NCBI GenBank assembly: GCA_015296085.1
Contig: DVDT01000063.1
Location: 1-64,000 of the forward strand
Length of the DNA: 64,000 nucleotides
Source of the DNA: Trichormus sp. M33_DOE_039
GTDB taxonomy: Bacteria; Cyanobacteriota; Cyanobacteriia; Cyanobacteriales; Nostocaceae
Direction of reading: 5' to 3'
Shown piece by piece: positions 1 through 64,000 of the stretch (its first letter is position 1; every line of letters starts with the position of its first letter). A model generated the notes under the pieces. The model was given only the letters and a program-made list of their open reading frames with translations, was not told the DNA's origin and searched no databases. The position numbers were made by a program, and so were the translations under genes.

Positions 1-1
1 A

Positions 2-184
2 GATGTTGTTTTTGGTGAAGATACTGCTCCAATTCGTGCATATAATGCGGCTACTAACTGGTCAATTATTCGTACTTTTGTCATTAATCTACTCCGTATC
101 CAGGGTTATCGCTCATTGACCAAAGCACTTCGATTTTTCTGCCATGATCTCAATAAACTTTTTTCTCTTTTGACAATGAATTAG
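2..184 (+). CDS. ISAs1-family transposase, C-terminal end (cut by window edge)
   Basis: The reading frame is open from the left edge to a TAG stop and gives about 60 residues. The segment RAYNAATNWSIIRTFVINLL followed by a basic stretch and a short hydrophobic end resembles the last part of ISAs1-type (IS4-like, H-repeat) transposases. Only this part lies in the window, so it cannot be told whether the element is intact. No clear terminal inverted repeat is visible after the stop, where heptamer repeats begin at once. The assignment is by family resemblance and is moderate. Confidence 0.55.
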   Translation, partial: DVVFGEDTAPIRAYNAATNWSIIRTFVINLLRIQGYRSLTKALRFFCHDLNKLFSLLTMN

Positions 185-208
185 CCCTACCTACACCCCT
201 ACACCCCT
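185..208. repeat. Short heptamer repeat (CCCCTACA type)
   Basis: Iterated CTACACCCCTACACCCCT directly after the transposase stop. It runs into the 3' end of arsR, whose last codons and TAG stop lie partly inside it. This is the STRR-type repeat class of heterocystous cyanobacteria and recurs at several places in the window. Confidence 0.6.
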
Positions 209-549
209 GTTTTATGAGGTAACTTCAAAGCCTCTCGCAAAGCCTCAATCCGTTCAGGTATCAGCCGATAATACATCCACGTTCCGCGTCGCTCTTTAGC
301 CAATAAACCCACTTCATACAACACCTTCAGATGATGGCTGACTGTCGGTTGGGATAGTCCAAGAGGTTCTGTTAACTCACATACACAGGCTTCACCGGTG
401 GGCTGATTCGCTATAAAACTTAGCAATTGCAAGCGCGCTGGTTCTCCCAAAACTTTAAAGATAGTGGCCGTTTGGACTGCTTCTTCAGGCTTAATCAATC
501 CTGAAAGTACCGACTTACAACAATTAGACATTGGTTGAGGAAAGTTCAT
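199..549 (-). CDS. arsR: ArsR/SmtB-family metalloregulatory repressor, arsenic-type
   Basis: A winged helix-turn-helix repressor that should release DNA when trivalent arsenic binds. From ATG 549 it has 116 residues. The recognition helix segment LSQPTVSHHLKVL is clear. Cysteines sit at 10-11 (NCC) and 55/57 (CVC), which resembles the As(III) site of actinobacterial ArsR proteins built from an N-terminal CC pair plus a Cys on the helix before the reading head. A longer reading frame begins at 585, but that codon lies in the operator palindrome, so ATG 549, preceded by AAGAG, is preferred; ATG 531 is also possible. It is divergent from arsI, which supports autoregulation and control of arsI-arsC. 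The family is certain; the inducer is inferred from the cysteines and neighbours. Confidence 0.9.
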   Translation of the reverse strand: MNFPQPMSNCCKSVLSGLIKPEEAVQTATIFKVLGEPARLQLLSFIANQPTGEACVCELTEPLGLSQPTVSHHLKVLYEVGLLAKERRGTWMYYRLIPERIEALREALKLPHKTGV

Positions 550-566
550 ACTCTTATATTGACATC

Positions 567-622
567 TATCAATATATTCTGCCAATATATTGATATAGAT
601 AAATATTGATAAACATCAATAT
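567..622. promoter_or_regulatory. Twin palindromic operators in the arsR/arsI divergent region
   Basis: Two perfect inverted repeats lie in the gap between arsR and arsI. The first has 11-bp arms (TATCAATATAT at 567-577 and its complement at 585-595) around 7 nt. The second has 8-bp arms (ATATTGAT at 603-610 and ATCAATAT at 615-622) around 4 nt. Both share the TATCAA/TTGATA core usual for ArsR/SmtB operators, so they are inferred to be the binding sites of the adjacent repressor. Confidence 0.7.
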
Positions 623-645
623 TTTCCATGAGATTCGGAGGAAAG

Positions 646-1101
646 ATGATGACGGTGATGAAAACTCATGTCGCGTTGAATGTGACTAATATTGAGAAGT
701 CCGTGACCTTTTATCAGGCTATGTTTGGCTTAGAACCTGTAAAATACAAAGCTGACTACGCCAAATTTGATATCCCCAACCCAGCTTTAAACCTGACACT
801 GAATTTAACAAATAGCGTGCAGACTAGTGGCGCATTATCTCATTTAGGTGTACAGGTTGAAAGTACCCAAGAAGTGCGATCGGCCATCCAACGTTTTACA
901 GATGCGGGACTAGCATTATTTACAGAGGATAATACTGATTGTTGCTACGCTTTGCAAGATAAAGTGTGGGTGACAGACCCAGATGGCAATCGTTGGGAGG
1001 TGTTTGTAGTGAAAGTAGCAGACACAGCACCAGAGAAGAATTTAGTAAATACTGCTGCTGTAGAAGAAGTTCAGACTGTTAACAAGCCGTGTTGTGCATA
1101 G
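646..1101 (+). CDS. arsI: ArsI-type C-As lyase (organoarsenical demethylase)
   Basis: A small vicinal-oxygen-chelate dioxygenase that cleaves the carbon-arsenic bond of trivalent methylated or aromatic arsenicals. The protein has 151 residues from ATG 646. Likely metal ligands are His8 (THVALNV), His66 (SHLGV) and Glu119 (WEVF). The vicinal pair Cys99-Cys100 in DCCYALQDKVW is the arsenic-binding signature that separates ArsI from other glyoxalase-fold proteins. A strong GGAGG at 637-641 selects ATG 646 or 649; the upstream ATG 628 lacks a site. A second CC pair ends the protein (NKPCCA). It is transcribed away from arsR, and arsC follows 58 bp later. A characterised ArsI exists in Nostoc PCC 7120, and this gene is probably its ortholog. 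Confidence 0.9.
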   Translation: MMTVMKTHVALNVTNIEKSVTFYQAMFGLEPVKYKADYAKFDIPNPALNLTLNLTNSVQTSGALSHLGVQVESTQEVRSAIQRFTDAGLALFTEDNTDCCYALQDKVWVTDPDGNRWEVFVVKVADTAPEKNLVNTAAVEEVQTVNKPCCA

Positions 1102-1112
1102 ATATAAATTTC

Positions 1113-1141
1113 TTAACAGAGGTGACTTTCGCCTCTGTTAA
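1113..1141 (+). terminator. Hairpin between arsI and arsC
   Basis: Perfect 10-bp arms TTAACAGAGG (1113-1122) and CCTCTGTTAA (1132-1141), followed by CTTTT. This could be a weak terminator or an attenuating or processing hairpin, because arsC with its own GAGGGAG ribosome site starts only 18 bp later. Confidence 0.55.
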
Positions 1142-1159
1142 CTTTTAGAGGGAGCATTT

Positions 1160-1555
1160 ATGAAAAATGTGATGTTTGTCTGCGAGCATAATTCCCGCCG
1201 TTCTCAAATGGCAGAGGGATTTGCACGAATATTAGGAGAAGGAAAGATTACTGTCACCAGTTCCGGTTTAACAATCAATGAAGTAGATCCAATGGCTGTG
1301 GAAGTCATGTCAGAAATTGGCATTGATATTAGTCAACAGACTTCTAAACCTTTAGATAAATTTAACCCAGAAAATTACGATATGGTCATTTCTTTATGTG
1401 GTTGCGGTGTGAATTTGCCAGAATCTTGGGTAATTAGAGAAGTATTTGAAGATTGGCAATTAGATGATCCAACAGGAGAATCTATAGAAACCTTTCGTCG
1501 AGTCCGCGATGAAGTGAAAGAAAGGGTTGTGAAATTAATTGCATCTCTTAGCTGA
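1160..1555 (+). CDS. arsC: Arsenate reductase, LMW-PTP fold, glutathione/glutaredoxin type
   Basis: Reduces arsenate to arsenite. The 131-residue protein has the phosphatase-loop motif C8-X5-R14 (VCEHNSRRS), Cys80 and Cys82 in SLCGCGVNLP, and the acidic DWQLDDP loop near 98-104. The three cysteines fall at the same numbers as Cys8, Cys80 and Cys82 of Synechocystis ArsC, which uses glutaredoxin although its fold is that of the thioredoxin-linked enzymes. A GAGGGAG ribosome site lies just before ATG 1160. The last 8 bp overlap the convergent Uma2 gene. Together with ArsR and ArsI it forms an arsenic-handling set; an arsenite efflux protein is not in the window. Confidence 0.93.
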   Translation: MKNVMFVCEHNSRRSQMAEGFARILGEGKITVTSSGLTINEVDPMAVEVMSEIGIDISQQTSKPLDKFNPENYDMVISLCGCGVNLPESWVIREVFEDWQLDDPTGESIETFRRVRDEVKERVVKLIASLS

Positions 1556-2111
1556 CTCTTTGTAACCAAGCAAAAATATCATCAACAGTAAACGTTAAAT
1601 TTATACCTTCTAGGACTGGTAATACATCTACTCCAGATAATATATCTGGCAAACTATTGCACTGATAAACTATGATTGAACGTTCATAAGGATCTATTAA
1701 CCATCCTAGTTGCGTACCATTTCTCATACAGTGCAGAATATTGCCTGTCACCCTAGTTTGACTTTGATCAGGCGAAAGAATTTCGATTATCCAAGTTGGT
1801 GCAAAATTAATCCCAGTGCTAGTAATATCGCCATTTTCATCTACTGGGATTTGGTGACTAGCAATTACTGCAATATCAGCAACTATGGAACGATTACCGA
1901 AAGTACAACGTAATTCAGGAAAAGCTTCGTAATTACTTCCTGCTGTGTCAATCACTCCCACTAAACGTTTTTGTAAAAGGCTATGTTTCCCACCCGGCAT
2001 AGTTTTTTGAATTGTCTGTCCGTTAATATACTCCCATGCTGGTGACTCATCTATGTATGGAAGTTTCAAAAACTCTTCTAATGTGGTGATTTCTTTAACT
2101 ATAGCTGTCAT
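1548..2111 (-). CDS. Uma2-family (DUF820) putative restriction-like nuclease
   Basis: A 187-residue member of the Uma2 family, which is greatly expanded in cyanobacteria and has a PD-(D/E)XK-like fold. Visible signatures are TLEEFLKLPY and an aromatic WEYINGQ segment at the N-terminus, the acidic VADIAVI strand, WIIEILSPDQS, and GWLIDPYERSIIVY near the C-terminus. Acidic residues in the middle motifs are retained, so the core may be active; the biological role of the family is unknown. It overlaps arsC tail to tail by 8 bp, and the second Uma2 gene lies 15 bp upstream in the same direction, so the two are probably cotranscribed. Confidence 0.85.
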   Translation of the reverse strand: MTAIVKEITTLEEFLKLPYIDESPAWEYINGQTIQKTMPGGKHSLLQKRLVGVIDTAGSNYEAFPELRCTFGNRSIVADIAVIASHQIPVDENGDITSTGINFAPTWIIEILSPDQSQTRVTGNILHCMRNGTQLGWLIDPYERSIIVYQCNSLPDILSGVDVLPVLEGINLTFTVDDIFAWLQRVS

Positions 2112-2126
2112 CGTGAGTCACCAATT

Positions 2127-2783
2127 TTATGACTGTTTTAGCTGCTGTCTTACCCAAATCCGAAAATTCTTGATTGTGGTATTTTTGCCAATGATTCTGC
2201 TTTGCTCAAGATGTTGGGGTATAACATCAATTAAAGACAAGTTAGGAAAATTTAAGCTGGTTTGAGAATCTATGTAAACACCATCCTGCAAAACATTAAT
2301 TTGTAGTTTACCTTTTTCAAACCGCCAAAGTTCTGGAACTTTGAGCGATTGATAAATATTGGGATGGGTGCGAGAAGTAATATCAATTTCTAAGGCTAAA
2401 TCTGGTGGAGGATCTACAGTTAAATCTAGTCGCTCCTTGCCACGAATTTTAGACTCGTTGGTAATATAAAAACACTGATCAGGCTCTATACCTTGAGCCA
2501 TGAATTGATTTTTGAATGTTGTAGAACCGAGACTAATAAACTCGATATCTAATTCTTCTAAAAGTGCTTCGACTAAATCACTGATAATTTCTTTGCCATA
2601 TTCATGTTCCGGCAATGGGGTCATAATTTCTAGAATTCCCCTATCATAAGCAATGCGGGTTATGCGATGTTCTCCTAAATCTTCCAGAATAGTTTCTAAT
2701 TCTTGCCAAGTTACATCTCGCAGCAATACTTTTTGTCCAGGTGGAACATAGATGCGCTTTAATTCTAATAACATCACTGCCAC
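2127..2783 (-). CDS. Uma2-family (DUF820) putative restriction-like nuclease
   Basis: A 218-residue Uma2 protein. It shows a characteristic start (PPGQKVLLRDVTWQELE), the acidic motif GIEPDQCFYI, and LALEIDITSRTHPN, which corresponds to the (V/I)E(I/V)-S/T core strand. The C-terminal part ends with a basic, glutamine-rich tail. It lies 15 bp upstream of the other Uma2 gene on the same strand but differs strongly from it in sequence, so this is not a fresh duplication. The function is unknown; nuclease activity is inferred only from the fold class. Confidence 0.85.
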   Translation of the reverse strand: MAVMLLELKRIYVPPGQKVLLRDVTWQELETILEDLGEHRITRIAYDRGILEIMTPLPEHEYGKEIISDLVEALLEELDIEFISLGSTTFKNQFMAQGIEPDQCFYITNESKIRGKERLDLTVDPPPDLALEIDITSRTHPNIYQSLKVPELWRFEKGKLQINVLQDGVYIDSQTSLNFPNLSLIDVIPQHLEQSRIIGKNTTIKNFRIWVRQQLKQS

Positions 2784-2947
2784 TCTCAGAAACTTATATC
2801 TAAATTAGCTCGTTTGACGGATTTTGTTTATAGTAATTTTGTGGTTATGTTGTAGTAATTTTTACGCCTAGAGTCAGATACACATTAGGAATTGATCAGG
2901 CTAAGATAGCTGCCGAATATAATTAACATCTTATTTAATCAGTAGTT

Positions 2948-4000
2948 GTGATTAATCAACACTCTGAAAGTCTGATACATTCCCCACAAGTAAAAGCAAC
3001 TGAGCAACCATATCAATTTAGCTGGGTTGACAGGTTTTGTTTGTGGTATCCTCCTGGTTGGTTAATTTTATTTAACCGTCATTGGCAACATTATCATGCA
3101 GACCCCGACGGTTGGCATTGGCTAGAATATTTACTATTTTTAATTCCAGGGGGATTTTATCTAGCGTTTTTGAGCCGATGGTTGCGTCTGGGTTGTCGTT
3201 CACCTAGAACAGAAATTGTAGAATTTAATCCCAATTATCAACAGGCATTCCGTGAAGAAATTTTAGCTTTTATTGTGAAATATTATTTTTGTGGGGAATT
3301 GCAGCAAGTTGAGAATTTGCCGACAACAGGGCCAATAGTTGTAGCAATGAACCATGCAGGGATGTGTTTTCCGTGGGATTTTATTAGTTTGGGTTATTTA
3401 TTAGGGGAAACGCGGGGCTGGACAGCACAACCTCTAGCGGGTGTATCATTATTTGATCATCCTTGGGTGGTGTGGTGGTTACCGCCCAAATGGTCACAGG
3501 TGTTGGGTGCTGTGCGCGCAGAGTTGGGTGATTTTGAGCAAGCTATTGCCCAAGGTAAAATTTTGCTATATGCACCTGAAGGTTTACGTGGGCCGTTGAA
3601 AGGTTGGGAGAAACGCTACCAACTGCAAAAGTTTGATGTGAGTTTTTTACAGTTGAGCGATCGCTATCATGTTCCCATTTTGCCAGTTGTTTGCATCGGT
3701 AGTGAATCTTTACATCCTTGGACAGTAAATCTGCAAAAGTTACAAAGACTATTTAAATTACCATTCTGTCCTATCTCACCTCTAATGCTGGTGCTAATTC
3801 TCTTTCCTTCAATGGGAGTTTGGGCGATGAGAACTCGTTTACGCTATTTTATTCAACCTGTAGAAGCCATCAACACCAAAACAGAGTGTCATCGTGAAGT
3901 CAGCAATGGTAGAAAAATAGTTTACCAACGGGCAAATCAGTTGCGTGAAAAATTACAAATTCAAATTGATCAATTACTCACGAGATTAGCAAAACTATAA
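2948..4000 (+). CDS. Glycerolipid acyltransferase-like membrane protein (PlsC family)
   Basis: A 350-residue protein starting at GTG. A hydrophobic segment lies near residues 53-75 (YLLFLIPGGFYLAFLSRWL), and an acyltransferase core runs from about 120 to 300. The core has VVAMNHAGMCFPWD around His136, APEGLRGP around Glu211, and PILPVVCIGSE. In typical PlsC proteins the catalytic His and Asp are four residues apart (HX4D); here seven residues separate His136 from the next Asp, so the active site is atypical. A second hydrophobic stretch is near 280-295. Membrane lipid or carotenoid acylation is possible, but the substrate cannot be read. It is convergent with the carbonic anhydrase gene. Confidence 0.75.
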   Translation: MINQHSESLIHSPQVKATEQPYQFSWVDRFCLWYPPGWLILFNRHWQHYHADPDGWHWLEYLLFLIPGGFYLAFLSRWLRLGCRSPRTEIVEFNPNYQQAFREEILAFIVKYYFCGELQQVENLPTTGPIVVAMNHAGMCFPWDFISLGYLLGETRGWTAQPLAGVSLFDHPWVVWWLPPKWSQVLGAVRAELGDFEQAIAQGKILLYAPEGLRGPLKGWEKRYQLQKFDVSFLQLSDRYHVPILPVVCIGSESLHPWTVNLQKLQRLFKLPFCPISPLMLVLILFPSMGVWAMRTRLRYFIQPVEAINTKTECHREVSNGRKIVYQRANQLREKLQIQIDQLLTRLAKL

Positions 4001-4062
4001 TTACTTACTTGTTCTAACTCCTCTGGGGAGTAACCTTAAATAATTCCATAATGTTAAAACAT

Positions 4063-4092
4063 CCATTTAGGAAATTTAATATTCCCAAATGG
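4063..4092. terminator. Weak hairpin between convergent genes
   Basis: CCATTTAGGAA and TTCCCAAATGG form an imperfect stem around an AT-rich loop between the acyltransferase and the carbonic anhydrase genes. It could end transcription from both sides. There is no strong T-run, so confidence is low. Confidence 0.35.
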
Positions 4093-4109
4093 AAAGCTAA
4101 AATTAGCAA

Positions 4110-4844
4110 TCAACTGACCAAAGTAACTCTACCGCTAGCTAAATCATAACGACCACCAGCAATTTTCAGTTTACCTTCTTTAATTAAGCCTCTTAAAATT
4201 GTTGAACTTTCTGCTAAATTCTTTGACTGATATTGAACATTAGCAATAATAGAGTTTTCTGTTAAATCACCAGATTTATCCCTGACTGTTTCTACAGCTG
4301 GCTTGATTTCTTCTACAAAAGTGCCAATTCTCCCAGGTAGTGGCTCACCTTTGGTAGCTGCGATCACTGCTCCACATTGGGAATGACCTAAAACTACAAT
4401 TAGTTGCGCGCCTAAAACAGCTGTAGCAAATTCTAGACTACCGATTGCAGTGGGACTGACAACATTACCAGCAACCCTTACTACAAACAAGTCTCCTAAT
4501 CCTTGATCAAAAACAATCTCCGCAGGTACTCTGGAATCTGCACAGCCAAGTATTGCCGCAAAGGGATATTGACCTTGAGCGGTTTCCTGCAATCTTAGTT
4601 TTGATTGATTAGGATTCAGACGCTTATCTTCAACAAACCTTTTATTCCCTTCTATTAACCTAGCTAAAGCCGCTTGGGGGTTGACTGGCTGAGGTTTTAC
4701 TTCAGTAGTTGTGGGTTTTTGAGCTACGGCTGATTCTCCTGAAAGAATTACGCTGCTAACACCGCTAACTCCAATACCGACACCACCTATACCCGCTAAT
4801 TTTAAAAAATTACGTCGTCCAACAAATCCATTAATTTTGCTCAT
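4110..4844 (-). CDS. ecaB: Beta-class carbonic anhydrase with Tat signal (EcaB-like)
   Basis: Interconverts CO2 and bicarbonate. The 244-residue protein begins with a twin-arginine signal (GRRNFLKLAG, residues 9-18) and a glycine-rich hydrophobic core to about residue 40, so the enzyme is exported to the lumen or periplasm. The zinc and catalytic set is complete: Cys101, Asp103 and Arg105 in GCADSRVP, and His154 and Cys157 in GHSQCGAV. Family knowledge: exported cyanobacterial beta-CAs such as Synechocystis EcaB are linked to thylakoid CO2 uptake complexes. A long perfect inverted repeat lies just upstream. The enzyme class is certain; the ecaB name rests on the Tat signal and length. Confidence 0.88.
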   Translation of the reverse strand: MSKINGFVGRRNFLKLAGIGGVGIGVSGVSSVILSGESAVAQKPTTTEVKPQPVNPQAALARLIEGNKRFVEDKRLNPNQSKLRLQETAQGQYPFAAILGCADSRVPAEIVFDQGLGDLFVVRVAGNVVSPTAIGSLEFATAVLGAQLIVVLGHSQCGAVIAATKGEPLPGRIGTFVEEIKPAVETVRDKSGDLTENSIIANVQYQSKNLAESSTILRGLIKEGKLKIAGGRYDLASGRVTLVS

Positions 4845-4908
4845 GATTAAACCTCCATTTCAACAGCAGATTTTTACTAAGTTGCTATTAAAAATCCATA
4901 ACTTTACA

Positions 4909-4951
4909 CCCTAAAGGTGTTATCAGATGAAATTAGATAACACCTTTAGGG
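4909..4951. repeat. Perfect 16-bp inverted repeat between ecaB and rppA
   Basis: Arms CCCTAAAGGTGTTATC (4909-4924) and GATAACACCTTTAGGG (4936-4951) around 11 nt. It lies downstream of rppA and about 65 bp upstream of ecaB, both on the minus strand. Read on that strand it is followed by ATTTTTA only after about 20 nt, so it could be a rho-independent terminator of rppA or an operator or RNA structure of ecaB. Confidence 0.6.
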
Positions 4952-5108
4952 CAATCAATAAATGACGAATTATTGCAACCGAGTAATATCAAGCTTTGTT
5001 ATTGATAGGAATATATCAAAATCATGTATAACAATTGAATAAATCTATCATTGGAATAGCCTATGTATTCACAAGACTTTTATCTATGCTTTTTTCAAAA
5101 TTGTCTAT

Positions 5109-5801
5109 CTACTCTATAGAAGAAGTGCCAAAGCGATAGCCCTTACCATAAACCGTATGAATCAGAGTTGCTTCTTTACCTACTTCAATTTTGCGCCTTA
5201 GTAGCCGAATTAAGGCAGCTATCACATTGCTGCTGGGCTGTTCTTCATCTTGCCAGAGATATTGCATAATTTGAGCATGAGTTAGTAGCTGTCCCGTGCG
5301 TTCCATAAAATATTGCAATAGCTGGCTTTCTTTTTGTGAAAGTTCAATTACTCTTCCTTGACGGTAGGCGACTTGGTTTTCACAATCAAGTTCTAAATCA
5401 GCTACACTTAATCTTCCCGTGGTTGCTTCATAACTTTGAGAAACCGAACGACGCAACAAAGCACGAACTCTAGCTAATAATTCTCGCAGTTCAAATGGCT
5501 TAACTAAATAGTCATCTGCACCAGCATCTAAACCTTCTACTCTATCATCTAAAGTATCTTTGGCGGTGAGAAACAAAACAGGGGTTATTTTGCCTTGCTG
5601 ACGTAATTCTTGGCAAATTTCCAAGCCAGTTTTTCCAGGCAACATCCAATCTAAGATGAGTAAGTCATAATTGCCTGATTGTGCCATTTCTCTGCCAATT
5701 GCACCATTATAAGCCGCATCGACAGTGTAGCCTTCCCGTGTCAACACGCGACTTAAAGGGTCAGTGAGTTCTACTTCGTCGTCAACTAATAAAATTCTCA
5801 T
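5109..5801 (-). CDS. rppA: OmpR-family response regulator, RppA-like
   Basis: A two-component DNA-binding regulator of 230 residues. The receiver (1-115) has the acidic pocket DDE at 7-9, the phospho-acceptor Asp51 (LILDWMLPG) and Lys101 (DDYLVKPFE). The C-terminal winged-helix domain (about 130-225) ends in the typical HTVYGKGYRFG. The receiver is very close to the cyanobacterial RppA/NrsR group, regulators tied to redox or nickel responses together with the RppB kinase. No kinase gene is adjacent: the downstream neighbour is ecaB and the upstream neighbour is the divergent hisG. The partner kinase must be elsewhere, so the stimulus is unknown. Confidence 0.85.
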   Translation of the reverse strand: MRILLVDDEVELTDPLSRVLTREGYTVDAAYNGAIGREMAQSGNYDLLILDWMLPGKTGLEICQELRQQGKITPVLFLTAKDTLDDRVEGLDAGADDYLVKPFELRELLARVRALLRRSVSQSYEATTGRLSVADLELDCENQVAYRQGRVIELSQKESQLLQYFMERTGQLLTHAQIMQYLWQDEEQPSSNVIAALIRLLRRKIEVGKEATLIHTVYGKGYRFGTSSIE

Positions 5802-5809
5802 ACTGCTAA

Positions 5810-5848
5810 GGGTGTAAGGGTATAGGGGTGTGAGGGTATAGGGGAAAG
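5810..5848. repeat. Heptamer repeat array (GGGTGTA/GGGTATA)
   Basis: Iterated GGGTGTAAGGGTATAGGGG units directly upstream of rppA. It is the inverted counterpart of the array at 6003-6047. Confidence 0.7.
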
Positions 5849-6002
5849 GAGAATGTAAATTATTCGGCTTTGCTTAATTCAGAGTTAGGATATGCCAAAA
5901 TCACCTTTTTTTCTTTGTACGTTTGTGCCTACCCTGCGAGTTTTGCGAAGCAGTATGCGTGAGACAAATTCATATTATCAATCGGCAACGCCAATTATTC
6001 TT

Positions 6003-6047
6003 CCCCTACACCCCTACACCCCTACCCCCTTACACCCTTACCCCCTT
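6003..6047. repeat. Heptamer repeat array (CCCCTACA)
   Basis: CCCCTACACCCCTACACCCC and degenerate copies, about 50 bp before hisG. With 5810-5848 it makes an inverted pair flanking roughly 150 bp of the rppA/hisG divergent spacer. Apart from this pair the spacer (5802-6095) shows no gene. Confidence 0.7.
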
Positions 6048-6095
6048 GCATAAATCCTGGTAAAATGTCCATAGCCAAGGATACCAAGAAAGAGA

Positions 6096-6740
6096 ATGTT
6101 AACTGTTGCGTTGCCGAAAGGGGAACTACTGAAAAATAGCATCCGTCTCCTGCAATCTGTCGGGTTGGATTTTAGTGCTTTTCTAGACTCAGGAAACCGT
6201 CAATTGCAAATTACTGATGCTAGTGGAACAGCTAAAGGATTATTAGTTAGAGGTCAAGATGTGCCTGTATATGTGGAATATGGTCAGGCACAAATTGGTA
6301 TTATTGGTTACGATGTTCTCCGCGAAAAAAAACCCCAAGTTGCCCATTTAGTGGATTTGGGGTTTGGCTATTGTCGGATGTCGGTTGCGGTGAAAGCTTC
6401 TAGTCCTTATAAATCACCTATAGATTTACCGCCACATAGCCGGGTTGCATCTAAATATGTTAATTGTGCTAATGAATACTTCCAAAGTTTAGATTTACCA
6501 GTGGAAATAGTGCCACTTTACGGTTCGGTAGAGCTAGGCCCCATTACAGGTATGTCTGAGGTGATTGTTGATTTAGTTTCTACTGGCAGAACTTTAAGAG
6601 AAAATGGTTTGATTGAAATTACTACTTTGTATGAAAGCACAGCTCGGTTGATTGCTCATCCTCTAAGTTATCGGCTCAACACGGGTAACTTACATGATTT
6701 GGTTGAGCGGCTGAGAGAGGCTGTCTTAACACCAGCTTAA
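6096..6740 (+). CDS. hisG: ATP phosphoribosyltransferase, short form
   Basis: Catalyses the first step of histidine synthesis, the condensation of ATP with PRPP. At 214 residues it is the short HisG form that lacks the C-terminal regulatory domain and needs the HisZ subunit elsewhere in the genome. Typical segments are [12 protein letters not shown] at the start, [25 protein letters not shown], the PRPP-binding region [19 protein letters not shown] (about 148-166), and [16 protein letters not shown]. It is not in a his operon here: a terminator follows and the next gene is a sensor kinase. This matches the scattered his genes of cyanobacteria. Confidence 0.97.
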
Positions 6741-6766
6741 TTGGCTATCCATCAAATTGGTGAGTA

Positions 6767-6806
6767 AATATCCTCGGCTTTTTCAAAAAGTCGGGGATAT
6801 TATTTT
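6767..6806 (+). terminator. Rho-independent terminator of hisG
   Basis: Stem AATATCCTCGGCTTTTT with AAAAAGTCGGGGATATT (one mismatch in the lower stem), followed by ATTTTT, 26 bp after the hisG stop. The rest of the spacer up to the next gene is AT-rich and holds nothing else that I recognise. Confidence 0.8.
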
Positions 6807-7033
6807 TGTGGAATTATTCTGAATTCTAAATATGTGTTTTTAGGTTTTGTTGAACTAGTAATACAGTTAAGTTATTTAAATAGATTTTTATACAATAAAA
6901 TTAATGCAACGTTTTATTCTATAAATAGATATTTACATCAAAATTTGTTGCATTTTTTAACAAGAATCAAGCTTAAAAAGAATTGAGGAGTCGAAAATTT
7001 GACATTCTCGACCATATTTTTAATCAAAATGCT

Positions 7034-9625
7034 ATGACATCCGATTCTACTGAGCAGGAACAGGCTAGGCTAGCAGAATTACACCAGTACCAAATTCTGG
7101 ATACTGAACCGGAAGCAGCATATGACAATCTGGCACATTTAGCTGCGTTTATTTGTGGTACATCCATAGCTTTAGTTAATTTTATTGATGAACATCGTCA
7201 GTGGTTTAAGGCAAAATTAGGTTTAAGTGTGGGAGAAATGCCTCGTAATGTTGGATTTTCCTACTTATGCCAAGAAACGCGAGATGTTGTAGTGATTCCT
7301 GATGCCTTGGCGGATGATCGCCTGGCCACTAATGCAGTAGTCACATCATATCCATATGTGCGTTTTTACGCAGGTGTACCCCTTTTGAGTCCTCAAGGTC
7401 GGGTATTAGGAACTCTGTGTGTGATTGATCAACAACCCAAAGAATTGAGTCAACGGCAAATTGATGCACTTGTAGCTTTAAGTCACTTAGTAATTGATCA
7501 ACTAGAACTCAGGCGCAATATGGCTCACGTAGCACAAATTAGCGAACAACTGATCAATCAAGAGCAAGCTGCTCGTATAGAATCGGAACTAGTGAGCGAT
7601 CGCGTTAGTAATATTTTGGAAAGTATTACTGATGCGTTTTTCGCTCTCGATAAACAATGGCGATTTACCTACGTTAATGGTCAAGCTGCCAAAATATTGC
7701 AAAAAAACCAAACAGATTTATTAGGTAAAAATATTTGGGAAACATTTCCCGACACAGCAAACACATCATTTGAGCAAGAATATCGCAAAGCAATTACCCA
7801 ACAAACAAGTGTTGAATTTGAGGAATTCTATCCACGTCTAAATAAATGGTTTGCCGTCCACGCCTACCCCAGTAAAAACGGCTTATCTGTTTATTTTCAA
7901 GATATTACAGAGAAACATCATACAGCTTCCGCACTCAAAGAAAGTGAAGAGCGTTGGCAGTTAGCCTTGCAAGGCAATAATGATGGCATCTGGGACTGGA
8001 ACATCAAAACAAATGAAGTCTTCTTCTCCCCACGCTGGAAACAAATGTTGGGGTATGCAGACCATGAACTTAATAACCAGATAGAGGAATGGTTAAAGCG
8101 AGTGCATCCCGATGATTTAAATTGGGTGATGCAAGCTGTTCGAGACCATCTAGATCGCAAAACACCGTATTACATTACAGAACATCGTGTCCAGTGTAAA
8201 GACGGTCACTATAAATGGATTTTAGATCGAGGACAGGCACTCTGGGATGAAACAGGTAATGTAGTGCGAATGGTCGGTTCGCATACAGATATTACAGAGC
8301 GCAAGCAGACAGAAGAAGAACTCAAAAGGCAAAACTTGCGATCGCAATTATTTGCAGAAATCACTGTTAAAATTCGTCAAACCCTGCAAATTGCAGAAAT
8401 TCTCCAAACCTCAGTTCAGGAAGTCCAGACACTTTTGCAAGCCGACAGAGTTTTAATTTTTCGGTTGTGGCCTGATGGTTCAGGAATAGTAGAACAAGAA
8501 GCCGTACTACCCGGCTGGCCTGTAGTTTTAGGACAAAACATCCTCGACCCTTGCTTTCAACAAGACTATGTAGACAAATATCGCCAAGGTAGAGTCAGTG
8601 CAATTATGGATATTGCTCAAGCAGATATTCTAGATTGCCATCGGGAATTTTTACAACAGTTTGGTGTGAAAGCTAACCTTGTAGTTCCAATTCTCCATCG
8701 AGAAGGCATTTGGGGATTGTTAATTGCCCACCAATGTCATGCACCCCGCTACTGGACACAATTCGAGTTGGAATTATTGCAACAGTTAGCTAACCAAATA
8801 GGCATAGCCTTATCCCAAGCACAATTACTAGAACAGCAAACCCGCCAAAGTCAAGAACTGGCTCGTTCCAATGCCGAGTTAGAAAGTTTTGCCTATGTCG
8901 CTTCCCATGACTTGCAAGAACCATTAAGGATGGTCACTAGTTACTTACAACTATTAGAGCGTCGCTACAAAAATCAACTAGACAGCACCGCAGAACAGTT
9001 TATTAGCTATGCTGTCGATGGGGCGCAACGGATGCAAACCTTAATCAATGATTTATTAAATTATTCTCGATTGACTACCCGTGGACAACCCTTTGTTTCG
9101 GTTGATTGTGCTGCAATTTTAGAACGGGTAAAAACTAATCTCACAATAGCTATTGAAGAATCTGGAGCAGTCATCACCCAAGATCCTTTACCTACAGTTA
9201 CCACAGATCCCACTCAACTCACCCAAGTTTTCCAAAACTTAATCGCTAACGCCATGAAATTCCGCCGAGAAATTCCCCTGCAAATTCATATTGGTGCAGA
9301 GAAGGTAGGAGAAGAGCAGGTGAGTAGGGATGCAGGGGGAGAAAGTCTGCCCAATTACCAGTTTTCAATTGCCAATTCCCACCCCCAATGGCTCTTTTGG
9401 GTTCGTGACAACGGAATTGGCATAGAAAAACAATATCTTGAACGTATTTTTGTCATTTTCCAACGCCTACACGGGCGAAGTAAATATCCCGGTACTGGGA
9501 TTGGATTGGCAATTTGTAAGAAAATTATCGAACGCCACGGAGGCCGAATTTGGGTTGAGTCTGAACCAGGACAAGGCTCAGTTTTCTATTTCACAATTCC
9601 AGAACAAGCAGGTCAACAATCGTGA
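7034..9625 (+). CDS. Multidomain sensor histidine kinase with a DXCF-type cyanobacteriochrome GAF
   Basis: A soluble light- or ligand-sensing kinase of 863 residues from ATG 7034; an in-frame TTG at 6983 would add 17 residues. Domain order: GAF (about 5-165, without bilin cysteines), PAS (about 190-300), PAS/PAC (about 305-425, ending at DITERKQ), GAF (about 440-605), HisKA with phospho-acceptor His625 ([10 protein letters not shown]), and HATPase (about 720-850). The second GAF has Cys507 in DPCF and Cys535 in DCH, 28 residues apart, then ANLVVPIL and WGLLIAHQC. This is the signature of DXCF cyanobacteriochromes, which bind phycoviolobilin/phycocyanobilin. The ATPase has the N, G1 (DNGIGI) and G2 (GTGIGLAI) boxes but carries a repeat-derived insertion at about 9301-9385. 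It overlaps the next receiver gene by 4 bp. Confidence 0.9.
9301..9385 (+). repeat. Intergenic-repeat-like in-frame insertion within kinase ATPase domain
   Basis: This stretch encodes about 28 residues between the conserved strand before it ([11 protein letters not shown]) and [12 protein letters not shown], where family members normally run straight on. Its bases (GATGCAGGGGGAGAAAG, CCAATTACCAG, GCCAATTCCCACCCCCAA) look like the G-rich/CCCAAT-type intergenic repeats seen at 34927-35000 and 48620-48723, not like coding DNA. It keeps the frame. The boundaries are approximate. Confidence 0.5.
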
Positions 9626-10068
9626 TCACTACAAAAAATTTTATGCCAATTCAGGTCTTGTTAGTAGAAGATAATCCAGGTGATGTGGAACTTACACGTA
9701 TTGCATTAGAGGATAGCAAAATCTCAGTTAACCTCAATGTGGTAGAAGATGGTGTGGAAGCAATGGCATTTCTGAGAAAACAAGAAAAATATGCCCATGT
9801 ACCTCATCCAGATATAGTTCTTCTGGATTTAAATTTACCCAGAAAAGACGGGCGGGAAGTATTAGCAGAGATTAAAAGTGATGAACATCTCAAACGCATT
9901 CCCGTAGTGGTATTGACAACTTCTCAAGCCGAAGAAGATATTCTCAAAGCGTATAACTTAGCGGCTAACTGTTATATAGCCAAGCCAGTTGATTTTGATC
10001 AATTCGTTAGAATTGTAAAATCTATAGAAAACTTTTGGTTTGCGATCGTCAAACTGCCACCGGAGTAG
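9622..10068 (+). CDS. Single-domain response regulator, Rcp1-like
   Basis: A stand-alone receiver of 148 residues from GTG 9622, or 141 from ATG 9643. The GTG start overlaps the kinase stop (GTGA), which suggests translational coupling. From ATG 9643: the acidic pair is ED at 9-10 ([11 protein letters not shown]), the phospho-acceptor is Asp62 (VLLDLNLP), the switch Thr/Ser is in VVVLTTSQ, and the Lys is in [10 protein letters not shown]. The NPGDV start and the extended loop with PHPD are typical of the Rcp1 family that receives phosphate from cyanobacterial phytochrome kinases. The upstream cyanobacteriochrome kinase is therefore its likely donor. Confidence 0.92.
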
Positions 10069-10073
10069 GGGCT

Positions 10074-12365
10074 ATGGCAGATAAAATTATTCAAGTTCTA
10101 TTAGTAGAAGACAACCCTGGTGATGCTTTTTTAATTCAAGAGTTATTTAGAGAAGTTAATACCGCTAGTATAAATTTACATACAGTTGAGCAATTATCAG
10201 AAGCTATTAACTTATTCAGTGATGAAGTTAATAGCTCTCAGTTTGATGTCATGCTATTGGATTTATCATTACCAGATAGCCAAGGAATCGAAACCTTTAT
10301 TCGAGCTTACAGCCAAGCCAAAACCATTCCGATCATTGTCTTGACTGGTATAGATGATGAAACATTGGCGTTAAGAGCTATGCAGGAGGGAGCGCAGGAT
10401 TATTTAGTTAAAGGACAAGTAACTGGCGACTTACTAGTCCGCTCTATGCGTTATGCCATTGAACGCCAACACACGGAAGATGCACTGCGCCAAAGTGAAG
10501 AGCGATTCCGTGTAGCCTTAAAAAACTCCCCGATTTTTGTGTTCAACCAAGATAGAGATTTACGTTACACCTGGGTTTATAACCAAAGAGCTGGTTGGAC
10601 AGAACAAGAAATGATAGGCAAGAAAGACTGTGAAATCATGCCTCATTTGGATGCCCAAGGCCTCACCGCCATTAAATATCATGTTTTAACTACTGGTATA
10701 GGTACTCGTGCGGAAGTAGCGATTACAACTGACAAAGGGATTCGATATTATGATTTGACAGTTGAACCCTTGCAGAGTGAATCACAAGAAATCATTGGCA
10801 TAACTTGTGCCAGTATTGATATTACTGAACAACAAATTGCTCTAAAAGAACGTCAGTCAGCAGAAGCAAAAATCCGCGAACAAGCCGCATTATTAGACAT
10901 TACCACCGATGCAATTTGTGTACGCGATTTACACAATCAAATACTTTTTTGGAATAAAGGAGCAGAAAACTTATACGGTTGGTCAGCTCAAGAGGTGATT
11001 GGGAAAAATGCCAGTGAACTGTTGTTTACTGAACCATCTCCAGATATAGAGATTGCTTTATTACATGTCATCTCCCAAGGTAACTGGCAAGGGGAGTTAA
11101 ACAAAGTTACTAAAAATGGCAAAGAACTTTTAGTTGCTAGTCGCTGGAGTTTAGTTTGTGACGAGTATGATAAACCAAAATCAATTCTGTCTGTGGATAC
11201 AGATATTACTCAGAAAAAACATTTGGAAGCGCAATTACTTCGTACTCAACGCCTAGAAAGTATAGGGACTTTAGCTAGTGGCATTGCACATGATTTGAAC
11301 AATATCTTGACACCCATTTTAGCGGGGGCGCAATTATTACCCCTAAAATTCCCCGATGCTGATGAACGCACACAGCATTTATTAGAAATTTTAGAAATTA
11401 ATGCTAAACGTGGTGCAGATTTAGTTAAGCAAGTGTTATCTTTTGCCAGAGGTGTAGAAGGGAAACGCATTACTTTGCAACTGAAGCACATTATTTTAGA
11501 ACTTGCCAAAATTCTGAAAGAAACATTTCCCAAATCTATTGAAATAGTTGCAGATATCCCGAAAGAATTATGGCTGATTTCTGGAGATAGCACCCAGTTA
11601 CATCAAGTGATGATGAATCTCTGTGTGAATGCTCGTGATGCGATGTCTGATGGCGGAACACTCACCATTGTGGCAGAAAATTTGTTAATTGATGAAAACT
11701 ATGTTCGCATGAACTTAGAAGCCAAACCCGGCCCCTACATAGTGGTGACAGTTTCAGACACTGGTGTGGGAATTCCAGAAGAAAACTTAGATCGCATTTT
11801 TGAGCCATTTTTTACTACCAAAGCCGTAGGACAAGGTACGGGTTTGGGACTTTCAACAGTAATTGGCATTGTGAAAAGCCACGGTGGTTTTATAAATGTA
11901 GATAGTGTGGTGGGAAGCGGTACAACATTTAAAGTTTATTTACCAGCTGTGGAAGGAACAGAAATATTTAGTCCAGATCAATTGATTCCATTCACAGGGC
12001 AAGGAGAGTTAATCTTGATTGTAGATGATGAGCCTGCAATTCGGGATATCACCAAAACATCTTTAGAGAGCCACAAGTACCAAGCTTTAGTTGCTAGTGA
12101 TGGAATTGAAGCGATCGCTCTCTATGCCAAATATCCAGATAAAATTAGTGCTGTATTAGTGAATCTCATGCTTCCGGGACTAGATGGTTTAACTACTATC
12201 CGTGCTTTGAAGAAAATTAACCCTGATGTGAAAATTATTGCCACCAGTGGTTTAATTGCTAAAAATAAACTGGGAGAAATAGTCAATACAGGTGCTGCCA
12301 CATTTTTATCTAAACCCTACACGATCAACGAGTTGTTATTGGCTTTAAATCAGGTAATGGCGTAA
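10074..12365 (+). CDS. Hybrid histidine kinase (REC-PAS-PAS-HisKA-HATPase-REC)
   Basis: A soluble signalling protein of 763 residues. ATG 10074 is chosen because GGAGTAGGGG precedes it; a longer frame from 10035 would overlap the previous gene. The N-terminal receiver (5-125) has Asp63 (LLDLSLPDSQG) and ends in DYLVKGQV. Two PAS domains follow (about 140-265 and 285-390), then HisKA with His406 (ASGIAHDLNNIL) and an HATPase (about 500-620) with DTGVGIPEENL and GTGLGLSTV. The C-terminal receiver (about 640-760) keeps the DDE pocket and Lys (SKPYTI), but the acceptor position is Asn697 (VLVNLMLPG). The N-terminal receiver could take phosphate from the upstream kinase; the last one cannot be phosphorylated in the usual way. 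Confidence 0.92.
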   Translation: MADKIIQVLLVEDNPGDAFLIQELFREVNTASINLHTVEQLSEAINLFSDEVNSSQFDVMLLDLSLPDSQGIETFIRAYSQAKTIPIIVLTGIDDETLALRAMQEGAQDYLVKGQVTGDLLVRSMRYAIERQHTEDALRQSEERFRVALKNSPIFVFNQDRDLRYTWVYNQRAGWTEQEMIGKKDCEIMPHLDAQGLTAIKYHVLTTGIGTRAEVAITTDKGIRYYDLTVEPLQSESQEIIGITCASIDITEQQIALKERQSAEAKIREQAALLDITTDAICVRDLHNQILFWNKGAENLYGWSAQEVIGKNASELLFTEPSPDIEIALLHVISQGNWQGELNKVTKNGKELLVASRWSLVCDEYDKPKSILSVDTDITQKKHLEAQLLRTQRLESIGTLASGIAHDLNNILTPILAGAQLLPLKFPDADERTQHLLEILEINAKRGADLVKQVLSFARGVEGKRITLQLKHIILELAKILKETFPKSIEIVADIPKELWLISGDSTQLHQVMMNLCVNARDAMSDGGTLTIVAENLLIDENYVRMNLEAKPGPYIVVTVSDTGVGIPEENLDRIFEPFFTTKAVGQGTGLGLSTVIGIVKSHGGFINVDSVVGSGTTFKVYLPAVEGTEIFSPDQLIPFTGQGELILIVDDEPAIRDITKTSLESHKYQALVASDGIEAIALYAKYPDKISAVLVNLMLPGLDGLTTIRALKKINPDVKIIATSGLIAKNKLGEIVNTGAATFLSKPYTINELLLALNQVMA

Positions 12366-12404
12366 TTATTTATATAGAGGCGATTAATCATGTGTATACA
12401 AGCA

Positions 12405-12920
12405 TCATTCACCATCTAGTTGCCACTCAGATTGAGACAAGGTGTAATATACGACATTTAGACCGTAGTAGTGAGCCTGTTTTTGATACTTCATCCCTAC
12501 TTTCTCAATTACCCGCCTGGATGCTATGTTTTCGGGGAGAGCGATCGCTACTATCTGATCTAACTGGACTTTCAGAAAACCGTACTTTAATGTAGCCTGA
12601 GATGCTTCTGTAGCCAAGCCCATGTGCCAATAGGATTTATCCAATACATAGCCAAGCTCAACTTCAGGGGTATTGTCTAAAAAACCAAGTCCACAGCGAC
12701 CAATCATTTTACCGCTATCCTTGTGAACTACTGCCCACATCCCAAAATTGTGCTGTTGCCAGTGCTGGATATGTTTCACTAGACTAGCTTGAGTTTGTTC
12801 TTTGGTTCTGGGGACAAGATACCTCATGACTTCAGCATCAGAGTAAAGACGAAATAAAGTATCAAAATCATCTTGGGTAAAATGCCTTAATCTCAATCTT
12901 GCGGTTTCTATCTCAGGCAT
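12405..12920 (-). CDS. GNAT-family N-acetyltransferase (RimJ/RimL type)
   Basis: A 171-residue acetyl-CoA-dependent transferase. It has the start ETARLRLRHFTQDD, the VEL.GYVLDKSYW.MGLATEA acetyl-CoA loop (around 92-112), and the C-terminal ENIASRRVIEKVGM segment typical of the RimL-like Acetyltransf_3 group. Its substrate could be a ribosomal protein N-terminus, an amino acid or a small molecule; the sequence does not decide. It is convergent with the hybrid kinase (39-bp gap) and divergent from the ABC transporter. Confidence 0.88.
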   Translation of the reverse strand: MPEIETARLRLRHFTQDDFDTLFRLYSDAEVMRYLVPRTKEQTQASLVKHIQHWQQHNFGMWAVVHKDSGKMIGRCGLGFLDNTPEVELGYVLDKSYWHMGLATEASQATLKYGFLKVQLDQIVAIALPENIASRRVIEKVGMKYQKQAHYYGLNVVYYTLSQSEWQLDGE

Positions 12921-12961
12921 AGTAACAAAAACTCATAATGTTACCCTTAAACAAGTGTTTC

Positions 12962-13001
12962 TATAATTGTAAAAATTAATATAATGCTCATCTATGAGCA
13001 T
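12962..13001 (+). promoter_or_regulatory. Promoter and start-codon palindrome of the ABC exporter
   Basis: A TATAAT at 12962-12967 and a second one at 12980-12985 lie just before ATG 12994. ATGCTCAT (12984-12991) and ATGAGCAT (12994-13001) form a perfect 8-bp inverted repeat that includes the start codon. No Shine-Dalgarno sequence is visible. Either the second -10 gives a nearly leaderless mRNA or the hairpin covers the start. Confidence 0.4.
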
Positions 13002-14874
13002 CTACCAATCATCCCCCAAATCTTACAGAAAAGACCGTTGGCGCAACAATGACTGGCGACTGTTTTTGCGTTTAGTACCTTACGCCCGTCGTCGCAGTAA
13101 ATTGCTTTTACTCGCAATATTACTATTGTTGCCCATTGCTTTAGCTAACGCGGTGCAGCCTCTATTAATTGGACAGGCTGTATCTCTGATTCGTAATGAA
13201 CCTAGCACTTATGAGTTTTTGAGAAATCGCCCCTTGTCTCAAGGATTGCATATCATCGAAGGATTACTGCTCGCCCTAATTCTGCTGCGATTAATCCTCA
13301 CTGGTGTTCAGGGTTATTTACTCCAGAAGATAGGTCAAACCATCACTGCCGGCATTCGTCAAGATTTATTTCATCATGTAACATCCTTAGCAGTGCGGTT
13401 TTTTGACCGTACACCCGTAGGTAAATTAGTCACTCGACTTACCAGTGATGTAGAAGTCTTAGGTGATGTATTTTCCACTGGGGCGATTGGCATCGTTTCT
13501 GATGTATTTTCGATGCTGGTTATCTTGGGTTTGATGTTTTCTATCCAATGGGAACTAGCTTGTTTATTACTGGTGATGTTGTTACCAGTGACTTGGTTAA
13601 CAATATATTTTCAGCGACGATATCGTAAAGCTAACTACAAATCACGGGAAGAACTGTCAATGCTAAATTCCCAGTTACAGGAAAATGTCCTGGGGATTAA
13701 TGTAGTGCAGTTATTTCGGCGAGAAAAGTATAATGCTGATTTATTTCGCACGACTAACCAACGCTACAACAAGCTAGTCGATGAAACTATTTTTTATGAT
13801 TCTGCCGTTTCTGCAACTTTAGAATGGATTGGCTTAATTGCGATCGCCGGAGTTTTAGGATTAGGCGGTTGGTTACTCTTAGGGAATAACTTGACTTTTG
13901 GGACTTTATCGGCGTTTGTTCTCTATGCGCAACGATTGTTTGACCCATTGCGGGATTTCGCGGAGAAATTCACTGTGATTCAGTCTGGGTTCACAGCAAT
14001 TGAACGTGTAAGTGATATTTTAGATGAGCCGATAGAAATTAGCGATCGCATCAATCCCCGTTTGTCTGTATTAGATAACCAATTCGGTTACATCGACGAA
14101 ATCATCGCCAATTTAGAATCTCAAGACACCAATCCTCAGCCAACCTTGGGAGAAATCCGTTTTGAACACGTTTGGTTTGCCTACAAAGATGATGATTATG
14201 TCATTAGAGATTTGGATTTTGTCATTCATCCCGGTGAAAAAATCGCATTAGTCGGGCCGACTGGTGCAGGTAAAAGTTCTATTATTCGGCTATTGTGTCG
14301 TCTCTACGAACCCACCCAAGGACGCATTCTCGTAGATGGTGTAGATATTCGAGAGTTACCTCAAGCTGAACTGCGGCGTTACATGGCGGTAATTTTACAA
14401 GAGGGTTTTCTGTTTGCTGGTGATGTCAAAAGTAACATTACTTTGGGTGATTACTATACCTTTGAAGAAATTCAAGCGGCGGCTGAAAAAACAAATATTG
14501 CTGAATTTATTGAACAATTACCAGCAAGTTACAACACCCAATTGCGAGAACGCGGAACAAACCTTTCTAGTGGACAAAAGCAACTTTTAGCTTTTGCTCG
14601 TGCAGCGATTCGTAACCCACAAATTTTGGTTTTAGATGAAGCTACCGCTAGTTTAGATGTTGGCACAGAGGCTTTAGTTCAAGAAGCATTAAATGAGTTA
14701 TTAATCGGAAGGACAGCAATTATTATTGCTCACCGTTTATCAACAATTCGCAATGTGGATAGAATTTTTGTGTTGAAGCGAGGCGAATTAATTGAACAAG
14801 GTAGCCATGAAGAATTGTTAAAAGCAGGAGGACTTTATTCAACTTTGCATAACCTGCAAATGTTGGGGACTTAA
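12994..14874 (+). CDS. ABC exporter, fused permease and ATPase (MsbA/MdlB-like)
   Basis: A 626-residue half-transporter that should work as a dimer in the cytoplasmic membrane. The type-IV exporter transmembrane domain spans about 25-350 with six helices (for example LLLLAILLLLPIALANAVQPL and WELACLLLVMLLPVTWLTIYF). The nucleotide-binding domain runs from about 390 to 620 with Walker A GPTGAGKSS at 421-429, the signature LSSGQKQ at about 524, Walker B ILVLDEATA near 545, and the H-loop in IIAHRLST. A roughly 35-residue acidic linker joins the two parts. Substrate unknown: lipids, peptides and drugs are all moved by this family. Confidence 0.93.
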   Translation: MSIYQSSPKSYRKDRWRNNDWRLFLRLVPYARRRSKLLLLAILLLLPIALANAVQPLLIGQAVSLIRNEPSTYEFLRNRPLSQGLHIIEGLLLALILLRLILTGVQGYLLQKIGQTITAGIRQDLFHHVTSLAVRFFDRTPVGKLVTRLTSDVEVLGDVFSTGAIGIVSDVFSMLVILGLMFSIQWELACLLLVMLLPVTWLTIYFQRRYRKANYKSREELSMLNSQLQENVLGINVVQLFRREKYNADLFRTTNQRYNKLVDETIFYDSAVSATLEWIGLIAIAGVLGLGGWLLLGNNLTFGTLSAFVLYAQRLFDPLRDFAEKFTVIQSGFTAIERVSDILDEPIEISDRINPRLSVLDNQFGYIDEIIANLESQDTNPQPTLGEIRFEHVWFAYKDDDYVIRDLDFVIHPGEKIALVGPTGAGKSSIIRLLCRLYEPTQGRILVDGVDIRELPQAELRRYMAVILQEGFLFAGDVKSNITLGDYYTFEEIQAAAEKTNIAEFIEQLPASYNTQLRERGTNLSSGQKQLLAFARAAIRNPQILVLDEATASLDVGTEALVQEALNELLIGRTAIIIAHRLSTIRNVDRIFVLKRGELIEQGSHEELLKAGGLYSTLHNLQMLGT

Positions 14875-14912
14875 TCTTTAAGTAAAATTAAGTCAAGAAT
14901 CAATGCAAAATT

Positions 14913-15518
14913 ATGACTACAAGCTTACCCAGCATTACCGAAATTATACCGATAGTATTGCAATTGCCGAGTGCGATCGCTATGAGTGACGACCAATTTT
15001 ATGAATTTTGTCAACTCAACCATGATTTAAGTATCGAACGTAATGCGATCGGAGAATTAGTAATTATGCCCCCAACTGGTTCAGAAACAGATCAATGTAA
15101 CTTTGATGTGATTGTGCAGTTAGGTATTTGGACAAAGCAAGATGCTACAGGGGTAGGATTTGGTTCTAGTGGTGGGTTTACTTTACCCAATGGCGCAGTA
15201 CGTTCTCCTGATGCAGCTTGGATAAAACGCACTCGTTGGGAAGCAATACCATTAGAATTACGAAAAAAATTTGCACCAATTTGTCCTGAGTTTGTGATTG
15301 AATTGCGTTCTGAAACTGATAATTTAAGAACCTTGCAAGACAAGATGCAAGAATATATAGATAACGGCACAAAACTGGGTTGGTTAATTGATAGAAAACA
15401 ACGCCAAGTTTTTATTTATCGTCCTAATATTCAAGTTGAGATATTAGATAGTCCTCAGACGCTTTCTGGTGAAACCTTATTACCTGGGTTTGTTTTGGAT
15501 TTAAGTCAAGTTTGGTAG
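14913..15518 (+). CDS. Uma2-family (DUF820) protein
   Basis: A 201-residue Uma2 protein. Its segments include MSDDQFYEFCQLNHDLSIER, the VIMPPTGSETD motif, FTLPNGAVRSPDAAWI (acidic core), CPEFVIELRSETDNL and GWLIDRKQRQVFIYRP. This is the classic long form, and the PDAAW and FVIEL motifs are intact. It lies 38 bp after the ABC exporter in the same direction, so readthrough is likely, but a functional link is not implied because Uma2 genes are scattered throughout such genomes. Confidence 0.88.
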   Translation: MTTSLPSITEIIPIVLQLPSAIAMSDDQFYEFCQLNHDLSIERNAIGELVIMPPTGSETDQCNFDVIVQLGIWTKQDATGVGFGSSGGFTLPNGAVRSPDAAWIKRTRWEAIPLELRKKFAPICPEFVIELRSETDNLRTLQDKMQEYIDNGTKLGWLIDRKQRQVFIYRPNIQVEILDSPQTLSGETLLPGFVLDLSQVW

Positions 15519-15720
15519 GAAATAAATTCTTCAGCATTAAAGCATCATACAATACGTTGTATAGCTTTAATAGCCAGAGCTATAAATAACAATCCGAAAT
15601 GAAATGTGGGAAAATACGCATATATAAGGTACATATTGTCTTTTTAAGTATCCTGTCTCTCACAACTGATTTAGGATTGCTAGATCCAAATCATATTGCT
15701 TAATTCATGAAAAAAATTAT

Positions 15721-16722
15721 ATGACAGTACAAGAAGTCAAGGTCTCTGAAAATTCACAAAATATTTCCATAGCAGGGGAAAAACCAGCATTAAAAAGAAG
15801 ATTACCGATTGATATTCCAGCTAGAGTAGATTATTTAATTGGACAAATTACAGCAGAGCTTAAGAAATTAGGACATGAAGGCGTAGTTCTCAACAAAGCT
15901 ACTCAAGAAGAACTTGCCAGCATAATTAATTTATTGCAGTCAATTGAAAAAAGATTTATATATAACGCCGTCAAGAATCTAAAGGATTGTGACGCAAGGC
16001 AGGAGCAACTAGCAGCTAAACTAGATTTTATTCAAATTGCTATAGATGCTCTCCTTCAAAAACAACCAAACACTTGTCTGGCTAAAAGAATAAGACGTAA
16101 TATTCAGTATTCTATTGATGAAACTGACAATCCTATTGGGGGATTTTGGAAAAATTCATTACTTAAAATTGTTCATCTAGGCTCAACACCAAATAAATTG
16201 ATGGTTGGTCTTTTTATGGCACTTCCACTGTATTTGGGTATTGGATTTTCATCTGTTTTTGTTATAAATTACTTGTCTCAATTTGTTGGTAATATACCCC
16301 CAGGAAGCTCTGTAAATGGACAGTCAAAAGTAAATATGATCATGTCTAGGGAAGATTTAAATACCCTTGTTCTATTAGCTTTAGTTGGTTCTGCGGGAGC
16401 ATTAGGTAGTATTATCAGTATTTTAACCAGGATAGAAGAGTATCAAAATAAAGATTATGATGATTCAATTTTACCTATAGTTATTGGAGCTTGTAAACCA
16501 TTAATTGGTGCGTCTTTTGGAATTCTATTATTCACAATTAGTTGTTCTACAATTAGCCCACTACAAATTACCCAAAATGCTAATCAGCAGAACACAAAAG
16601 GTTTTACATTTTTCTCTTTGGCTTTTATTGTTGGGTTCAGCGAAAGGTTTGCCAAAGATATTATCAGTCGAACTGAGAGCAGTATGTCTGGTAGCTCTGT
16701 GACTGATAAATCAAAAGATTAG
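15721..16722 (+). CDS. Membrane protein of unknown function
   Basis: I do not recognise this 333-residue protein. The N-terminal half (to about 155) is soluble, charged and partly helical, with a Lys/Glu-rich segment around 40-120. Four hydrophobic segments follow: about 160-187 (MVGLFMALPLYLGIGFSSVF), 212-233 (LVLLALVGSAGALGSIISIL), 260-278 (PLIGASFGILLFTISCS) and 290-310 (FTFFSLAFIVGFSERF). The ending FAKDIISRTESS resembles a topology with a cytoplasmic tail. The gene is AT-rich and stands between Uma2 genes, in keeping with an accessory region. Confidence 0.7.
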   Translation: MTVQEVKVSENSQNISIAGEKPALKRRLPIDIPARVDYLIGQITAELKKLGHEGVVLNKATQEELASIINLLQSIEKRFIYNAVKNLKDCDARQEQLAAKLDFIQIAIDALLQKQPNTCLAKRIRRNIQYSIDETDNPIGGFWKNSLLKIVHLGSTPNKLMVGLFMALPLYLGIGFSSVFVINYLSQFVGNIPPGSSVNGQSKVNMIMSREDLNTLVLLALVGSAGALGSIISILTRIEEYQNKDYDDSILPIVIGACKPLIGASFGILLFTISCSTISPLQITQNANQQNTKGFTFFSLAFIVGFSERFAKDIISRTESSMSGSSVTDKSKD

Positions 16723-16823
16723 GATTGCTTCCTGCTAGCATTTTATGAATTTTGCTGCCAAAATGTCCGCAGTTTCTTAGACTTAGAGATAATATCTTTC
16801 AAAGCAGTAATTCTCCATCAACT

Positions 16824-17444
16824 ATGACTCAAGCTATACCCAAGCCAGTAACATTTGAGGAATTTGTCGATTGGCTACCCGAAAATACTGCGGTACGCTA
16901 CGAATTACATAATGGAAGCATTGTTGAGATGGCACAACCAATAGGGGAACATGAGGAAGTCAAGGGTTTTATAGCTAGAAAAGTCACGGTTGAATTTGAC
17001 CGATTAAACCTCCCCTATATTATCCCCAACCAAGCTATAGTTAGACCTCTGGAAAAAGATTCTGGTTATTTTCCTGATGTGTTGCTGCTAAATCAGGCAA
17101 ATCTGGTCAATGAAACATTATGGAAAAAAGAATCCATCGTGAGTTTAGGTGCAACAATACCTTTGGTGATTGAAGTTGTCTCAACTAACTGGCGGGACGA
17201 TTACTACTTAAAATATGCTGATTATGAAGAGATGGGTATCCTTGAATACTGGATTGTAGACTATGCTGCGTTGGGTGGACGCAATTTTATCGGCAACCCC
17301 AAACAACCAACCATCTCTGTTTGTAATTTAGTGGATGGAGAATACCAAATCAGTAAGTTTCACGATAGCGATCGCATTATCTCCCAAACCTTTCCAGAAT
17401 TGACCCTCACCCCAACCCAAATTTTTCAAGCTGGTTTAGTGTAA
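16824..17444 (+). CDS. Uma2-family (DUF820) protein
   Basis: A 206-residue Uma2 protein from ATG 16824 (MTQAIPKPVTFEEFVDWLPE). The frame is open further upstream to 16752, but that stretch is not conserved-looking. Motifs: RYELHNGSIVEMAQP, the acidic GYFPDVLLL, PLVIEVVSTNWRDDY and EYWIVDYAALGGR. The form with WRDDY...KYADYEEMG is one of the most common cyanobacterial subgroups. It is the fourth Uma2 gene in this window and shares little identity with the others. Confidence 0.87.
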   Translation: MTQAIPKPVTFEEFVDWLPENTAVRYELHNGSIVEMAQPIGEHEEVKGFIARKVTVEFDRLNLPYIIPNQAIVRPLEKDSGYFPDVLLLNQANLVNETLWKKESIVSLGATIPLVIEVVSTNWRDDYYLKYADYEEMGILEYWIVDYAALGGRNFIGNPKQPTISVCNLVDGEYQISKFHDSDRIISQTFPELTLTPTQIFQAGLV

Positions 17445-17595
17445 AGAATATTTTAAATTCGTCAAACTCTCGTTTGGTTTTGGATTTAAGTCAATTTTGG
17501 TAAAAAATAAATTTCTCAGCTTTACAGATTGAAGCATAAATTAGGGGCAAACTAACCTAGTAGTCAAATTTCATTGCTAGGTAAAAATAGAGATT

Positions 17596-18423
17596 ATGAA
17601 GTTGCATCTCAATTATAAGACAATGCCAGTTTTACCCTATATTCAACGTAAAGAACTACCAGCAAAACCAGGTATTTACTATATAGGTAATAGCTCATCT
17701 CCAGTTATGTACATCGGTCTTTCGCGTAATTTAAAAAGTCGTCATATAAACCATCACCGCCAAGGACAGTTTGAGGTAATGGAAAATGCTGTGATACGCT
17801 ACCGTGTTTTAACAGAGGATTTTTTAGCTACAATTTCAGACTTAACTAAGACTCTCATTAAGTTAGAGAAGCAAGCTATTGATCACTACAAACCGCCTAT
17901 CAACAACACACCTGTACCAAATCAAGCAAAATTTACAACAGTACATGGCCCAACTTATATTCAAATTCATAAAGCTAAAGAAGCAGGCTACTGTACACAC
18001 TTTGAGGCACGAGATGGAGATGAACTGACAATTAACTCTAGTAGATTACCTCTAATTAGCAGAGCTATTGAAGAACAGCGTCCTATTTTCTTAATAGCAT
18101 CTGGGGCTTACAAAGATTATGAAATAGCAGGTTATCCTCACCTTTCTGAACTATTACCATATAAAAAAGACAGGGTTTATCTTCTAATCAGTCGCTTTAT
18201 CCCTTATGGATATGAGGAATCTGATTGCTTTGGTTACGATTATGTTGTGTATGGAGGAAATTCCAAAATATTTTTCAACCCTTATATTATTCTGAACAGT
18301 AGACCAGGATTTAATGAATTTAAAAGCAGCTATTTAAAATTAGGATTTACCAATTGTGAACGTTCTCCCTTTGTTAGTGAGTTGTTCCGTCTAGGTGACT
18401 TCCAACTACTTGCACCTGCCTAA
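17596..18423 (+). CDS. GIY-YIG nuclease-domain protein
   Basis: A 275-residue protein. The N-terminal domain has GIY at 26-28, YIG at 39-41, and the downstream Arg in LSRNLKSRHINHH, as in single-domain GIY-YIG nucleases. A Glu followed by a basic helix (LIKLEKQAIDHYKPPINN, about 92-109) fits the rest of the module. The C-terminal 150 residues (THFEARDGDE and aromatic-rich segments) are unfamiliar. GIY-YIG folds occur in DNA repair, homing and restriction enzymes, and this one matches none of them in full. No intron or restriction partner is next to it. Confidence 0.75.
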   Translation: MKLHLNYKTMPVLPYIQRKELPAKPGIYYIGNSSSPVMYIGLSRNLKSRHINHHRQGQFEVMENAVIRYRVLTEDFLATISDLTKTLIKLEKQAIDHYKPPINNTPVPNQAKFTTVHGPTYIQIHKAKEAGYCTHFEARDGDELTINSSRLPLISRAIEEQRPIFLIASGAYKDYEIAGYPHLSELLPYKKDRVYLLISRFIPYGYEESDCFGYDYVVYGGNSKIFFNPYIILNSRPGFNEFKSSYLKLGFTNCERSPFVSELFRLGDFQLLAPA

Positions 18424-18465
18424 AAATTGCCTGTGTTAACTTAGGGGCTGATAATAAACCAGACA

Positions 18466-18506
18466 TAAAAAAAAAGCGGGCTAACCGCTATAACTTGGTT
18501 AACCCG
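18466..18506 (-). terminator. Rho-independent terminator of the ycf46-ycf35 transcript
   Basis: Read on the minus strand, CGGGTTAACC and GGTTAGCCCG form a stem with one mismatch, followed directly by C and nine or more T. It lies 30 bp beyond the ycf35 stop. On the plus strand it may also stop transcription from the GIY-YIG gene. Confidence 0.85.
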
Positions 18507-18535
18507 TGCAGCTTTGGGAACGCGCAGAGAAATTG

Positions 18536-18886
18536 TTATTGCAATACTAATTTCACATTTGCGTTTTGCAAACCGCGCTGTTTTACTTCAGCTAAGGTTT
18601 TGTTAACAGCGTATTTTTGGTTGATGGAGTTGATTAACTCGGTTTGGTTGTGCTTCTTAGCAACACCCCACAGGTCAGCGATTAGGTCAAAAGAACCATC
18701 GCTGTTGCGAGACCAGCCCAAGTCGTATTCGCCTTCCAATACTGCAACGATGTCGGAACGAACGCGCTGACCGTTATAACCGCGTACATCAGCTTCTGTT
18801 TTTACGCTGATACCCAGGTCGCGCAAGGAAGCTTTCAGGATTTCGGCATCGGTGATTTTGGTGCGAAGAGTGCTAAAATGAGACAT
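18536..18886 (-). CDS. ycf35: Ycf35-family protein (DUF1257)
   Basis: A 116-residue protein of the DUF1257 family, also encoded in red-lineage plastid genomes as ycf35. It begins MSHFSTLRTKI at ATG 18886 behind a good GGAGGAAA ribosome site, so the longer upstream frame is not used. Recognisable parts are DAEILKASLRDLG, VRSDIVAVLEGEYDLGW, and SFDLIADLWGV. It is followed by a strong terminator and lies 142 bp downstream of ycf46, so the two are probably one transcript. The function is not established; no catalytic motif is visible. Confidence 0.88.
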   Translation of the reverse strand: MSHFSTLRTKITDAEILKASLRDLGISVKTEADVRGYNGQRVRSDIVAVLEGEYDLGWSRNSDGSFDLIADLWGVAKKHNQTELINSINQKYAVNKTLAEVKQRGLQNANVKLVLQ

Positions 18887-19028
18887 TTGGGTTTCCTCCA
18901 ATGAGAAGATTGAGAATTTAGGACAACGGTTTGTTTTTGGGAAGCCGCGATTATGAGGGTGCGGCTGTTTTTCGTAACTGCTAGCGGGTTTGGCTAGCCT
19001 TTCCCCCTGGGTTAGCAAGGGAAAGCTT

Positions 19029-20540
19029 TTAAAACTCCATTCGCTGATATTCAGCAACGGAGGATGCTGCGGGTCTAGCGCGCTGTCTTGCCCAGTCTCT
19101 TAAGGCTGTGACCTGTTCTTGCATCGTGCGAGACAGTGGCAAAGTGGCTTTGAGCGCAGCAATAATATCTAATTGGGTGAACTCGCGGTCTTGGGCAAAG
19201 GCTTCGTACATTGCCGCAATCAGTGCTTGTTCAATTTCTGCACCAGAGAAGCCATCAGACATCTTGGCTAGTTGTTCTAAGTCGAAGCGGGTGATGTCTT
19301 CACGGCGTTTATTGAGGTGGATCTTGAAGATATCACAACGTTCTTCAGGTGTGGGCAGATCCACAAAGAAAATTTCATCGAAACGACCTTTCCTCAAAAA
19401 TTCCCCAGGTAAGCGTTCTACGCGGTTGGCTGTAGCCATGACGAATACTGGAGATTTCTTCTCTTGCATCCATGTGAGGAAAGACCCAAATATCCTGCTT
19501 GATGTACCGCCATCGGAATCACCAGAACCAGCACTACCTGCAAAGGATTTATCTAACTCATCGATAAATAGGATAGCTGGAGAGATAGATTCTGCTGTTT
19601 TGAGAGCGTTACGCAGATTAGCTTCACTTCGTCCCACCATTGAGCCGTCATAAACTCGGCCCATATCTAAACGCAACAGTGGTAAACCCCACAGTCGGGA
19701 CGTTGTTTTGGCAATCAGTGACTTCCCGCAACCAGGAACACCTAAAATCAACATCCCTTTTGGTTGGGGCAAACCATACTCTCTGGCTCTTTCTGTAAAG
19801 GCATTCGAGCGTTGTTTAAGCCATTTTTTCAGTTCTTCTAAGCCACCTACAGCATCAATAGTTTCATCCTCTTCGATGTATTCTAGGATGCCATTACGCC
19901 GAATGAGTTGCTTTTTCTCAGATAGAACTATATCTACTTCTTCTTCCGTTAACCGTCCTGTGGTGACTTGTGCCTTACGGTACACTTTCTCCGATTCATC
20001 TTTAGTTAATCCCAAAGCTGCTCTGAGGAGTTTTTCCCGCGCTTCTGTAGTCAAACGTCGTCCCCGATGCTGGTCGAGATGTTGAGTTAATACTTTGTTT
20101 AACTCTGACATATCCGGCAATTGGAAGTCTAGAACGACCACTTCTTTTTCCAGTTCGATGGGTACTTGTTGCATGGGAGACATCAGTATGATGTTCTTTT
20201 GCATACCTTTAAAGCTGGCGATCGCATCACGTAATGACCTTGTGGTCGCAGGAGCATCAATAAATGGATGTAAATCTTTAAGAATAAATATACCAGGTTC
20301 TTTTTGCCGGATTATCCAATCGATCGCCGCTTCTGGTGAAACGGTGTTGTGTTGACTTACACTCCGGGGTTGACCATACTCCACGATGCCATGAGTTACT
20401 GTCCACACAAACACTCGGCGTTGGGGTCTTAACACTTGGGCGATTGTGGAAATTGCTTGCTCTGCCCTCTCTTCCTCGGATGTCACAAGGTAGATTAGTG
20501 GGTATTGAGCTTGAATGAGAATATTGAGCTCTTCTTTCAT
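19029..20540 (-). CDS. ycf46: Ycf46-family AAA ATPase
   Basis: A 503-residue AAA+ protein. The N-terminal 220 residues resemble an inactive ATPase-like domain (YPLIYLVTSEEERAEQ start). The active module has Walker A GVPGCGKS at 267-274, Walker B LFIDEL at 324-329, sensor-1 VFVMATANR, the arginine-finger region LRKGRFDEIFFVDLP, and a lid domain with GFSGAEIEQALIAA. This is the cyanobacterial and plastid Ycf46 family, related to CbbX/CfxQ-type ATPases. A role in photosynthesis or inorganic carbon regulation has been proposed for the Synechocystis member. It is probably cotranscribed with ycf35. Confidence 0.9.
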   Translation of the reverse strand: MKEELNILIQAQYPLIYLVTSEEERAEQAISTIAQVLRPQRRVFVWTVTHGIVEYGQPRSVSQHNTVSPEAAIDWIIRQKEPGIFILKDLHPFIDAPATTRSLRDAIASFKGMQKNIILMSPMQQVPIELEKEVVVLDFQLPDMSELNKVLTQHLDQHRGRRLTTEAREKLLRAALGLTKDESEKVYRKAQVTTGRLTEEEVDIVLSEKKQLIRRNGILEYIEEDETIDAVGGLEELKKWLKQRSNAFTERAREYGLPQPKGMLILGVPGCGKSLIAKTTSRLWGLPLLRLDMGRVYDGSMVGRSEANLRNALKTAESISPAILFIDELDKSFAGSAGSGDSDGGTSSRIFGSFLTWMQEKKSPVFVMATANRVERLPGEFLRKGRFDEIFFVDLPTPEERCDIFKIHLNKRREDITRFDLEQLAKMSDGFSGAEIEQALIAAMYEAFAQDREFTQLDIIAALKATLPLSRTMQEQVTALRDWARQRARPAASSVAEYQRMEF

Positions 20541-20630
20541 AAATCGACCTACTTGAGACCCTAGTACAGTAAAGACATCGTTTTGTTGATGACAACAACC
20601 GAAATTAAGGATTACCTATCTAATTCCTAC

Positions 20631-20978
20631 CTAGCAGGGAACTAATTCTTCCTCACCCTTGGGATGGGTTTCTGCTTCAACCATTTCATCTAGAGAAAGA
20701 TGATCTTGACCTATTACGCCAGGTTGCCTTCCTAAGTTCACTAATTCCCCATCTCTTAGTACTAGTGAACTGTCACAGCTAGGACAGGAATAAACTTTAT
20801 GCGTCCTGCCGTAAGTTGCTGCTTCAATTTCTTCTACTATTTCTGAGTTAGTCAGGTAGAAAAAAATGGCACGTTCAGCAAGGTCTGACATTCGCTCGGA
20901 ATCTATTGCAGATCGAATTTTCAGTTTTTTGTGCAGTTCTGGCGACAAATACAACGTAACCTTTTGCTTAGTTTGCAT
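20631..20978 (-). CDS. Ribbon-helix-helix protein with CxxC motif
   Basis: A 115-residue protein. The first 45 residues (KVTLYLSPELHKKLKIRSA...MSDLAERAIFFYL) look like a CopG/Arc-type ribbon-helix-helix DNA-binding domain. A YSCPSCDSSLVL segment follows, like half of a zinc ribbon, and the tail is acidic. RHH proteins dimerise, so two CxxC motifs could together bind one metal. It lies 90 bp upstream of ycf46 on the same strand and may regulate that transcript. The regulator function is inferred; the target is not known. Confidence 0.7.
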   Translation of the reverse strand: MQTKQKVTLYLSPELHKKLKIRSAIDSERMSDLAERAIFFYLTNSEIVEEIEAATYGRTHKVYSCPSCDSSLVLRDGELVNLGRQPGVIGQDHLSLDEMVEAETHPKGEEELVPC

Positions 20979-21171
20979 ATTACTCTTTAGTGGTCTTACC
21001 CGGGTATGTATATTACGTTATCGGCTACCCTCTCTGTTGTCAAGACAGTAAAACGTTTTGACGGCAGTTTTGTTATTCTTCTTTACAATTGCGGTTTGCT
21101 TGTTACAAAGTTTGTTACTAACTTAAGTTATATAAGCGACTAGACTATTAATCAGATCAAAGTAGAGACAA

Positions 21172-21768
21172 ATGATGAAATTTATCTCGAAAATGCTCTA
21201 TATATCATTAATTCCAGTTTTAAAATTAAACGGCATCACCTCGAACTTAACAGCAAAAACACGGTGGATTAGCAAACATTTTTATACTAAAACTATGCTT
21301 ATTAGTGCTGTAATTGCTGTATTGTTGATGCTGTCCGGTTGTTTTACTCCTAGCTTGAATGTTAGAGATATCACCTGGAAAACTTATAAAAATTCTCGCT
21401 ATAGCTATGAATTTCCATATCCGAGTAACTGGAATAGTTCTATAACACCAACTAATGATGATGGCATTGCGTTAGTGTCACCAAAAAATGAAGCCGTAGA
21501 AATTCGAGCTTGGGCGAGTAATCAATTATCAGAGTCCATTAGTCCAGGCTCAAAAAACCTAAATTCACAAGAGACTAACTTTCAAACAATTCAAGGTGTA
21601 AAGGGTCAGTTGGTGGTAGGAGTGGGTAATGCTGTTAGTACAATGACGCTGACCTTAAATCAGAATCAGGTCAGATACAATTGGCAAGGAAAAAGCCCCA
21701 GCCAAGAATTTCCAAATTACTACCCTTTGTTTTATTACATTGTCCAACAGTATCGGATTCCTCAGTAA
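21172..21768 (+). CDS. Putative lipoprotein, PsbP-like fold possible
   Basis: A membrane-anchored protein of up to 198 residues. A hydrophobic stretch ends in the lipobox LMLSGC, so the mature protein starts at that Cys and is attached to a membrane. The start is uncertain: ATG 21172/21175, or ATG 21295, which gives a normal-length lipoprotein signal (MLISAVIAVLLMLSGC). The mature part has TWKTYKNSRYSYEFPYPSNW, a pattern shared with PsbP-like proteins, but the overall match is weak. It is divergent from the RHH gene. Confidence 0.65.
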   Translation: MMKFISKMLYISLIPVLKLNGITSNLTAKTRWISKHFYTKTMLISAVIAVLLMLSGCFTPSLNVRDITWKTYKNSRYSYEFPYPSNWNSSITPTNDDGIALVSPKNEAVEIRAWASNQLSESISPGSKNLNSQETNFQTIQGVKGQLVVGVGNAVSTMTLTLNQNQVRYNWQGKSPSQEFPNYYPLFYYIVQQYRIPQ

Positions 21769-21769
21769 G

Positions 21770-21820
21770 AGGGGTGTAAATCGTCAAAACCCCTATACCC
21801 TCATAAGCCTACACCCCTTT
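21770..21820. repeat. Heptamer repeats downstream of the lipoprotein gene
   Basis: GAGGGGTGTAAA, CCCCTATACCCTC and GCCTACACCCCTTT form an inverted pair of STRR-type units right after the stop codon. They could fold into a hairpin with a terminator-like role. Confidence 0.5.
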
Positions 21821-21892
21821 CTTGTCTCACATCTTCCAGAATGATGAGTGAGGGGGTACAGAAACCTGATAGATTAAGCTATCAGCGAGTAA

Positions 21893-23059
<1,167 letters not shown>

Positions 23060-23067
23060 AGTTAACT

Positions 23068-23712
23068 GTGCGGCTGATTACAGAACCATATTTAACCCAA
23101 CTCAGTAAATGGCCGAAAACTGGTCGTCATATATTAGCGCAATATGACGACCAGACAATTGTTGTATATCAAGCTTATCGTCCAGCGATTGCTGACTTCG
23201 CCGTCACTCATGGTTACTTTGGCGGCGAGTTCAAGCTGGATCGGATGAGTTGGATTAAAACTAACTTCTTGTGGATGATGTACCGTTCTGGATGGGGGAC
23301 AAAACCTGGGCAAGAGGTAGTTTTAGCCGTTTGGCTTAAAAAAGCAGCTTTTGATGAAATTCTGACAAAAATTGTGCATTCTAGCTTTATCCCAGAACTT
23401 TATACCACCAGAGAAGCTTGGCAAACAGCTCTCAAGCATTCGCCAGTCCGTCTGCAATGGGATCCTGATCATCACCCATCTGGGGCTAAATTAGAACGAA
23501 GGGCAATACAGTTGGGATTACGAGGAAAAATTCTCGCTGCTTATGCCAGAGATTGGATTGATCATATTGAGGATATTTCAGAATTTGTACGACAGCAGCG
23601 AAAAAACATTAATTCTGGCTGTACAGAATTGATTACACCACAGGAGTCAGTTTACTCTGTTGTAGATACCAACATTCAACAGAAGTTGGAATTATCTGCC
23701 TGGACTGAATAA
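23068..23712 (+). CDS. DUF4291-family protein inside the sulfolipid operon
   Basis: A 214-residue protein starting at GTG 23068, 8 bp after the sqdB stop; 6 bp separate its stop from sqdX. Typical DUF4291 segments are ILAQYDDQTIVVYQAYRPAI, DRMSWIKTNFLWMMYRSGW (about 69-87), and HPSGAKLERRAIQLGLRG. It is soluble and without a signal peptide. The family has no function that I can name with confidence. Its place between the only two committed genes of SQDG synthesis, with hardly any spacer, is the best clue to a role, but chance insertion cannot be excluded. Confidence 0.85.
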   Translation: MRLITEPYLTQLSKWPKTGRHILAQYDDQTIVVYQAYRPAIADFAVTHGYFGGEFKLDRMSWIKTNFLWMMYRSGWGTKPGQEVVLAVWLKKAAFDEILTKIVHSSFIPELYTTREAWQTALKHSPVRLQWDPDHHPSGAKLERRAIQLGLRGKILAAYARDWIDHIEDISEFVRQQRKNINSGCTELITPQESVYSVVDTNIQQKLELSAWTE

Positions 23713-23718
23713 TTTTCT

Positions 23719-24891
23719 ATGAAAATTGCCTTATTCACCGAAACCTTTTTACCCAAGGTTGACGGAATTGTGACACGCCTGCGTCACACCGTTGACCACC
23801 TACAACGTCAAGGAAATCAAGTTTTAGTAGTTGCGCCAGAGGGCGGGATTACGGAACACAAAGGAGCGAAAGTTTACGGTGTAAGTGGCTTTCCTTTGCC
23901 TTTGTATCCAGAGTTGAAAATGGCATTACCCCGCCCAGCCATTGGTTACACTCTAGAACAGTTCCAGCCAGATGTAATTCATGTTGTCAATCCGGCAGTT
24001 TTGGGACTATCCGGGATTTTTTACAGCAAAGTCATGAAAATCCCCTTAGTTGCTTCCTATCATACCCATTTGCCCCAATATCTGCAACATTACGGTCTAG
24101 GAATGTTAGAAGGATTACTTTGGGAACTGTTAAAGGGGGCGCATAATCAAGCAGCTTTGAATTTATGTACTTCTACTGCCATGATGACAGAACTTTCGTC
24201 ACATGGCATTGAGCGGGTAGATTTATGGCAACGGGGAGTAGATACCGAATTATTTCACCCCGATTTAGCTAGTTTAGAAATGCGCGATCGCCTAACCCAA
24301 AATCACCCGGAAAGTCCCTTATTATTGTATGTAGGTCGTCTTTCTGCCGAAAAAGAAATTGAGCGCATCAAACCTATACTAGAAGCCATTCCCCAAGCGC
24401 GATTAGCACTAGTGGGAGATGGCCCCCATCGCCAGGCTTTAGAAAAACATTTTGCTGGTACAAAGACTAACTTTGTCGGCTATCTCATGGGGCGCGAGTT
24501 AGGATCTGCCTTTGCGAGTGCGGATGCTTTTATCTTTCCTTCTCGCACCGAGACACTGGGTTTAGTCTTACTAGAAGCAATGGCTGCTGGTTGCCCTGTG
24601 GTAGCAGCTCGTTCTGGTGGGATTCCCGACATTGTAAGTGATGGTATCAATGGATATCTTTTTGATCCCAAAGCTGATATCCAAGATGCTATTGACGCTA
24701 CTGTTAAGCTGTTAGAACACAAACAACAACGCGAAATTATTCGGCAAAATGCACGCCGAGAAGCAGAAAAGTGGGGATGGGCAGCAGCTACACATCAACT
24801 GCAAGATTATTATCAAAAAATCCTGTATGGGCAGGTTGTAGGTGACAGGTTACAGGTTACAGGCTACAGGGGAAGAGAGGGAAAAGGTTAA
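23719..24891 (+). CDS. sqdX: SQDG synthase, sulfoquinovosyltransferase
   Basis: Transfers sulfoquinovose from the UDP-sugar to diacylglycerol at the thylakoid or cytoplasmic membrane. A GT4 (GT-B fold) enzyme of 390 residues. The start MKIALFTETFLPKVDGIV, the H in SYHTHLPQY, the VGRLSAEKEI strand, the E-X7-E motif around FPSRTETLGLVLLEAMA, and SGGIPDIV are all present. The last residues, from about GDRLQVTGYRG onward, are encoded by four copies of a heptamer repeat at 24844-24871 and are probably an accidental extension. It follows sqdB and the DUF4291 gene as one operon. Confidence 0.95.
   Translation: MKIALFTETFLPKVDGIVTRLRHTVDHLQRQGNQVLVVAPEGGITEHKGAKVYGVSGFPLPLYPELKMALPRPAIGYTLEQFQPDVIHVVNPAVLGLSGIFYSKVMKIPLVASYHTHLPQYLQHYGLGMLEGLLWELLKGAHNQAALNLCTSTAMMTELSSHGIERVDLWQRGVDTELFHPDLASLEMRDRLTQNHPESPLLLYVGRLSAEKEIERIKPILEAIPQARLALVGDGPHRQALEKHFAGTKTNFVGYLMGRELGSAFASADAFIFPSRTETLGLVLLEAMAAGCPVVAARSGGIPDIVSDGINGYLFDPKADIQDAIDATVKLLEHKQQREIIRQNARREAEKWGWAAATHQLQDYYQKILYGQVVGDRLQVTGYRGREGKG
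24844..24871 (+). repeat. Heptamer tandem repeat inside the sqdX 3' end
   Basis: Four consecutive copies of (T/G)ACAGG(T/C/G) within the sqdX reading frame, read as the tail residues before the TAA stop. Confidence 0.75.
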
Positions 24892-24914
24892 AGGGCATAC
24901 AGATATGATTTTAC

Positions 24915-24934
24915 AGACGCGATTCATCGCGTCT
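24915..24934. repeat. AGACGCGAT palindrome
   Basis: A perfect 9-bp inverted repeat (AGACGCGAT / ATCGCGTCT) with 2 nt between, in the short spacer between sqdX and cyaB1. This ACAGACGCGATTCATCGCGTCTCT unit is a familiar dispersed palindrome in Nostocaceae genomes. It may act as a terminator hairpin for the sqd operon. Confidence 0.65.
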
Positions 24935-24958
24935 CTACTAACTAGTGACTAATAACTA

Positions 24959-27535
24959 ATGACTCTTCCTAATCCTGGTAGCGTCTTGGCTACGTTAACA
25001 GAATTGACTCAAGTAAATCGTACCCACGCTTTATTGCGGCGGGTGAAAGACCTTTCTGTTAATGAATTTGTTTGTTTATTAGACTTTATTACCGCGGAAT
25101 TTCAGCAATTTCTCAGAGCTATTGAACTGATTAATAATGAAGCTCTCGAAAATATGCTGGAGAAAGTTTTAGAGGCAATCACCCTTAAAATTGGACAAAT
25201 TCTCCAAGCAGAACATACAGCTATTTTTTTAGTTGACTATGACAAAAGTCAATTGTGGTCAAAAGTTCCTCAAGATAATGGGCAGAAATTTTTAGAAATT
25301 CGGACTCCGATTACTTTTGGAATTCCTGGTCATGTTGCTAGCACAGGCCAATATTTAAACATTAGTGAAACTGCCACTCATCCTCTGTTCAGTCCAGACT
25401 TAGAAAAACAAATGGGCTATGCAATTCACAACATCTTATGTATGCCTGTTGTCAGTAGTAAAAGTCAAGTAGTCGCAGTAGTTCAACTAGCAAATAAAAC
25501 TGGTGACCCACCTTTTAATCATGAAGATGAAGAGCATTTTCGAGATTTTGCCTCTTCAATTGGGATTATTTTAGAAACTTGTCAATCTTTTTATGTGGCA
25601 GCACGCAATCAACGGGGAGCAACAGCACTTTTAAGGGCAACGCAAACACTAGGACAAAGTTTAGACTTAGAAGCTACTTTGCAAATAGTCATGGAGCAAG
25701 CCAGGATTTTAATGCAAGCAGACCGTAGTACGCTGTTTTTGTACCGCAAAGAAATGGGAGAGTTGTGGACAAAAGTGGCATCGGCTGACGATACAACCAA
25801 TTTGATCGAAATTCGTATTCCGGCTAACCGTGGAATTGCTGGCTATGTAGCATCAACAGGAGAAGCTTTGAATATTCCTGATGCTTATAAAGACCCTCGA
25901 TTCGACCCTTCTACAGATAGAAGAACAGGTTATTTCACACGCAATATTTTATGTTTACCAGTCTTTAATTCAGCCAATGAATTAATTGGAGTAACACAAT
26001 TAATTAATAAACAACAAGGTAGTTTTACCGCCTCTGATGAAGAGTTTATGCGGGCTTTTAACATTCAGGCGGGAATAGCCTTAGAAAATGCGCGTTTATT
26101 TGAAAATGTCCTATTAGAAAAACAATACCAAAAAGATATTCTGCAAAGTTTATCAGATGCAGTGATTTCTACAGATATGGCTGGCCGCATAGTGACTATT
26201 AATGATGCAGCCTTAGAATTATTGGGTTGTCCTTTAGGGGATGCTAACAATAAAAGTAATAAAATCTTGTGGGAACACAATTTAATTGGTCGCCTCGTTT
26301 GGGAGGTTGTGCCAGTAGAAAATTTACAACTGCGTTTAGAAGATAGTTTAAAAACTGGTGCGAGACATTATGTACCAGAACAAAGTTTGGCTGTGGGAAT
26401 TTATCAATTACAAAATACAGAGGGCATACTTACTAGTGAAGCCCAGTATTCTATTTTGACAGTACGCGATCGCACCAACCCCGATATTTTTATTCCCTGG
26501 AATTTACCCCTAACTGCCCAATCAAAGTTTTTAACGCCAGAACAAGTCAAAATTCTAGACCGTAGTATCAATCTGACAGTGAATCCCCTAACTAATCCAG
26601 AAGGTGGGGTAAGGGGTGGGTTAGTTGTTTTAGAAGATATCAGCCAAGAAAAACGCTTGAAAACTACTATGTATCGCTACCTCACACCCCACGTAGCCGA
26701 ACAAGTCCTGGCGGTGGGGGAAGATGCCTTAATGGTAGGTGAACGCAAGGAAGTAACAATTTTATTTTCTGACATTCGGGGTTACACCACTCTCACAGAA
26801 AACTTGGGTGCGGCGGAGGTAGTATCGCTGCTGAATCAGTATTTTGAAACAATGGTAGAGGCGGTATTTAACTACGAAGGCACTTTAGATAAGTTTATTG
26901 GTGATGCACTAATGGCCGTCTTTGGCGCACCCTTACCACTGACCGCAAACCATGCTTGGCGCGCAGTACAATCAGCCTTAGATATGCGCCAACGCCTAGA
27001 GGAATTTAACCAACGCCGCATTATCCAAGCACAACCAAAAATCAATATTGGGATTGGGATCAGTTCTGGGGAAGTGGTGTCAGGAAATATCGGTTCGCAA
27101 AAACGGATGGACTATACAGTGATTGGAGATGGCGTAAATTTAAGTTCTCGCTTGGAGACAGTGACTAAAGAATATGGTTGTGACATCATTTTAAGTGAAT
27201 TTACATACCAACTATGCAGCGATCGCATTTGGGTACGCCAATTAGATAAAATCCGCGTCAAAGGTAAGCACCAAGCCGTGAATATTTATGAATTAATAAG
27301 CGATCGCACCACTCCCCTAGACGCTAACACTCAAGAGTTTTTGTTCTACTACCATACAGGTCGTGATGCTTACTTGTCTCGTAATTTTACTCAGGCGATC
27401 GCTTTTTTTGAAGCCGCCAAAAACATCCGACCTCAAGATCAAGCACTGATTCTGCAACTGGAACGCGCCTATAATTACCAACAAACCCCACCGCCAGAGG
27501 ACTGGGATGGTGTGTGGACAATCACAGTCAAGTAG
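24959..27535 (+). CDS. cyaB1: Class III adenylate cyclase CyaB1 (GAF-GAF-PAS-cyclase-TPR)
   Basis: Makes cAMP and is allosterically controlled by cAMP through its tandem GAF domains. The 858-residue protein has GAF-A (about 60-225), GAF-B (about 240-390), PAS (about 395-520), a catalytic domain (about 585-765) and a TPR-like end (about 780-840). Both GAF domains carry the NKXnFX3DE cyclic-nucleotide signature (NKTGDPPFNHEDE and NKQQGSFTASDE). In the catalytic domain the metal Asp residues are in LFSDIRGYT and FIGDALMAVF, and the purine-specifying residues are Lys645 (TLDKFIGD) and Thr720 (DYTVIGD). Length and residue numbers are each one less than I recall for Anabaena CyaB1. Confidence 0.94.
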   Translation: MTLPNPGSVLATLTELTQVNRTHALLRRVKDLSVNEFVCLLDFITAEFQQFLRAIELINNEALENMLEKVLEAITLKIGQILQAEHTAIFLVDYDKSQLWSKVPQDNGQKFLEIRTPITFGIPGHVASTGQYLNISETATHPLFSPDLEKQMGYAIHNILCMPVVSSKSQVVAVVQLANKTGDPPFNHEDEEHFRDFASSIGIILETCQSFYVAARNQRGATALLRATQTLGQSLDLEATLQIVMEQARILMQADRSTLFLYRKEMGELWTKVASADDTTNLIEIRIPANRGIAGYVASTGEALNIPDAYKDPRFDPSTDRRTGYFTRNILCLPVFNSANELIGVTQLINKQQGSFTASDEEFMRAFNIQAGIALENARLFENVLLEKQYQKDILQSLSDAVISTDMAGRIVTINDAALELLGCPLGDANNKSNKILWEHNLIGRLVWEVVPVENLQLRLEDSLKTGARHYVPEQSLAVGIYQLQNTEGILTSEAQYSILTVRDRTNPDIFIPWNLPLTAQSKFLTPEQVKILDRSINLTVNPLTNPEGGVRGGLVVLEDISQEKRLKTTMYRYLTPHVAEQVLAVGEDALMVGERKEVTILFSDIRGYTTLTENLGAAEVVSLLNQYFETMVEAVFNYEGTLDKFIGDALMAVFGAPLPLTANHAWRAVQSALDMRQRLEEFNQRRIIQAQPKINIGIGISSGEVVSGNIGSQKRMDYTVIGDGVNLSSRLETVTKEYGCDIILSEFTYQLCSDRIWVRQLDKIRVKGKHQAVNIYELISDRTTPLDANTQEFLFYYHTGRDAYLSRNFTQAIAFFEAAKNIRPQDQALILQLERAYNYQQTPPPEDWDGVWTITVK

Positions 27536-27581
27536 TCAGGAGTTTCCCCCTACTTTCCTATCTCCCCTACATCCGGTCTCT

Positions 27582-27857
27582 TCACCCTTCAGTGTTCTCA
27601 CCCTCATCCTGAAATGGGTTTTCACCAATTTGCAATTGTTTTTTTGTTCGCTTTAAGTTCTTCCAAAGGGCTTTAATTTGTTCATAAGCGTCCTCTGGTT
27701 TCAATTTGCCCGCCGTTTCTAAGTTACAGATGTAACTTATTTTTTGAGCAAATTCTTGGAGATTGGCATTGAAAACTAAGTTTTCCGGCTTGACCTGACC
27801 GTAATAACGACCACGAGGATAGAGAAAATCATCTTTACCCACTCTTTTCTTCTCCAT
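27582..27857 (-). CDS. Small conserved cyanobacterial protein (DUF7219-like)
   Basis: A 91-residue soluble protein with the block DDFLYPRGRYYGQVKPENL, then NANLQEFAQKISYICNLETA and a basic helix ALWKNLKRTKKQL. I know this block from small cyanobacterial proteins of unknown function annotated DUF7219. No catalytic motif is visible. It is convergent with cyaB1 (46-bp gap), and the same small gene sits between cyaB1 and purC in Anabaena PCC 7120 as far as I recall. Confidence 0.8.
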   Translation of the reverse strand: MEKKRVGKDDFLYPRGRYYGQVKPENLVFNANLQEFAQKISYICNLETAGKLKPEDAYEQIKALWKNLKRTKKQLQIGENPFQDEGENTEG

Positions 27858-28640
27858 TTATTCAACTCCCGTTTTACTTTTATGTTGGAAGCTGAATTGC
27901 TAATAGCCTGTTTACCTATAGTTTGAGAAATTTAGGTATAACTACCATCAATTCAGTTATTATTTGTGTTTTTTTCTTTGGGAACGAATATTTTTTTTGA
28001 TTTTAAAATGCTTTTTGGTCTGTATATATCGTCAAACGAAGCAACTAAGTCAGCATAGATAAGCTCTTAACGTTAAGTTAACAAATAACTCACCGCCAAA
28101 TGTATGATCTTTAGTGCTAGACTCTCTTCACCTATTGAAATATTGGCTTCATCTTATTTCATCATTTATATAACTGTCATGCAAATTTTTTTTCTGATAC
28201 AAAACTATAAGTATCAATATATACTATTATTCTATCCCTAAAAAATATTTTCACTCAATTCACAGCAATGATTGAAACCTATATATATCATAGGTAAAAG
28301 AAATCCTCTTCTATTACAAGATACATATTTATGAGTTGAAAAGCTTCTGCGGTGTTAGCAACTCTGTCGTTCGATAGCAAGAAGTTAAGTTTTTGAGTGC
28401 TGATCAATTCAATCGCTCATTTAGAAAAATATAGGACTAGTATTTGATAACTTGAGCAAAGAATGAGCCATGATTAATTCCCGCCCTATATCTTGATTGT
28501 TCATTACTCATGTGTCGTTTTCTGTTTTGCTGGCCTGTCACAGTAACTGACATGAATAGCTAATCTGTAATAACTAAAGATAAAATGGTGAAGCCCGAAA
28601 GCACAAAAGCTGTCCATCGCCTAAAATTCTATCTGCCACC
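27858..28640. other. 783-bp spacer without a recognisable gene
   Basis: AT-rich spacer between the divergent small gene and purC. Short reading frames here have fewer than 20 codons, and no tRNA, long palindrome or heptamer array stands out. It must hold the promoters of both neighbours. A small RNA cannot be excluded, but I see no hairpin with a T-run to support one. Confidence 0.5.
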
Positions 28641-29378
28641 ATGTCTGTTAATTCCAAGTTATACGAAGGCAAAGCGAAAATTCTCTATACAACTGATGAT
28701 CCTGAAGTTTTACTAGCTGACTTCAAAGATGATGCCACGGCATTTAATGCCCAAAAGCGAGGCAGTATCCTGGGAAAAGGAAATATAAACTGTAGCATTT
28801 CCAGTCAGCTGTTTCAGAAGTTGGAAGAATTTGGTATTAAAACACACTTTATTGATAGCCCAGCCCCCCATCAAATGCGGGTAAAGGCAGTAAAAATATT
28901 ACCTTTAGAAGTAGTTATCCGTAATATTGCGGCGGGTAGTTTGTGTCAACAAACAGGATTAGAATTGGGTACATTATTAAAACAGCCCCTAGTAGAGTTT
29001 TATTATAAAAACGATCAACTGGGAGATCCACTACTAACACGCGATCGCCTCTTACTACTAGAACTCGCAACACCGGAACAAGTAGATGCAATTACTCATC
29101 TAGCATTGCAAATTAATGAGTTTCTCCAGAAATTCTGGCTGGGCTGCGGTATTACCCTAGTTGACTTCAAACTAGAATTTGGTGTTGACTCACAAGGAAA
29201 TCTGCTTTTAGCAGATGAGATTAGTCCTGACACCTGCCGTTTGTGGAACGTAACAGAAACAGACCCTAATCGTCGTGTTATGGACAAAGACCGTTTCCGT
29301 AGAGACTTAGGGAATGTAGAAGATGCTTATCAGGAGGTTTTGCAACGAGTGCTACAAGCAGTGGAAACTAAAAATTGA
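28641..29378 (+). CDS. purC: SAICAR synthetase
   Basis: Joins aspartate to CAIR with ATP in purine synthesis. A 245-residue monofunctional PurC: KLYEGKAKILYTTDDP (nucleotide site), LLADFKDDATAFNA, KAVKILPLEVVIRNIAAGS, DFKLEFG, LLADEISPDTCRLW, and DKDRFRRDLG. All catalytic blocks are present and the length is normal. It is followed by a small inverted-repeat element and omp85, which are probably separate transcription units. Confidence 0.97.
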   Translation: MSVNSKLYEGKAKILYTTDDPEVLLADFKDDATAFNAQKRGSILGKGNINCSISSQLFQKLEEFGIKTHFIDSPAPHQMRVKAVKILPLEVVIRNIAAGSLCQQTGLELGTLLKQPLVEFYYKNDQLGDPLLTRDRLLLLELATPEQVDAITHLALQINEFLQKFWLGCGITLVDFKLEFGVDSQGNLLLADEISPDTCRLWNVTETDPNRRVMDKDRFRRDLGNVEDAYQEVLQRVLQAVETKN

Positions 29379-29403
29379 AATATATGAACCGTGCTGAATG
29401 AAC

Positions 29404-29479
29404 AGTGCTTTTCTAGTAACGAGTAGGTATCCCACCATTACTCAGCAAGTGGTTTATGCCCCGCTACGCTAAAAGCACT
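29404..29479. repeat. 76-bp element bounded by 9-bp inverted repeats
   Basis: AGTGCTTTT (29404-29412) and AAAAGCACT (29471-29479) are perfect complements, with weaker similarity continuing inward (CTAGTAACGAG against AGCGTAGCGGG). This could be a miniature element or a long-loop hairpin between purC and omp85. Confidence 0.4.
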
Positions 29480-29528
29480 TAAAATTGCCTTGTGATGGTG
29501 TGTGGATGTGAAGAGGAATATAAGTAAG

Positions 29529-32072
29529 ATGCGTTTATCTCCCGTATTAGTGGCAGCTGTAGCAATTACAGCACCTTTAACTAGCTCTTTAAGTGCCAAT
29601 GCACAAACTCCTAACAGTTTAGAGCAGACAGCAGAAGTTTCTCCCCCTGCAACTAATCAGCAGTCAGAACAGGTTGAAACCTCTCCAGAACAGCAGTCCC
29701 AATTCACCGAAGTTAAAAGCCTAGCAGAAACTCCCACCTTGGAAACGCCTGCTCCGGCTGCTTCATCATCTGTCAATAAATCAACAAATTCCGCAACAAC
29801 TGCAACAAAAGAGGTCACTGTACCTACAGTAGAAGTTGCCACAATCGCCAATCCTCCTACACAACAGTTTAATTCTTTCCCAGATATTCAAGCATCAGCT
29901 GCTGTTACCAAAAATTCAACACCTCAGAAGTCAGTTGCTAAATCCCCTGTGGTGATTTCTTCATCGTTATCAAAAATCACAACCACAAAAGCAGCACTGA
30001 GTAACCGGGGAACAGCAAGTCAACTGACACAAGTACCAGCAACCAATCCCACTACCCCAACGCCAGAAACAACTCCCACTACTCCAACAACTGAACCAAC
30101 AACACCAACATTAGAAACAACTCCCACTACCCCAACAACTGAACCAACAACACCAGACTCTACTAATCCTCCCCCCACTCAAGATAATTTCAACACTCCC
30201 AACAACACCCAGGAAACTACTGAACCTCGTGTGTTGGTATCAGAAGTTCTAGTGAGAGCGCAAACAGGACAACTCACCCCAGAATTAGAAACTCAAGTTT
30301 ATAACGTTATCCGCACCCAACCAGGACGGACAACAACCCGTACCCAACTGCAAGAAGACATTAACGCCATTTTTGCAACAGGTTTCTTCTCTAACGTCCA
30401 AGCAGCACCAGAAGACACACCCCTGGGAGTGAGAGTAAGTTTTGTTGTTCAGCCCAACCCTGTCTTAACCAAGGTAGAAATACAAGCCAATCCTGGCACT
30501 CAAATTGCTTCAGTTCTTCCATCTGGTACTGCTGATGAAATCTTCCGCGAACAGTATGGCAAAATTCTCAACTTGCGGGACTTACAAGAAGGCATCAAGC
30601 AATTAACCAAGCAGTACCAAGATAGAGGTTACGTCCTAGCCAACGTTATTGGCGCGCCACAAGTCTCAGAAAGTGGAGTCGTCACCCTCCAAGTAGCTGA
30701 AGGGGTGGTAGAAAACATTAAAGTTCGCTTCCGCAACAAAGAAGGTCAAGATGTCAACGAGAAAGGAGAACCAATTAGAGGCCGCACTAGGGAGTATGTA
30801 ATTAAGCGGGAATTGGAATTAAAGCCTGGGCAAGTATTTAATCGCAACACCGTACAAAAAGACCTACAACGGGTATTTGGTACAGGATTATTTGAAGATG
30901 TTAATGTCTCTCTTGATCCTGGTACTGATCCCAGCAAAGTAGATGTAGTCGTGAATGTGGTTGAACGCAGCAGTGGTTCAATTGCGGCTGGTGCTGGTAT
31001 TAGTTCTGCTAGTGGACTGTTTGGTACAATCAGCTATCAGCAGCAAAACCTAGGTGGTAGAAACCAAAAACTAGGGGCAGAATTGCAGGTAGGTGAAAGA
31101 GAATTGCTGTTTGACCTCCGCTTCACAGATCCTTGGATTGCAGGCGATCCTTACCGGACTTCCTACACAGCTAATATTTTCCGTCGCCGTTCCATTTCCT
31201 TGATTTTTGACGGAGAAGATAACGATATTAGAACATTTAACCCTGGTAATCCCGCTGATACCGACGAGCAAGACCGTCCCCGCGTCACCCGTTTAGGCGG
31301 TGGTCTGACTTTTACTCGTCCTTTATCTGGCAATCCTTACGAGAGAGCAGAATGGACTGCTTCAGCTGGATTCCAGTATCAAAGAGTAACTACCCGTGAT
31401 AGTGATGGCAATTTAAGAAAAGACGGGGCGGTATTTGACGATAACGGTAACCGCCTCAGCGAAACCATTCCCCTGAGTTTCTCCGGTACAGGGGAAGATG
31501 ATTTATTGTTACTGCAATTGGGAGCGCAGCGCGATCGCCGTGATAATCCCTTACAACCTACTAGGGGTTCTTTCCTGCGTTTCGGCGTAGACCAATCAGT
31601 ACCCATTGGTTCAGGTAGTATTTTCCTCACCAGATTCCGGGGCAGCTACAGTCAATATTTACCTGTAAAATTTACTGGCTTTACAAGAGGCCCAGAAACC
31701 CTAGCCTTTAACATCCAAGGCGGTACAGTCTTCGGTGATTTACCTCCCTATGAAGCGTTTACCCTTGGTGGTAGCAACTCTGTTCGGGGTTATGAAGAAG
31801 GTACATTAAGCAGTGGACGTAGCTACGTACAAGCATCAGTAGAGTATCGTTTCCCTGTGTTCTCCGTTGTGAGTGGTGCATTATTCTTTGATGTTGGTAG
31901 TGACTTAGGCACTACCACCAGAGCAGCTGAAATACTGAATAAAAACGGTACTGGCTACGGTTATGGTCTGGGTGTGCGTGTACAATCACCTCTTGGCCCA
32001 ATCCGTATTGACTACGGTATCAACGACGATGGCGAGAGCCGGATTAATTTTGGGATTGGCGAAAGGTTTTAG
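29529..32072 (+). CDS. omp85: Omp85/BamA-type outer membrane assembly protein
   Basis: The beta-barrel insertase of the outer membrane. From ATG 29529 it has 847 residues; GTG 29502 and GTG 29508 are alternative starts. A signal peptide (MRLSPVLVAAVAITAPLTSS, cut near SANA-QT) is followed by a long Thr/Pro-rich linker (to about 215). Three POTRA domains (about 220-450) include GRTTTRTQLQEDINAIFATG and GYVLANVIG, and then a 16-stranded barrel ends in RINFGIGERF. The three POTRAs and Pro-rich linker are the cyanobacterial type, close to Anabaena Alr2269, which is structurally related to chloroplast Toc75. A 48-bp tandem repeat lies in the linker. lpxC, fabZ, lpxA and lpxB follow. Confidence 0.93.
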   Translation: MRLSPVLVAAVAITAPLTSSLSANAQTPNSLEQTAEVSPPATNQQSEQVETSPEQQSQFTEVKSLAETPTLETPAPAASSSVNKSTNSATTATKEVTVPTVEVATIANPPTQQFNSFPDIQASAAVTKNSTPQKSVAKSPVVISSSLSKITTTKAALSNRGTASQLTQVPATNPTTPTPETTPTTPTTEPTTPTLETTPTTPTTEPTTPDSTNPPPTQDNFNTPNNTQETTEPRVLVSEVLVRAQTGQLTPELETQVYNVIRTQPGRTTTRTQLQEDINAIFATGFFSNVQAAPEDTPLGVRVSFVVQPNPVLTKVEIQANPGTQIASVLPSGTADEIFREQYGKILNLRDLQEGIKQLTKQYQDRGYVLANVIGAPQVSESGVVTLQVAEGVVENIKVRFRNKEGQDVNEKGEPIRGRTREYVIKRELELKPGQVFNRNTVQKDLQRVFGTGLFEDVNVSLDPGTDPSKVDVVVNVVERSSGSIAAGAGISSASGLFGTISYQQQNLGGRNQKLGAELQVGERELLFDLRFTDPWIAGDPYRTSYTANIFRRRSISLIFDGEDNDIRTFNPGNPADTDEQDRPRVTRLGGGLTFTRPLSGNPYERAEWTASAGFQYQRVTTRDSDGNLRKDGAVFDDNGNRLSETIPLSFSGTGEDDLLLLQLGAQRDRRDNPLQPTRGSFLRFGVDQSVPIGSGSIFLTRFRGSYSQYLPVKFTGFTRGPETLAFNIQGGTVFGDLPPYEAFTLGGSNSVRGYEEGTLSSGRSYVQASVEYRFPVFSVVSGALFFDVGSDLGTTTRAAEILNKNGTGYGYGLGVRVQSPLGPIRIDYGINDDGESRINFGIGERF
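30066..30155 (+). repeat. 48-bp tandem repeat in the omp85 linker
   Basis: Two copies of a 42-bp unit (GAAACAACTCCCACTA...) begin at 30066 and 30114, differing at one base, and encode ETTPTTPTTEPTTP twice. The 6-bp joint makes the period 48 bp, a multiple of three, so copy number can change without a frameshift. Confidence 0.85.
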
Positions 32073-32302
32073 GGTAATCATTACTCATGAGTCATTAGTC
32101 GAGCATCTAGCTTGCTAATGATGTCAATTACCTTAATACTATTTGGTTAGGAAGACGAAGGATGCAAGGAAAGTAAAAGCAGCAGGGTAAATTACCCCAA
32201 TGCCCCATTCTCCACGCCCCATTCCCTTTTGAACGCTTGATCAGGGTTTTTACCAAAACTTCCTATGCAAAATAACGACTTATTTATACTGGGTTCACGC
32301 CT

Positions 32303-33151
32303 ATGCTAGAACACACGCTAGCTGCGGCAATTACTCAAACTGGTGTGGGACTCCATAGTGGTGTTAGTACCAAGGTGCGGATACTACCGACGGATGCAGG
32401 AAGTGGACGCTATTTTGTGCGGGTGGATTTGCCAGATTTGCCAATTATCCCAGCCCAAGTAGCGGCTGTGAATCAAACAGTCCTGTCAACGCAGCTCGGT
32501 AAAGACGAAGCCTCAGTTCGCACGGTGGAACATTTATTGGCGGCTTTAGCGGGAATGGGTATAGATAACGCCCGCATTGAAATCGATGGGTCGGAAGTAC
32601 CGCTTTTAGATGGTTCAGCGCAGATTTGGGCAACTAGTATTGCTGAAGTTGGCTTGAAATCACAACCACTCACTCAGTCAAAAGAATCCTTAACCATTGA
32701 ACAACCAATTTGGATTCACCAAGATGATGCTTTTGTAGCTGCGCTTCCAGCCTCAGAAACGCGCTTCAGCTACGGCATTGACTTTGATTTATCTGCAATT
32801 GGTAATCAATGGCATAGTTGGTCTATGGCTACCGACTTAAACAAAACTAGCCTGAGTTTTGGGGAAGAAATAGCCCCAGCGCGGACTTTTGGGTTAGCTC
32901 ATCAAATCGAACATTTGCAAAAATCTGGGTTAATCAAAGGCGGTAGCCTAGATAATGCCCTGGTGTGCGGGCCTGATGGCTGGCTAAATCCACCATTAAG
33001 ATTTGCAAATGAGCCAGTCCGTCATAAAATTTTGGATTTAGTAGGGGATTTGAGTTTATTGGGATATTTTCCCCGCGCTCATTTTTTAGCGTACAAAGCC
33101 AGTCATAATTTACATATTCAGCTGGCACAAAAAATTTTAGCCCTTAGCTAA
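32303..33151 (+). CDS. lpxC: UDP-3-O-acyl-GlcNAc deacetylase
   Basis: The committed zinc enzyme of lipid A synthesis. The 282-residue protein has both LpxC domains. The start [18 protein letters not shown], the zinc His in [11 protein letters not shown] (Glu76, His77), [13 protein letters not shown], the FDLSAIGNQ segment, ARTFGL, and the second His and Asp in [11 protein letters not shown] are all visible. It lies 230 bp after omp85 and 50 bp before fabZ, so lpxC-fabZ are probably cotranscribed. Cyanobacterial lipid A is simplified, but the early pathway is kept. Confidence 0.97.
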
Positions 33152-33201
33152 AATTCCCCATCCTAACTAAATACCCAAAATAAAATTCCAATACACTACC
33201 A

Positions 33202-33717
33202 ATGTCCACCCTGTCTGAAGTGAATAGTCCTAATGCGATCGCTACCGCATCCACATCTCATGATGAGGCTGCACCTGAGATCAAAACAACTCTCAACCCT
33301 GAAGAAATTCAGCAACTACTACCCCACCGCTACCCATTTCTACTGGTAGATAAAATTATCGACTATGTACCCGGTAAGCGAGCCGTAGGTATTAAAAACG
33401 TTACAATCAACGAGCCGCAGTTCCAAGGTCACTTTCCAGGTAGACCACTGATGCCAGGTGTGCTAATTGTAGAAGCAATGGCTCAAGTAGGTGGTGTTGT
33501 TTTAAGGCAATTACCAGAGATGGAAGGTGGACTGTTTGTTTTTGCTGGTATAGATAAAGTCCGCTTCCGCCGTCAAGTCATACCAGGAGATCAACTAGTA
33601 ATGACAGTGGAACTGTTATGGATTAAACAGCGTCGTTTCGGTAAAATGCAAGCCCGTGCTGAAGTTGACGGTCAACTGGCAGCCGAAGGCGAATTAATGT
33701 TTTCTCTAATTAACTAA
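33202..33717 (+). CDS. fabZ: 3-hydroxyacyl-ACP dehydratase
   Basis: Removes water from beta-hydroxyacyl-ACP in fatty acid elongation and shares its substrate with LpxA. The 171-residue hot-dog fold protein has catalytic His77 ([12 protein letters not shown]) and Glu91 ([11 protein letters not shown]). The first 30 residues are a low-complexity Ala/Thr/Glu extension not seen in E. coli Fab[12 protein letters not shown] and [10 protein letters not shown] complete the family pattern. It lies in the lpx cluster between lpxC and lpxA, a common order in Gram-negative bacteria. Confidence 0.97.
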
Positions 33718-33805
33718 AAACTAACTGGTGTGGTGGCACTGTAGCCGTAAACTATGCTGCATTCTCAAAGCAGGATAGCAATTAAACAAAACTGCCACAA
33801 ACTAA

Positions 33806-33952
33806 TTTTAGATTTTAAATTTCGGATTTTGGTGAAGCAGCAAGGTCTTGGGGATCTCCCCTAAGTAGCTTGCTTCCCCGCAGGTATTAGTTTTTTCGGT
33901 GTAATTCCGACTGCTGACCAGCAGAAAAAATCTAGAAATCATCAATCTAAAA
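33806..33952. repeat. Palindromic spacer element between fabZ and lpxA
   Basis: The 390-bp gap between fabZ and lpxA holds TTTTAGATT (33806-33814) and AATCTAAAA (33944-33952) as outer arms. A stem of the type AGCAAGGTCTTGGGGA / TCCCCTAAGTAGCTTGCT lies between them (about 33838-33874). There is no gene. It resembles the dispersed hairpin elements of Nostoc. The remaining part up to 34107 shows only AT-rich leader sequence. Confidence 0.45.
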
Positions 33953-34107
33953 TTTAAAATTCAAATTGATTGACTTTCGCCGACCTCACACATTCACTTG
34001 CCCGACCTTCTTCTTATGAAGAATCACACACTCAGCCACGCCAGTAGTCTCAAATTTGGCATCAAAGCAAGGCACTGGCTTATCAAGACAGTTCTGGAGA
34101 TTTACCC

Positions 34108-34926
34108 TTGAAAACCCTGATTCATCCAACTGCTGTAATTCATCCAAACTCGGAACTACACCCAACGGTGCAAGTCGGTGCTTATGCTGTGATCGGAGCA
34201 AACGTCAAAGTCGGTGCTGACACTATTATTGGCGCACACGCTGTGCTAGAAGGTCCTTGTGAAATTGGGGTAGGAAATCAGATTTTCCCAGGTGCAGCTA
34301 TCGGTATGGAACCTCAAGACCTCAAGTTTGTTGGTGAACCGACTTGGGTGAGAATTGGCGATCGCAATTTGATTCGCGAGTACGTCACCATTAACCGCGC
34401 CACTGGTGCAGGCGAAGCCACGGTAATCGGCAATAACAACCTACTGATGGCTTATGTTCACGTAGCTCATAACTGTGTCATTGAAGACTCAGTTGTGATT
34501 GCCAACTCTGTAGCCTTAGCTGGTCACGTCCACATTGAATCCCGCGCCAGACTCAGTGGTGTGTTGGGTGTACATCAATTTGTACATATCGGTAGACACG
34601 CAATGGTAGGAGGAATGGCACGTATCGACCGCGATGTCCCACCTTATATGCTAGTCGAAGGCAATCCCGCCAGGATTAGAACCCTCAATCTGGTAGGACT
34701 GAAACGTTCTGGGTTTGATAGCAACGAGTTACAACTCCTCAAAAAAGCCTATCGCATTCTCTACCGTTCTAGTCTGAGCTTTAAAGAAGCTTTAGAACAA
34801 CTGGAATCCCTAGGAGACACTGAAACCCTGCAAAATCTACGCCGTTTCCTGTTATTGTCCCAAATGCCAGGAAGACGTGGCTTGATTCCCGGTAGAGGGA
34901 AGGTAAGCGGGAGTGATGAATCTTAG
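34108..34926 (+). CDS. lpxA: UDP-GlcNAc O-acyltransferase
   Basis: First acyl transfer of lipid A synthesis, from 3-hydroxyacyl-ACP to UDP-GlcNAc. The 272-residue left-handed beta-helix protein starts at TTG 34108, with GGAGA 7 nt upstream. Hexapeptide repeats run through residues 1-190 (IHPTAVIHPNSELHP; VIGANVKVGADTIIGA). The catalytic His lies in LLMAYVHVAHNC, and the C-terminal helical domain includes GLKRSGFDSNELQLLKKAY. The extreme C-terminus is Gly/Arg-rich. lpxB follows after 100 bp of repeats. Confidence 0.97.
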   Translation: MKTLIHPTAVIHPNSELHPTVQVGAYAVIGANVKVGADTIIGAHAVLEGPCEIGVGNQIFPGAAIGMEPQDLKFVGEPTWVRIGDRNLIREYVTINRATGAGEATVIGNNNLLMAYVHVAHNCVIEDSVVIANSVALAGHVHIESRARLSGVLGVHQFVHIGRHAMVGGMARIDRDVPPYMLVEGNPARIRTLNLVGLKRSGFDSNELQLLKKAYRILYRSSLSFKEALEQLESLGDTETLQNLRRFLLLSQMPGRRGLIPGRGKVSGSDES

Positions 34927-35026
34927 GCAGAGGTGCAGGGGGCAGGGTGCAAGGGGAGAATTTAACCCAGTACCCAATCCCCAGTACCCAGTACCCAGTT
35001 TTTGAATTTTGAATTTTAAATTTTAA
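34927..35026. repeat. G-rich and CCCAGTA repeat spacer between lpxA and lpxB
   Basis: GTGCAGGGGGCAGGGTGCAA, then CCCAGTACCCAATCCCCAGT and further CCCAGTA copies, then TTTTGAATTTTGAATTTTA. This is typical Nostocaceae intergenic repeat sequence filling the whole spacer; AT-rich leader sequence runs directly into the lpxB start at 35027. Confidence 0.65.
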
Positions 35027-36187
35027 ATGCGGATATTTATCAGCACTGGTGAAGTGTCTGGCGATTTGCAAGGATCGCTGTTGATTGCGGCGTTGCAGCG
35101 TCAAGCTGTGGCGGCGGGAATAGAGTTGGAGATTGTGGCCTTGGGTGGCGACAAGATGGCAGAAGCAGGGGCGAAGATTCTGGGGAATACCAGCGGTATT
35201 GGTTCAATGGGTATTCTGGAATCTTTACCTTATGTTTTGCCAACTCTGATAGTACAGCGTCAAGCGATCGCCTATTTAAAACAACATCCCCCAGATTTAG
35301 TGGTGCTGATTGACTACATGGGGCCGAATATCGGCATCGGTAGTTATATGCAAAAGCATTTACCAAATGTGCCTGTGGCGTACTACATTGCGCCCCAAGA
35401 GTGGGTTTGGTCGATGAGTTTGCAAAATACCTCCCGAATTGTGGGATTTACAGATAAGTTACTAGCAATCTTTCCAGAAGAAGCCCGTTATTTTCGCGAA
35501 AATGGGGCTAATGTTACCTGGGTCGGACACCCCCTCATTGACCGGATGCAGGATGCTCCAAGCCGCGAAGCAGCCCGCACTCAATTGAAAATAGATAACG
35601 AGCAGGTAGCGATCGCACTTCTCCCAGCTTCGCGGCGACAAGAATTAAAATATCTGTTACCAGTAATTTTTCAAGCTGCCCAAACTATTCAAACAAAATT
35701 ACCAACCGCTCATTTTTGGATTCCTCTGTCGTTGGAAGTTTACAGACAGCCAATAGAGGAGGCTATTAAGCGTTACGGTTTGCAGGCTACAGTCATCTCA
35801 GGTCAACAAAAAGCGGTATTTGCTGCGGCTGATTTTGCCATCACCAAATCCGGCACAGTTAACTTGGAACTAGCTTTATTAAACGTGCCGCAAGTAGTAG
35901 TTTATCGTCTACACCCCATTACAGCTTGGATTGCCAGAACCATCCTCAGAGGTTCTATTCCCTTTGCATCACCACCTAACTTAGTAGTGATGAAACCAAT
36001 TGTGCCGGAGTTATTGCAAGAACAAGCAACCCCAGAAAATATTACCCAAGCAGCAATGGAATTATTGCTGAATTCCCAACGCCGACGACAGACTTTGGCA
36101 GATTACCAACAAATGCGCCAGTGTTTGGGAGAATTGGGGGTATGCGATCGCGCAGCTCAAGAAATTTTGCAAATGTTACCCAATTAA
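35027..36187 (+). CDS. lpxB: Lipid-A-disaccharide synthase
   Basis: Joins UDP-2,3-diacylglucosamine and lipid X to the lipid A disaccharide at the membrane (GT19). The 386-residue protein has MRIFISTGEVSGDLQGSLL, GIGSMGILESLPYVLPT, VLIDYMGPNIGIG, the YYIAPQEWVW block, WVGHPLIDRM, ALLPASRRQELKYLLP, and the nucleotide-binding region with TKSGTVNLELALLNVPQVVVYR. Length and motifs are normal. It is the last gene of the omp85-lpx cluster; later Kdo or late-acylation genes are absent, as usual in cyanobacteria. Confidence 0.96.
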   Translation: MRIFISTGEVSGDLQGSLLIAALQRQAVAAGIELEIVALGGDKMAEAGAKILGNTSGIGSMGILESLPYVLPTLIVQRQAIAYLKQHPPDLVVLIDYMGPNIGIGSYMQKHLPNVPVAYYIAPQEWVWSMSLQNTSRIVGFTDKLLAIFPEEARYFRENGANVTWVGHPLIDRMQDAPSREAARTQLKIDNEQVAIALLPASRRQELKYLLPVIFQAAQTIQTKLPTAHFWIPLSLEVYRQPIEEAIKRYGLQATVISGQQKAVFAAADFAITKSGTVNLELALLNVPQVVVYRLHPITAWIARTILRGSIPFASPPNLVVMKPIVPELLQEQATPENITQAAMELLLNSQRRRQTLADYQQMRQCLGELGVCDRAAQEILQMLPN

Positions 36188-36259
36188 TTCTATTTCGATT
36201 TTAAATAGTGGTTGACTCATAAAATACTCAGGGTCAGCAACAAGGAGTCATAGCTTGTC

Positions 36260-37519
36260 ATGAGACAACAACGTCCCATCGCAGTAGATTTGTTCGCAGG
36301 TGCAGGCGGAATGACCCTTGGCTTTGAGCAGGCTGGCTTTGATGTGTTAGCGGCGGTAGAAATTGATCCAATTCACTGTGCTACCCATGAGTTTAATTTT
36401 CCGTTCTGCACAGTGTTGTGTAAAAGTGTCGAACAAACAACTGGGAAAGAAATCAGACAGCGATCGCAAATTGGCGATCAAGAAATTGATGCAGTAATCT
36501 GTGGTTCACCCTGCCAAGGTTTTTCTCTGATGGGCAAACGGATTTTTGATGATCCGCGTAACTCTCTAGTATTTCACTTCCACCGATTGGTTTTAGAGTT
36601 ACAACCAAAGTTTTTCGTCATGGAAAACGTGCGGGGAATTACCGTTGGTGAACACAAACAAATCCTCAAATCATTGATTGATGAATTTCAAGCCTGTGGC
36701 TACCAAGTAGAAGCAAAATATCGAATTCTCAACGCCGCTAAATACGGTGTACCCCAAGCGCGAGAAAGATTATTTCTCCTGGGCGCAAGGAAGGATATCA
36801 ACTTACCCAACTATCCCCAACCAATTACTCAACCAGCCAAGCCCAATCACAACCTAGATGAAAACTCAGAATTGGCAGTTTGTCCCACGGTCTGGCAAGC
36901 CATTGGCGATTTACCAGAGGCGGAAGATTATTTAGAGTTGTTACATAGAGATTGGGTAATAGCAGAATTTCAGAAACCTAGTGACTATGCTGAGATTATG
37001 CGCGGCATCAAGACTGCTATTGATGATTATGCTTATCCTCGCCAATTTGATACCCGTATTCTTTCTTCCAGCCTGAGAACAAATCATTCAGAAACTATTA
37101 GACAACGTTTTCAGGAAACTCCCCAAGGAGAAAGAGAACCCATTAGCCGATTTCATAAATTACATCCGGCTGGTGTTTGCAATACCTTAAGGGCTGGAAC
37201 GGATAAATATAAGGGTTCTTTTACTTCTCCTCGACCCATTCATCCTTGGCAACCTAGATGTATCACCGTGAGGGAAGCTGCACGCCTGCACTCTTACCCC
37301 GACTGGTTTAGATTTCACATCACCAAATGGCACGGATTTCGCCAAGTTGGGAATTCTGTACCACCATTACTAGCCAAGGCGGTAGCCCAAGAGATTATGC
37401 GCAATTTGAAGATAACGCCTGTGAAACCCAGTATTCAATATAATTTGGGTGCGGAAAGGCTTTTACAATTAAATATCTCCCAAGCTGAACACTATTATCA
37501 TTCCAGCCGAAAGGACTAA
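36260..37519 (+). CDS. C5-cytosine DNA methyltransferase (orphan)
   Basis: Adds a methyl group to cytosine C5 in a DNA site. The 419-residue protein has motif I (VDLFAGAGGMTLGFEQAGF, 9-27), motif IV with nucleophile Cys85 (GSPCQGFSLMG), motif VI (MENVRG), motif VIII (PQARERLFLLG), a variable target-recognition region (about 185-330), motif IX (REAARLHSYPDWF) and motif X (RQVGNSVPPLLAKA). No restriction endonuclease gene is near, so it acts alone. Anabaena has several solitary Dmt methylases, including ones for CGATCG (the HIP1 core), GGCC and RCCGGY. The sequence alone does not tell me which of these this is. Confidence 0.93.
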   Translation: MRQQRPIAVDLFAGAGGMTLGFEQAGFDVLAAVEIDPIHCATHEFNFPFCTVLCKSVEQTTGKEIRQRSQIGDQEIDAVICGSPCQGFSLMGKRIFDDPRNSLVFHFHRLVLELQPKFFVMENVRGITVGEHKQILKSLIDEFQACGYQVEAKYRILNAAKYGVPQARERLFLLGARKDINLPNYPQPITQPAKPNHNLDENSELAVCPTVWQAIGDLPEAEDYLELLHRDWVIAEFQKPSDYAEIMRGIKTAIDDYAYPRQFDTRILSSSLRTNHSETIRQRFQETPQGEREPISRFHKLHPAGVCNTLRAGTDKYKGSFTSPRPIHPWQPRCITVREAARLHSYPDWFRFHITKWHGFRQVGNSVPPLLAKAVAQEIMRNLKITPVKPSIQYNLGAERLLQLNISQAEHYYHSSRKD

Positions 37520-37535
37520 AGTCTTGACTCCAAAC

Positions 37536-38501
37536 TTATGTCCAAGCACGGAAAAATGTGCTGTTTTCCCAAATGCTAGCAGTACGCTGGGCGATCGCTG
37601 CCAATTCTGGTTCTGTCAAAGGCTGAAAATCACGCGCTACTTTCACATTACTTTCTAACTGTTCTATACTTTCCGCCGCAATTACGCAACAATGCACTCC
37701 TGGCTGAGACATGGTAAATCCTAAAGCTTGCTGCATCCCTGTTAAACCTCCAGGTTGAAACAAGCGACCGTAAGCCGGGACTTTCATGGCAATTACACCT
37801 ACATTGTTAGCTTGTGCCACTGGTAAAACCACAGGGATGAACGGTCGCGGGTGGTGTTTGTCGGCGGCGTTTACTGGAATGAGAGTAGTGTGGAAGGGAT
37901 AGCGACGTAAACCTTCCGCAATTACTTCTGGATCATGATGTCCGGTAATCCCGGCAAACCTGACTAATTTTTGTTGGATAGCTTCTTCTAAAGCTTTGAT
38001 AGCACCAGAGGAACTAAAGATGGTGTCGAGTTCTGCGGTAAATGAGACATGGTGTAATTGCCACAAATCCAGATAATCTGTATTGAGACGTTTGAGCGAT
38101 CGCTCTAGTTCTCGCCATGCTCCGTCCCGATCCCGTTGAGCAGTCTTGCTAGCTAAAAATATTTTGGCGCGATGGGGTGGTAAGACTTTACCTAAATAAT
38201 CTTCACTCGGCCCATAACTAGCAGCTGTATCAAAATAGCGAATACCAAGGTCTAAAGCTGTTTGAATCAGACTGACAGCTTCACCCTCTTTCCCAGTTGA
38301 AGATAAGGGTGTTTGCCCTGCACCTCCCAAACCGAAAATAGGTACTTTAACTTCTGTACGTCCTAAAACCCTTTCCGGCATAAAGATTGTTGTGGCGGTG
38401 CTGGTAGAAGAATTTTTCTGCAAAGCAGCAGAAGCTACAATACCGCCAGTTACAGCAGCACTGGTAATGAGGAAATTACGCCGTGTCTGTTTTGCTGTCA
38501 T
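37536..38501 (-). CDS. Tat-exported aldo/keto reductase
   Basis: A 321-residue oxidoreductase. The N-terminus MTAKQTRRNFLITSAAVTGG is a twin-arginine signal, so the folded enzyme with its cofactor is probably exported. The AKR tetrad is present: Asp and Tyr in YFDTAASYGPSEDYLG, Lys in IFLASKTAQRD, and His in LWQLHHVS. The protein lacks a visible 4Fe-4S motif at its end. The substrate is unknown. It is convergent with the methyltransferase (16-bp gap) and lies downstream of the metalloprotease gene on the same strand (42 bp), so these two may be cotranscribed. Confidence 0.9.
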   Translation of the reverse strand: MTAKQTRRNFLITSAAVTGGIVASAALQKNSSTSTATTIFMPERVLGRTEVKVPIFGLGGAGQTPLSSTGKEGEAVSLIQTALDLGIRYFDTAASYGPSEDYLGKVLPPHRAKIFLASKTAQRDRDGAWRELERSLKRLNTDYLDLWQLHHVSFTAELDTIFSSSGAIKALEEAIQQKLVRFAGITGHHDPEVIAEGLRRYPFHTTLIPVNAADKHHPRPFIPVVLPVAQANNVGVIAMKVPAYGRLFQPGGLTGMQQALGFTMSQPGVHCCVIAAESIEQLESNVKVARDFQPLTEPELAAIAQRTASIWENSTFFRAWT

Positions 38502-38543
38502 GGTGAGGGAAAAATTCCTACTTTTCTTGTATGGTAGCGACTA

Positions 38544-41500
38544 TTAATTACTTTGCAACGGTGCATTCAAAGCTTTTTCGATGCGATCGCGCGTTTCTAA
38601 TAAATGGGCTTTAGTGTATTCATCGTTAGTATTCACTTGTTGCAGCTTCTCATTTAGCTGTTTAAGTTTATACCAAGCTAGCGAGCGAGCATCTTCTGGG
38701 ACTTTTTCTCTACGTAATACCATGCCAATCAAGATATTGAGATATTCCCTTTGTAAACCACGTCGAAAACTCGTAATTTTGAGCGTGCCATCTTTCGGCT
38801 GTATAACCTCAGTCCAAATACCATTTTGTAATGTATCAAATAATTCTGGCAAAGTTAGTGCTTTGTTAGGTGGGCTTTTCAGTTCGATATCCTTTAACAA
38901 TGAGAGGCGATTGCCTGAGAGTAAGTCCCTTAAAACCGCACTTTGGAATAGTAAGACTAAGTCATGAACAGGATAATCTAAACGTCCCACCACAGGAGAA
39001 CTACCCCAATGTCGCCATCGGGAAGGTGCTAATTTATTGATTAAATCTGGGGGAAAATTCCAGGCATTGTCAGCAAAGACATACTTTTGCAAGGTTGTTA
39101 AAGCTTGTCTTTGTTTTTCTAGAGGAACTTGTGTAAATGGTAATCGCCTTGATGAATTTTCCAAGTCCCTAGATGATATTTCTCTAGCCTGCATTCGATA
39201 GAACGACTGTCCACCGATATATTTAGTCGTGTAGAAAATATTATCTAAGTAGTTACCAAGAACAGTATTAAATCTGTACCTGACATCGCTGTAGCTATCG
39301 CCTACTAGTGGGTAACGCTGGTTAAGACGTTCCCACATTAGCCGTAAGTTTTCTAGTTGCCACTGAGAATAAACTAGCACGTTACTACTGTAGTCCCAAG
39401 CATCGGCAGTGGGGTCAAGGTCAGATACATCCTCATCAGTGGCGTAACTTAGCTCTGGTTTGTCAGATTGACTAGCGATTTCTTGTAGGATCGGCTTTTC
39501 GGCAATGGGGGTTTGGGCTTGAGTTTGTGTGTAGCCATACTGAATTGCCCACTCATCATAAGGGCCAACAATGTTAGGAAAATAATCTCCCTGTTTTGTA
39601 CCTTGGGGGGCAATGTTGGGGGGAATGTAATCCATTACCGAACTTGTTAAACCTTTGGTACGGGTAATCTCTTGATTATTCATTTCTTCTGGTGTCAGAA
39701 AAGTACTACCCCGGAAGTTATGGCGTAAACCGAGAGTGTGACCGACTTCGTGAGCAATAATTAAACGTAAATATTCATGGATATATTGTTTGACTTCTTC
39801 TTGGCTGGGTGCTTTGTCTGGCAACAGTGACATTGCCAAAGCACCAAAGGCAAATTGATTGGCTACTTCTATGCCATAACAAAGATCATACTTGCTAGCT
39901 AATAGAGATAATCGCTGCAAGAGTTGATTTGACTGGCTGTTTTCGTGGGTGGATTGATTCTGATTACACAGGCGACGATTGCGAATTAATTCAGATAAGG
40001 AAGTGCGGTTGGGGGCTTGATTGGGTTGTACCAGTTGTTCATATTGCCCTTTGAGAAAGCGGACAAAGCTGGCATCGACTAAAATATCTGCATCTAAAAT
40101 TTCCCCAGTTAACGGATTAACACGGGATGGACCCATTGCAAAATAACCATCTACGGTGTTAATCCAGCGAATCGTATTGTAGCGAATATCTGCTGGATCC
40201 CAAGTGGCGTTATCTGGCATTTGCCTAGCTTCAATTGCATCCTTAAATCCAGCTTTCAGAAAAGCTTGATTCCACATGAGTATCCCTTCTTGAATCGCAT
40301 CGCGATACTGTGGCGGTACAGCATTATCAATCCAAAAAACAATCGGTTTTTTTGGACGAGATATAGGTGCTTCGGGATTTTGTTTTTCGAGATGCCAACG
40401 ATTAAGGTAGCGGACAAAGGGATCATTGTGATCTTCTTTGGATAAATCTTGGTAAGCAGTAATAAAATAACCTACACGTTCGTCGGCCAAGCGGGGACGA
40501 TAATTATTATTCGGTAGTTGTGAAAGACTATAGTGAACTCGAAGAGTAAAACCCCGGTTGTCAGCTAGGGATGCTATATTCAGAGCTTCATTCTCTTTGC
40601 TACCAGTACCTACAAAGTTTAATACTGATTCCACTTCTAGATTTTGGGGGAAGGCTTTAGCGTTACCAAAATAAGATTGCTCAGTGTTGGGGGCAATACC
40701 TATACTGGCAGCTAATCCAGCCAAGTCTGTTAGCAGTAAATCTCCCAAGTCAATCAATAAAGTTTTACGTTGGGGATGAATGCTTTTGATGGCTATTGAA
40801 TAGAGGAGAGAATCACTAAAAGACCGAGCTAGCGATCGCGCTTGGGGATCACCTTCACGGGTGCGAAAATTGACGTTACGCACCACAAAATTTAATTTAT
40901 TATCTACTCGCTGAAAATAAAACAAAAAATCTTGTAGTGGCATTCCACTATAAATTCCCTTTTCCCCAATCCCAGATTCTAGCGTGGTAGTAGCTAGGTA
41001 GTTTTTATTGAGTTGCTCTGGTTTAATTTCTAAATAAATTTTATTCTTTTCCTTGTGACGATATAAAGTAAATAAACCTTCTAGTTTTTCAGTGTCTTTG
41101 GTGACTTCGTTAAATGCTTCCAAATCATCTTTCTTTTCTGGTTTAGATTCTGTATCAGGTTTCTTTTCCGATTTGTCTGTCGGTTTCCCGGCTTTGAGTA
41201 ATGGCTGTTGCCCTGACTGTTTGGGATTTTTAACTAGCCAATAGAAAAACTGGCTTTTTACCTGTTGCTGCTGATCAATTACCCATACTTGTTTCGGTTG
41301 CTGCACTAGAGATTGCGGCGGTAATTTGAGAGTAGCAGTTACTAATCGTTTTGATGTGAAAGCAATGGGTTGGTTGTGACTTGGAAAAATAGGGCTAGAG
41401 ATTTGAGGAATTCTATATAGATGTGGTGGTTGATTTTTTTGTCTCTGGAATTTTGCAACTATGTTTTGTTCATTTGGCTGGGGTTGCTTGACTACATTCT

Positions 41501-41582
41501 GCGGTAGCGATTTGGCATGAGCATCAGCCATAGCAAAGAAAAAGCTATGCAGCAAAATCACATAAAAACTTAACCTATTCAT
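38544..41582 (-). CDS. Secreted zinc metalloprotease (DUF5117-type metzincin)
   Basis: A large extracytoplasmic protein of 1012 residues. A signal peptide of about 23 residues (ending ADAHA-KS) is followed by a charged low-complexity linker (about 125-160, Lys/Glu/Pro). A DUF5118/DUF5117-like part (about 170-420) leads to the catalytic site HEVGHTLGLRH near 610, the metzincin HEXXHXXGXXH zinc motif, with the Met-turn probably SSVMDYIPPN about 40 residues later. The C-terminal 300 residues form a helical domain. Natural substrates of this family are unknown. The start codon is divergent from the pentapeptide protein over a 475-bp gap. Confidence 0.9.
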   Translation of the reverse strand: MNRLSFYVILLHSFFFAMADAHAKSLPQNVVKQPQPNEQNIVAKFQRQKNQPPHLYRIPQISSPIFPSHNQPIAFTSKRLVTATLKLPPQSLVQQPKQVWVIDQQQQVKSQFFYWLVKNPKQSGQQPLLKAGKPTDKSEKKPDTESKPEKKDDLEAFNEVTKDTEKLEGLFTLYRHKEKNKIYLEIKPEQLNKNYLATTTLESGIGEKGIYSGMPLQDFLFYFQRVDNKLNFVVRNVNFRTREGDPQARSLARSFSDSLLYSIAIKSIHPQRKTLLIDLGDLLLTDLAGLAASIGIAPNTEQSYFGNAKAFPQNLEVESVLNFVGTGSKENEALNIASLADNRGFTLRVHYSLSQLPNNNYRPRLADERVGYFITAYQDLSKEDHNDPFVRYLNRWHLEKQNPEAPISRPKKPIVFWIDNAVPPQYRDAIQEGILMWNQAFLKAGFKDAIEARQMPDNATWDPADIRYNTIRWINTVDGYFAMGPSRVNPLTGEILDADILVDASFVRFLKGQYEQLVQPNQAPNRTSLSELIRNRRLCNQNQSTHENSQSNQLLQRLSLLASKYDLCYGIEVANQFAFGALAMSLLPDKAPSQEEVKQYIHEYLRLIIAHEVGHTLGLRHNFRGSTFLTPEEMNNQEITRTKGLTSSVMDYIPPNIAPQGTKQGDYFPNIVGPYDEWAIQYGYTQTQAQTPIAEKPILQEIASQSDKPELSYATDEDVSDLDPTADAWDYSSNVLVYSQWQLENLRLMWERLNQRYPLVGDSYSDVRYRFNTVLGNYLDNIFYTTKYIGGQSFYRMQAREISSRDLENSSRRLPFTQVPLEKQRQALTTLQKYVFADNAWNFPPDLINKLAPSRWRHWGSSPVVGRLDYPVHDLVLLFQSAVLRDLLSGNRLSLLKDIELKSPPNKALTLPELFDTLQNGIWTEVIQPKDGTLKITSFRRGLQREYLNILIGMVLRREKVPEDARSLAWYKLKQLNEKLQQVNTNDEYTKAHLLETRDRIEKALNAPLQSN

Positions 41583-42057
41583 TTAATTTATCCCTGAATA
41601 CTATAATCAATTAACTTTTACTAAGTACAATATTTTTACTGATGGCAAATACTGGTAAGCAACTAATCAGCTACAAGCTGCCAACCAAGTAATTTTTAAT
41701 AAACATTTTTAATCTAGTTGTTTTGTTTTGCTGTAGTATTTTTCCTAATAATATTTTTTATAGTAAACATTACGCATTATTTTGGCATTAGTTTCGTAAA
41801 TTTACCGCATAGAAAGATAATATTTTAGTCAAAATAGTTGAAAATGACTACTTTCCAGGAAAAATACCTAATTATCAAGTTATACATTTAAATTTGCCCA
41901 GAAAAAAATACCTGCATAGTTTAAATGTTGTTGACAAATTACCAAACTTAATTGCTTAGATCTATTTTATACTGCGGACTCAAAAGAAAGAGAGGCTCTA
42001 ATCTCTCTCCTCTGGACTCTTGAGCTTAAAAAATCATCAGTATTACTGGATACAAAT
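41583..42057. other. 475-bp AT-rich divergent spacer
   Basis: Lies between the outward-facing metalloprotease and pentapeptide genes and should contain both promoters. I see no gene, heptamer array or strong palindrome, only a short AGAGAG / CTCTCT stem at about 41989-42008 in the pentapeptide leader. Confidence 0.5.
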
Positions 42058-43779
42058 ATGTCACAATTACCTCAAGTTTGGAAACTTCTGCAAAATTATG
42101 TCAAAGGTTCAAGGTCACAAGATAGACCACTCAAGAAAAATTTGGTATCGCCAACATTTTTACATTTCAGAAACAATCGACAAAAAGCTGATAAACACCT
42201 AAAAACTAATCAAGATAATTTACAAAAAGATATTCTATTGCAAAAATTACAAACAAAACTAGAAATATGGACAAACTCAGGAGATGATGGCGAATTTAAA
42301 GTTAGCGATCGCCAACTTTATGCAGAAATTTATGATTTACTCGGCAGTAGTGCATTGACATCAGAAATAGTAGATAAATTGACAAATTTGCTCATTACAG
42401 AGAACCAATGGCAACCAATCCTACTATTTCAACGTTTAGCTAGTTTTTATCTGAGTTGGTGTCATGGAGAATTTATCGATGCACCTCCTAGCGATAACTT
42501 CCCTCAGCAAAAATTGATGGCTATGGTAGCACAGAATCAGGCGATCGGGCTGCGGCAAATAGATATATATACAGGTTTAAATGTATTAATTTTATTGCTT
42601 GAGTTACACCGTTACGCGCAAATGCAAGAAGCTTTACGGCATCAAATTAACTTTTATCCATCTGGAGAACCAGACACAGAGAGCTTTTTTACATCCCAAT
42701 TACTGCGAGTAATTCACTATAGTGACGCAATCGAAATTGGTAATTTTAGTAACATTGTGGGTGAATTTCTTCAAGGTGCTAACTTGCAAGCTGCATATCT
42801 GGGTGATGCTAATCTTACAGATGTAAATTTGAACGGCGCAAATCTCACAGGAGCATATTTGGGTGATGCTAACCTGACTGGAGCCAGCTTTCAAGATGCG
42901 AACCTAGCAGGTGCAAACCTTGGTGATACTAACCTTAGTAGCGCAAACCTCCAAGGTGCAAACCTGAGTCATGCAGACCTCAGTAGTGCAAACCTCACAG
43001 GAGCTAACCTGAGTGGTGCAAACCTAGAACGTACCGACCTCAGCCACGCCGACCTCAGTAGTTGTCAGCTCAACGATACTGAACTATGTCATGCTAACCT
43101 GAGTGGTGCAAACCTCCGCGATGCTATACTTTGCCGTGCCAACCTTGCCAACGCTGTCCTATTTGGTGCAAATCTTAGCGACACTAACCTCAAAAATGTT
43201 CATCTCAATCACGCCGACCTTTGTCGTGCTGACTTGAGTGGTGCTGATTTGTCAGATGCCATTCTCAATGGAGCTAACCTCAGTGACACAATTTTGTTCA
43301 GTACCAATTTGAGTGCAGCCAGTCTCATGGCAACAGACCTCAGCTATGCCAAACTCAACGGTGCTAAATTGAGCGATGCTAAACTCAATGGTGCAATGTT
43401 CTTAGGTGCTGACCTGAGTGGAGTTGACCTTAGTCGGGTAATTCTCAACGATGCCGATTTGAGTGGTGGTATTCTCAGCGAAGCTGACTTGAGTGGTGCA
43501 GACCTAAGTGATGCGGTACTCCTGGGTACTGACTTGAGTTTTGCTAATCTCAATCATGCGAATTTAAGCGGTAGTAATCTCAGTGGTGCAATGTTGAATG
43601 GTGCAGACTTAACTGAAGCTAATTTGACCTACACCATTCTCGAGGATACAGATGTAACTGAAGCCAATTTAGATGCTACACACTGGGGTGAAAAGCAGCA
43701 ATGGGAAGGTGTGCGGGGTCTAGAGACAGCCCTGAACGTCCCTGTGATGTTAAAAAAGCAATTGGGGTTAGATGAATAA
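42058..43779 (+). CDS. Pentapeptide-repeat protein with unique N-terminal domain
   Basis: A 573-residue protein. Residues 1-235 form a non-repetitive, probably helical domain of unknown type (KLQTKLEIWTNSGDDGEFKV...). Residues about 236-545 are roughly sixty A(N/D)LXX repeats (for example ANLTGAYLGDANLTGASFQD), which fold as a right-handed quadrilateral beta-helix. The C-terminus (HWGEKQQWEGVRGLETA) caps the helix. Some pentapeptide proteins mimic DNA or bind gyrase, while most cyanobacterial ones are of unknown use. No signal peptide is visible, so it is cytoplasmic. Confidence 0.9.
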   Translation: MSQLPQVWKLLQNYVKGSRSQDRPLKKNLVSPTFLHFRNNRQKADKHLKTNQDNLQKDILLQKLQTKLEIWTNSGDDGEFKVSDRQLYAEIYDLLGSSALTSEIVDKLTNLLITENQWQPILLFQRLASFYLSWCHGEFIDAPPSDNFPQQKLMAMVAQNQAIGLRQIDIYTGLNVLILLLELHRYAQMQEALRHQINFYPSGEPDTESFFTSQLLRVIHYSDAIEIGNFSNIVGEFLQGANLQAAYLGDANLTDVNLNGANLTGAYLGDANLTGASFQDANLAGANLGDTNLSSANLQGANLSHADLSSANLTGANLSGANLERTDLSHADLSSCQLNDTELCHANLSGANLRDAILCRANLANAVLFGANLSDTNLKNVHLNHADLCRADLSGADLSDAILNGANLSDTILFSTNLSAASLMATDLSYAKLNGAKLSDAKLNGAMFLGADLSGVDLSRVILNDADLSGGILSEADLSGADLSDAVLLGTDLSFANLNHANLSGSNLSGAMLNGADLTEANLTYTILEDTDVTEANLDATHWGEKQQWEGVRGLETALNVPVMLKKQLGLDE

Positions 43780-43976
43780 CAAAAATCAAGAATTGGCAAC
43801 CAGAAGTTTAACCCTATACATGGGGTAAATATTTTGACTCATAAACCCTTAAATCTTTCTACTCCTCTACCCTCTCACTGCAAAAAGTTTGTTTGTTGCA
43901 TTGAGAAAATATACATGGTGCATTTAGATATAATAATGACTCATTAATTATTGTGTTTTCCTAAGTGGAGAAACAA

Positions 43977-45176
43977 ATGGGTCGCGCCAAAAAGGTTGTG
44001 TTGGCATATTCTGGTGGAGTCGATACCTCCGTTTGCATTCCCTACCTCAAGCATGAGTGGGGAGTAGAAGAGGTGATTACGTTAGCAGCAGATTTAGGTC
44101 AGGGTGATGAATTAGAACCAGTTCGAGAAAAAGCTCTAAAATCGGGAGCAAGTGAATCTTTGGTGGTGGATGTCAAAGATAGTTTTATCAAAGACTATGC
44201 TTTTGCAGCTATTCAAGCTAACGCCCTCTATGAAAATCGTTATCCCCTAGGAACTGCCCTGGCTCGTCCGTTAATTGCTAAAATCCTGGTCGAAACTGCA
44301 CAAAAATATGGTGCTGATGCGATCGCACATGGTTGTACAGGAAAAGGTAACGATCAGGTACGCTTTGATGTCTCCTGTGCTGCATTGAATCCCGACTTGA
44401 AGATTCTCGCACCGGCGCGGGAATGGGGTATGAGTCGTGAGCAAACCATCGCCTACGGTGAACAATTTGGGATTCCCGCCCCTGTGAAAAAGTCTTCCCC
44501 CTATAGTATTGATAAAAATTTGTTGGGCCGCAGTATTGAAGCTGGTGTGCTGGAAGATCCCACATTTGAGCCACCAGAAGAAATTTATGAAATGACCAAA
44601 GCGATCGCTGATACCCCCAATGAGCCAGAATATTTAGAAATTGGATTCATTCAAGGTATACCCACTACTCTCAATGGTGTAGCCAAAAATCCTGTCGAGC
44701 TGATCCAAGAACTTAATCAAATTGTAGGAAATCACGGTGTTGGTCGCATCGACATGATTGAAAACCGTTTGGTAGGGATCAAATCACGGGAAATCTACGA
44801 ATCGCCAGCCATGTTGGTGCTAATTCAAGCCCATAGAGATTTAGAAAGCCTGACCTTAACCGCAGATGTTACCCACTACAAACGGGGTATTGAAGATACC
44901 TATACCCAGATGGTCTACAACGGTTTATGGTACAGTCCGCTCAAAGGTGCTTTAGATGCTTTTATCCAAAAGACCCAAGAGCAAGTATCTGGAACTGTCC
45001 GTTTGAAACTCTTTAAGGGTAATGCCACTATCGTTGGTCGTTGGAGTGATAATTCACTCTATACACCCGATTTAGCGACCTACGGATCTGAAGATCAGTT
45101 CGACCACAAAGCAGCTGAAGGCTTCATTTACGTTTGGGGACTACCGACGCGTATTTGGGCAAAACAAACTAAATAA
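43977..45176 (+). CDS. argG: Argininosuccinate synthase
   Basis: Condenses citrulline and aspartate with ATP in arginine synthesis, which in Nostocaceae also feeds cyanophycin. A 399-residue enzyme from ATG 43977, chosen because GGAG lies 6 nt upstream; GTG 43965 is in frame but has no site. The ATP loop is [12 protein letters not shown], followed by [49 protein letters not shown] and the C-terminal dimer arm. A TATAAT at 43929-43934 may be its -10 box. A perfect terminator hairpin follows. Confidence 0.97.
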
Positions 45177-45240
45177 AGGCAAAAGGTAAATAAATTCCCA
45201 ACTGCTCTTTACCTACCTTAACTGTTGACTACCAACAGTC

Positions 45241-45283
45241 AAAATAAAAAGGCAAAAGAAAAATTCTTTTGCCTTTTTATTTT
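45241..45283. terminator. Bidirectional terminator after argG
   Basis: A perfect 20-bp inverted repeat (AAAATAAAAAGGCAAAAGAA and complement) with a 3-nt loop, A-rich on the left and T-rich on the right. It can stop argG from the left and, on the other strand, transcription coming from dedA. Confidence 0.85.
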
Positions 45284-45302
45284 AACCCTTTGGGTGACTC
45301 TA

Positions 45303-45392
45303 GGAGCGTCGCTATCGCCATTTGCTTTATGCCGGGAAACCCTTTCGGCAGTTGCTAATGGGGTTTCCCCCATTAGCAACTGCCGACGCTCC
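45303..45392. repeat. Composite palindromic element (REP-like)
   Basis: An outer pair GGAGCGTCG (45303-45311) / CGACGCTCC (45384-45392) encloses an inner perfect 17-bp stem GGCAGTTGCTAATGGGG (45347-45363) / complement (45368-45384) with a 4-nt loop. GCGTCGCTAACGCTGCGCTAAC follows. It is GC-richer than its surroundings and of the type dispersed in Nostoc genomes. No gene is present. Confidence 0.75.
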
Positions 45393-45447
45393 TGCGTCGC
45401 TAACGCTGCGCTAACACCACCGCAATGGCTCAACTTTTGACTTTTTC

Positions 45448-46077
45448 CTACTCTTCTGCTGCTTGTTTAACTTGGCGAGATTCCAACCACAGAGGGATAC
45501 CAATCAAAGCGACAAGTATTAATAAAGCCAAAATAGCAAATTGACTCACCCAAGCTACCAATTGTTCGAGAGAAACAATCCTACCTGCGAAAAAGGCTAA
45601 TGTCACCATTAAACTAGCCCAAGCAGTTGCTCCCAAAATGTTGTATACCAAAAATTTTGCAAAAGGCATCTCAGCTATACCAGCTATTGGTGCAGCGAAG
45701 ATTCGCAATAGTGCAAAAAAGCGACCGAAAAATACCGCCTTAGCTGCATTTTCACTAAATTGCTCTTTAATACTCAACAATCGTACTTCACTAAATCGGA
45801 ATATCTTACCTACTTGCAATAAAAAAGACCAACCCCCCAATCTACCAATCCAGTAGCCACAAATTCCCCCCAACACAGCACCAATAATGGCAATACTTAA
45901 AACTATCCAATAATTCAGTTCATTACTACCAGCAAGAAAGCCACCTACTAAGGTTACGGTTTCACCAGGAAGAGGAATGCCCAAGTTCTCTAGCAATATT
46001 CCTAAAAAAATAGCCCAGTAACCATAATGATGGGCAAACTCCTGGATGTTTTCTAGTGAAATCAACTCAAGAGACAT
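45448..46077 (-). CDS. DedA-family membrane protein
   Basis: A 209-residue polytopic membrane protein of the DedA/SNARE-associated (VTT) family, whose members act as lipid flippases or proton-dependent transporters; some bacterial ones recycle undecaprenyl phosphate. Signatures: the reentrant segment ENLGIPLPGETVTLVGGFLA (29-48), the GYWIGRLGGW helix end, FFGRFFALLRIFAAPIAGIAEM with the essential Arg residues, and NILGATAWA. About five hydrophobic segments are visible. It stands alone between the argG repeats and a long AT-rich spacer. Confidence 0.9.
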   Translation of the reverse strand: MSLELISLENIQEFAHHYGYWAIFLGILLENLGIPLPGETVTLVGGFLAGSNELNYWIVLSIAIIGAVLGGICGYWIGRLGGWSFLLQVGKIFRFSEVRLLSIKEQFSENAAKAVFFGRFFALLRIFAAPIAGIAEMPFAKFLVYNILGATAWASLMVTLAFFAGRIVSLEQLVAWVSQFAILALLILVALIGIPLWLESRQVKQAAEE

Positions 46078-46632
46078 CCCGCACCGCCGCCTTTACAATT
46101 TTTTACTTTATATACATCTTTGCTTGTTTTTAGCTGGAGTGTCAATCAAGCCACTACATTAAGCAATGTAAAATCCAAATTTGTAGGTTAAGACCTAGAA
46201 TCTACCAGCATCCTGTCTAACTACACCTTTCATATCAATTTGAATATGGAACAAGTCACTACTATAGATTTAAATATATAGTAATAATCAGTGATTCATA
46301 ATTGACAATCAAATATCAATCAGTTATTAGCATAAGCGCATAAAGAGTGTAATAAATCAATCACATTTTATAAAAAATTTATAAAAAACTTAATAGAATA
46401 TGAAGGTTGTGTAAAAGATATGTTTGATACGGAAATCATTAGGCGTTTATGCCTATATTGAGGGATGTTAAAACAAATTATACGGAATAAATACTGAAGC
46501 AAGTGCTTGAAATTTTGTGGTTACAGCCTGCTACTCATGGTAGGTGTAATTTGAATTTCACACCTAGCACTTCAATAGTATCAACTTCCGCTTACTGCTT
46601 CTGTTAAGTGTTTCAACTACTTAGTTAAAATT
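46078..46632. other. 555-bp AT-rich spacer before the STAS gene
   Basis: No reading frame of substance. The only notable structure is TAGGTGT (46541-46547) with ACACCTA (46560-46566), a perfect 7-bp inverted repeat with 12-nt spacing, about 65 bp before the STAS gene start. It may be an operator or a leader hairpin. Confidence 0.45.
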
Positions 46633-46986
46633 ATGACACTCACACAAGAATTGCAAGTGGTTTTGTTTCAACCCCAAGGAAGCATAGACCTACAGGGTGG
46701 GACAGTTCTGAGTCAACAAATGACCGAAATTGAGCCTGAGCCTCATCAGCTTTGGGTAATTGATCTGGCAGCAGTAGACTTTATGGACAGTTCCGGTTTA
46801 GTTTCATTAGTTAAGGCACTCACAGCAGCCAGACAGAATGGTTGTCGGTTGGTTCTGTGCAACGTACAGACTCCTGTAAGATTAATTTTAGAACTTACAC
46901 AATTGGATTCAGTATTTGAAGTTTTTGAGACTTACGAAGATATCTTGGATTCTGTCAACGACGATAAGTTATCATTAGCAAGCTAA
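46633..46986 (+). CDS. STAS-domain anti-sigma factor antagonist
   Basis: A 117-residue single-domain protein of the SpoIIAA/RsbV type. The phosphorylatable Ser lies in DFMDSSGLVSL (Ser53/Ser54), and GSIDLQGG near the start and RLVLCNVQTPVRLILELTQLD complete the fold. In partner-switching systems the dephosphorylated antagonist binds an anti-sigma factor kinase. No kinase or phosphatase gene is adjacent, so the partner is elsewhere. A structured RNA candidate with a terminator follows. Confidence 0.9.
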   Translation: MTLTQELQVVLFQPQGSIDLQGGTVLSQQMTEIEPEPHQLWVIDLAAVDFMDSSGLVSLVKALTAARQNGCRLVLCNVQTPVRLILELTQLDSVFEVFETYEDILDSVNDDKLSLAS

Positions 46987-47089
46987 CCTTTGATTGTAGA
47001 AGAAAAATACGGCAATGTCAAAACAATGAGGTGATGGTGCAGATTAGCTTGTTGCTTTTGAGCATTGCCTAAGTTCTATAATCACAAAG

Positions 47090-47182
47090 GTATTTAATAC
47101 TCGGTAGGAGTTAGTCTGGTCATCAGACTTGTGAATGGGTTACTCAATTGAGCTAGGTAGGCTGACATTACAGCCCATTTTT
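47090..47182 (+). ncRNA. Candidate small RNA with two hairpins and terminator
   Basis: A promoter-like TTGCTT (47052-47057) and TATAAT (47077-47082, 19-nt spacer) precede a stem AGTCTG/CAGACT (47113-47129) and a second stem GGCTG/CAGCC (47160-47175), followed by CATTTTTTATCTTTT. This fits a short independent transcript of about 90 nt ending at a rho-independent terminator. It could instead be the 3' end of the STAS mRNA. The assignment is structural only. Confidence 0.3.
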
Positions 47183-47331
47183 TATCTTTTCTAAAAAATA
47201 TCTATTCAATTTTAAGAATATTTAAATAGTCAAATTAAAATACTCAAACTAAACATATGAAAATACGCAGTTTTCAATCAGGAACTGCGACTTAGAGAAA
47301 TATATAAGGTATTGTGTGCAATTTTAGTATT

Positions 47332-47892
47332 TTAGGCATTTTGTACAGCCGAAATACTATCTTGCCTAGATGCTGGACGAGGAAAGTTAGGTAAATCAAT
47401 TCCGCTATGGCTAGAAGTACGGGTTTTAAGAGCTAAACGATAACTGACACTTTGCAGTTCGGCTTGTAATTGACGGTTTTCTCTCTGGAGTTGAGCTACT
47501 TTTTCTCTTACTGGTGCCATACGTTCTTCAAATTTACGTCGGTAAATTTGAGGGAGTTCCTGTACTACTTGCTCTAACATTCGGCTACGGTCAGTTAACT
47601 CTTGCACAGACTGACGCAATTGGTAGATTTCAGTGTCACGAGTGGTAATTTGTTCTTGATAAAACGTGACTTGTTGCTCAACAGCTTGTAACTGTTCCTG
47701 CAAAGCTTTTAGCTGAGTCAAATCTTGCTCCGGCTCTAATCTGGGAGGCATAAAATTAGTATTGCCTTTGACCAGCCGAAAAAGTTCTTGTGATAGTTGT
47801 TGGACTAGTTGATCGCGTAGCTGTAATTCCTGGCGCAGCTGCGACATTTCTGTAGAGAGAGCTTGGATGTCGGGTATTTCAGTTTGACTCAC
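47332..47892 (-). CDS. Coiled-coil protein of unknown function
   Basis: A 186-residue, Gln/Glu/Leu-rich protein that is almost entirely heptad-repeat coiled coil (about 10-165), for example LRQELQLRDQLVQQLSQEL and REKVAQLQRENRQLQAELQ, with a short break at NTNFMPPRLEPEQ. The tail is Ser/Pro-rich and non-helical. No signal peptide or membrane segment is visible. It resembles small cyanobacterial coiled-coil proteins of unassigned function and may be a scaffold or cytoskeleton-like component. It precedes no obvious partner gene. Confidence 0.75.
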   Translation of the reverse strand: MSQTEIPDIQALSTEMSQLRQELQLRDQLVQQLSQELFRLVKGNTNFMPPRLEPEQDLTQLKALQEQLQAVEQQVTFYQEQITTRDTEIYQLRQSVQELTDRSRMLEQVVQELPQIYRRKFEERMAPVREKVAQLQRENRQLQAELQSVSYRLALKTRTSSHSGIDLPNFPRPASRQDSISAVQNA

Positions 47893-48118
47893 AGTGGCTT
47901 AAAGCTCCGATTGAAGAATATTTTCCAACCTTGGATATAACTGCGATCGCCTGCTTTGGGCAAGCAATGTTAATCTAGCATTCCCAACTCAATTAACAAA
48001 TAAGACATCAAATAAATTTTTTTTTATTTTATTTCTTTATTCTAATTTTATTTTGTGTCAGTGCAGAGGATTGAGCTATAAACACTCAATACTCAGCACA
48101 GGTCATTCAAAGATGATC

Positions 48119-48445
48119 TTAAGCTGTGACAGCAACTTCTTCTGCTTTTTCTTCAGACACTTCTTGCTTGGTTGTGAGGTAGCGAATGACTTCTTCGCTT
48201 AAACGCATAGCGCGTTCTAAAGGAGCAATCACTGTTCCAGGCCCAGTGTAGTTTACTTGAATATAGATACCATCACGATGCCTGTTAATTTCGTAAGCAA
48301 GACGACGCTTGCCACGATTTTGGATTTCAATGTTATCAGCACCTTGTTCTTTGAGCAAGTTCTGATATTTTGCGATCGCTAGCTCTACCTGTTCATCTGT
48401 CAGGTCTGGACGCAGAATATATAGGGTTTCGTAAACTGTGGACAT
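48119..48445 (-). CDS. rpsF: 30S ribosomal protein S6
   Basis: A 108-residue ribosomal protein of the small-subunit platform, bound next to S18. ATG 48445 is chosen for its GGAGAG site 8 nt upstream; the longer frame to 48469 reads through it. [40 protein letters not shown] and [13 protein letters not shown] are typical. The end is Glu/Val-rich ([10 protein letters not shown]). It is not followed by ssb or rpsR as in many bacteria. Confidence 0.96.
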
Positions 48446-48619
48446 GTTTGTAACTCTCCTTTTGGACAACTGGCTGCTGAAGTTAATTTATACATTCGCT
48501 TGATCAAGCTCTCAGTATTAATCAACATCTGAAGCAACAAGGAAATATAATCTTACCAGTTTTCTATTTTAATCATCAGCCCCATCTGCCAAAATTGGAC
48601 TTGTTGATGGGAATTTTGA

Positions 48620-48723
48620 AGCGGAGGGGTGTAGGGGTTTGGGGGTGTAAGGGTGTAGGGGAAAAGAAGAGATTTTACTCCAGTCCCCAATCCCCAATCC
48701 CCAATCCCCAATCCCCAATCCCT
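48620..48723. repeat. Two heptamer repeat arrays upstream of the FAH gene
   Basis: First GGAGGGGTGTAGGGG and GGGTGTAAGGGTGTAGGGG units (about 48622-48662), then five perfect tandem copies of TCCCCAA (48684-48718) plus a partial one. They occupy most of the roughly 300-bp spacer between rpsF and the FAH gene, which shows no further gene. Confidence 0.85.
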
Positions 48724-48754
48724 AACTTGAGACACAAGGATATTGATCAAATTT

Positions 48755-49534
48755 ATGGCTCAACGCTATGTGCGAGTTCAAAATCAAGAAGGAAAGATTT
48801 ACTATGGATTGCTACAACTATCTCTTAGTGTGCATGTGCTTGATGCTCCTCCTTGGCTACAAGGACAGCCAACGGATTTAGTTTTAGAGCCGGACAATTA
48901 CCAAATTCTTGCGCCTTGCGCTCCTTCTAAGATTGTGGCTGTGGGAAAGAATTATGCTAACCATGCGGCTGAAATGGGTACTTTAGTACCAGTTGAACCA
49001 TTAATTTTTCTGAAACCACCAACAACAATCATTCCCTCGGAAACAGCTATTAAATATCCTCACCAGTCACAACGAGTAGACTATGAAGGTGAGTTAGCAT
49101 TAATAATTGGCGATTGCGCCTGTAACTGCACACCAGAAGAAGCCCAAACTAAAATTTGGGGTTATACTGTCGCCAATGATGTGACAGCACGGGATTTACA
49201 ACAAAAAGATGGACAGTGGACGCGTGCCAAAGGGTTTGACACATTCTGCCCTCTAGGCCCTTGGATTGTACGAGAGTTAAATCCAGGAGCGAGGCTGCAA
49301 ACGTTTGTCAATGATGATCCTCATCCAGTGCAATCTGCGGGTATTGATCAGATGGTTTTTGCCCCTGATTATCTGGTGTCTTATATTAGTCAAGTGATGA
49401 CTTTACTACCTGGAGATGTAGTTTTAACAGGTACACCAGAAGGTATCGGCTCATTACAACCAGGCGATCGCGTCCGTATAGAAATTGAAGGAATCGGTCG
49501 CCTAGAGAACACAGTGGCATCCGTTAAGCATTAG
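48755..49534 (+). CDS. Fumarylacetoacetate hydrolase-family protein
   Basis: A 259-residue enzyme of the FAH fold from ATG 48755. The metal-binding residues lie in DYEGELALIIG and in GYTVANDVTARDLQQKDGQW, and the C-terminal block is VVLTGTPEGIGSLQPGD. Close relatives are hydrolases or isomerases of acylpyruvates and 2-hydroxyhepta-diene-dioates; acylpyruvase (FAHD1-like) activity is most plausible. Heptamer arrays lie directly upstream. It overlaps the convergent Tic20 gene by 4 bp. Confidence 0.9.
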   Translation: MAQRYVRVQNQEGKIYYGLLQLSLSVHVLDAPPWLQGQPTDLVLEPDNYQILAPCAPSKIVAVGKNYANHAAEMGTLVPVEPLIFLKPPTTIIPSETAIKYPHQSQRVDYEGELALIIGDCACNCTPEEAQTKIWGYTVANDVTARDLQQKDGQWTRAKGFDTFCPLGPWIVRELNPGARLQTFVNDDPHPVQSAGIDQMVFAPDYLVSYISQVMTLLPGDVVLTGTPEGIGSLQPGDRVRIEIEGIGRLENTVASVKH

Positions 49535-50010
49535 CGTACTTGCATATACACTGCATCAGAAATAGCAGGGATTTCTGCATAACGTCCTAGTAAAGACTGA
49601 GCAACTGAATACACGACTGCTGCAACAATCCCTAGAAAAATTGTGTTAGCTATAGTTTCTATGGCAAAACCAGTATTGGGAATTTGTGTTAAAACTCGCA
49701 CCAAAATAGTACATAAAAATATCACAATGTCTAGCAGAATAGCCTGCATAGTGTTGAAACGAATAAAGTGACTAATTTTTTCGTTTCTGACCACGAATAT
49801 AAATAAAGCAAAGAAAACAAGCAGTTGTCCCAATTGTCCTAAACTTCCGTAGATTACCAATACTGGTTGTAAAGGTAACAATAGTATTTGTAATACAGGA
49901 AACTGCCTTAACAGAAAACTGCCGAAAACTAGACCATCAATTATGGGTAAAAGATAAGGTAAACAAGCAAAAATTCTCTCGGAAATTGTTGTAGTCCCGC
50001 GCCAAACCAT
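49531..50010 (-). CDS. Tic20-family membrane protein
   Basis: A 159-residue membrane protein with four hydrophobic helices (about 14-32, 60-76, 88-110, 120-142). The pattern ERIFACLPYLLPIIDGLVFG, then FVVRNEKISHFIRFNTMQA before the third helix, marks the cyanobacterial Tic20/Ycf60 family. Plastid Tic20 is part of the inner-envelope protein import channel; the bacterial role is not settled. It overlaps the FAH gene by 4 bp tail to tail. Confidence 0.9.
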   Translation of the reverse strand: MVWRGTTTISERIFACLPYLLPIIDGLVFGSFLLRQFPVLQILLLPLQPVLVIYGSLGQLGQLLVFFALFIFVVRNEKISHFIRFNTMQAILLDIVIFLCTILVRVLTQIPNTGFAIETIANTIFLGIVAAVVYSVAQSLLGRYAEIPAISDAVYMQVR

Positions 50011-50091
50011 TATGCGTTCTCCTATGCTGAAAATTTCAGATTTACCTGAGCCTAGGATAACGCAGTTACTCTACCTTGTAGTGAGATCTGA

Positions 50092-50289
50092 CTATTCAAT
50101 GTGGGCTATGCGGAAGCCCATCAAACACTCATACTGTTCTGGTTGCTGCTGTGCAAGTTTACGAATAGCTTGACCACAAGTAAGTTGTCCAGAACGCCAA
50201 CGCGGTTGACCACTGCTATCCGCCAGCAAGCAAGACTGACAAACTTGCTCAGGAGCTAGGATTTGCTCGTCCATTAAAATGACTAACAT
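50092..50289 (-). CDS. Small Cys-containing cyanobacterial protein
   Basis: A 65-residue protein. A good AAGGAGG site 6 nt before ATG 50289 supports that start. Four cysteines (VCQSCLLAD, LTCGQAI, YECLMGF) with a CxxC suggest metal binding or redox chemistry. There is no signal peptide. I recognise the pattern as a conserved hypothetical of cyanobacteria but know no function. The small Tic20 gene is 80 bp downstream on the same strand. Confidence 0.75.
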   Translation of the reverse strand: MLVILMDEQILAPEQVCQSCLLADSSGQPRWRSGQLTCGQAIRKLAQQQPEQYECLMGFRIAHIE

Positions 50290-50650
50290 CTAAATCCCTC
50301 CTTATAACTCTACTGCCGAGAGATTCATGCTTACAGGTAATAGAATTAAACTATTAGCGCAAATGCAATTTGCTTAACTTGACTCTCCGCAGCCTGATCG
50401 GGCATACCTCACAGCAGATGCAAAAACTATTATTAATATTTTTCCCAAACTTAGCACTCAATTGGTAATCGCCTGGGAAGAGATATCGAATATTTATGTT
50501 TATTAAGTATTGATACTCACATTTTATCACATCCTTAAACTATCTTGGGTAAACAATTGAAAACATGAGGATAGCTGCTCATTATGCGAAATTCAGCTAG
50601 AAATAGGTCATTAATCAAATATGAGTCTGATATGAGTCTGACAGACTTAA

Positions 50651-50775
50651 AAGACCCCTCTCCAAACCTATCCCCCGCGGGGGATAGGCTTTGAAAGCTA
50701 AGTTTATTGTTTTCTCTGATTGTATGAAACCAACCTGCTCTCCGCATCGAAGAGGGGTGGGGGAGAGGTTCATCG
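50651..50775. repeat. Repeat element with CCTATCCCCC palindrome
   Basis: Within the 830-bp spacer before glyA. Outer arms ACCCCTCT (50654-50661) / AGAGGGGT (50751-50758) enclose a palindrome CCTATCCCCC-GC-GGGGGATAGG (50667-50688). CTCTCC-type modules recur on both sides. It is the kind of CCCCTCTCC element dispersed in Nostocaceae. The rest of the spacer (50290-50650 and 50776-51121) holds no gene that I can support. Confidence 0.65.
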
Positions 50776-51121
50776 AACTCACGCTAATTAATATAGAACT
50801 TACATATGAGTGACCAAAAACCAAACATTTGGGGAAATAGCATAGGAGTATAGGTGTTCAAAACCCCAATATCTTTACAATCTCCCAAAGTCAAGAGACT
50901 ATTTTCATAAGTCCTAAAAGAGTATAAAAGTTCATATTTACGTAAACAGGTTTATGATTATTAATCTATGAAGTTAGCTGACAGGTAATAGTTATAGATG
51001 CGATCAATCGTGTTTGTACAGCAGTTTAAGAATATAGAAATATTGACTGTTAACTGTTAACTGAGAAACTGCCCGTCAACCGCAACAACTTTTGTAGAAA
51101 CTTCCATTAGGTATAGTTGAA

Positions 51122-52405
51122 GTGACTAGAACAAATTCAGACTTGCTTGCTACCTCCGATCCCGCGATCGCAGAATTAATTAATCAAGAACTCCAACGTC
51201 AACGTGACCACTTGGAATTAATCGCCAGTGAAAACTTTACCTCTGCGGCTGTCCTCTCAGCTCAAGGTTCAGTCCTGACCAATAAATACGCCGAAGGTTT
51301 ACCCGGTAAACGTTACTATGGTGGTTGCGAATTTATTGACAAAATCGAGCAAATAGCGATTGATAGAGCTAAACAGCTATTTGGTGCAGCTCATGCCAAC
51401 GTCCAACCCCACTCTGGCGCACAGGCAAATTTTGCAGTTTTCCTGACTTTGTTAGAACCCGGTGACATAATCATGGGAATGGACTTGTCCCACGGCGGAC
51501 ACCTCACCCACGGTTCACCAGTAAATGTGTCTGGTAAATGGTTTCAAGTACGTCATTATGGCGTAAGTCAACAAACAGAACAATTAGACTATGACCAAAT
51601 TCGAGAGCTGGCGTTAAGGGAGCGTCCTAAGCTCTTGATTTGTGGTTATTCTGCCTATCCTCGCATTATTGATTTTGCCAAATTCCGCAGTATTGCTGAT
51701 GAAGTTGGTGCTTACTTACTAGCTGACATTGCCCACATTGCTGGGTTAGTCGCCACTGGCTTACATCCCAACCCAATTCCTTACTGTGATGTCGTCACTA
51801 CCACCACCCATAAAACTCTGCGTGGCCCCAGAGGTGGGTTAATTTTGACCCGTGATGCTGAACTTGGTAAAAAGTTAGATAAATCAGTATTTCCTGGAAC
51901 TCAAGGTGGCCCTTTAGAACACGTAATTGCAGGTAAAGCAGTTGCTTTTGGTGAAGCCTTAAAACCAGAATTTACCACTTACTCACAGCAAGTAATTAAT
52001 AATGCTCATACCTTAGCAACTCAACTGCAAAATCGTGGGTTAAAACTAGTGTCTGATGGTACAGATAACCATTTAATGCTCGTCGATTTGCGTTCTATTG
52101 GGATGACAGGTAAGAAAGCAGATCAATTAATGAGTGAAGTCAATATTACTACCAACAAAAATACAGTTCCCTTTGATCCTCAATCACCATTCATTACCAG
52201 TGGTTTGCGTTTAGGTTCTCCCGCCATGACAACCAGGGGGATGGGAATAGATGAATTTATCGAGATTGGCAATATTATTGCCGATCGCCTGCTCAACCCC
52301 GACTCAGCAACCGTAGCCCAAGACTGTCAACGTCGGGTAGCTGCACTGTGCGATCGCTTCCCCCTCTATCCCCACCTGGAAATTCCCGTACCAGCCTTAG
52401 CATAA
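51122..52405 (+). CDS. glyA: Serine hydroxymethyltransferase
   Basis: Interconverts serine and glycine with tetrahydrofolate, the main source of one-carbon units; in cyanobacteria it also meets photorespiratory glycine. The 427-residue PLP enzyme starts at GTG 51122. Visible motifs: [39 protein letters not shown], the PLP lysine Lys231 in [15 protein letters not shown], and [14 protein letters not shown]. The length is normal for the family. A hairpin follows the stop. Confidence 0.97.
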
Positions 52406-52481
52406 AGTAAGGAATAGGGAATAGGTTAAATTTTCCCAATGGCGGCAGTTGCTACAACGGAGGAGACCTCCCTCTGGGTTT

Positions 52482-52507
52482 ACCAGTCCCCTAAGCAGGG
52501 GACTGGT
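52482..52507. terminator. Perfect 11-bp hairpin after glyA
   Basis: ACCAGTCCCCT / AGGGGACTGGT with a 4-nt loop AAGC, 77 bp after the glyA stop. It is followed by TTC and no long T-run, so it may be a dispersed repeat that also acts as a terminator. The flank GGCGGCAGTTGCTACAAC resembles the inner arm of the element at 45347. Confidence 0.6.
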
Positions 52508-52635
52508 TTCACCACAACGCACTGCCTGCCCAATTCCTAATTCTTATGCTGATTAGGGTCTGAAATGTAGTAAAAATAGGAAGGCAACGTCCTTGGCCAA
52601 TTTTTGTTAATAAACTACGTTCTTAAAAATTACAG

Positions 52636-53697
52636 ATGCCTGCTCAGATATATCATCTGATCGCCTTCCTCGTCGCGGCAGTAGTCGTTCTCTGGACTAC
52701 ACCTGATGTCAAAAATATTGGCATTAAAAGTGGACGTGTAGATCAACCTGGTGGTCGCAAAATTCATGACCGTCCGATGGTACGCCTGGGAGGAGTATCT
52801 ATCTTCGCAGGTACAATACTATCTTTAATTATTGTTTGGTGGTTGGGTGGCTTTGCCAATCTTCCTCCTGAAAAAGAATGGCAAATCTGGGGTGTGACTT
52901 TAGGTGGTCTCGGCTTTTTTTTGATTGGTTTAGCTGATGACCTATTGAGTTTATCTCCGTTGGTGCGTCTGCTCATGCAAATGATTGTTGCCGCAGGTGC
53001 ATGGAAAGCAGGAGTTAGCATTGATTTTATTACCGTCCCTACCGTTGGGATAGTTGACCTTAACTGGCTGAGTTTGCCGATAACAGTAGTTTGGCTAGTC
53101 GGGATGGTGAACGCCATCAATTGGATTGATGGCTTAGACGGTTTAGCAGCTGGGGTTTCTGGGATTGCTGCTGTAGTCATGCTCTTAGTCTCCTTATTTA
53201 TGCACCAACCCGCCGCAGCTTTAATTGCAGCCGCCTTAGCTGGTGCAGCTTTAGGATTTCTCCGTTACAACTTCAACCCGGCACAAATCTTTATGGGTGA
53301 TGGTGGCTCATATTTTATGGGTTTTACCTTAGCTTCTGTAGGGGTTATAGGTTTAGTCAAAATCCCTGCTTTCACCGCCGTTATTCTGCCATACTTAATT
53401 TTGGCAGTCCCAATTGTAGATATGTCCGCCGTGATTTTGGCACGCCTACGACGCGGTAAAAGACCTTGGGTTGCAGATAAATGTCACCTCCATCACCGAC
53501 TTCTACAAGCTGGGTTATCACATCGCTGGTCAGTCTTATTTATTTACTCCCTCACTTTGTGGGTGGGAAGTTTAGCATTATTTGTGGCTGGTGTACCTAG
53601 CAGCATTGCTTACATCTGTGCAGCTACATCGCTATTAAGTTACGTAATTTGGCGAGTCCGCAAATTTCCTCAGCAAAAACGCAAATTACAAAAGTAA
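52636..53697 (+). CDS. Polyprenyl-phosphate GlcNAc-1-phosphate transferase (WecA/TagO type)
   Basis: Starts cell-surface polysaccharide synthesis by moving a sugar-1-phosphate from a UDP-sugar to undecaprenyl phosphate. The 353-residue protein has about ten membrane helices. Motifs of the MraY/WecA family: GRKIHDRPMVRLGG, the double-Asp IGLADDLLSL, NAINWIDGLDGLAAG, FMGDGGSYFMG, and the cytoplasmic His loop CHLHHRLLQAGLSHR. The HHRL motif favours the WecA/TagO group over MraY. The exact sugar is not determined. The gene stands alone between glyA and cinA. Confidence 0.92.
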   Translation: MPAQIYHLIAFLVAAVVVLWTTPDVKNIGIKSGRVDQPGGRKIHDRPMVRLGGVSIFAGTILSLIIVWWLGGFANLPPEKEWQIWGVTLGGLGFFLIGLADDLLSLSPLVRLLMQMIVAAGAWKAGVSIDFITVPTVGIVDLNWLSLPITVVWLVGMVNAINWIDGLDGLAAGVSGIAAVVMLLVSLFMHQPAAALIAAALAGAALGFLRYNFNPAQIFMGDGGSYFMGFTLASVGVIGLVKIPAFTAVILPYLILAVPIVDMSAVILARLRRGKRPWVADKCHLHHRLLQAGLSHRWSVLFIYSLTLWVGSLALFVAGVPSSIAYICAATSLLSYVIWRVRKFPQQKRKLQK

Positions 53698-53745
53698 TCT
53701 CAATAACTCTTTTACCTTCAACAAAGGATAAACCAATAGTCATAG

Positions 53746-53774
53746 GGTGTGTTAACGCCATAGCGTAACGCACC
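53746..53774. repeat. GGTGTGTTAACGC palindromic unit
   Basis: GGTGTGTTAACGC followed by the near-complement GCGTAACGCACC, with GGCGGTGTGTTAACC again 15 bp later. This GTGCGTTA..TAACGCAC unit is a familiar dispersed repeat in Nostoc DNA, in the spacer before cinA. Confidence 0.55.
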
Positions 53775-53850
53775 TTATTTATTGGCGGTGTGTTAACCTT
53801 ACGAGTATTTCTCTGTTGTCCTTTATTTTATTACTTTTGACGAAAATTAA

Positions 53851-55101
53851 ATGAGTGCAGAAATCATTTGTGTCGGTACTGAACTCCTACTCGGAGATAT
53901 CCTGAACGGAAATGCGCAATATCTAGCCCAACAACTAGCCCAATTAGGGATTCCCCACTACTATCAAACAGTTGTAGGAGATAATCCAGACCGCATCAAG
54001 CAAGTTATTGAAATTGCTATTTCCAGAGCTAATATTCTGATTTTTACTGGTGGACTAGGTCCTACGCCGGATGATCTGACCTGTGAGACTATTGCTGATT
54101 TTTTTGGCGCACCTTTATTAGAAGACCCAGCAGTTATTGAAGACATAACGCAAAAATTTGCCCAACGTGGTCGGGTAATGACTCCCAGCAACCGCAAACA
54201 AGCATTGATTCCCCAAGGTGCAGACATATTAGCCAATCCCAGTGGCACAGCACCTGGAATTATCTGGCAACCCCGTCCAGACATCACCATTTTGACCTTT
54301 CCTGGTGTTCCTAGTGAAATGCACCGGATGTGGCAAGAAACAGCAGTACCATTTTTGAAAAGTCAAGGTTGGGGTCAAGAAATTATTTATAGCCGGAGTT
54401 TGAAGTTTTGGGGTATTGGGGAATCTAATTTAGCGGAAAAAGTCAGTGCTTATTTAAATCTGCCCAACCCTACAGTCGCACCCTATGCAGGTAAGGGAGA
54501 AGTGCGGCTACGCGTTTCGGCTAAAGCCACTTCACCAGACGCAGCCGAAGCTTTGATTGTACCTGTAGAGAAACAAATTAAAGACATTGCTGGCTTAGAT
54601 TATTACGGTGCTAATGAGGACACATTAGCCTCTGTAGTCGGTCAGTTATTGCGGACATCAAGAGCAACACTATCAGTAGCAGAATCTTGTACTGGTGGCA
54701 CTTTAGGGCAAATGTTAACAGAAATATCCGGTAGTTCTGATTACTTTTGGGGTGGTGTAATTTCTTACGATAACTCTGTGAAGGTGGGGTTATTGGGAGT
54801 GAAGCCAGAAGATTTAGAACAATTTGGGGCAGTTAGTGATATCGTGGCGGAACAGATGGCAATGGGTGTCAAAACCCGCCTAGCAACTACTTGGGGATTA
54901 AGCATTACCGGGATTGCTGGCCCTACAGGGGGAAGTGATAGTAAGCCAGTGGGTTTAGTTTATATTGGTTTAGCAGGGCCAAAAGATGAAGTGACAAGTT
55001 TTAAATATCAGTTCGGCACAATGCGCGATCGCCCTTTTATCCGTCATTTAAGTGCGTGTACCGCCCTAGATTTATTGCGGCGGCGGTTGTTAATCATGTA
55101 A
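53851..55101 (+). CDS. cinA: CinA-family NMN deamidase / ADP-ribose pyrophosphatase
   Basis: Takes part in pyridine nucleotide repair and salvage. The 416-residue protein has both CinA parts: the N-terminal MoCF-like domain (1-170; SAEIICVGTELLLGDILNGN, FTGGLGPTPDDLT, TFPGVPSEMHRMW) and the C-terminal NMN amidohydrolase domain (about 255-415; SVAESCTGGTLGQML with the catalytic Ser, GISYDNSVK-like segment, and GIAGPTGGSDSKPVG). Linked to competence in some bacteria. The length is normal. Convergent with the 2'-5' RNA ligase-like gene by 7 bp. Confidence 0.95.
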   Translation: MSAEIICVGTELLLGDILNGNAQYLAQQLAQLGIPHYYQTVVGDNPDRIKQVIEIAISRANILIFTGGLGPTPDDLTCETIADFFGAPLLEDPAVIEDITQKFAQRGRVMTPSNRKQALIPQGADILANPSGTAPGIIWQPRPDITILTFPGVPSEMHRMWQETAVPFLKSQGWGQEIIYSRSLKFWGIGESNLAEKVSAYLNLPNPTVAPYAGKGEVRLRVSAKATSPDAAEALIVPVEKQIKDIAGLDYYGANEDTLASVVGQLLRTSRATLSVAESCTGGTLGQMLTEISGSSDYFWGGVISYDNSVKVGLLGVKPEDLEQFGAVSDIVAEQMAMGVKTRLATTWGLSITGIAGPTGGSDSKPVGLVYIGLAGPKDEVTSFKYQFGTMRDRPFIRHLSACTALDLLRRRLLIM

Positions 55102-55108
55102 GGGAGTA

Positions 55109-55672
55109 TTAACTGCTACTAGACAAAAAAGTGAATTCCGATTGAATATGCCAGCGTCTATTATCGTGCATCAGTAAAGTTAACCTGTCAGCAATAAACT
55201 CGAAATACAACTGACGATTGGCAAACTCTGGCCAAGCTGCTTGAAAATTTTGTCTAGTTAAGTCCCGAAATGCAACTGTCATGTGAGGCGAAAAAGGACG
55301 CTTTTTGCTTACCTCATCAACAATTTCTAATTTCGTTTCTATATGTGTCATTAACTGAGTTTGTAATGACAACAATTCTGGACTCCGCACCACGTTTATA
55401 TATATGACACGAGGTGAAAAGGCGGCAAAACCATTCAATGTTGTGGATAATGATGGCTGTTGGCTACTAAACTCCCTTAATGTCGCCTCCAAAAGAGACA
55501 ATTGATCATTTCGCCATTTAAAAGGGGGTTGGAGTGTAATGTGTGGCGGCGACTTCTGGGCATGTTTACTACTGTAGTTATCTGCAAAGTGTTGCTTAAT
55601 GTTGTTGGCATAATCTTGAATGTCTTGCGGTGGTAGCAAGGCAACTAAAAACAGGCTCTTAGAGGAATTCAA
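55109..55672 (-). CDS. 2'-5' RNA ligase / 2H phosphoesterase-family protein
   Basis: A 2H-fold phosphoesterase, probably acting on RNA or cyclic nucleotide ends. Both HxTx motifs are visible: HITLQPPF and HMTVAFRD, about 80 residues apart, as required for the two-lobed active site. TTG 55672 is chosen as start because GGGAGGG lies 5 nt upstream and MNSSKSLFLVALLPP fits the first strand; the frame is open to an ATG at 55705. The substrate is unknown. Confidence 0.85.
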   Translation of the reverse strand: MNSSKSLFLVALLPPQDIQDYANNIKQHFADNYSSKHAQKSPPHITLQPPFKWRNDQLSLLEATLREFSSQQPSLSTTLNGFAAFSPRVIYINVVRSPELLSLQTQLMTHIETKLEIVDEVSKKRPFSPHMTVAFRDLTRQNFQAAWPEFANRQLYFEFIADRLTLLMHDNRRWHIQSEFTFLSSSS

Positions 55673-55766
55673 AATACCCTCCCAGAAGCAAACTACAAAA
55701 ATCAAAAGGATAAAAACGGATATTCTTTAAGAATATTAGAACAGATTTGCAGAGGTTTCCAGTTAG

Positions 55767-56033
55767 ATGCCGTGGTTTGTCAAGATTGAGGAAGGTAAAG
55801 TCGATAAAACTACCTTTGACCAATACGTACCTGCCCATAAAGCCTATGTTCAAGAGTTAATTGCTCAAGGACACAAAGCTAAAACAGGCTATTGGGGAAA
55901 ATTTGGCGGTGGGATGTTACTGTTTGAAGCCGCTTCTATGGAGGAAGCCGAGTCGATTGTGTCCCGTGATCCCTTGGTACGTAATGGCTGTGTCACTTAC
56001 AAACTGTACGAATGGAAAATCGTAGTTGAATAA
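55767..56033 (+). CDS. YciI-family protein
   Basis: An 88-residue YciI/EthD-like ferredoxin-fold protein. PWFVKIEEGKVDKTTFDQYVPAHKAYV contains the conserved HxxY-type histidine; GGGMLLFEAASMEEAESIVSRDPLV holds the conserved DP. YciI proteins are small dehydrohalogenase-like or binding proteins, mostly uncharacterised. It lies just upstream of the SRP RNA gene and divergent from the RNA ligase-like gene. Confidence 0.88.
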   Translation: MPWFVKIEEGKVDKTTFDQYVPAHKAYVQELIAQGHKAKTGYWGKFGGGMLLFEAASMEEAESIVSRDPLVRNGCVTYKLYEWKIVVE

Positions 56034-56070
56034 TACTCACTTACGGAATATTAATGTTATACTTTCCTTA

Positions 56071-56164
56071 GGCTTGGATCTATGCGGCTGCAACGCCTAA
56101 ATCTTGTCAGGACCGGAAGGTAGCAGCAACACGGGATGCTTGTAGTAGGCGTAGTCTCCGAGCC
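56071..56164 (+). ncRNA. ffs: Signal recognition particle RNA (4.5S type)
   Basis: The conserved SRP apical loop GTCAGGACCGGAAGGTAGCAGC-type sequence spans 56106-56127 (with the GGAA tetraloop and the AGCA asymmetric side). The ends GGCTTGGA (56071) and TCCGAGCC (to 56164) pair, giving a 94-nt hairpin. TATACT at 56058-56063 is a well-placed -10 box. It works with Ffh to target membrane proteins. The end points are inferred from pairing. Confidence 0.93.
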
Positions 56165-56194
56165 GCCCTATTTGATTAGGAGCAATCAGCAGCA

Positions 56195-56575
56195 ATGCCT
56201 GGTTTTGGAGACTTAGTTCAAAAAGCTTTTTATCTTGGTGTCGGGTTAGCTTCTTACGCTGGTGAGAAAGCAGGAGGAAAGTTATCTGAACTGCGATCGC
56301 AAGTCCAAAAGCTGGCAGATGAGATGGTAGCAAAGGGCGAAATGACCACAGACGAAGCTCGCCGCTTCGTGGAAGATATGATGAAACAAGCCCAACAGCA
56401 ACAACCGCCCGCTGATACTGCTGAAAAAACACCACCTTCTGAACCTCGTCGCATCGAAATCTTAGAGGAAGATGAAGAACCTACGGTGAAAGAGGAATCC
56501 ACTGACAACGTAGATCAATTGCGTCAACAGGTGCTAGACCTGCAAGAAGAGTTAAAAAGATTGCAAAACGATTAG
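56195..56575 (+). CDS. Phasin-like small helical protein
   Basis: A 126-residue protein. The first 70 residues (FGDLVQKAFYLGVGLASYAGEKA...LADEMVAKGEMTTDEARRFVEDMM) form amphipathic helices as in the phasin/PhaF-like family. A Gln/Pro-rich hinge and an acidic tail with a short coiled coil (LRQQVLDLQEELKRLQ) follow. Phasins coat polyhydroxyalkanoate granules, but many cyanobacterial members occur without PHA genes, and none is visible here. It lies 30 bp after the SRP RNA and ends before a terminator. Confidence 0.8.
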   Translation: MPGFGDLVQKAFYLGVGLASYAGEKAGGKLSELRSQVQKLADEMVAKGEMTTDEARRFVEDMMKQAQQQQPPADTAEKTPPSEPRRIEILEEDEEPTVKEESTDNVDQLRQQVLDLQEELKRLQND

Positions 56576-56655
56576 TAAAGATCGACTTTTTACGTGACCC
56601 ATCAACAATTAGTACAACACGGCGTAAACAAAACAACAACTTCAAACAGGTGAAG

Positions 56656-56681
56656 AGCTTAGTTTCTAAGCTTAATTTTTT
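56656..56681 (+). terminator. Terminator of the phasin-like gene
   Basis: AGCTTAG (56656-56662), loop TTT, CTAAGCT (56666-56672), then TAATTTTTT. This is a compact rho-independent terminator 80 bp after the stop. A TATAAT at 56753-56758 probably starts the next transcript. Confidence 0.8.
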
Positions 56682-56842
56682 CGCCTTTTTAGTTCTTGTC
56701 CTTATGTACTAATACCACAAAAGTTTAGTGGAATCTCACGCCCCTCAGAACCTATAATATACATTACCTAGGGTGTCCTCTAGTGCTTCCAGCCAAATAG
56801 CACTAAGCGTCCTGTTGGGCAGAAATGAAGGGCGTAACATTT

Positions 56843-57238
56843 ATGGAACAATGGCAAAAAGACTTGATGGAAATTGTAGAAACGGTGACTGATGAAGTAG
56901 AGCGTTTCTTCCTAGGAATGAGTGAAATGGTAGATGTTTTTTTTGAGATTACAGAAGAAATCTCCGAACAAGTACAAAATTCCATAGCTAATGAAGTGGA
57001 TCAGTATTTACAGGATATTACTGAACCATTTTTAGAAGCTTACTGGGAATTAGAAGACCTCGTAGTTGATGCTGACCCCGGTTTTCCTTACTCAGTCGAA
57101 CCGTCAACTGAACAAAACCCTGCTTGTGTTGGTTGTCAGAATTACCACGGTCATGTCTATGGTGGTAATATGCTAGTCTGCGCTATGCACCCCCACGGCT
57201 GGGATGATGGGAATTGTCCCGATTGGGAACAAGGATAA
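56843..57238 (+). CDS. Conserved cyanobacterial protein with Cys/His-rich end
   Basis: A 131-residue protein from ATG 56843 (ATG 56825 would add six residues). The first 80 residues are acidic and helical (KDLMEIVETVTDEVERFFLG). The end contains CVGCQNYHGHVYGG, LVCAMHPHGW and NCPDWE, that is four Cys and several His in the arrangement of a possible zinc or iron site. I know the pattern as a conserved hypothetical of cyanobacteria. Function unknown. queF follows 90 bp later. Confidence 0.75.
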   Translation: MEQWQKDLMEIVETVTDEVERFFLGMSEMVDVFFEITEEISEQVQNSIANEVDQYLQDITEPFLEAYWELEDLVVDADPGFPYSVEPSTEQNPACVGCQNYHGHVYGGNMLVCAMHPHGWDDGNCPDWEQG

Positions 57239-57327
57239 AAGTAGAGGGCAGAAGGTAAAAGGCAAAAAAGGTTAAAATTAAAACCTGCACAGTTTTGAGA
57301 CTGATTTTTATTTTTACCTTTTGGATT

Positions 57328-57738
57328 ATGAGTAATTCCTCACCTGAAACTGTATCTCAATCTAGTCAAGAAATGAAGTATGGCGAACGCAACATTGCGG
57401 AAGGACAACTAATTACTTTTCCTAACCCGCGTGTGGGTAGACGCTACGATATTAATATTACCTTGCCGGAATTTACTTGTAAGTGTCCATTCTCCGGCTA
57501 TCCTGATTTCGCCACCATTCATATTAGCTACGTTCCTGATGAACGCGTAGTGGAGTTAAAAGCACTGAAGCTTTATATTAACAGTTATCGCGATCGCTAC
57601 ATTTCTCACGAAGAATCTGCTAACCAAATTCTCGATGATTTTGTTGCAGCTTGTGACCCCTTCGCAGTGAATGTAAAAGCTGATTTTTCTCCCCGTGGTA
57701 ATGTTCACACTGTTGTAGAAGTGAGACATCAAAAGTAA
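57328..57738 (+). CDS. queF: NADPH-dependent preQ0 reductase
   Basis: Reduces the nitrile of 7-cyano-7-deazaguanine to preQ1 on the way to queuosine in tRNA. The 136-residue single-domain QueF starts at ATG 57328; upstream frame is not conserved-looking. The active Cys53 lies in FTCKCPFSGYPDF with Asp60, and the family motif is VELKALKLY (E76-LKxLK). YRDRYISHEE and the C-terminal Glu-containing strand complete the T-fold. No other queuosine genes are adjacent. Confidence 0.94.
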   Translation: MSNSSPETVSQSSQEMKYGERNIAEGQLITFPNPRVGRRYDINITLPEFTCKCPFSGYPDFATIHISYVPDERVVELKALKLYINSYRDRYISHEESANQILDDFVAACDPFAVNVKADFSPRGNVHTVVEVRHQK

Positions 57739-57824
57739 GCTGTCCCACTTCATAAACATGTTTCATTTTGATTGTTGACTGTTAACCACCTACTGTTAGC
57801 AGTCAAAAACAGCTGACAAAAGAC

Positions 57825-59204
57825 TTATTTGGCGACTGGAATTGCTGGGGAATCAGAACTCAAACTATCTAAAATTTCCAAAACTTCCCGTTCAAAGGCT
57901 ACTTGGGCGCGATTAGTTTTACCACCAACATACAAGCGATCGCCTGTTTTTAATGCCCAAATTTGCGAATGGGAAAAATAACTCATAACTGTACCCAACA
58001 TCAGTACAGCAAACCCAACATAAACAATCGGAATACCTGGGTCAGCCTTAATCTGTAACCCTGTACTACCGATTAAATCTACAATTTTTAGAGTGACACC
58101 ATTCACTTGGGTAGACATTCCCGTACGTACAGTATCAACTAACTTCCCTTGGGAATCGTAAATTAACACCATCCCTTGCAAATCTTTGGCTAATAGCGAA
58201 ACCCCTTGACTTAAATCTGGCTTTGTCGGAATCCAAGTTCCCCAAATACGTCCTTTACCATTGGTGTTTAATGATGCCATCGGTAGTTGAAACACAGGGC
58301 TTTTATTCAGGCGCACACGTACAGAAGAAATTCCCCAATCAGTTTGATAGAAAGTTATACCGTGATAACGCAGAGGTTGGTTGACAAAAATCTTTTTGTG
58401 GTCAACTTCCTGTCCCTGATTATTCAACACCGACATATCTGAATAGAATTGATCAATTCCACCTTTAGGAGTGTAATCAATCCAGAATCTGTTAACACGT
58501 ACAGACCAATCCTTCGGAACTGGTGTGGCTAAAGGCCCAGCATCGATAATATTGTTGATTTGAAAAGTATCACCACTAGCAATCATTTCCTGGGCGATAA
58601 ATCCTGTCATTGCACCCCAAATTCCCCCTAACAGGATCGTGACGATGCCAATATGCACGATAATGGGGCCGATGCGCCCAACTAAGCCTTTACGGGCGTA
58701 GAGAATACCATTTTTTTCTTGAAAAATTTTATAACGGCGGTTTTGTAATAAGGGAGTTAAAGATTCTAAAGAACCGATCTCTAATTCTGCGCTTAAAGCA
58801 AGTTTTTGAAATTGTCGTGGTTCTTCGTAATATTTCCAACGACGAGCCGTTTTTAAGGCTGGTAACTGACGCGTAAAGGTGCAAGCAGTCAGACTAGTCC
58901 CAAATAAGACTAATAAAGCTAAAAACCACCAAGTCCGATAAACATGATCTAAGCCTACGACTTGGATCACCTTCCAAGTCAAAAAACCAAATAAAGCAGG
59001 GTGTTCTGGGTAGTTAGCTTGGTAGTATGCTGGTGATTGACCTTGCTCGATCACTGTACCAGTAACACTAAATAGAGCGATAATCAGCAAGAGTGCGATC
59101 GCTAATCTTAAATCTGTTAGTACAGGTAAAAACTCTCGCCGCAAGTATTTTCCTGGTATTGACCACCAAGAGGAGGCTGTAGACGCGGAATTATCTATAG
59201 TCAT
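57825..59204 (-). CDS. ccs1: Cytochrome c biogenesis protein Ccs1 (ResB)
   Basis: System II cytochrome c assembly at the thylakoid and plasma membranes; with CcsA it moves and attaches heme. The 459-residue protein has membrane helices near 30-48 ([20 protein letters not shown]), 72-110, 170-192 ([19 protein letters not shown]) and 410-430 ([20 protein letters not shown]), and a large lumenal domain between the last two. YFSHSQIWA at the end carries the conserved His. It lies 95 bp downstream of ccdA on the same strand, with a heptamer array between them. Confidence 0.93.
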
Positions 59205-59220
59205 TGCTTACAAAAACATA

Positions 59221-59246
59221 GGGTGTAGGGGTGTAAGAGTATAGGG
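59221..59246. repeat. Heptamer repeat between ccdA and ccs1
   Basis: GGGTGTAGGGGTGTAAGAGTATAGGGG, the STRR-type repeat, just upstream of ccs1 and in the same orientation class as 48622-48662. Confidence 0.7.
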
Positions 59247-59299
59247 GAAGAAAGGGTATTTCTTGAATTATTTAGTGGTAGCTTGTTGCCTGAGAGGAT

Positions 59300-60040
59300 T
59301 TACAAACTACCAAGGGGAATCCGAGAAATTAGAGAAAATACGCCAAATCCAACTAAGAGTGCGCCGCTTACTGGGTTAATCCAACCAGACCAACGACGCA
59401 ATTCTAGTAACTTTTTAATAGAAGCCGTAAAAGTCCCAGCTAAAATCAACGGTGCAACATATCCGGCTGTATAGGAAATTAACAACACAGCACCTAAAAT
59501 TAAGTCCTGTGTATTCGCTACCCAACCCAACAAACTCGCTAAAACAGGGGTGCTACAAGGGGAGGCGACTAAGCCGAATGTCAACCCAATGCCATAGGAA
59601 CGCACTGCTGGTGGTAAATCTTGTGATATCCAATTGGTATCGCCAAAAGCGGGGAGTTGTAGAGGAAGTGCTTCTAATAAGTTCAAGCCCATGAGAATGG
59701 CGATAACGCTGACAATAATGGGCAACCCAATGCCTATCTGACCGTAGACTTTTCCCACCAAAGCAGCTATGATACCTAAACCTGCAAGGGTGGTTGCCAA
59801 TCCTAACGCGAACCATGTTGATTGAGCGGCTGCTTGCAGACGGCTTTTGGCTTCATATCCACCAATATAACCAATCGTAATTGGCAACATGGACAGCATG
59901 CAGGGTGTGAGACTAGTCAGCAAACCTGCGGTAAAAATGATACCAATACTTAGGAAACTCAGGTGTGTCAGTTGGTGAGAAACAAGAGTGTTGGCGAATT
60001 GTTCTAGTTGGTAAAGTTGGGTTTGCAGATTCTCCAGCAT
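59300..60040 (-). CDS. ccdA: Cytochrome c biogenesis thiol transporter CcdA
   Basis: Passes reducing equivalents across the membrane to keep apocytochrome c cysteines reduced. The 246-residue membrane protein has six helices and the two conserved Pro-Cys motifs: LTPCMLSMLPI in the first and SPCSTPVLAS in the fourth. GYIGGYEAKS, GLTFGLVASPC and YTAGYVAPLI are family segments. With the downstream ccs1 gene it forms a functional operon for c-type cytochrome maturation. Confidence 0.94.
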   Translation of the reverse strand: MLENLQTQLYQLEQFANTLVSHQLTHLSFLSIGIIFTAGLLTSLTPCMLSMLPITIGYIGGYEAKSRLQAAAQSTWFALGLATTLAGLGIIAALVGKVYGQIGIGLPIIVSVIAILMGLNLLEALPLQLPAFGDTNWISQDLPPAVRSYGIGLTFGLVASPCSTPVLASLLGWVANTQDLILGAVLLISYTAGYVAPLILAGTFTASIKKLLELRRWSGWINPVSGALLVGFGVFSLISRIPLGSL

Positions 60041-60169
60041 GGGGTGTTAAGGGCCAAGAAATGCTTAATCTGCTTGCATTGTAGCTTAATTTGGATTGCC
60101 CTTAGTGATAGTGTGAACTGGTTGAGAATTTACCGAATTTTCATCTATCTGGTTGCAAAGTAGCGAATC

Positions 60170-61444
60170 TCAACAGTTCTGAAGATGCAGCACAGGTAAT
60201 TGTACAGTCACTCTAGTACCTGTAGTTTGCTCAGACTGAATAGATAATTCCCCACCATGAGCATTGACAATACGCTTTGTGACAGCAAGTCCTAAGCCAG
60301 TACCATGAGGTTTTGTAGAGAAAAAGGGCTGAGTTAACTTTGATAATATTTCTGAGGGAATTGGCTCACCGCCATTCCAAATGTGAATATAAACTTGATG
60401 TTGACAGGAATTATCTACTTCCCATTTAATCACATTACCATTTGTCACTGCCTCACAAGCATTGCGGACAATATTAATAAAAACTTGTTTGAGCTTATCT
60501 TTATCTGCCAAAATTTTGGTTGTAGGTGATGCTGGGATAAATTCAATTTTTTGTGACTCTGCTTCTGGCATTTCACAGATAGACATCAACAACTCACGCA
60601 TGAATTCATTCACATCTAGTTGAGATAGTTGTAATACTTGGGGTTTGGCGTACAGTAAAATTTCACTCAGCAGGTTGTCCAAACGATGAGCTTCGCTGAG
60701 TGCTAACGATAATCGCTCTTGTGCAGCTTCCGTCAAAAGGGTTTTTTGCGCATACTTCAATCCCATAATTGTAGTTGTCAAGGGATTGCGAATTTCATGC
60801 ACAATCATGGCAGCAAATTCACCAATGGCGGCTAGTCGTTCTTGTTCTACTAGCTTGGCTTGTGCTGTCTGTAATTCTGCTGTGCGTTTTTCGACTTCAA
60901 TGGCCAAAATTTGGTTAAATCGGCACTGTTGTTCGTACAAATGATAGTTATCAATTGCAGTAGCCGCACGTTCTGCAAACAGTTCTGCTAGTTGAATTTC
61001 TTCTGAGCTAAAATCTCGTGGCTGGTGATGAAAAGAACATATAGTGCCAATTACTTCTCCTGTGGCGATTCGCAAAGGTATGCCCAGATAAGCGCAATAA
61101 CCTTCCGGTGCTTGACCATACTCTGGGTGTTTGTTTGCATCTTCTATTGCCAAGGAGTGACCACTTTCCATAACAGAGCCAGTTAGTGAACCATGCAAAG
61201 AATAAAGATGTTCACCTTCACCCATATCAATACTACTGGCCAGTACCTTCTCAAAACCCTGCTGACATAGTGTAACTACTGACCAATCTAACTCTAGTAA
61301 CTCACTGACTCCGCAAGCAATGCTATGTAGATAGCTATTTAGCTCCCCGGTTCGATAGTTCAAAGAAGATAAAAGTGCGATCGCTCGCCGCTCACGTTGC
61401 CACCTTTGATTTTGTAAGATTTTATTATCCAGAGCTTTGACCAT
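60170..61444 (-). CDS. GAF-domain sensor histidine kinase
   Basis: A soluble 424-residue kinase. The N-terminal GAF domain (about 25-175) has LAIEDANKHPEY and LGIPLRIATGEVIGTICSFHH, but no bilin-type Cys-His pair. A coiled linker leads to HisKA with the phospho-acceptor in MIVHEIRNPLT (about residue 220), then the HATPase with the N-box NIVRNACEAV, G2 GTGLGLAVTKR and a final GTRVTVQLP. The ligand is unknown and no response regulator is adjacent. It is divergent from the DM13 lipoprotein gene. Confidence 0.9.
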   Translation of the reverse strand: MVKALDNKILQNQRWQRERRAIALLSSLNYRTGELNSYLHSIACGVSELLELDWSVVTLCQQGFEKVLASSIDMGEGEHLYSLHGSLTGSVMESGHSLAIEDANKHPEYGQAPEGYCAYLGIPLRIATGEVIGTICSFHHQPRDFSSEEIQLAELFAERAATAIDNYHLYEQQCRFNQILAIEVEKRTAELQTAQAKLVEQERLAAIGEFAAMIVHEIRNPLTTTIMGLKYAQKTLLTEAAQERLSLALSEAHRLDNLLSEILLYAKPQVLQLSQLDVNEFMRELLMSICEMPEAESQKIEFIPASPTTKILADKDKLKQVFINIVRNACEAVTNGNVIKWEVDNSCQHQVYIHIWNGGEPIPSEILSKLTQPFFSTKPHGTGLGLAVTKRIVNAHGGELSIQSEQTTGTRVTVQLPVLHLQNC

Positions 61445-61666
61445 AAATGCTGATTGCAGGATTTAACCAATTCTTTTTTATCAATCAAATATTCAACTTT
61501 AAATTTTGCTGAGAAAATTCTAAGATTTTTCTACAGAGAATATCAGTTTTTTAGTTCTAATTTCTTATATATTCATAATTTTTTAACTAATTATTCCAGC
61601 CATAATCAATTTCAGGTTGAAATGCAGCCTGAAACTAATAGTTATTGCATTCAGGAAATCTAATTT

Positions 61667-62197
61667 ATGAAACTTCAATATATCCTCGGCTTGAGTCTAG
61701 CGTCTTTTTTTATGGTCGGTTGTGTCAAAGAAACATCAAATAAACATTTCCTGACAAATGTTGTCAGTGCAAATACAAGTCTTCCCATGCTGTTAAATCA
61801 GAGCCAATCTGCCGAACATCCTGATAAATCTGCAAATAAAACTATTATCAATTCTGGCACATTCATTTCTGGAGAACACACAACCCAAGGAAAAGTCAAC
61901 ATTATTACTCAAGACAGTAAATCATTTATTGAGCTTGATAAGTCATTTAAAACTTCTAACTCAGGCCCAGACCTAGTTATAGTTCTGCACCGTTCTCATA
62001 ACGTTATTGGTTCAACTCGTCCGCCCTCTTATCCTTTAAGAAGAGGAGATTATATTGTCATAGCTTCACTACAAAAATTTAGAGGCAATCAACGTTATCT
62101 CATCCCTCAAAAGATTAACTTAGCAGATTACAAATCAGTTGCTATTTGGTGTCGCAAGTTTAATGCGACTTTTGGTGCTGCCACTTTCAAAAATTAA
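61667..62197 (+). CDS. DM13-domain lipoprotein
   Basis: A 176-residue exported protein. The lipobox FFMVGC ends at Cys19, so it is membrane-anchored. The DM13 domain (about 65-175) shows SGTFISGEHTTQGKVNI, SGPDLVIVLHRS, RGNQRYLIP and the conserved SVAIWCRKFNATFGAA with its single Cys. DM13 domains occur next to redox modules in animals and bacteria, and an electron-transfer role has been proposed. The lone Cys could be functional. It is followed 42 bp later by the SDR gene in the same direction. Confidence 0.88.
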   Translation: MKLQYILGLSLASFFMVGCVKETSNKHFLTNVVSANTSLPMLLNQSQSAEHPDKSANKTIINSGTFISGEHTTQGKVNIITQDSKSFIELDKSFKTSNSGPDLVIVLHRSHNVIGSTRPPSYPLRRGDYIVIASLQKFRGNQRYLIPQKINLADYKSVAIWCRKFNATFGAATFKN

Positions 62198-62239
62198 GAA
62201 TTAATCAAAAAATAACCGCAATTTAACCAGAAGAAAACT

Positions 62240-63037
62240 ATGAATTTAAAAGGGAAAGTTGCTCTAGTTACAGGTAGCAGTCAAGGAATTGGACAAGGAA
62301 TCGTTTTACGTCTGGCGCAAGCTGGTGCAAATGTTGTGATTAACTATCGTTCTCACCCTGAAGGTGCAGAAGAAACTTTAGCTAAAGTGGAAGCTTTTGG
62401 GGGTAAATGTCACATGGCACACTGTCCTCAATCTCATGGTTACACTCTCAAAGCTGACTTGGGTAGTGTTGACGAGGTGCGCCAATTAATTGCAGAAAGT
62501 ATACAGCATTTTGGCAAATTAGATATTTTAGTAAATAATGCTGGTATTGAGAAACATGCACCTTTTTGGGAAGTCCAAGAATCAGATTATGATATGGTGA
62601 TGAATGTTAATTTAAAGGGTGTTTTCTTTGCCACTCAAAGCTTTGTACAACATCTAATTACTACTAAGCGAACTGGAAAAATTATTAATATTAGTTCGGT
62701 ACATGAAGAATTACCTTTTCCCAATTTCACAGCTTACTGTATTAGTAAAAGTGGAATGAAAATGCTGACTCGTAATTTGGCAATTGAGTTGGGTGATTTG
62801 GGAATTACTATTAATAATGTTGCGCCAGGAGCAATAGAAACTCCTATTAATACAAAGTTATTGAATGACCCAGCAAAATTAGGAGCTTTATTACAAAATA
62901 TTCCCCTGGGTCGCTTAGGTAAACCGCAAGATGTGGCTTCCTTAGTGGCATTTCTTGCTTCTTCGGATGCTGACTACATAACAGGTAGTACCTTTTTTGT
63001 AGACGGGGGATTACTGTGGAATTATCAAGAACAATAG
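62240..63037 (+). CDS. SDR-family oxidoreductase with Cys/His insertion
   Basis: A 265-residue classical SDR, closest to glucose-1-dehydrogenase-like enzymes. The cofactor site is VTGSSQGIGQG (10-20), NNAG is present, Ser lies in INISSVHEE, and the Tyr/Lys pair is in AYCISKSGMK. FVDGG is near the end. A short insertion after the third strand (residues about 56-68: KCHMAHCPQSHG) carries two Cys and three His and is not usual for the family. It overlaps the preferred upstream frame of the MIP gene by 22 bp. The substrate is unknown. Confidence 0.9.
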   Translation: MNLKGKVALVTGSSQGIGQGIVLRLAQAGANVVINYRSHPEGAEETLAKVEAFGGKCHMAHCPQSHGYTLKADLGSVDEVRQLIAESIQHFGKLDILVNNAGIEKHAPFWEVQESDYDMVMNVNLKGVFFATQSFVQHLITTKRTGKIINISSVHEELPFPNFTAYCISKSGMKMLTRNLAIELGDLGITINNVAPGAIETPINTKLLNDPAKLGALLQNIPLGRLGKPQDVASLVAFLASSDADYITGSTFFVDGGLLWNYQEQ

Positions 63038-63105
63038 AGAATAATTCCGCAGACAAATGTTCTTATACAAAATTTTTTATTCACAATCTAACATCTAAAA
63101 TTGAT

Positions 63106-63939
63106 ATGTTGCAGACACTACGTAAACATTATCCTGAATATTTAATGGAAGCTGCGTGTTTGGGCATATTTCTGATTTTGGCAACGGTAGTGACTGCAGT
63201 GGTAGAGCATCCATCTTCAGTGATCAAAAAAACTGTTACCGAACCGATTTTACGCCGCTTGCTGATCGGGATAGCAATGGGGTTAATTGCGATCGCGATC
63301 GTTTACTCTCCTTGGGGTAAGCAATCCGGCGCACATATCAATCCAGTTGTCACATTCACTTTCTTCCGCCTCGGCAAAATTAAGCTGTGGGATGCAATTT
63401 TCTATATCCTGGCGCAATTTTTCGGGGGATTGATGGGATTAATGTTAGCTGTAGCATTTTTGGGAAATGCAATTACCCACCCGTCTGTAAATTATATTAT
63501 TACAATTCCTGGTGTGGGTGGTACAAGTGTAGCCTTTTTCGCTGAAATAATTATTTCTTTTGGGGTGATGCTGATGATTTTATTTGTCTCTAACACTCCC
63601 AAAATTGCACCCTTTACAGGGATATTTGCGGGGATACTCATTGCAATCTACATTACTATAGAAGCACCCTTGTCAGGGATGAGTATGAATCCAGCTCGTA
63701 CCCTAGCATCAGCAATTCCCTCTCGCAACTGGACAGATATTTGGGTTTATTTCACCGCACCATTTTTAGGGATGCTTTCAGCAGCAGAAGTTTATGTGAG
63801 GCTGAAAGGTAAACGTGCTGTTCGCTGCGCTAAACTACATCATCACAATAATAAACGTTGTATTTTTCGCTGTGGCTATAGTCATTTAGAAACTGATCAG
63901 AAGCAATGGCTATTGAGCGATCGCTTACCTGGTTCTTAA
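63106..63939 (+). CDS. MIP-family channel (aquaporin/glycerol facilitator)
   Basis: A passive channel for water or small neutral solutes in the cytoplasmic membrane. From ATG 63106 it has 277 residues; an in-frame GTG at 63016 overlaps the SDR gene. Six helices are visible. The two pore motifs are GAHINPVVTF (NPV instead of NPA) and GMSMNPARTLAS (NPA). NPV-type first motifs occur in plant NIP and some metalloid-permeable channels. The cytoplasmic tail is rich in His and Cys (AKLHHHNNKRCIFRCGYSH), which might bind metal. Solute specificity is not determined. Confidence 0.88.
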   Translation: MLQTLRKHYPEYLMEAACLGIFLILATVVTAVVEHPSSVIKKTVTEPILRRLLIGIAMGLIAIAIVYSPWGKQSGAHINPVVTFTFFRLGKIKLWDAIFYILAQFFGGLMGLMLAVAFLGNAITHPSVNYIITIPGVGGTSVAFFAEIIISFGVMLMILFVSNTPKIAPFTGIFAGILIAIYITIEAPLSGMSMNPARTLASAIPSRNWTDIWVYFTAPFLGMLSAAEVYVRLKGKRAVRCAKLHHHNNKRCIFRCGYSHLETDQKQWLLSDRLPGS

Positions 63940-64000
63940 TATTTACAAATTGCTAAGACGAAACAGTTTAAATGCTCTAGCTGACCACAGCTAGAAAGAT
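63940..64000. other. Right-end spacer
   Basis: 61 bp after the MIP stop without a recognisable feature; AGCTGACCACAGCT is a short imperfect palindrome near the edge. Confidence 0.3.

Follow-up and report, generated by a model that had tools for sequence, protein, structure and literature searches.

A predicted DXCF-type cyanobacteriochrome kinase beside an Rcp1-like response regulator in a Trichormus genome

The DNA analysed here, referred to as the window, is a stretch of 64,000 nucleotides at the start of contig DVDT01000063.1 of Trichormus sp. M33_DOE_039. It carries on its forward strand a sensor histidine kinase gene followed by the genes of a single-domain response regulator and a hybrid kinase, with the following features:

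7034 to 9625, forward strand: open reading frame of the sensor histidine kinase, GAF-PAS-PAS-GAF (predicted DXCF cyanobacteriochrome)-HisKA-HATPase (ORF list, Pfam, comparison of the start between rows)
7118 to 7510, forward strand: N-terminal GAF domain, without bilin motifs (Pfam and sequence; limits approximate, set by eye)
7616 to 7918, forward strand: PAS domain 1, PAS_4, residues 212-312 counted from TTG (Pfam)
8018 to 8281, forward strand: PAS domain 2, PAS_3, residues 346-433 counted from TTG (Pfam)
8393 to 8812, forward strand: second GAF domain, predicted to bind bilin; Pfam GAF residues 471-610 counted from TTG (Pfam, PDB alignment, model)
8546 to 8557, forward strand: DPCF motif with the second Cys (Cys507 from ATG, 524 from TTG) at codon 8552-8554 (alignments)
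8636 to 8641, forward strand: Cys-His pair; canonical chromophore Cys, codon 8636-8638, Cys535 from ATG and 552 from TTG (alignments)
8882 to 9076, forward strand: HisKA dimerisation/phosphoacceptor domain (Pfam)
9206 to 9607, forward strand: HATPase_c domain, interrupted at about 9299-9391 by an insert of variable length (Pfam, row comparison)
9622 to 10068, forward strand: single-domain response regulator of the Rcp1/RcpA type, starting at a GTG that overlaps the end of the kinase gene by 4 bases (Pfam, PDB)
10074 to 12365, forward strand: hybrid kinase REC-PAS-PAS-HisKA-HATPase-REC (ORF open from TTG 10035; Pfam)

The reading frame of the sensor kinase extends from 6983 to 9625, with TTG 6983 as its upstream limit and the ATG at 7034 as the likely start of the protein. 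A Met stands opposite this ATG in 26 of 27 aligned rows, among them the copy from the window itself and at least five duplicates of other rows; the exception, L051, has Ile. Because of this agreement the numbering of an earlier sequence-only reading of the locus, which had counted from the ATG, is probably right and is kept here; counted from TTG, the DPCF motif starts at residue 522 and the DCH motif at residue 551. Pfam gives the kinase generic names only, namely GAF (two stretches), PAS_4, PAS_3, HisKA and HATPase_c. The insert in the HATPase domain lies between IHIG and WLF(S/W)VRDNGIGIE, and related proteins carry in-frame inserts of about 7 to about 100 residues at this site (the same 27 rows, with the duplicates just mentioned). 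Several of these inserts are low-complexity repeats of the GTGDRGQ or PNPQSPI type, as if short DNA repeats had expanded within the kinase gene; a DNA search of the own genome with the window's insert returned the insert itself and no second copy.

The second GAF domain contains D-P-C-F with Cys507 and D-C-H with Cys535, 28 residues apart and followed by ANLVVPIL and WGLLIAHQC. The sequence-only reading had listed exactly these motifs, and its count from the ATG matches; it had further likened the spacing to that of TePixJ and taken the two residues for the thioether cysteines of a DXCF-type domain within a GAF-PAS-PAS-GAF kinase. The alignment it had proposed, run with TePixJ, RcaE, AnPixJ and a row taken to be Tlr0924-like, bears this out, in that Cys507 and Cys535 fall on the DPCF and CH thioether cysteines of TePixJ, and the class assignment is supported by the motif pair, the fold match and the bilin-making enzymes of the genome. 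Its description of the domain as hidden holds for the Pfam names, which are generic, but not for the genome, which yields 54 matches to this GAF domain, partial ones and ones without the cysteines included.

A sequence search of the PDB with the second GAF retrieved, among the 60 matches listed of 62, RcaE (8k9o, 2e-50), the dual-sensor histidine kinase 6oap (5.5e-47) and TePixJ (3vv4, 2.4e-32). Given these scores against bilin GAF domains of known structure, and the superposition of both motifs on those of TePixJ, the motif pair is not a chance occurrence. A structure model built from 81 related sequences has a mean pLDDT of 86.8, and all 50 Foldseek matches listed for it are bilin proteins, headed by 6oap, with TePixJ 4fof at a TM score of 0.85 by target length and an rmsd of 1.6. 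The domain combines a bilin-type GAF, the Cys-His pair (for which His or Tyr is allowed) and Asp-X-Cys-Phe, by which the DXCF type is recognised. Judged from sequence and model, the kinase is very probably a dual-cysteine (DXCF) bilin photoreceptor kinase, in which we infer covalent attachment of the bilin to the second GAF, and as such it is a well-conserved addition to an already known class, the DXCF cyanobacteriochrome kinases.

Other classes fit less well. The extended red/green (XRG) type, marked by WXDXXL (PMC11284453), was rejected since the domain has no Trp and shows DPCF instead of that motif. The insert-Cys type carries its second Cys within an insertion loop, as CXXR/K (PMC5578081), and was set aside because nothing is inserted ahead of the Asp motif. 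A phytochrome was discarded because the Pfam matches of the kinase include no PHY family, and a defence-system kinase because PADLOC gave no match.

Both cysteines are present in 28 of 29 related loci (the window's own excluded), the canonical Cys being absent from L062. Neither varies in an alignment that joins 24 of the 29 loci to the window (58-90% identity) and leaves out L057, L059, L060, L061 and L062. In a wider set, made up of the window and the best 80 of at least 524 relatives in named genomes, 76 of 81 rows have both, spaced by 28 residues in 73, by 27 in two and by 29 in one. The five rows without the second Cys are L112, with DPYF, and L129, L137, L138 and L143, with EVF or EVI and Cys-Leu, and the canonical Cys is followed by His in 58 of the 81 rows, by Tyr in 18 and by Leu in 5. 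Four rows, representing two domains, have the second Cys but not the canonical Cys: L062 (positions 1567-2133; genome G031) keeps DRCF and has Pro-His at the position of Cys-His, and a domain on contig C9 of the own genome (G000; rows L018, L029 and L030) combines DYCF with Pro-His, retaining only the second Cys.

Loci L207, L206 and L208 are presumed here to be Tlr0924-like, Tlr1999-like and Tlr0911-like, the first two being named by gene order. Compared with the named receptors, the domain resembles the TePixJ GAF (3vv4, 4fof, 4glq) in the aligned DPCF and CH motifs, the spacing of 28, the pocket Ile and Pro and the missing Trp, but only 59 of 150 aligned residues are identical, and TePixJ is by its PDB name of the chemotaxis type. 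The highest PDB score belongs to the GAF domain of RcaE (7ckv, 8k9o), a green/red protochromic receptor identical at 93 of 174 positions, in which, however, Q-E-V-F, C-L and K stand where the window has D-P-C-F, C-H and N. The Tlr0924-like and Tlr1999-like rows share the DXCF second Cys (83 and 80 of 188 residues identical) but have Cys-Tyr in place of the window's Cys-His. Entry 6oap, presumably PPHK, likewise holds a bilin GAF in a histidine kinase (82 of 173 identical), but with DQYF and no second Cys.

The genome (7.0 Mb, 116 contigs) encodes three ferredoxin-dependent bilin reductases, pcyA, pebA and pebB, all above the NCBIfam cut-offs, and has 15 matches to phycobilisome families. Three heme oxygenase matches exceed the Pfam cut-off, and NCBIfam at E 1e-20 gave no match for these three fragments. 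Downstream of the kinase, the regulator matches the phytochrome response regulators Rcp1 and RcpA (1jlk and 1k68, E 6e-40 and 1.9e-43); whereas those serve phytochromes, its partner here would be a cyanobacteriochrome kinase, a pairing suggested by gene order. The ATG of the hybrid kinase lies 5 bases past the regulator stop. Among the 29 related loci, 24 have the regulator in their flanks at 76-94% identity, L057, L059, L060 and L061 have a regulator at just 46-48%, and the flanks of L062 contain no regulator of Rcp1/RcpA-like kind; the hybrid kinase is found at 61% identity or more in the flanks of 25.

From these elements a mechanism can be proposed in which the second GAF would bind phycocyanobilin via Cys535 and probably convert it to its isomer phycoviolobilin. 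The form present in the dark would absorb blue light, probably because Cys507 is then linked to the bilin at C10, and blue light would flip the C15=C16 bond and release Cys507, giving a green-absorbing form. The switched state might then change the activity of the HisKA/HATPase module toward the Rcp1-like regulator and perhaps toward the hybrid kinase too. The motif pair, the fold match, the conservation, the gene order and the bilin enzymes of the genome are observations; phycoviolobilin, the colours, the direction of kinase control and the kinase target are what we infer.

As to the colour pair, pocket positions that matter for the isomerisation of PCB to PVB (PMC11284453) were transferred onto the second GAF by hand count, and there the domain equals TePixJ, with no Trp two residues before the Asp, Pro after the Asp and Ile at the position of the Ala of red/green types. 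Since RcaE has this Ile as well, it is permissive evidence only and not diagnostic. A Phe in beta-2 and another in alpha-4 we assume to mark the teal-DXCF types. The beta-2 position is Val in the second GAF, as it is in TePixJ and the Tlr0924-like row, and the alpha-4 Phe is present in the second GAF and absent in TePixJ; both Phe residues are covered by the trapped-twist discussion in PMC5578081. The missing beta-2 Phe was dropped as an argument against teal because the Tlr1999-like row L206, presumed to be blue/teal, lacks it too, with Met at beta-2 and Tyr at alpha-4; Tlr1999 itself is a blue and teal sensor according to a paper's title. Because the Phe criterion failed on this row, blue/green is put only slightly above an even chance as the colour pair, within the dual-cysteine reading.

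A smaller yet considerable share of probability falls to a variant inside that same reading, a DXCF domain with a different colour pair (blue/teal, blue/orange or teal/yellow), which would arise if phycocyanobilin were retained, the photoproduct twisted or the C10 thioether unstable. The alpha-4 Phe and the want of a beta-2 Phe in the Tlr1999-like row both speak for it, as do pebA, pebB and an RcaE-like protein in the host genome, and a teal/yellow precedent would be DpxA of Fremyella, which we take to be a DXCF type. DpxA is a teal/yellow phycoerythrin repressor (PMC4937213) and DXCF photoproducts vary, with teal, green and orange among them (PMC5578081); the compared pocket positions, however, match TePixJ. 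It is very improbable that the second GAF is degenerate and has lost bilin binding, so that the kinase would respond to another signal by way of its first GAF or its PAS domains. Nearby losses do occur, in that L062 and one own-genome domain keep the second Cys and lack the canonical Cys, but both cysteines are retained in 28 of the 29 related loci, and the second GAF is still kept in two relatives that lack PAS domains (one PAS in G004 and both in G013, which keep both GAF domains; judged by match coordinates).

Slighter still is the chance of a protochromic green/red sensor resembling RcaE, even though RcaE is the best PDB match and stands in the window's 38-row tree group (support 83/76). 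The protochromic triad of RcaE, which we take to be Glu217, Leu249 and Lys261, fits the aligned RcaE letters under a single numbering offset by hand count, and its positions correspond to the X of the DXCF motif, to the residue that follows the canonical Cys and to the Asn in ANLVVP. All three differ, RcaE having E, L and K and the second GAF P, H and N, and the second GAF has the second Cys in addition; according to PMC9415938, Leu adjoins the Cys in both CcaS and RcaE. The green/red protochromic class of RcaE and CcaS was rejected for the domain since the Glu, Leu and Lys of the triad are missing.

The triad and the second Cys were also tallied over 210 rows, which include references and duplicates; because the DXCF columns of the red/green rows are out of register there, only triad and second-Cys rows were used. 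The canonical Cys and the triad occur without the second Cys in 27 rows, and the triad together with the second Cys in 8 (L013, L147, L149, L150, L151, L152, L155 and L127), where Asp was accepted for Glu and Ile for Leu. The first of these, L013, is a paralogue in the own genome, a hybrid kinase of 1663 residues (L217:1681-6672, contig C102) whose GAF domain (L013:1501-2058) has D-E-C-F, C-L and K, that is, the protochromic triad and the DXCF second Cys at once. Both features are kept or nearly kept in its relatives L147, L149, L150, L151, L152 and L155; L148 and L157 have Lys for the triad Glu, and the second Cys is missing from L153 and L154. L127 (positions 565-1131), from a Thermosynechococcaceae MAG in the window's tree group, has DDCL, Cys-Leu and Lys, a triad-like set with the second Cys.

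Trees were made without the motif columns. The first, of 82 rows, contained a single TePixJ row and omitted the long row L025_1; the second, of 99 rows, added TePixJ relatives and also omitted L010_1, L017_1 and L173_1. In the 82-row tree the window clade and RcaE lie inside a 40-row set (96/90). In the 99-row tree TePixJ falls in an 18-row clade of its own (99/95). The sister set (99/81) holds the window together with RcaE, further sequences that bear the triad, and the Tlr0924-like and Tlr1999-like rows, the window being joined directly to RcaE weakly, in the 38-row group. Of the groupings tested, all of which were named after the trees had been seen, placing the window's DXCF rows with TePixJ was not rejected in the 82-row set with its one TePixJ row (p 0.35), and forcing the window rows into the TePixJ clade lowered lnL by 35.2 (AU p 0.052). 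A clade of the window and the RcaE group is absent from the free tree but was not rejected (p 0.37), and a clade that joined the window rows to L207 and L208 and left RcaE out was rejected (AU p 0.006). The second GAF thus probably lies outside the lineage of TePixJ itself and is likely nearer to RcaE and the Tlr0924-like receptors, with an RcaE-like kinship; on these alignments and trees, a TePixJ-like spacing does not imply a protein of the TePixJ lineage.

In the 82-row set, a single clade of all rows with Cys-Leu/Ile...Lys was rejected (p 0.02). When a single clade was imposed on the 31 rows of DXCF type in the window's group, the result lay 0.85 log units above the free tree (p 0.52), so a single change suffices and repeated exchange is not needed. 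Across independent branches, there were too few informative pairs to show whether the second Cys and the triad exclude each other. A tentative proposal, which we hold as possible and somewhat doubtful, is that the window's domain represents a kinase-linked DXCF lineage of recent common ancestry with the RcaE type rather than TePixJ, in which thiol-adduct blue and protochromic green/red sensing were exchanged at least once through about four pocket positions, namely the X and the C in DXCF, the residue that follows the canonical Cys, and the Asn/Lys of ANL/AKL. If this were true, L013-type paralogues, which join the full triad to the second Cys, could be an intermediate that still exists or a switch that combines both mechanisms.

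The locus would add to the Nostoc-like cyanobacteria a conserved receptor of blue/green type with a probable cognate Rcp1-like regulator, where domain libraries report only a GAF/PAS kinase. The comparative side may be the more useful, as relatives within one tree use either the second cysteine or the protochromic triad at overlapping positions, and a change of colour-switch chemistry could thereby be tested by a few point mutations. On contig C113 of the same genome, a span of about 21 kb contains pcyA (1635-2303), an RcaE-like GAF domain (6064-6621) and another GAF domain of the triad type (22343-22930), the RcaE-like domain being identical to RcaE at 163 of 181 aligned residues.
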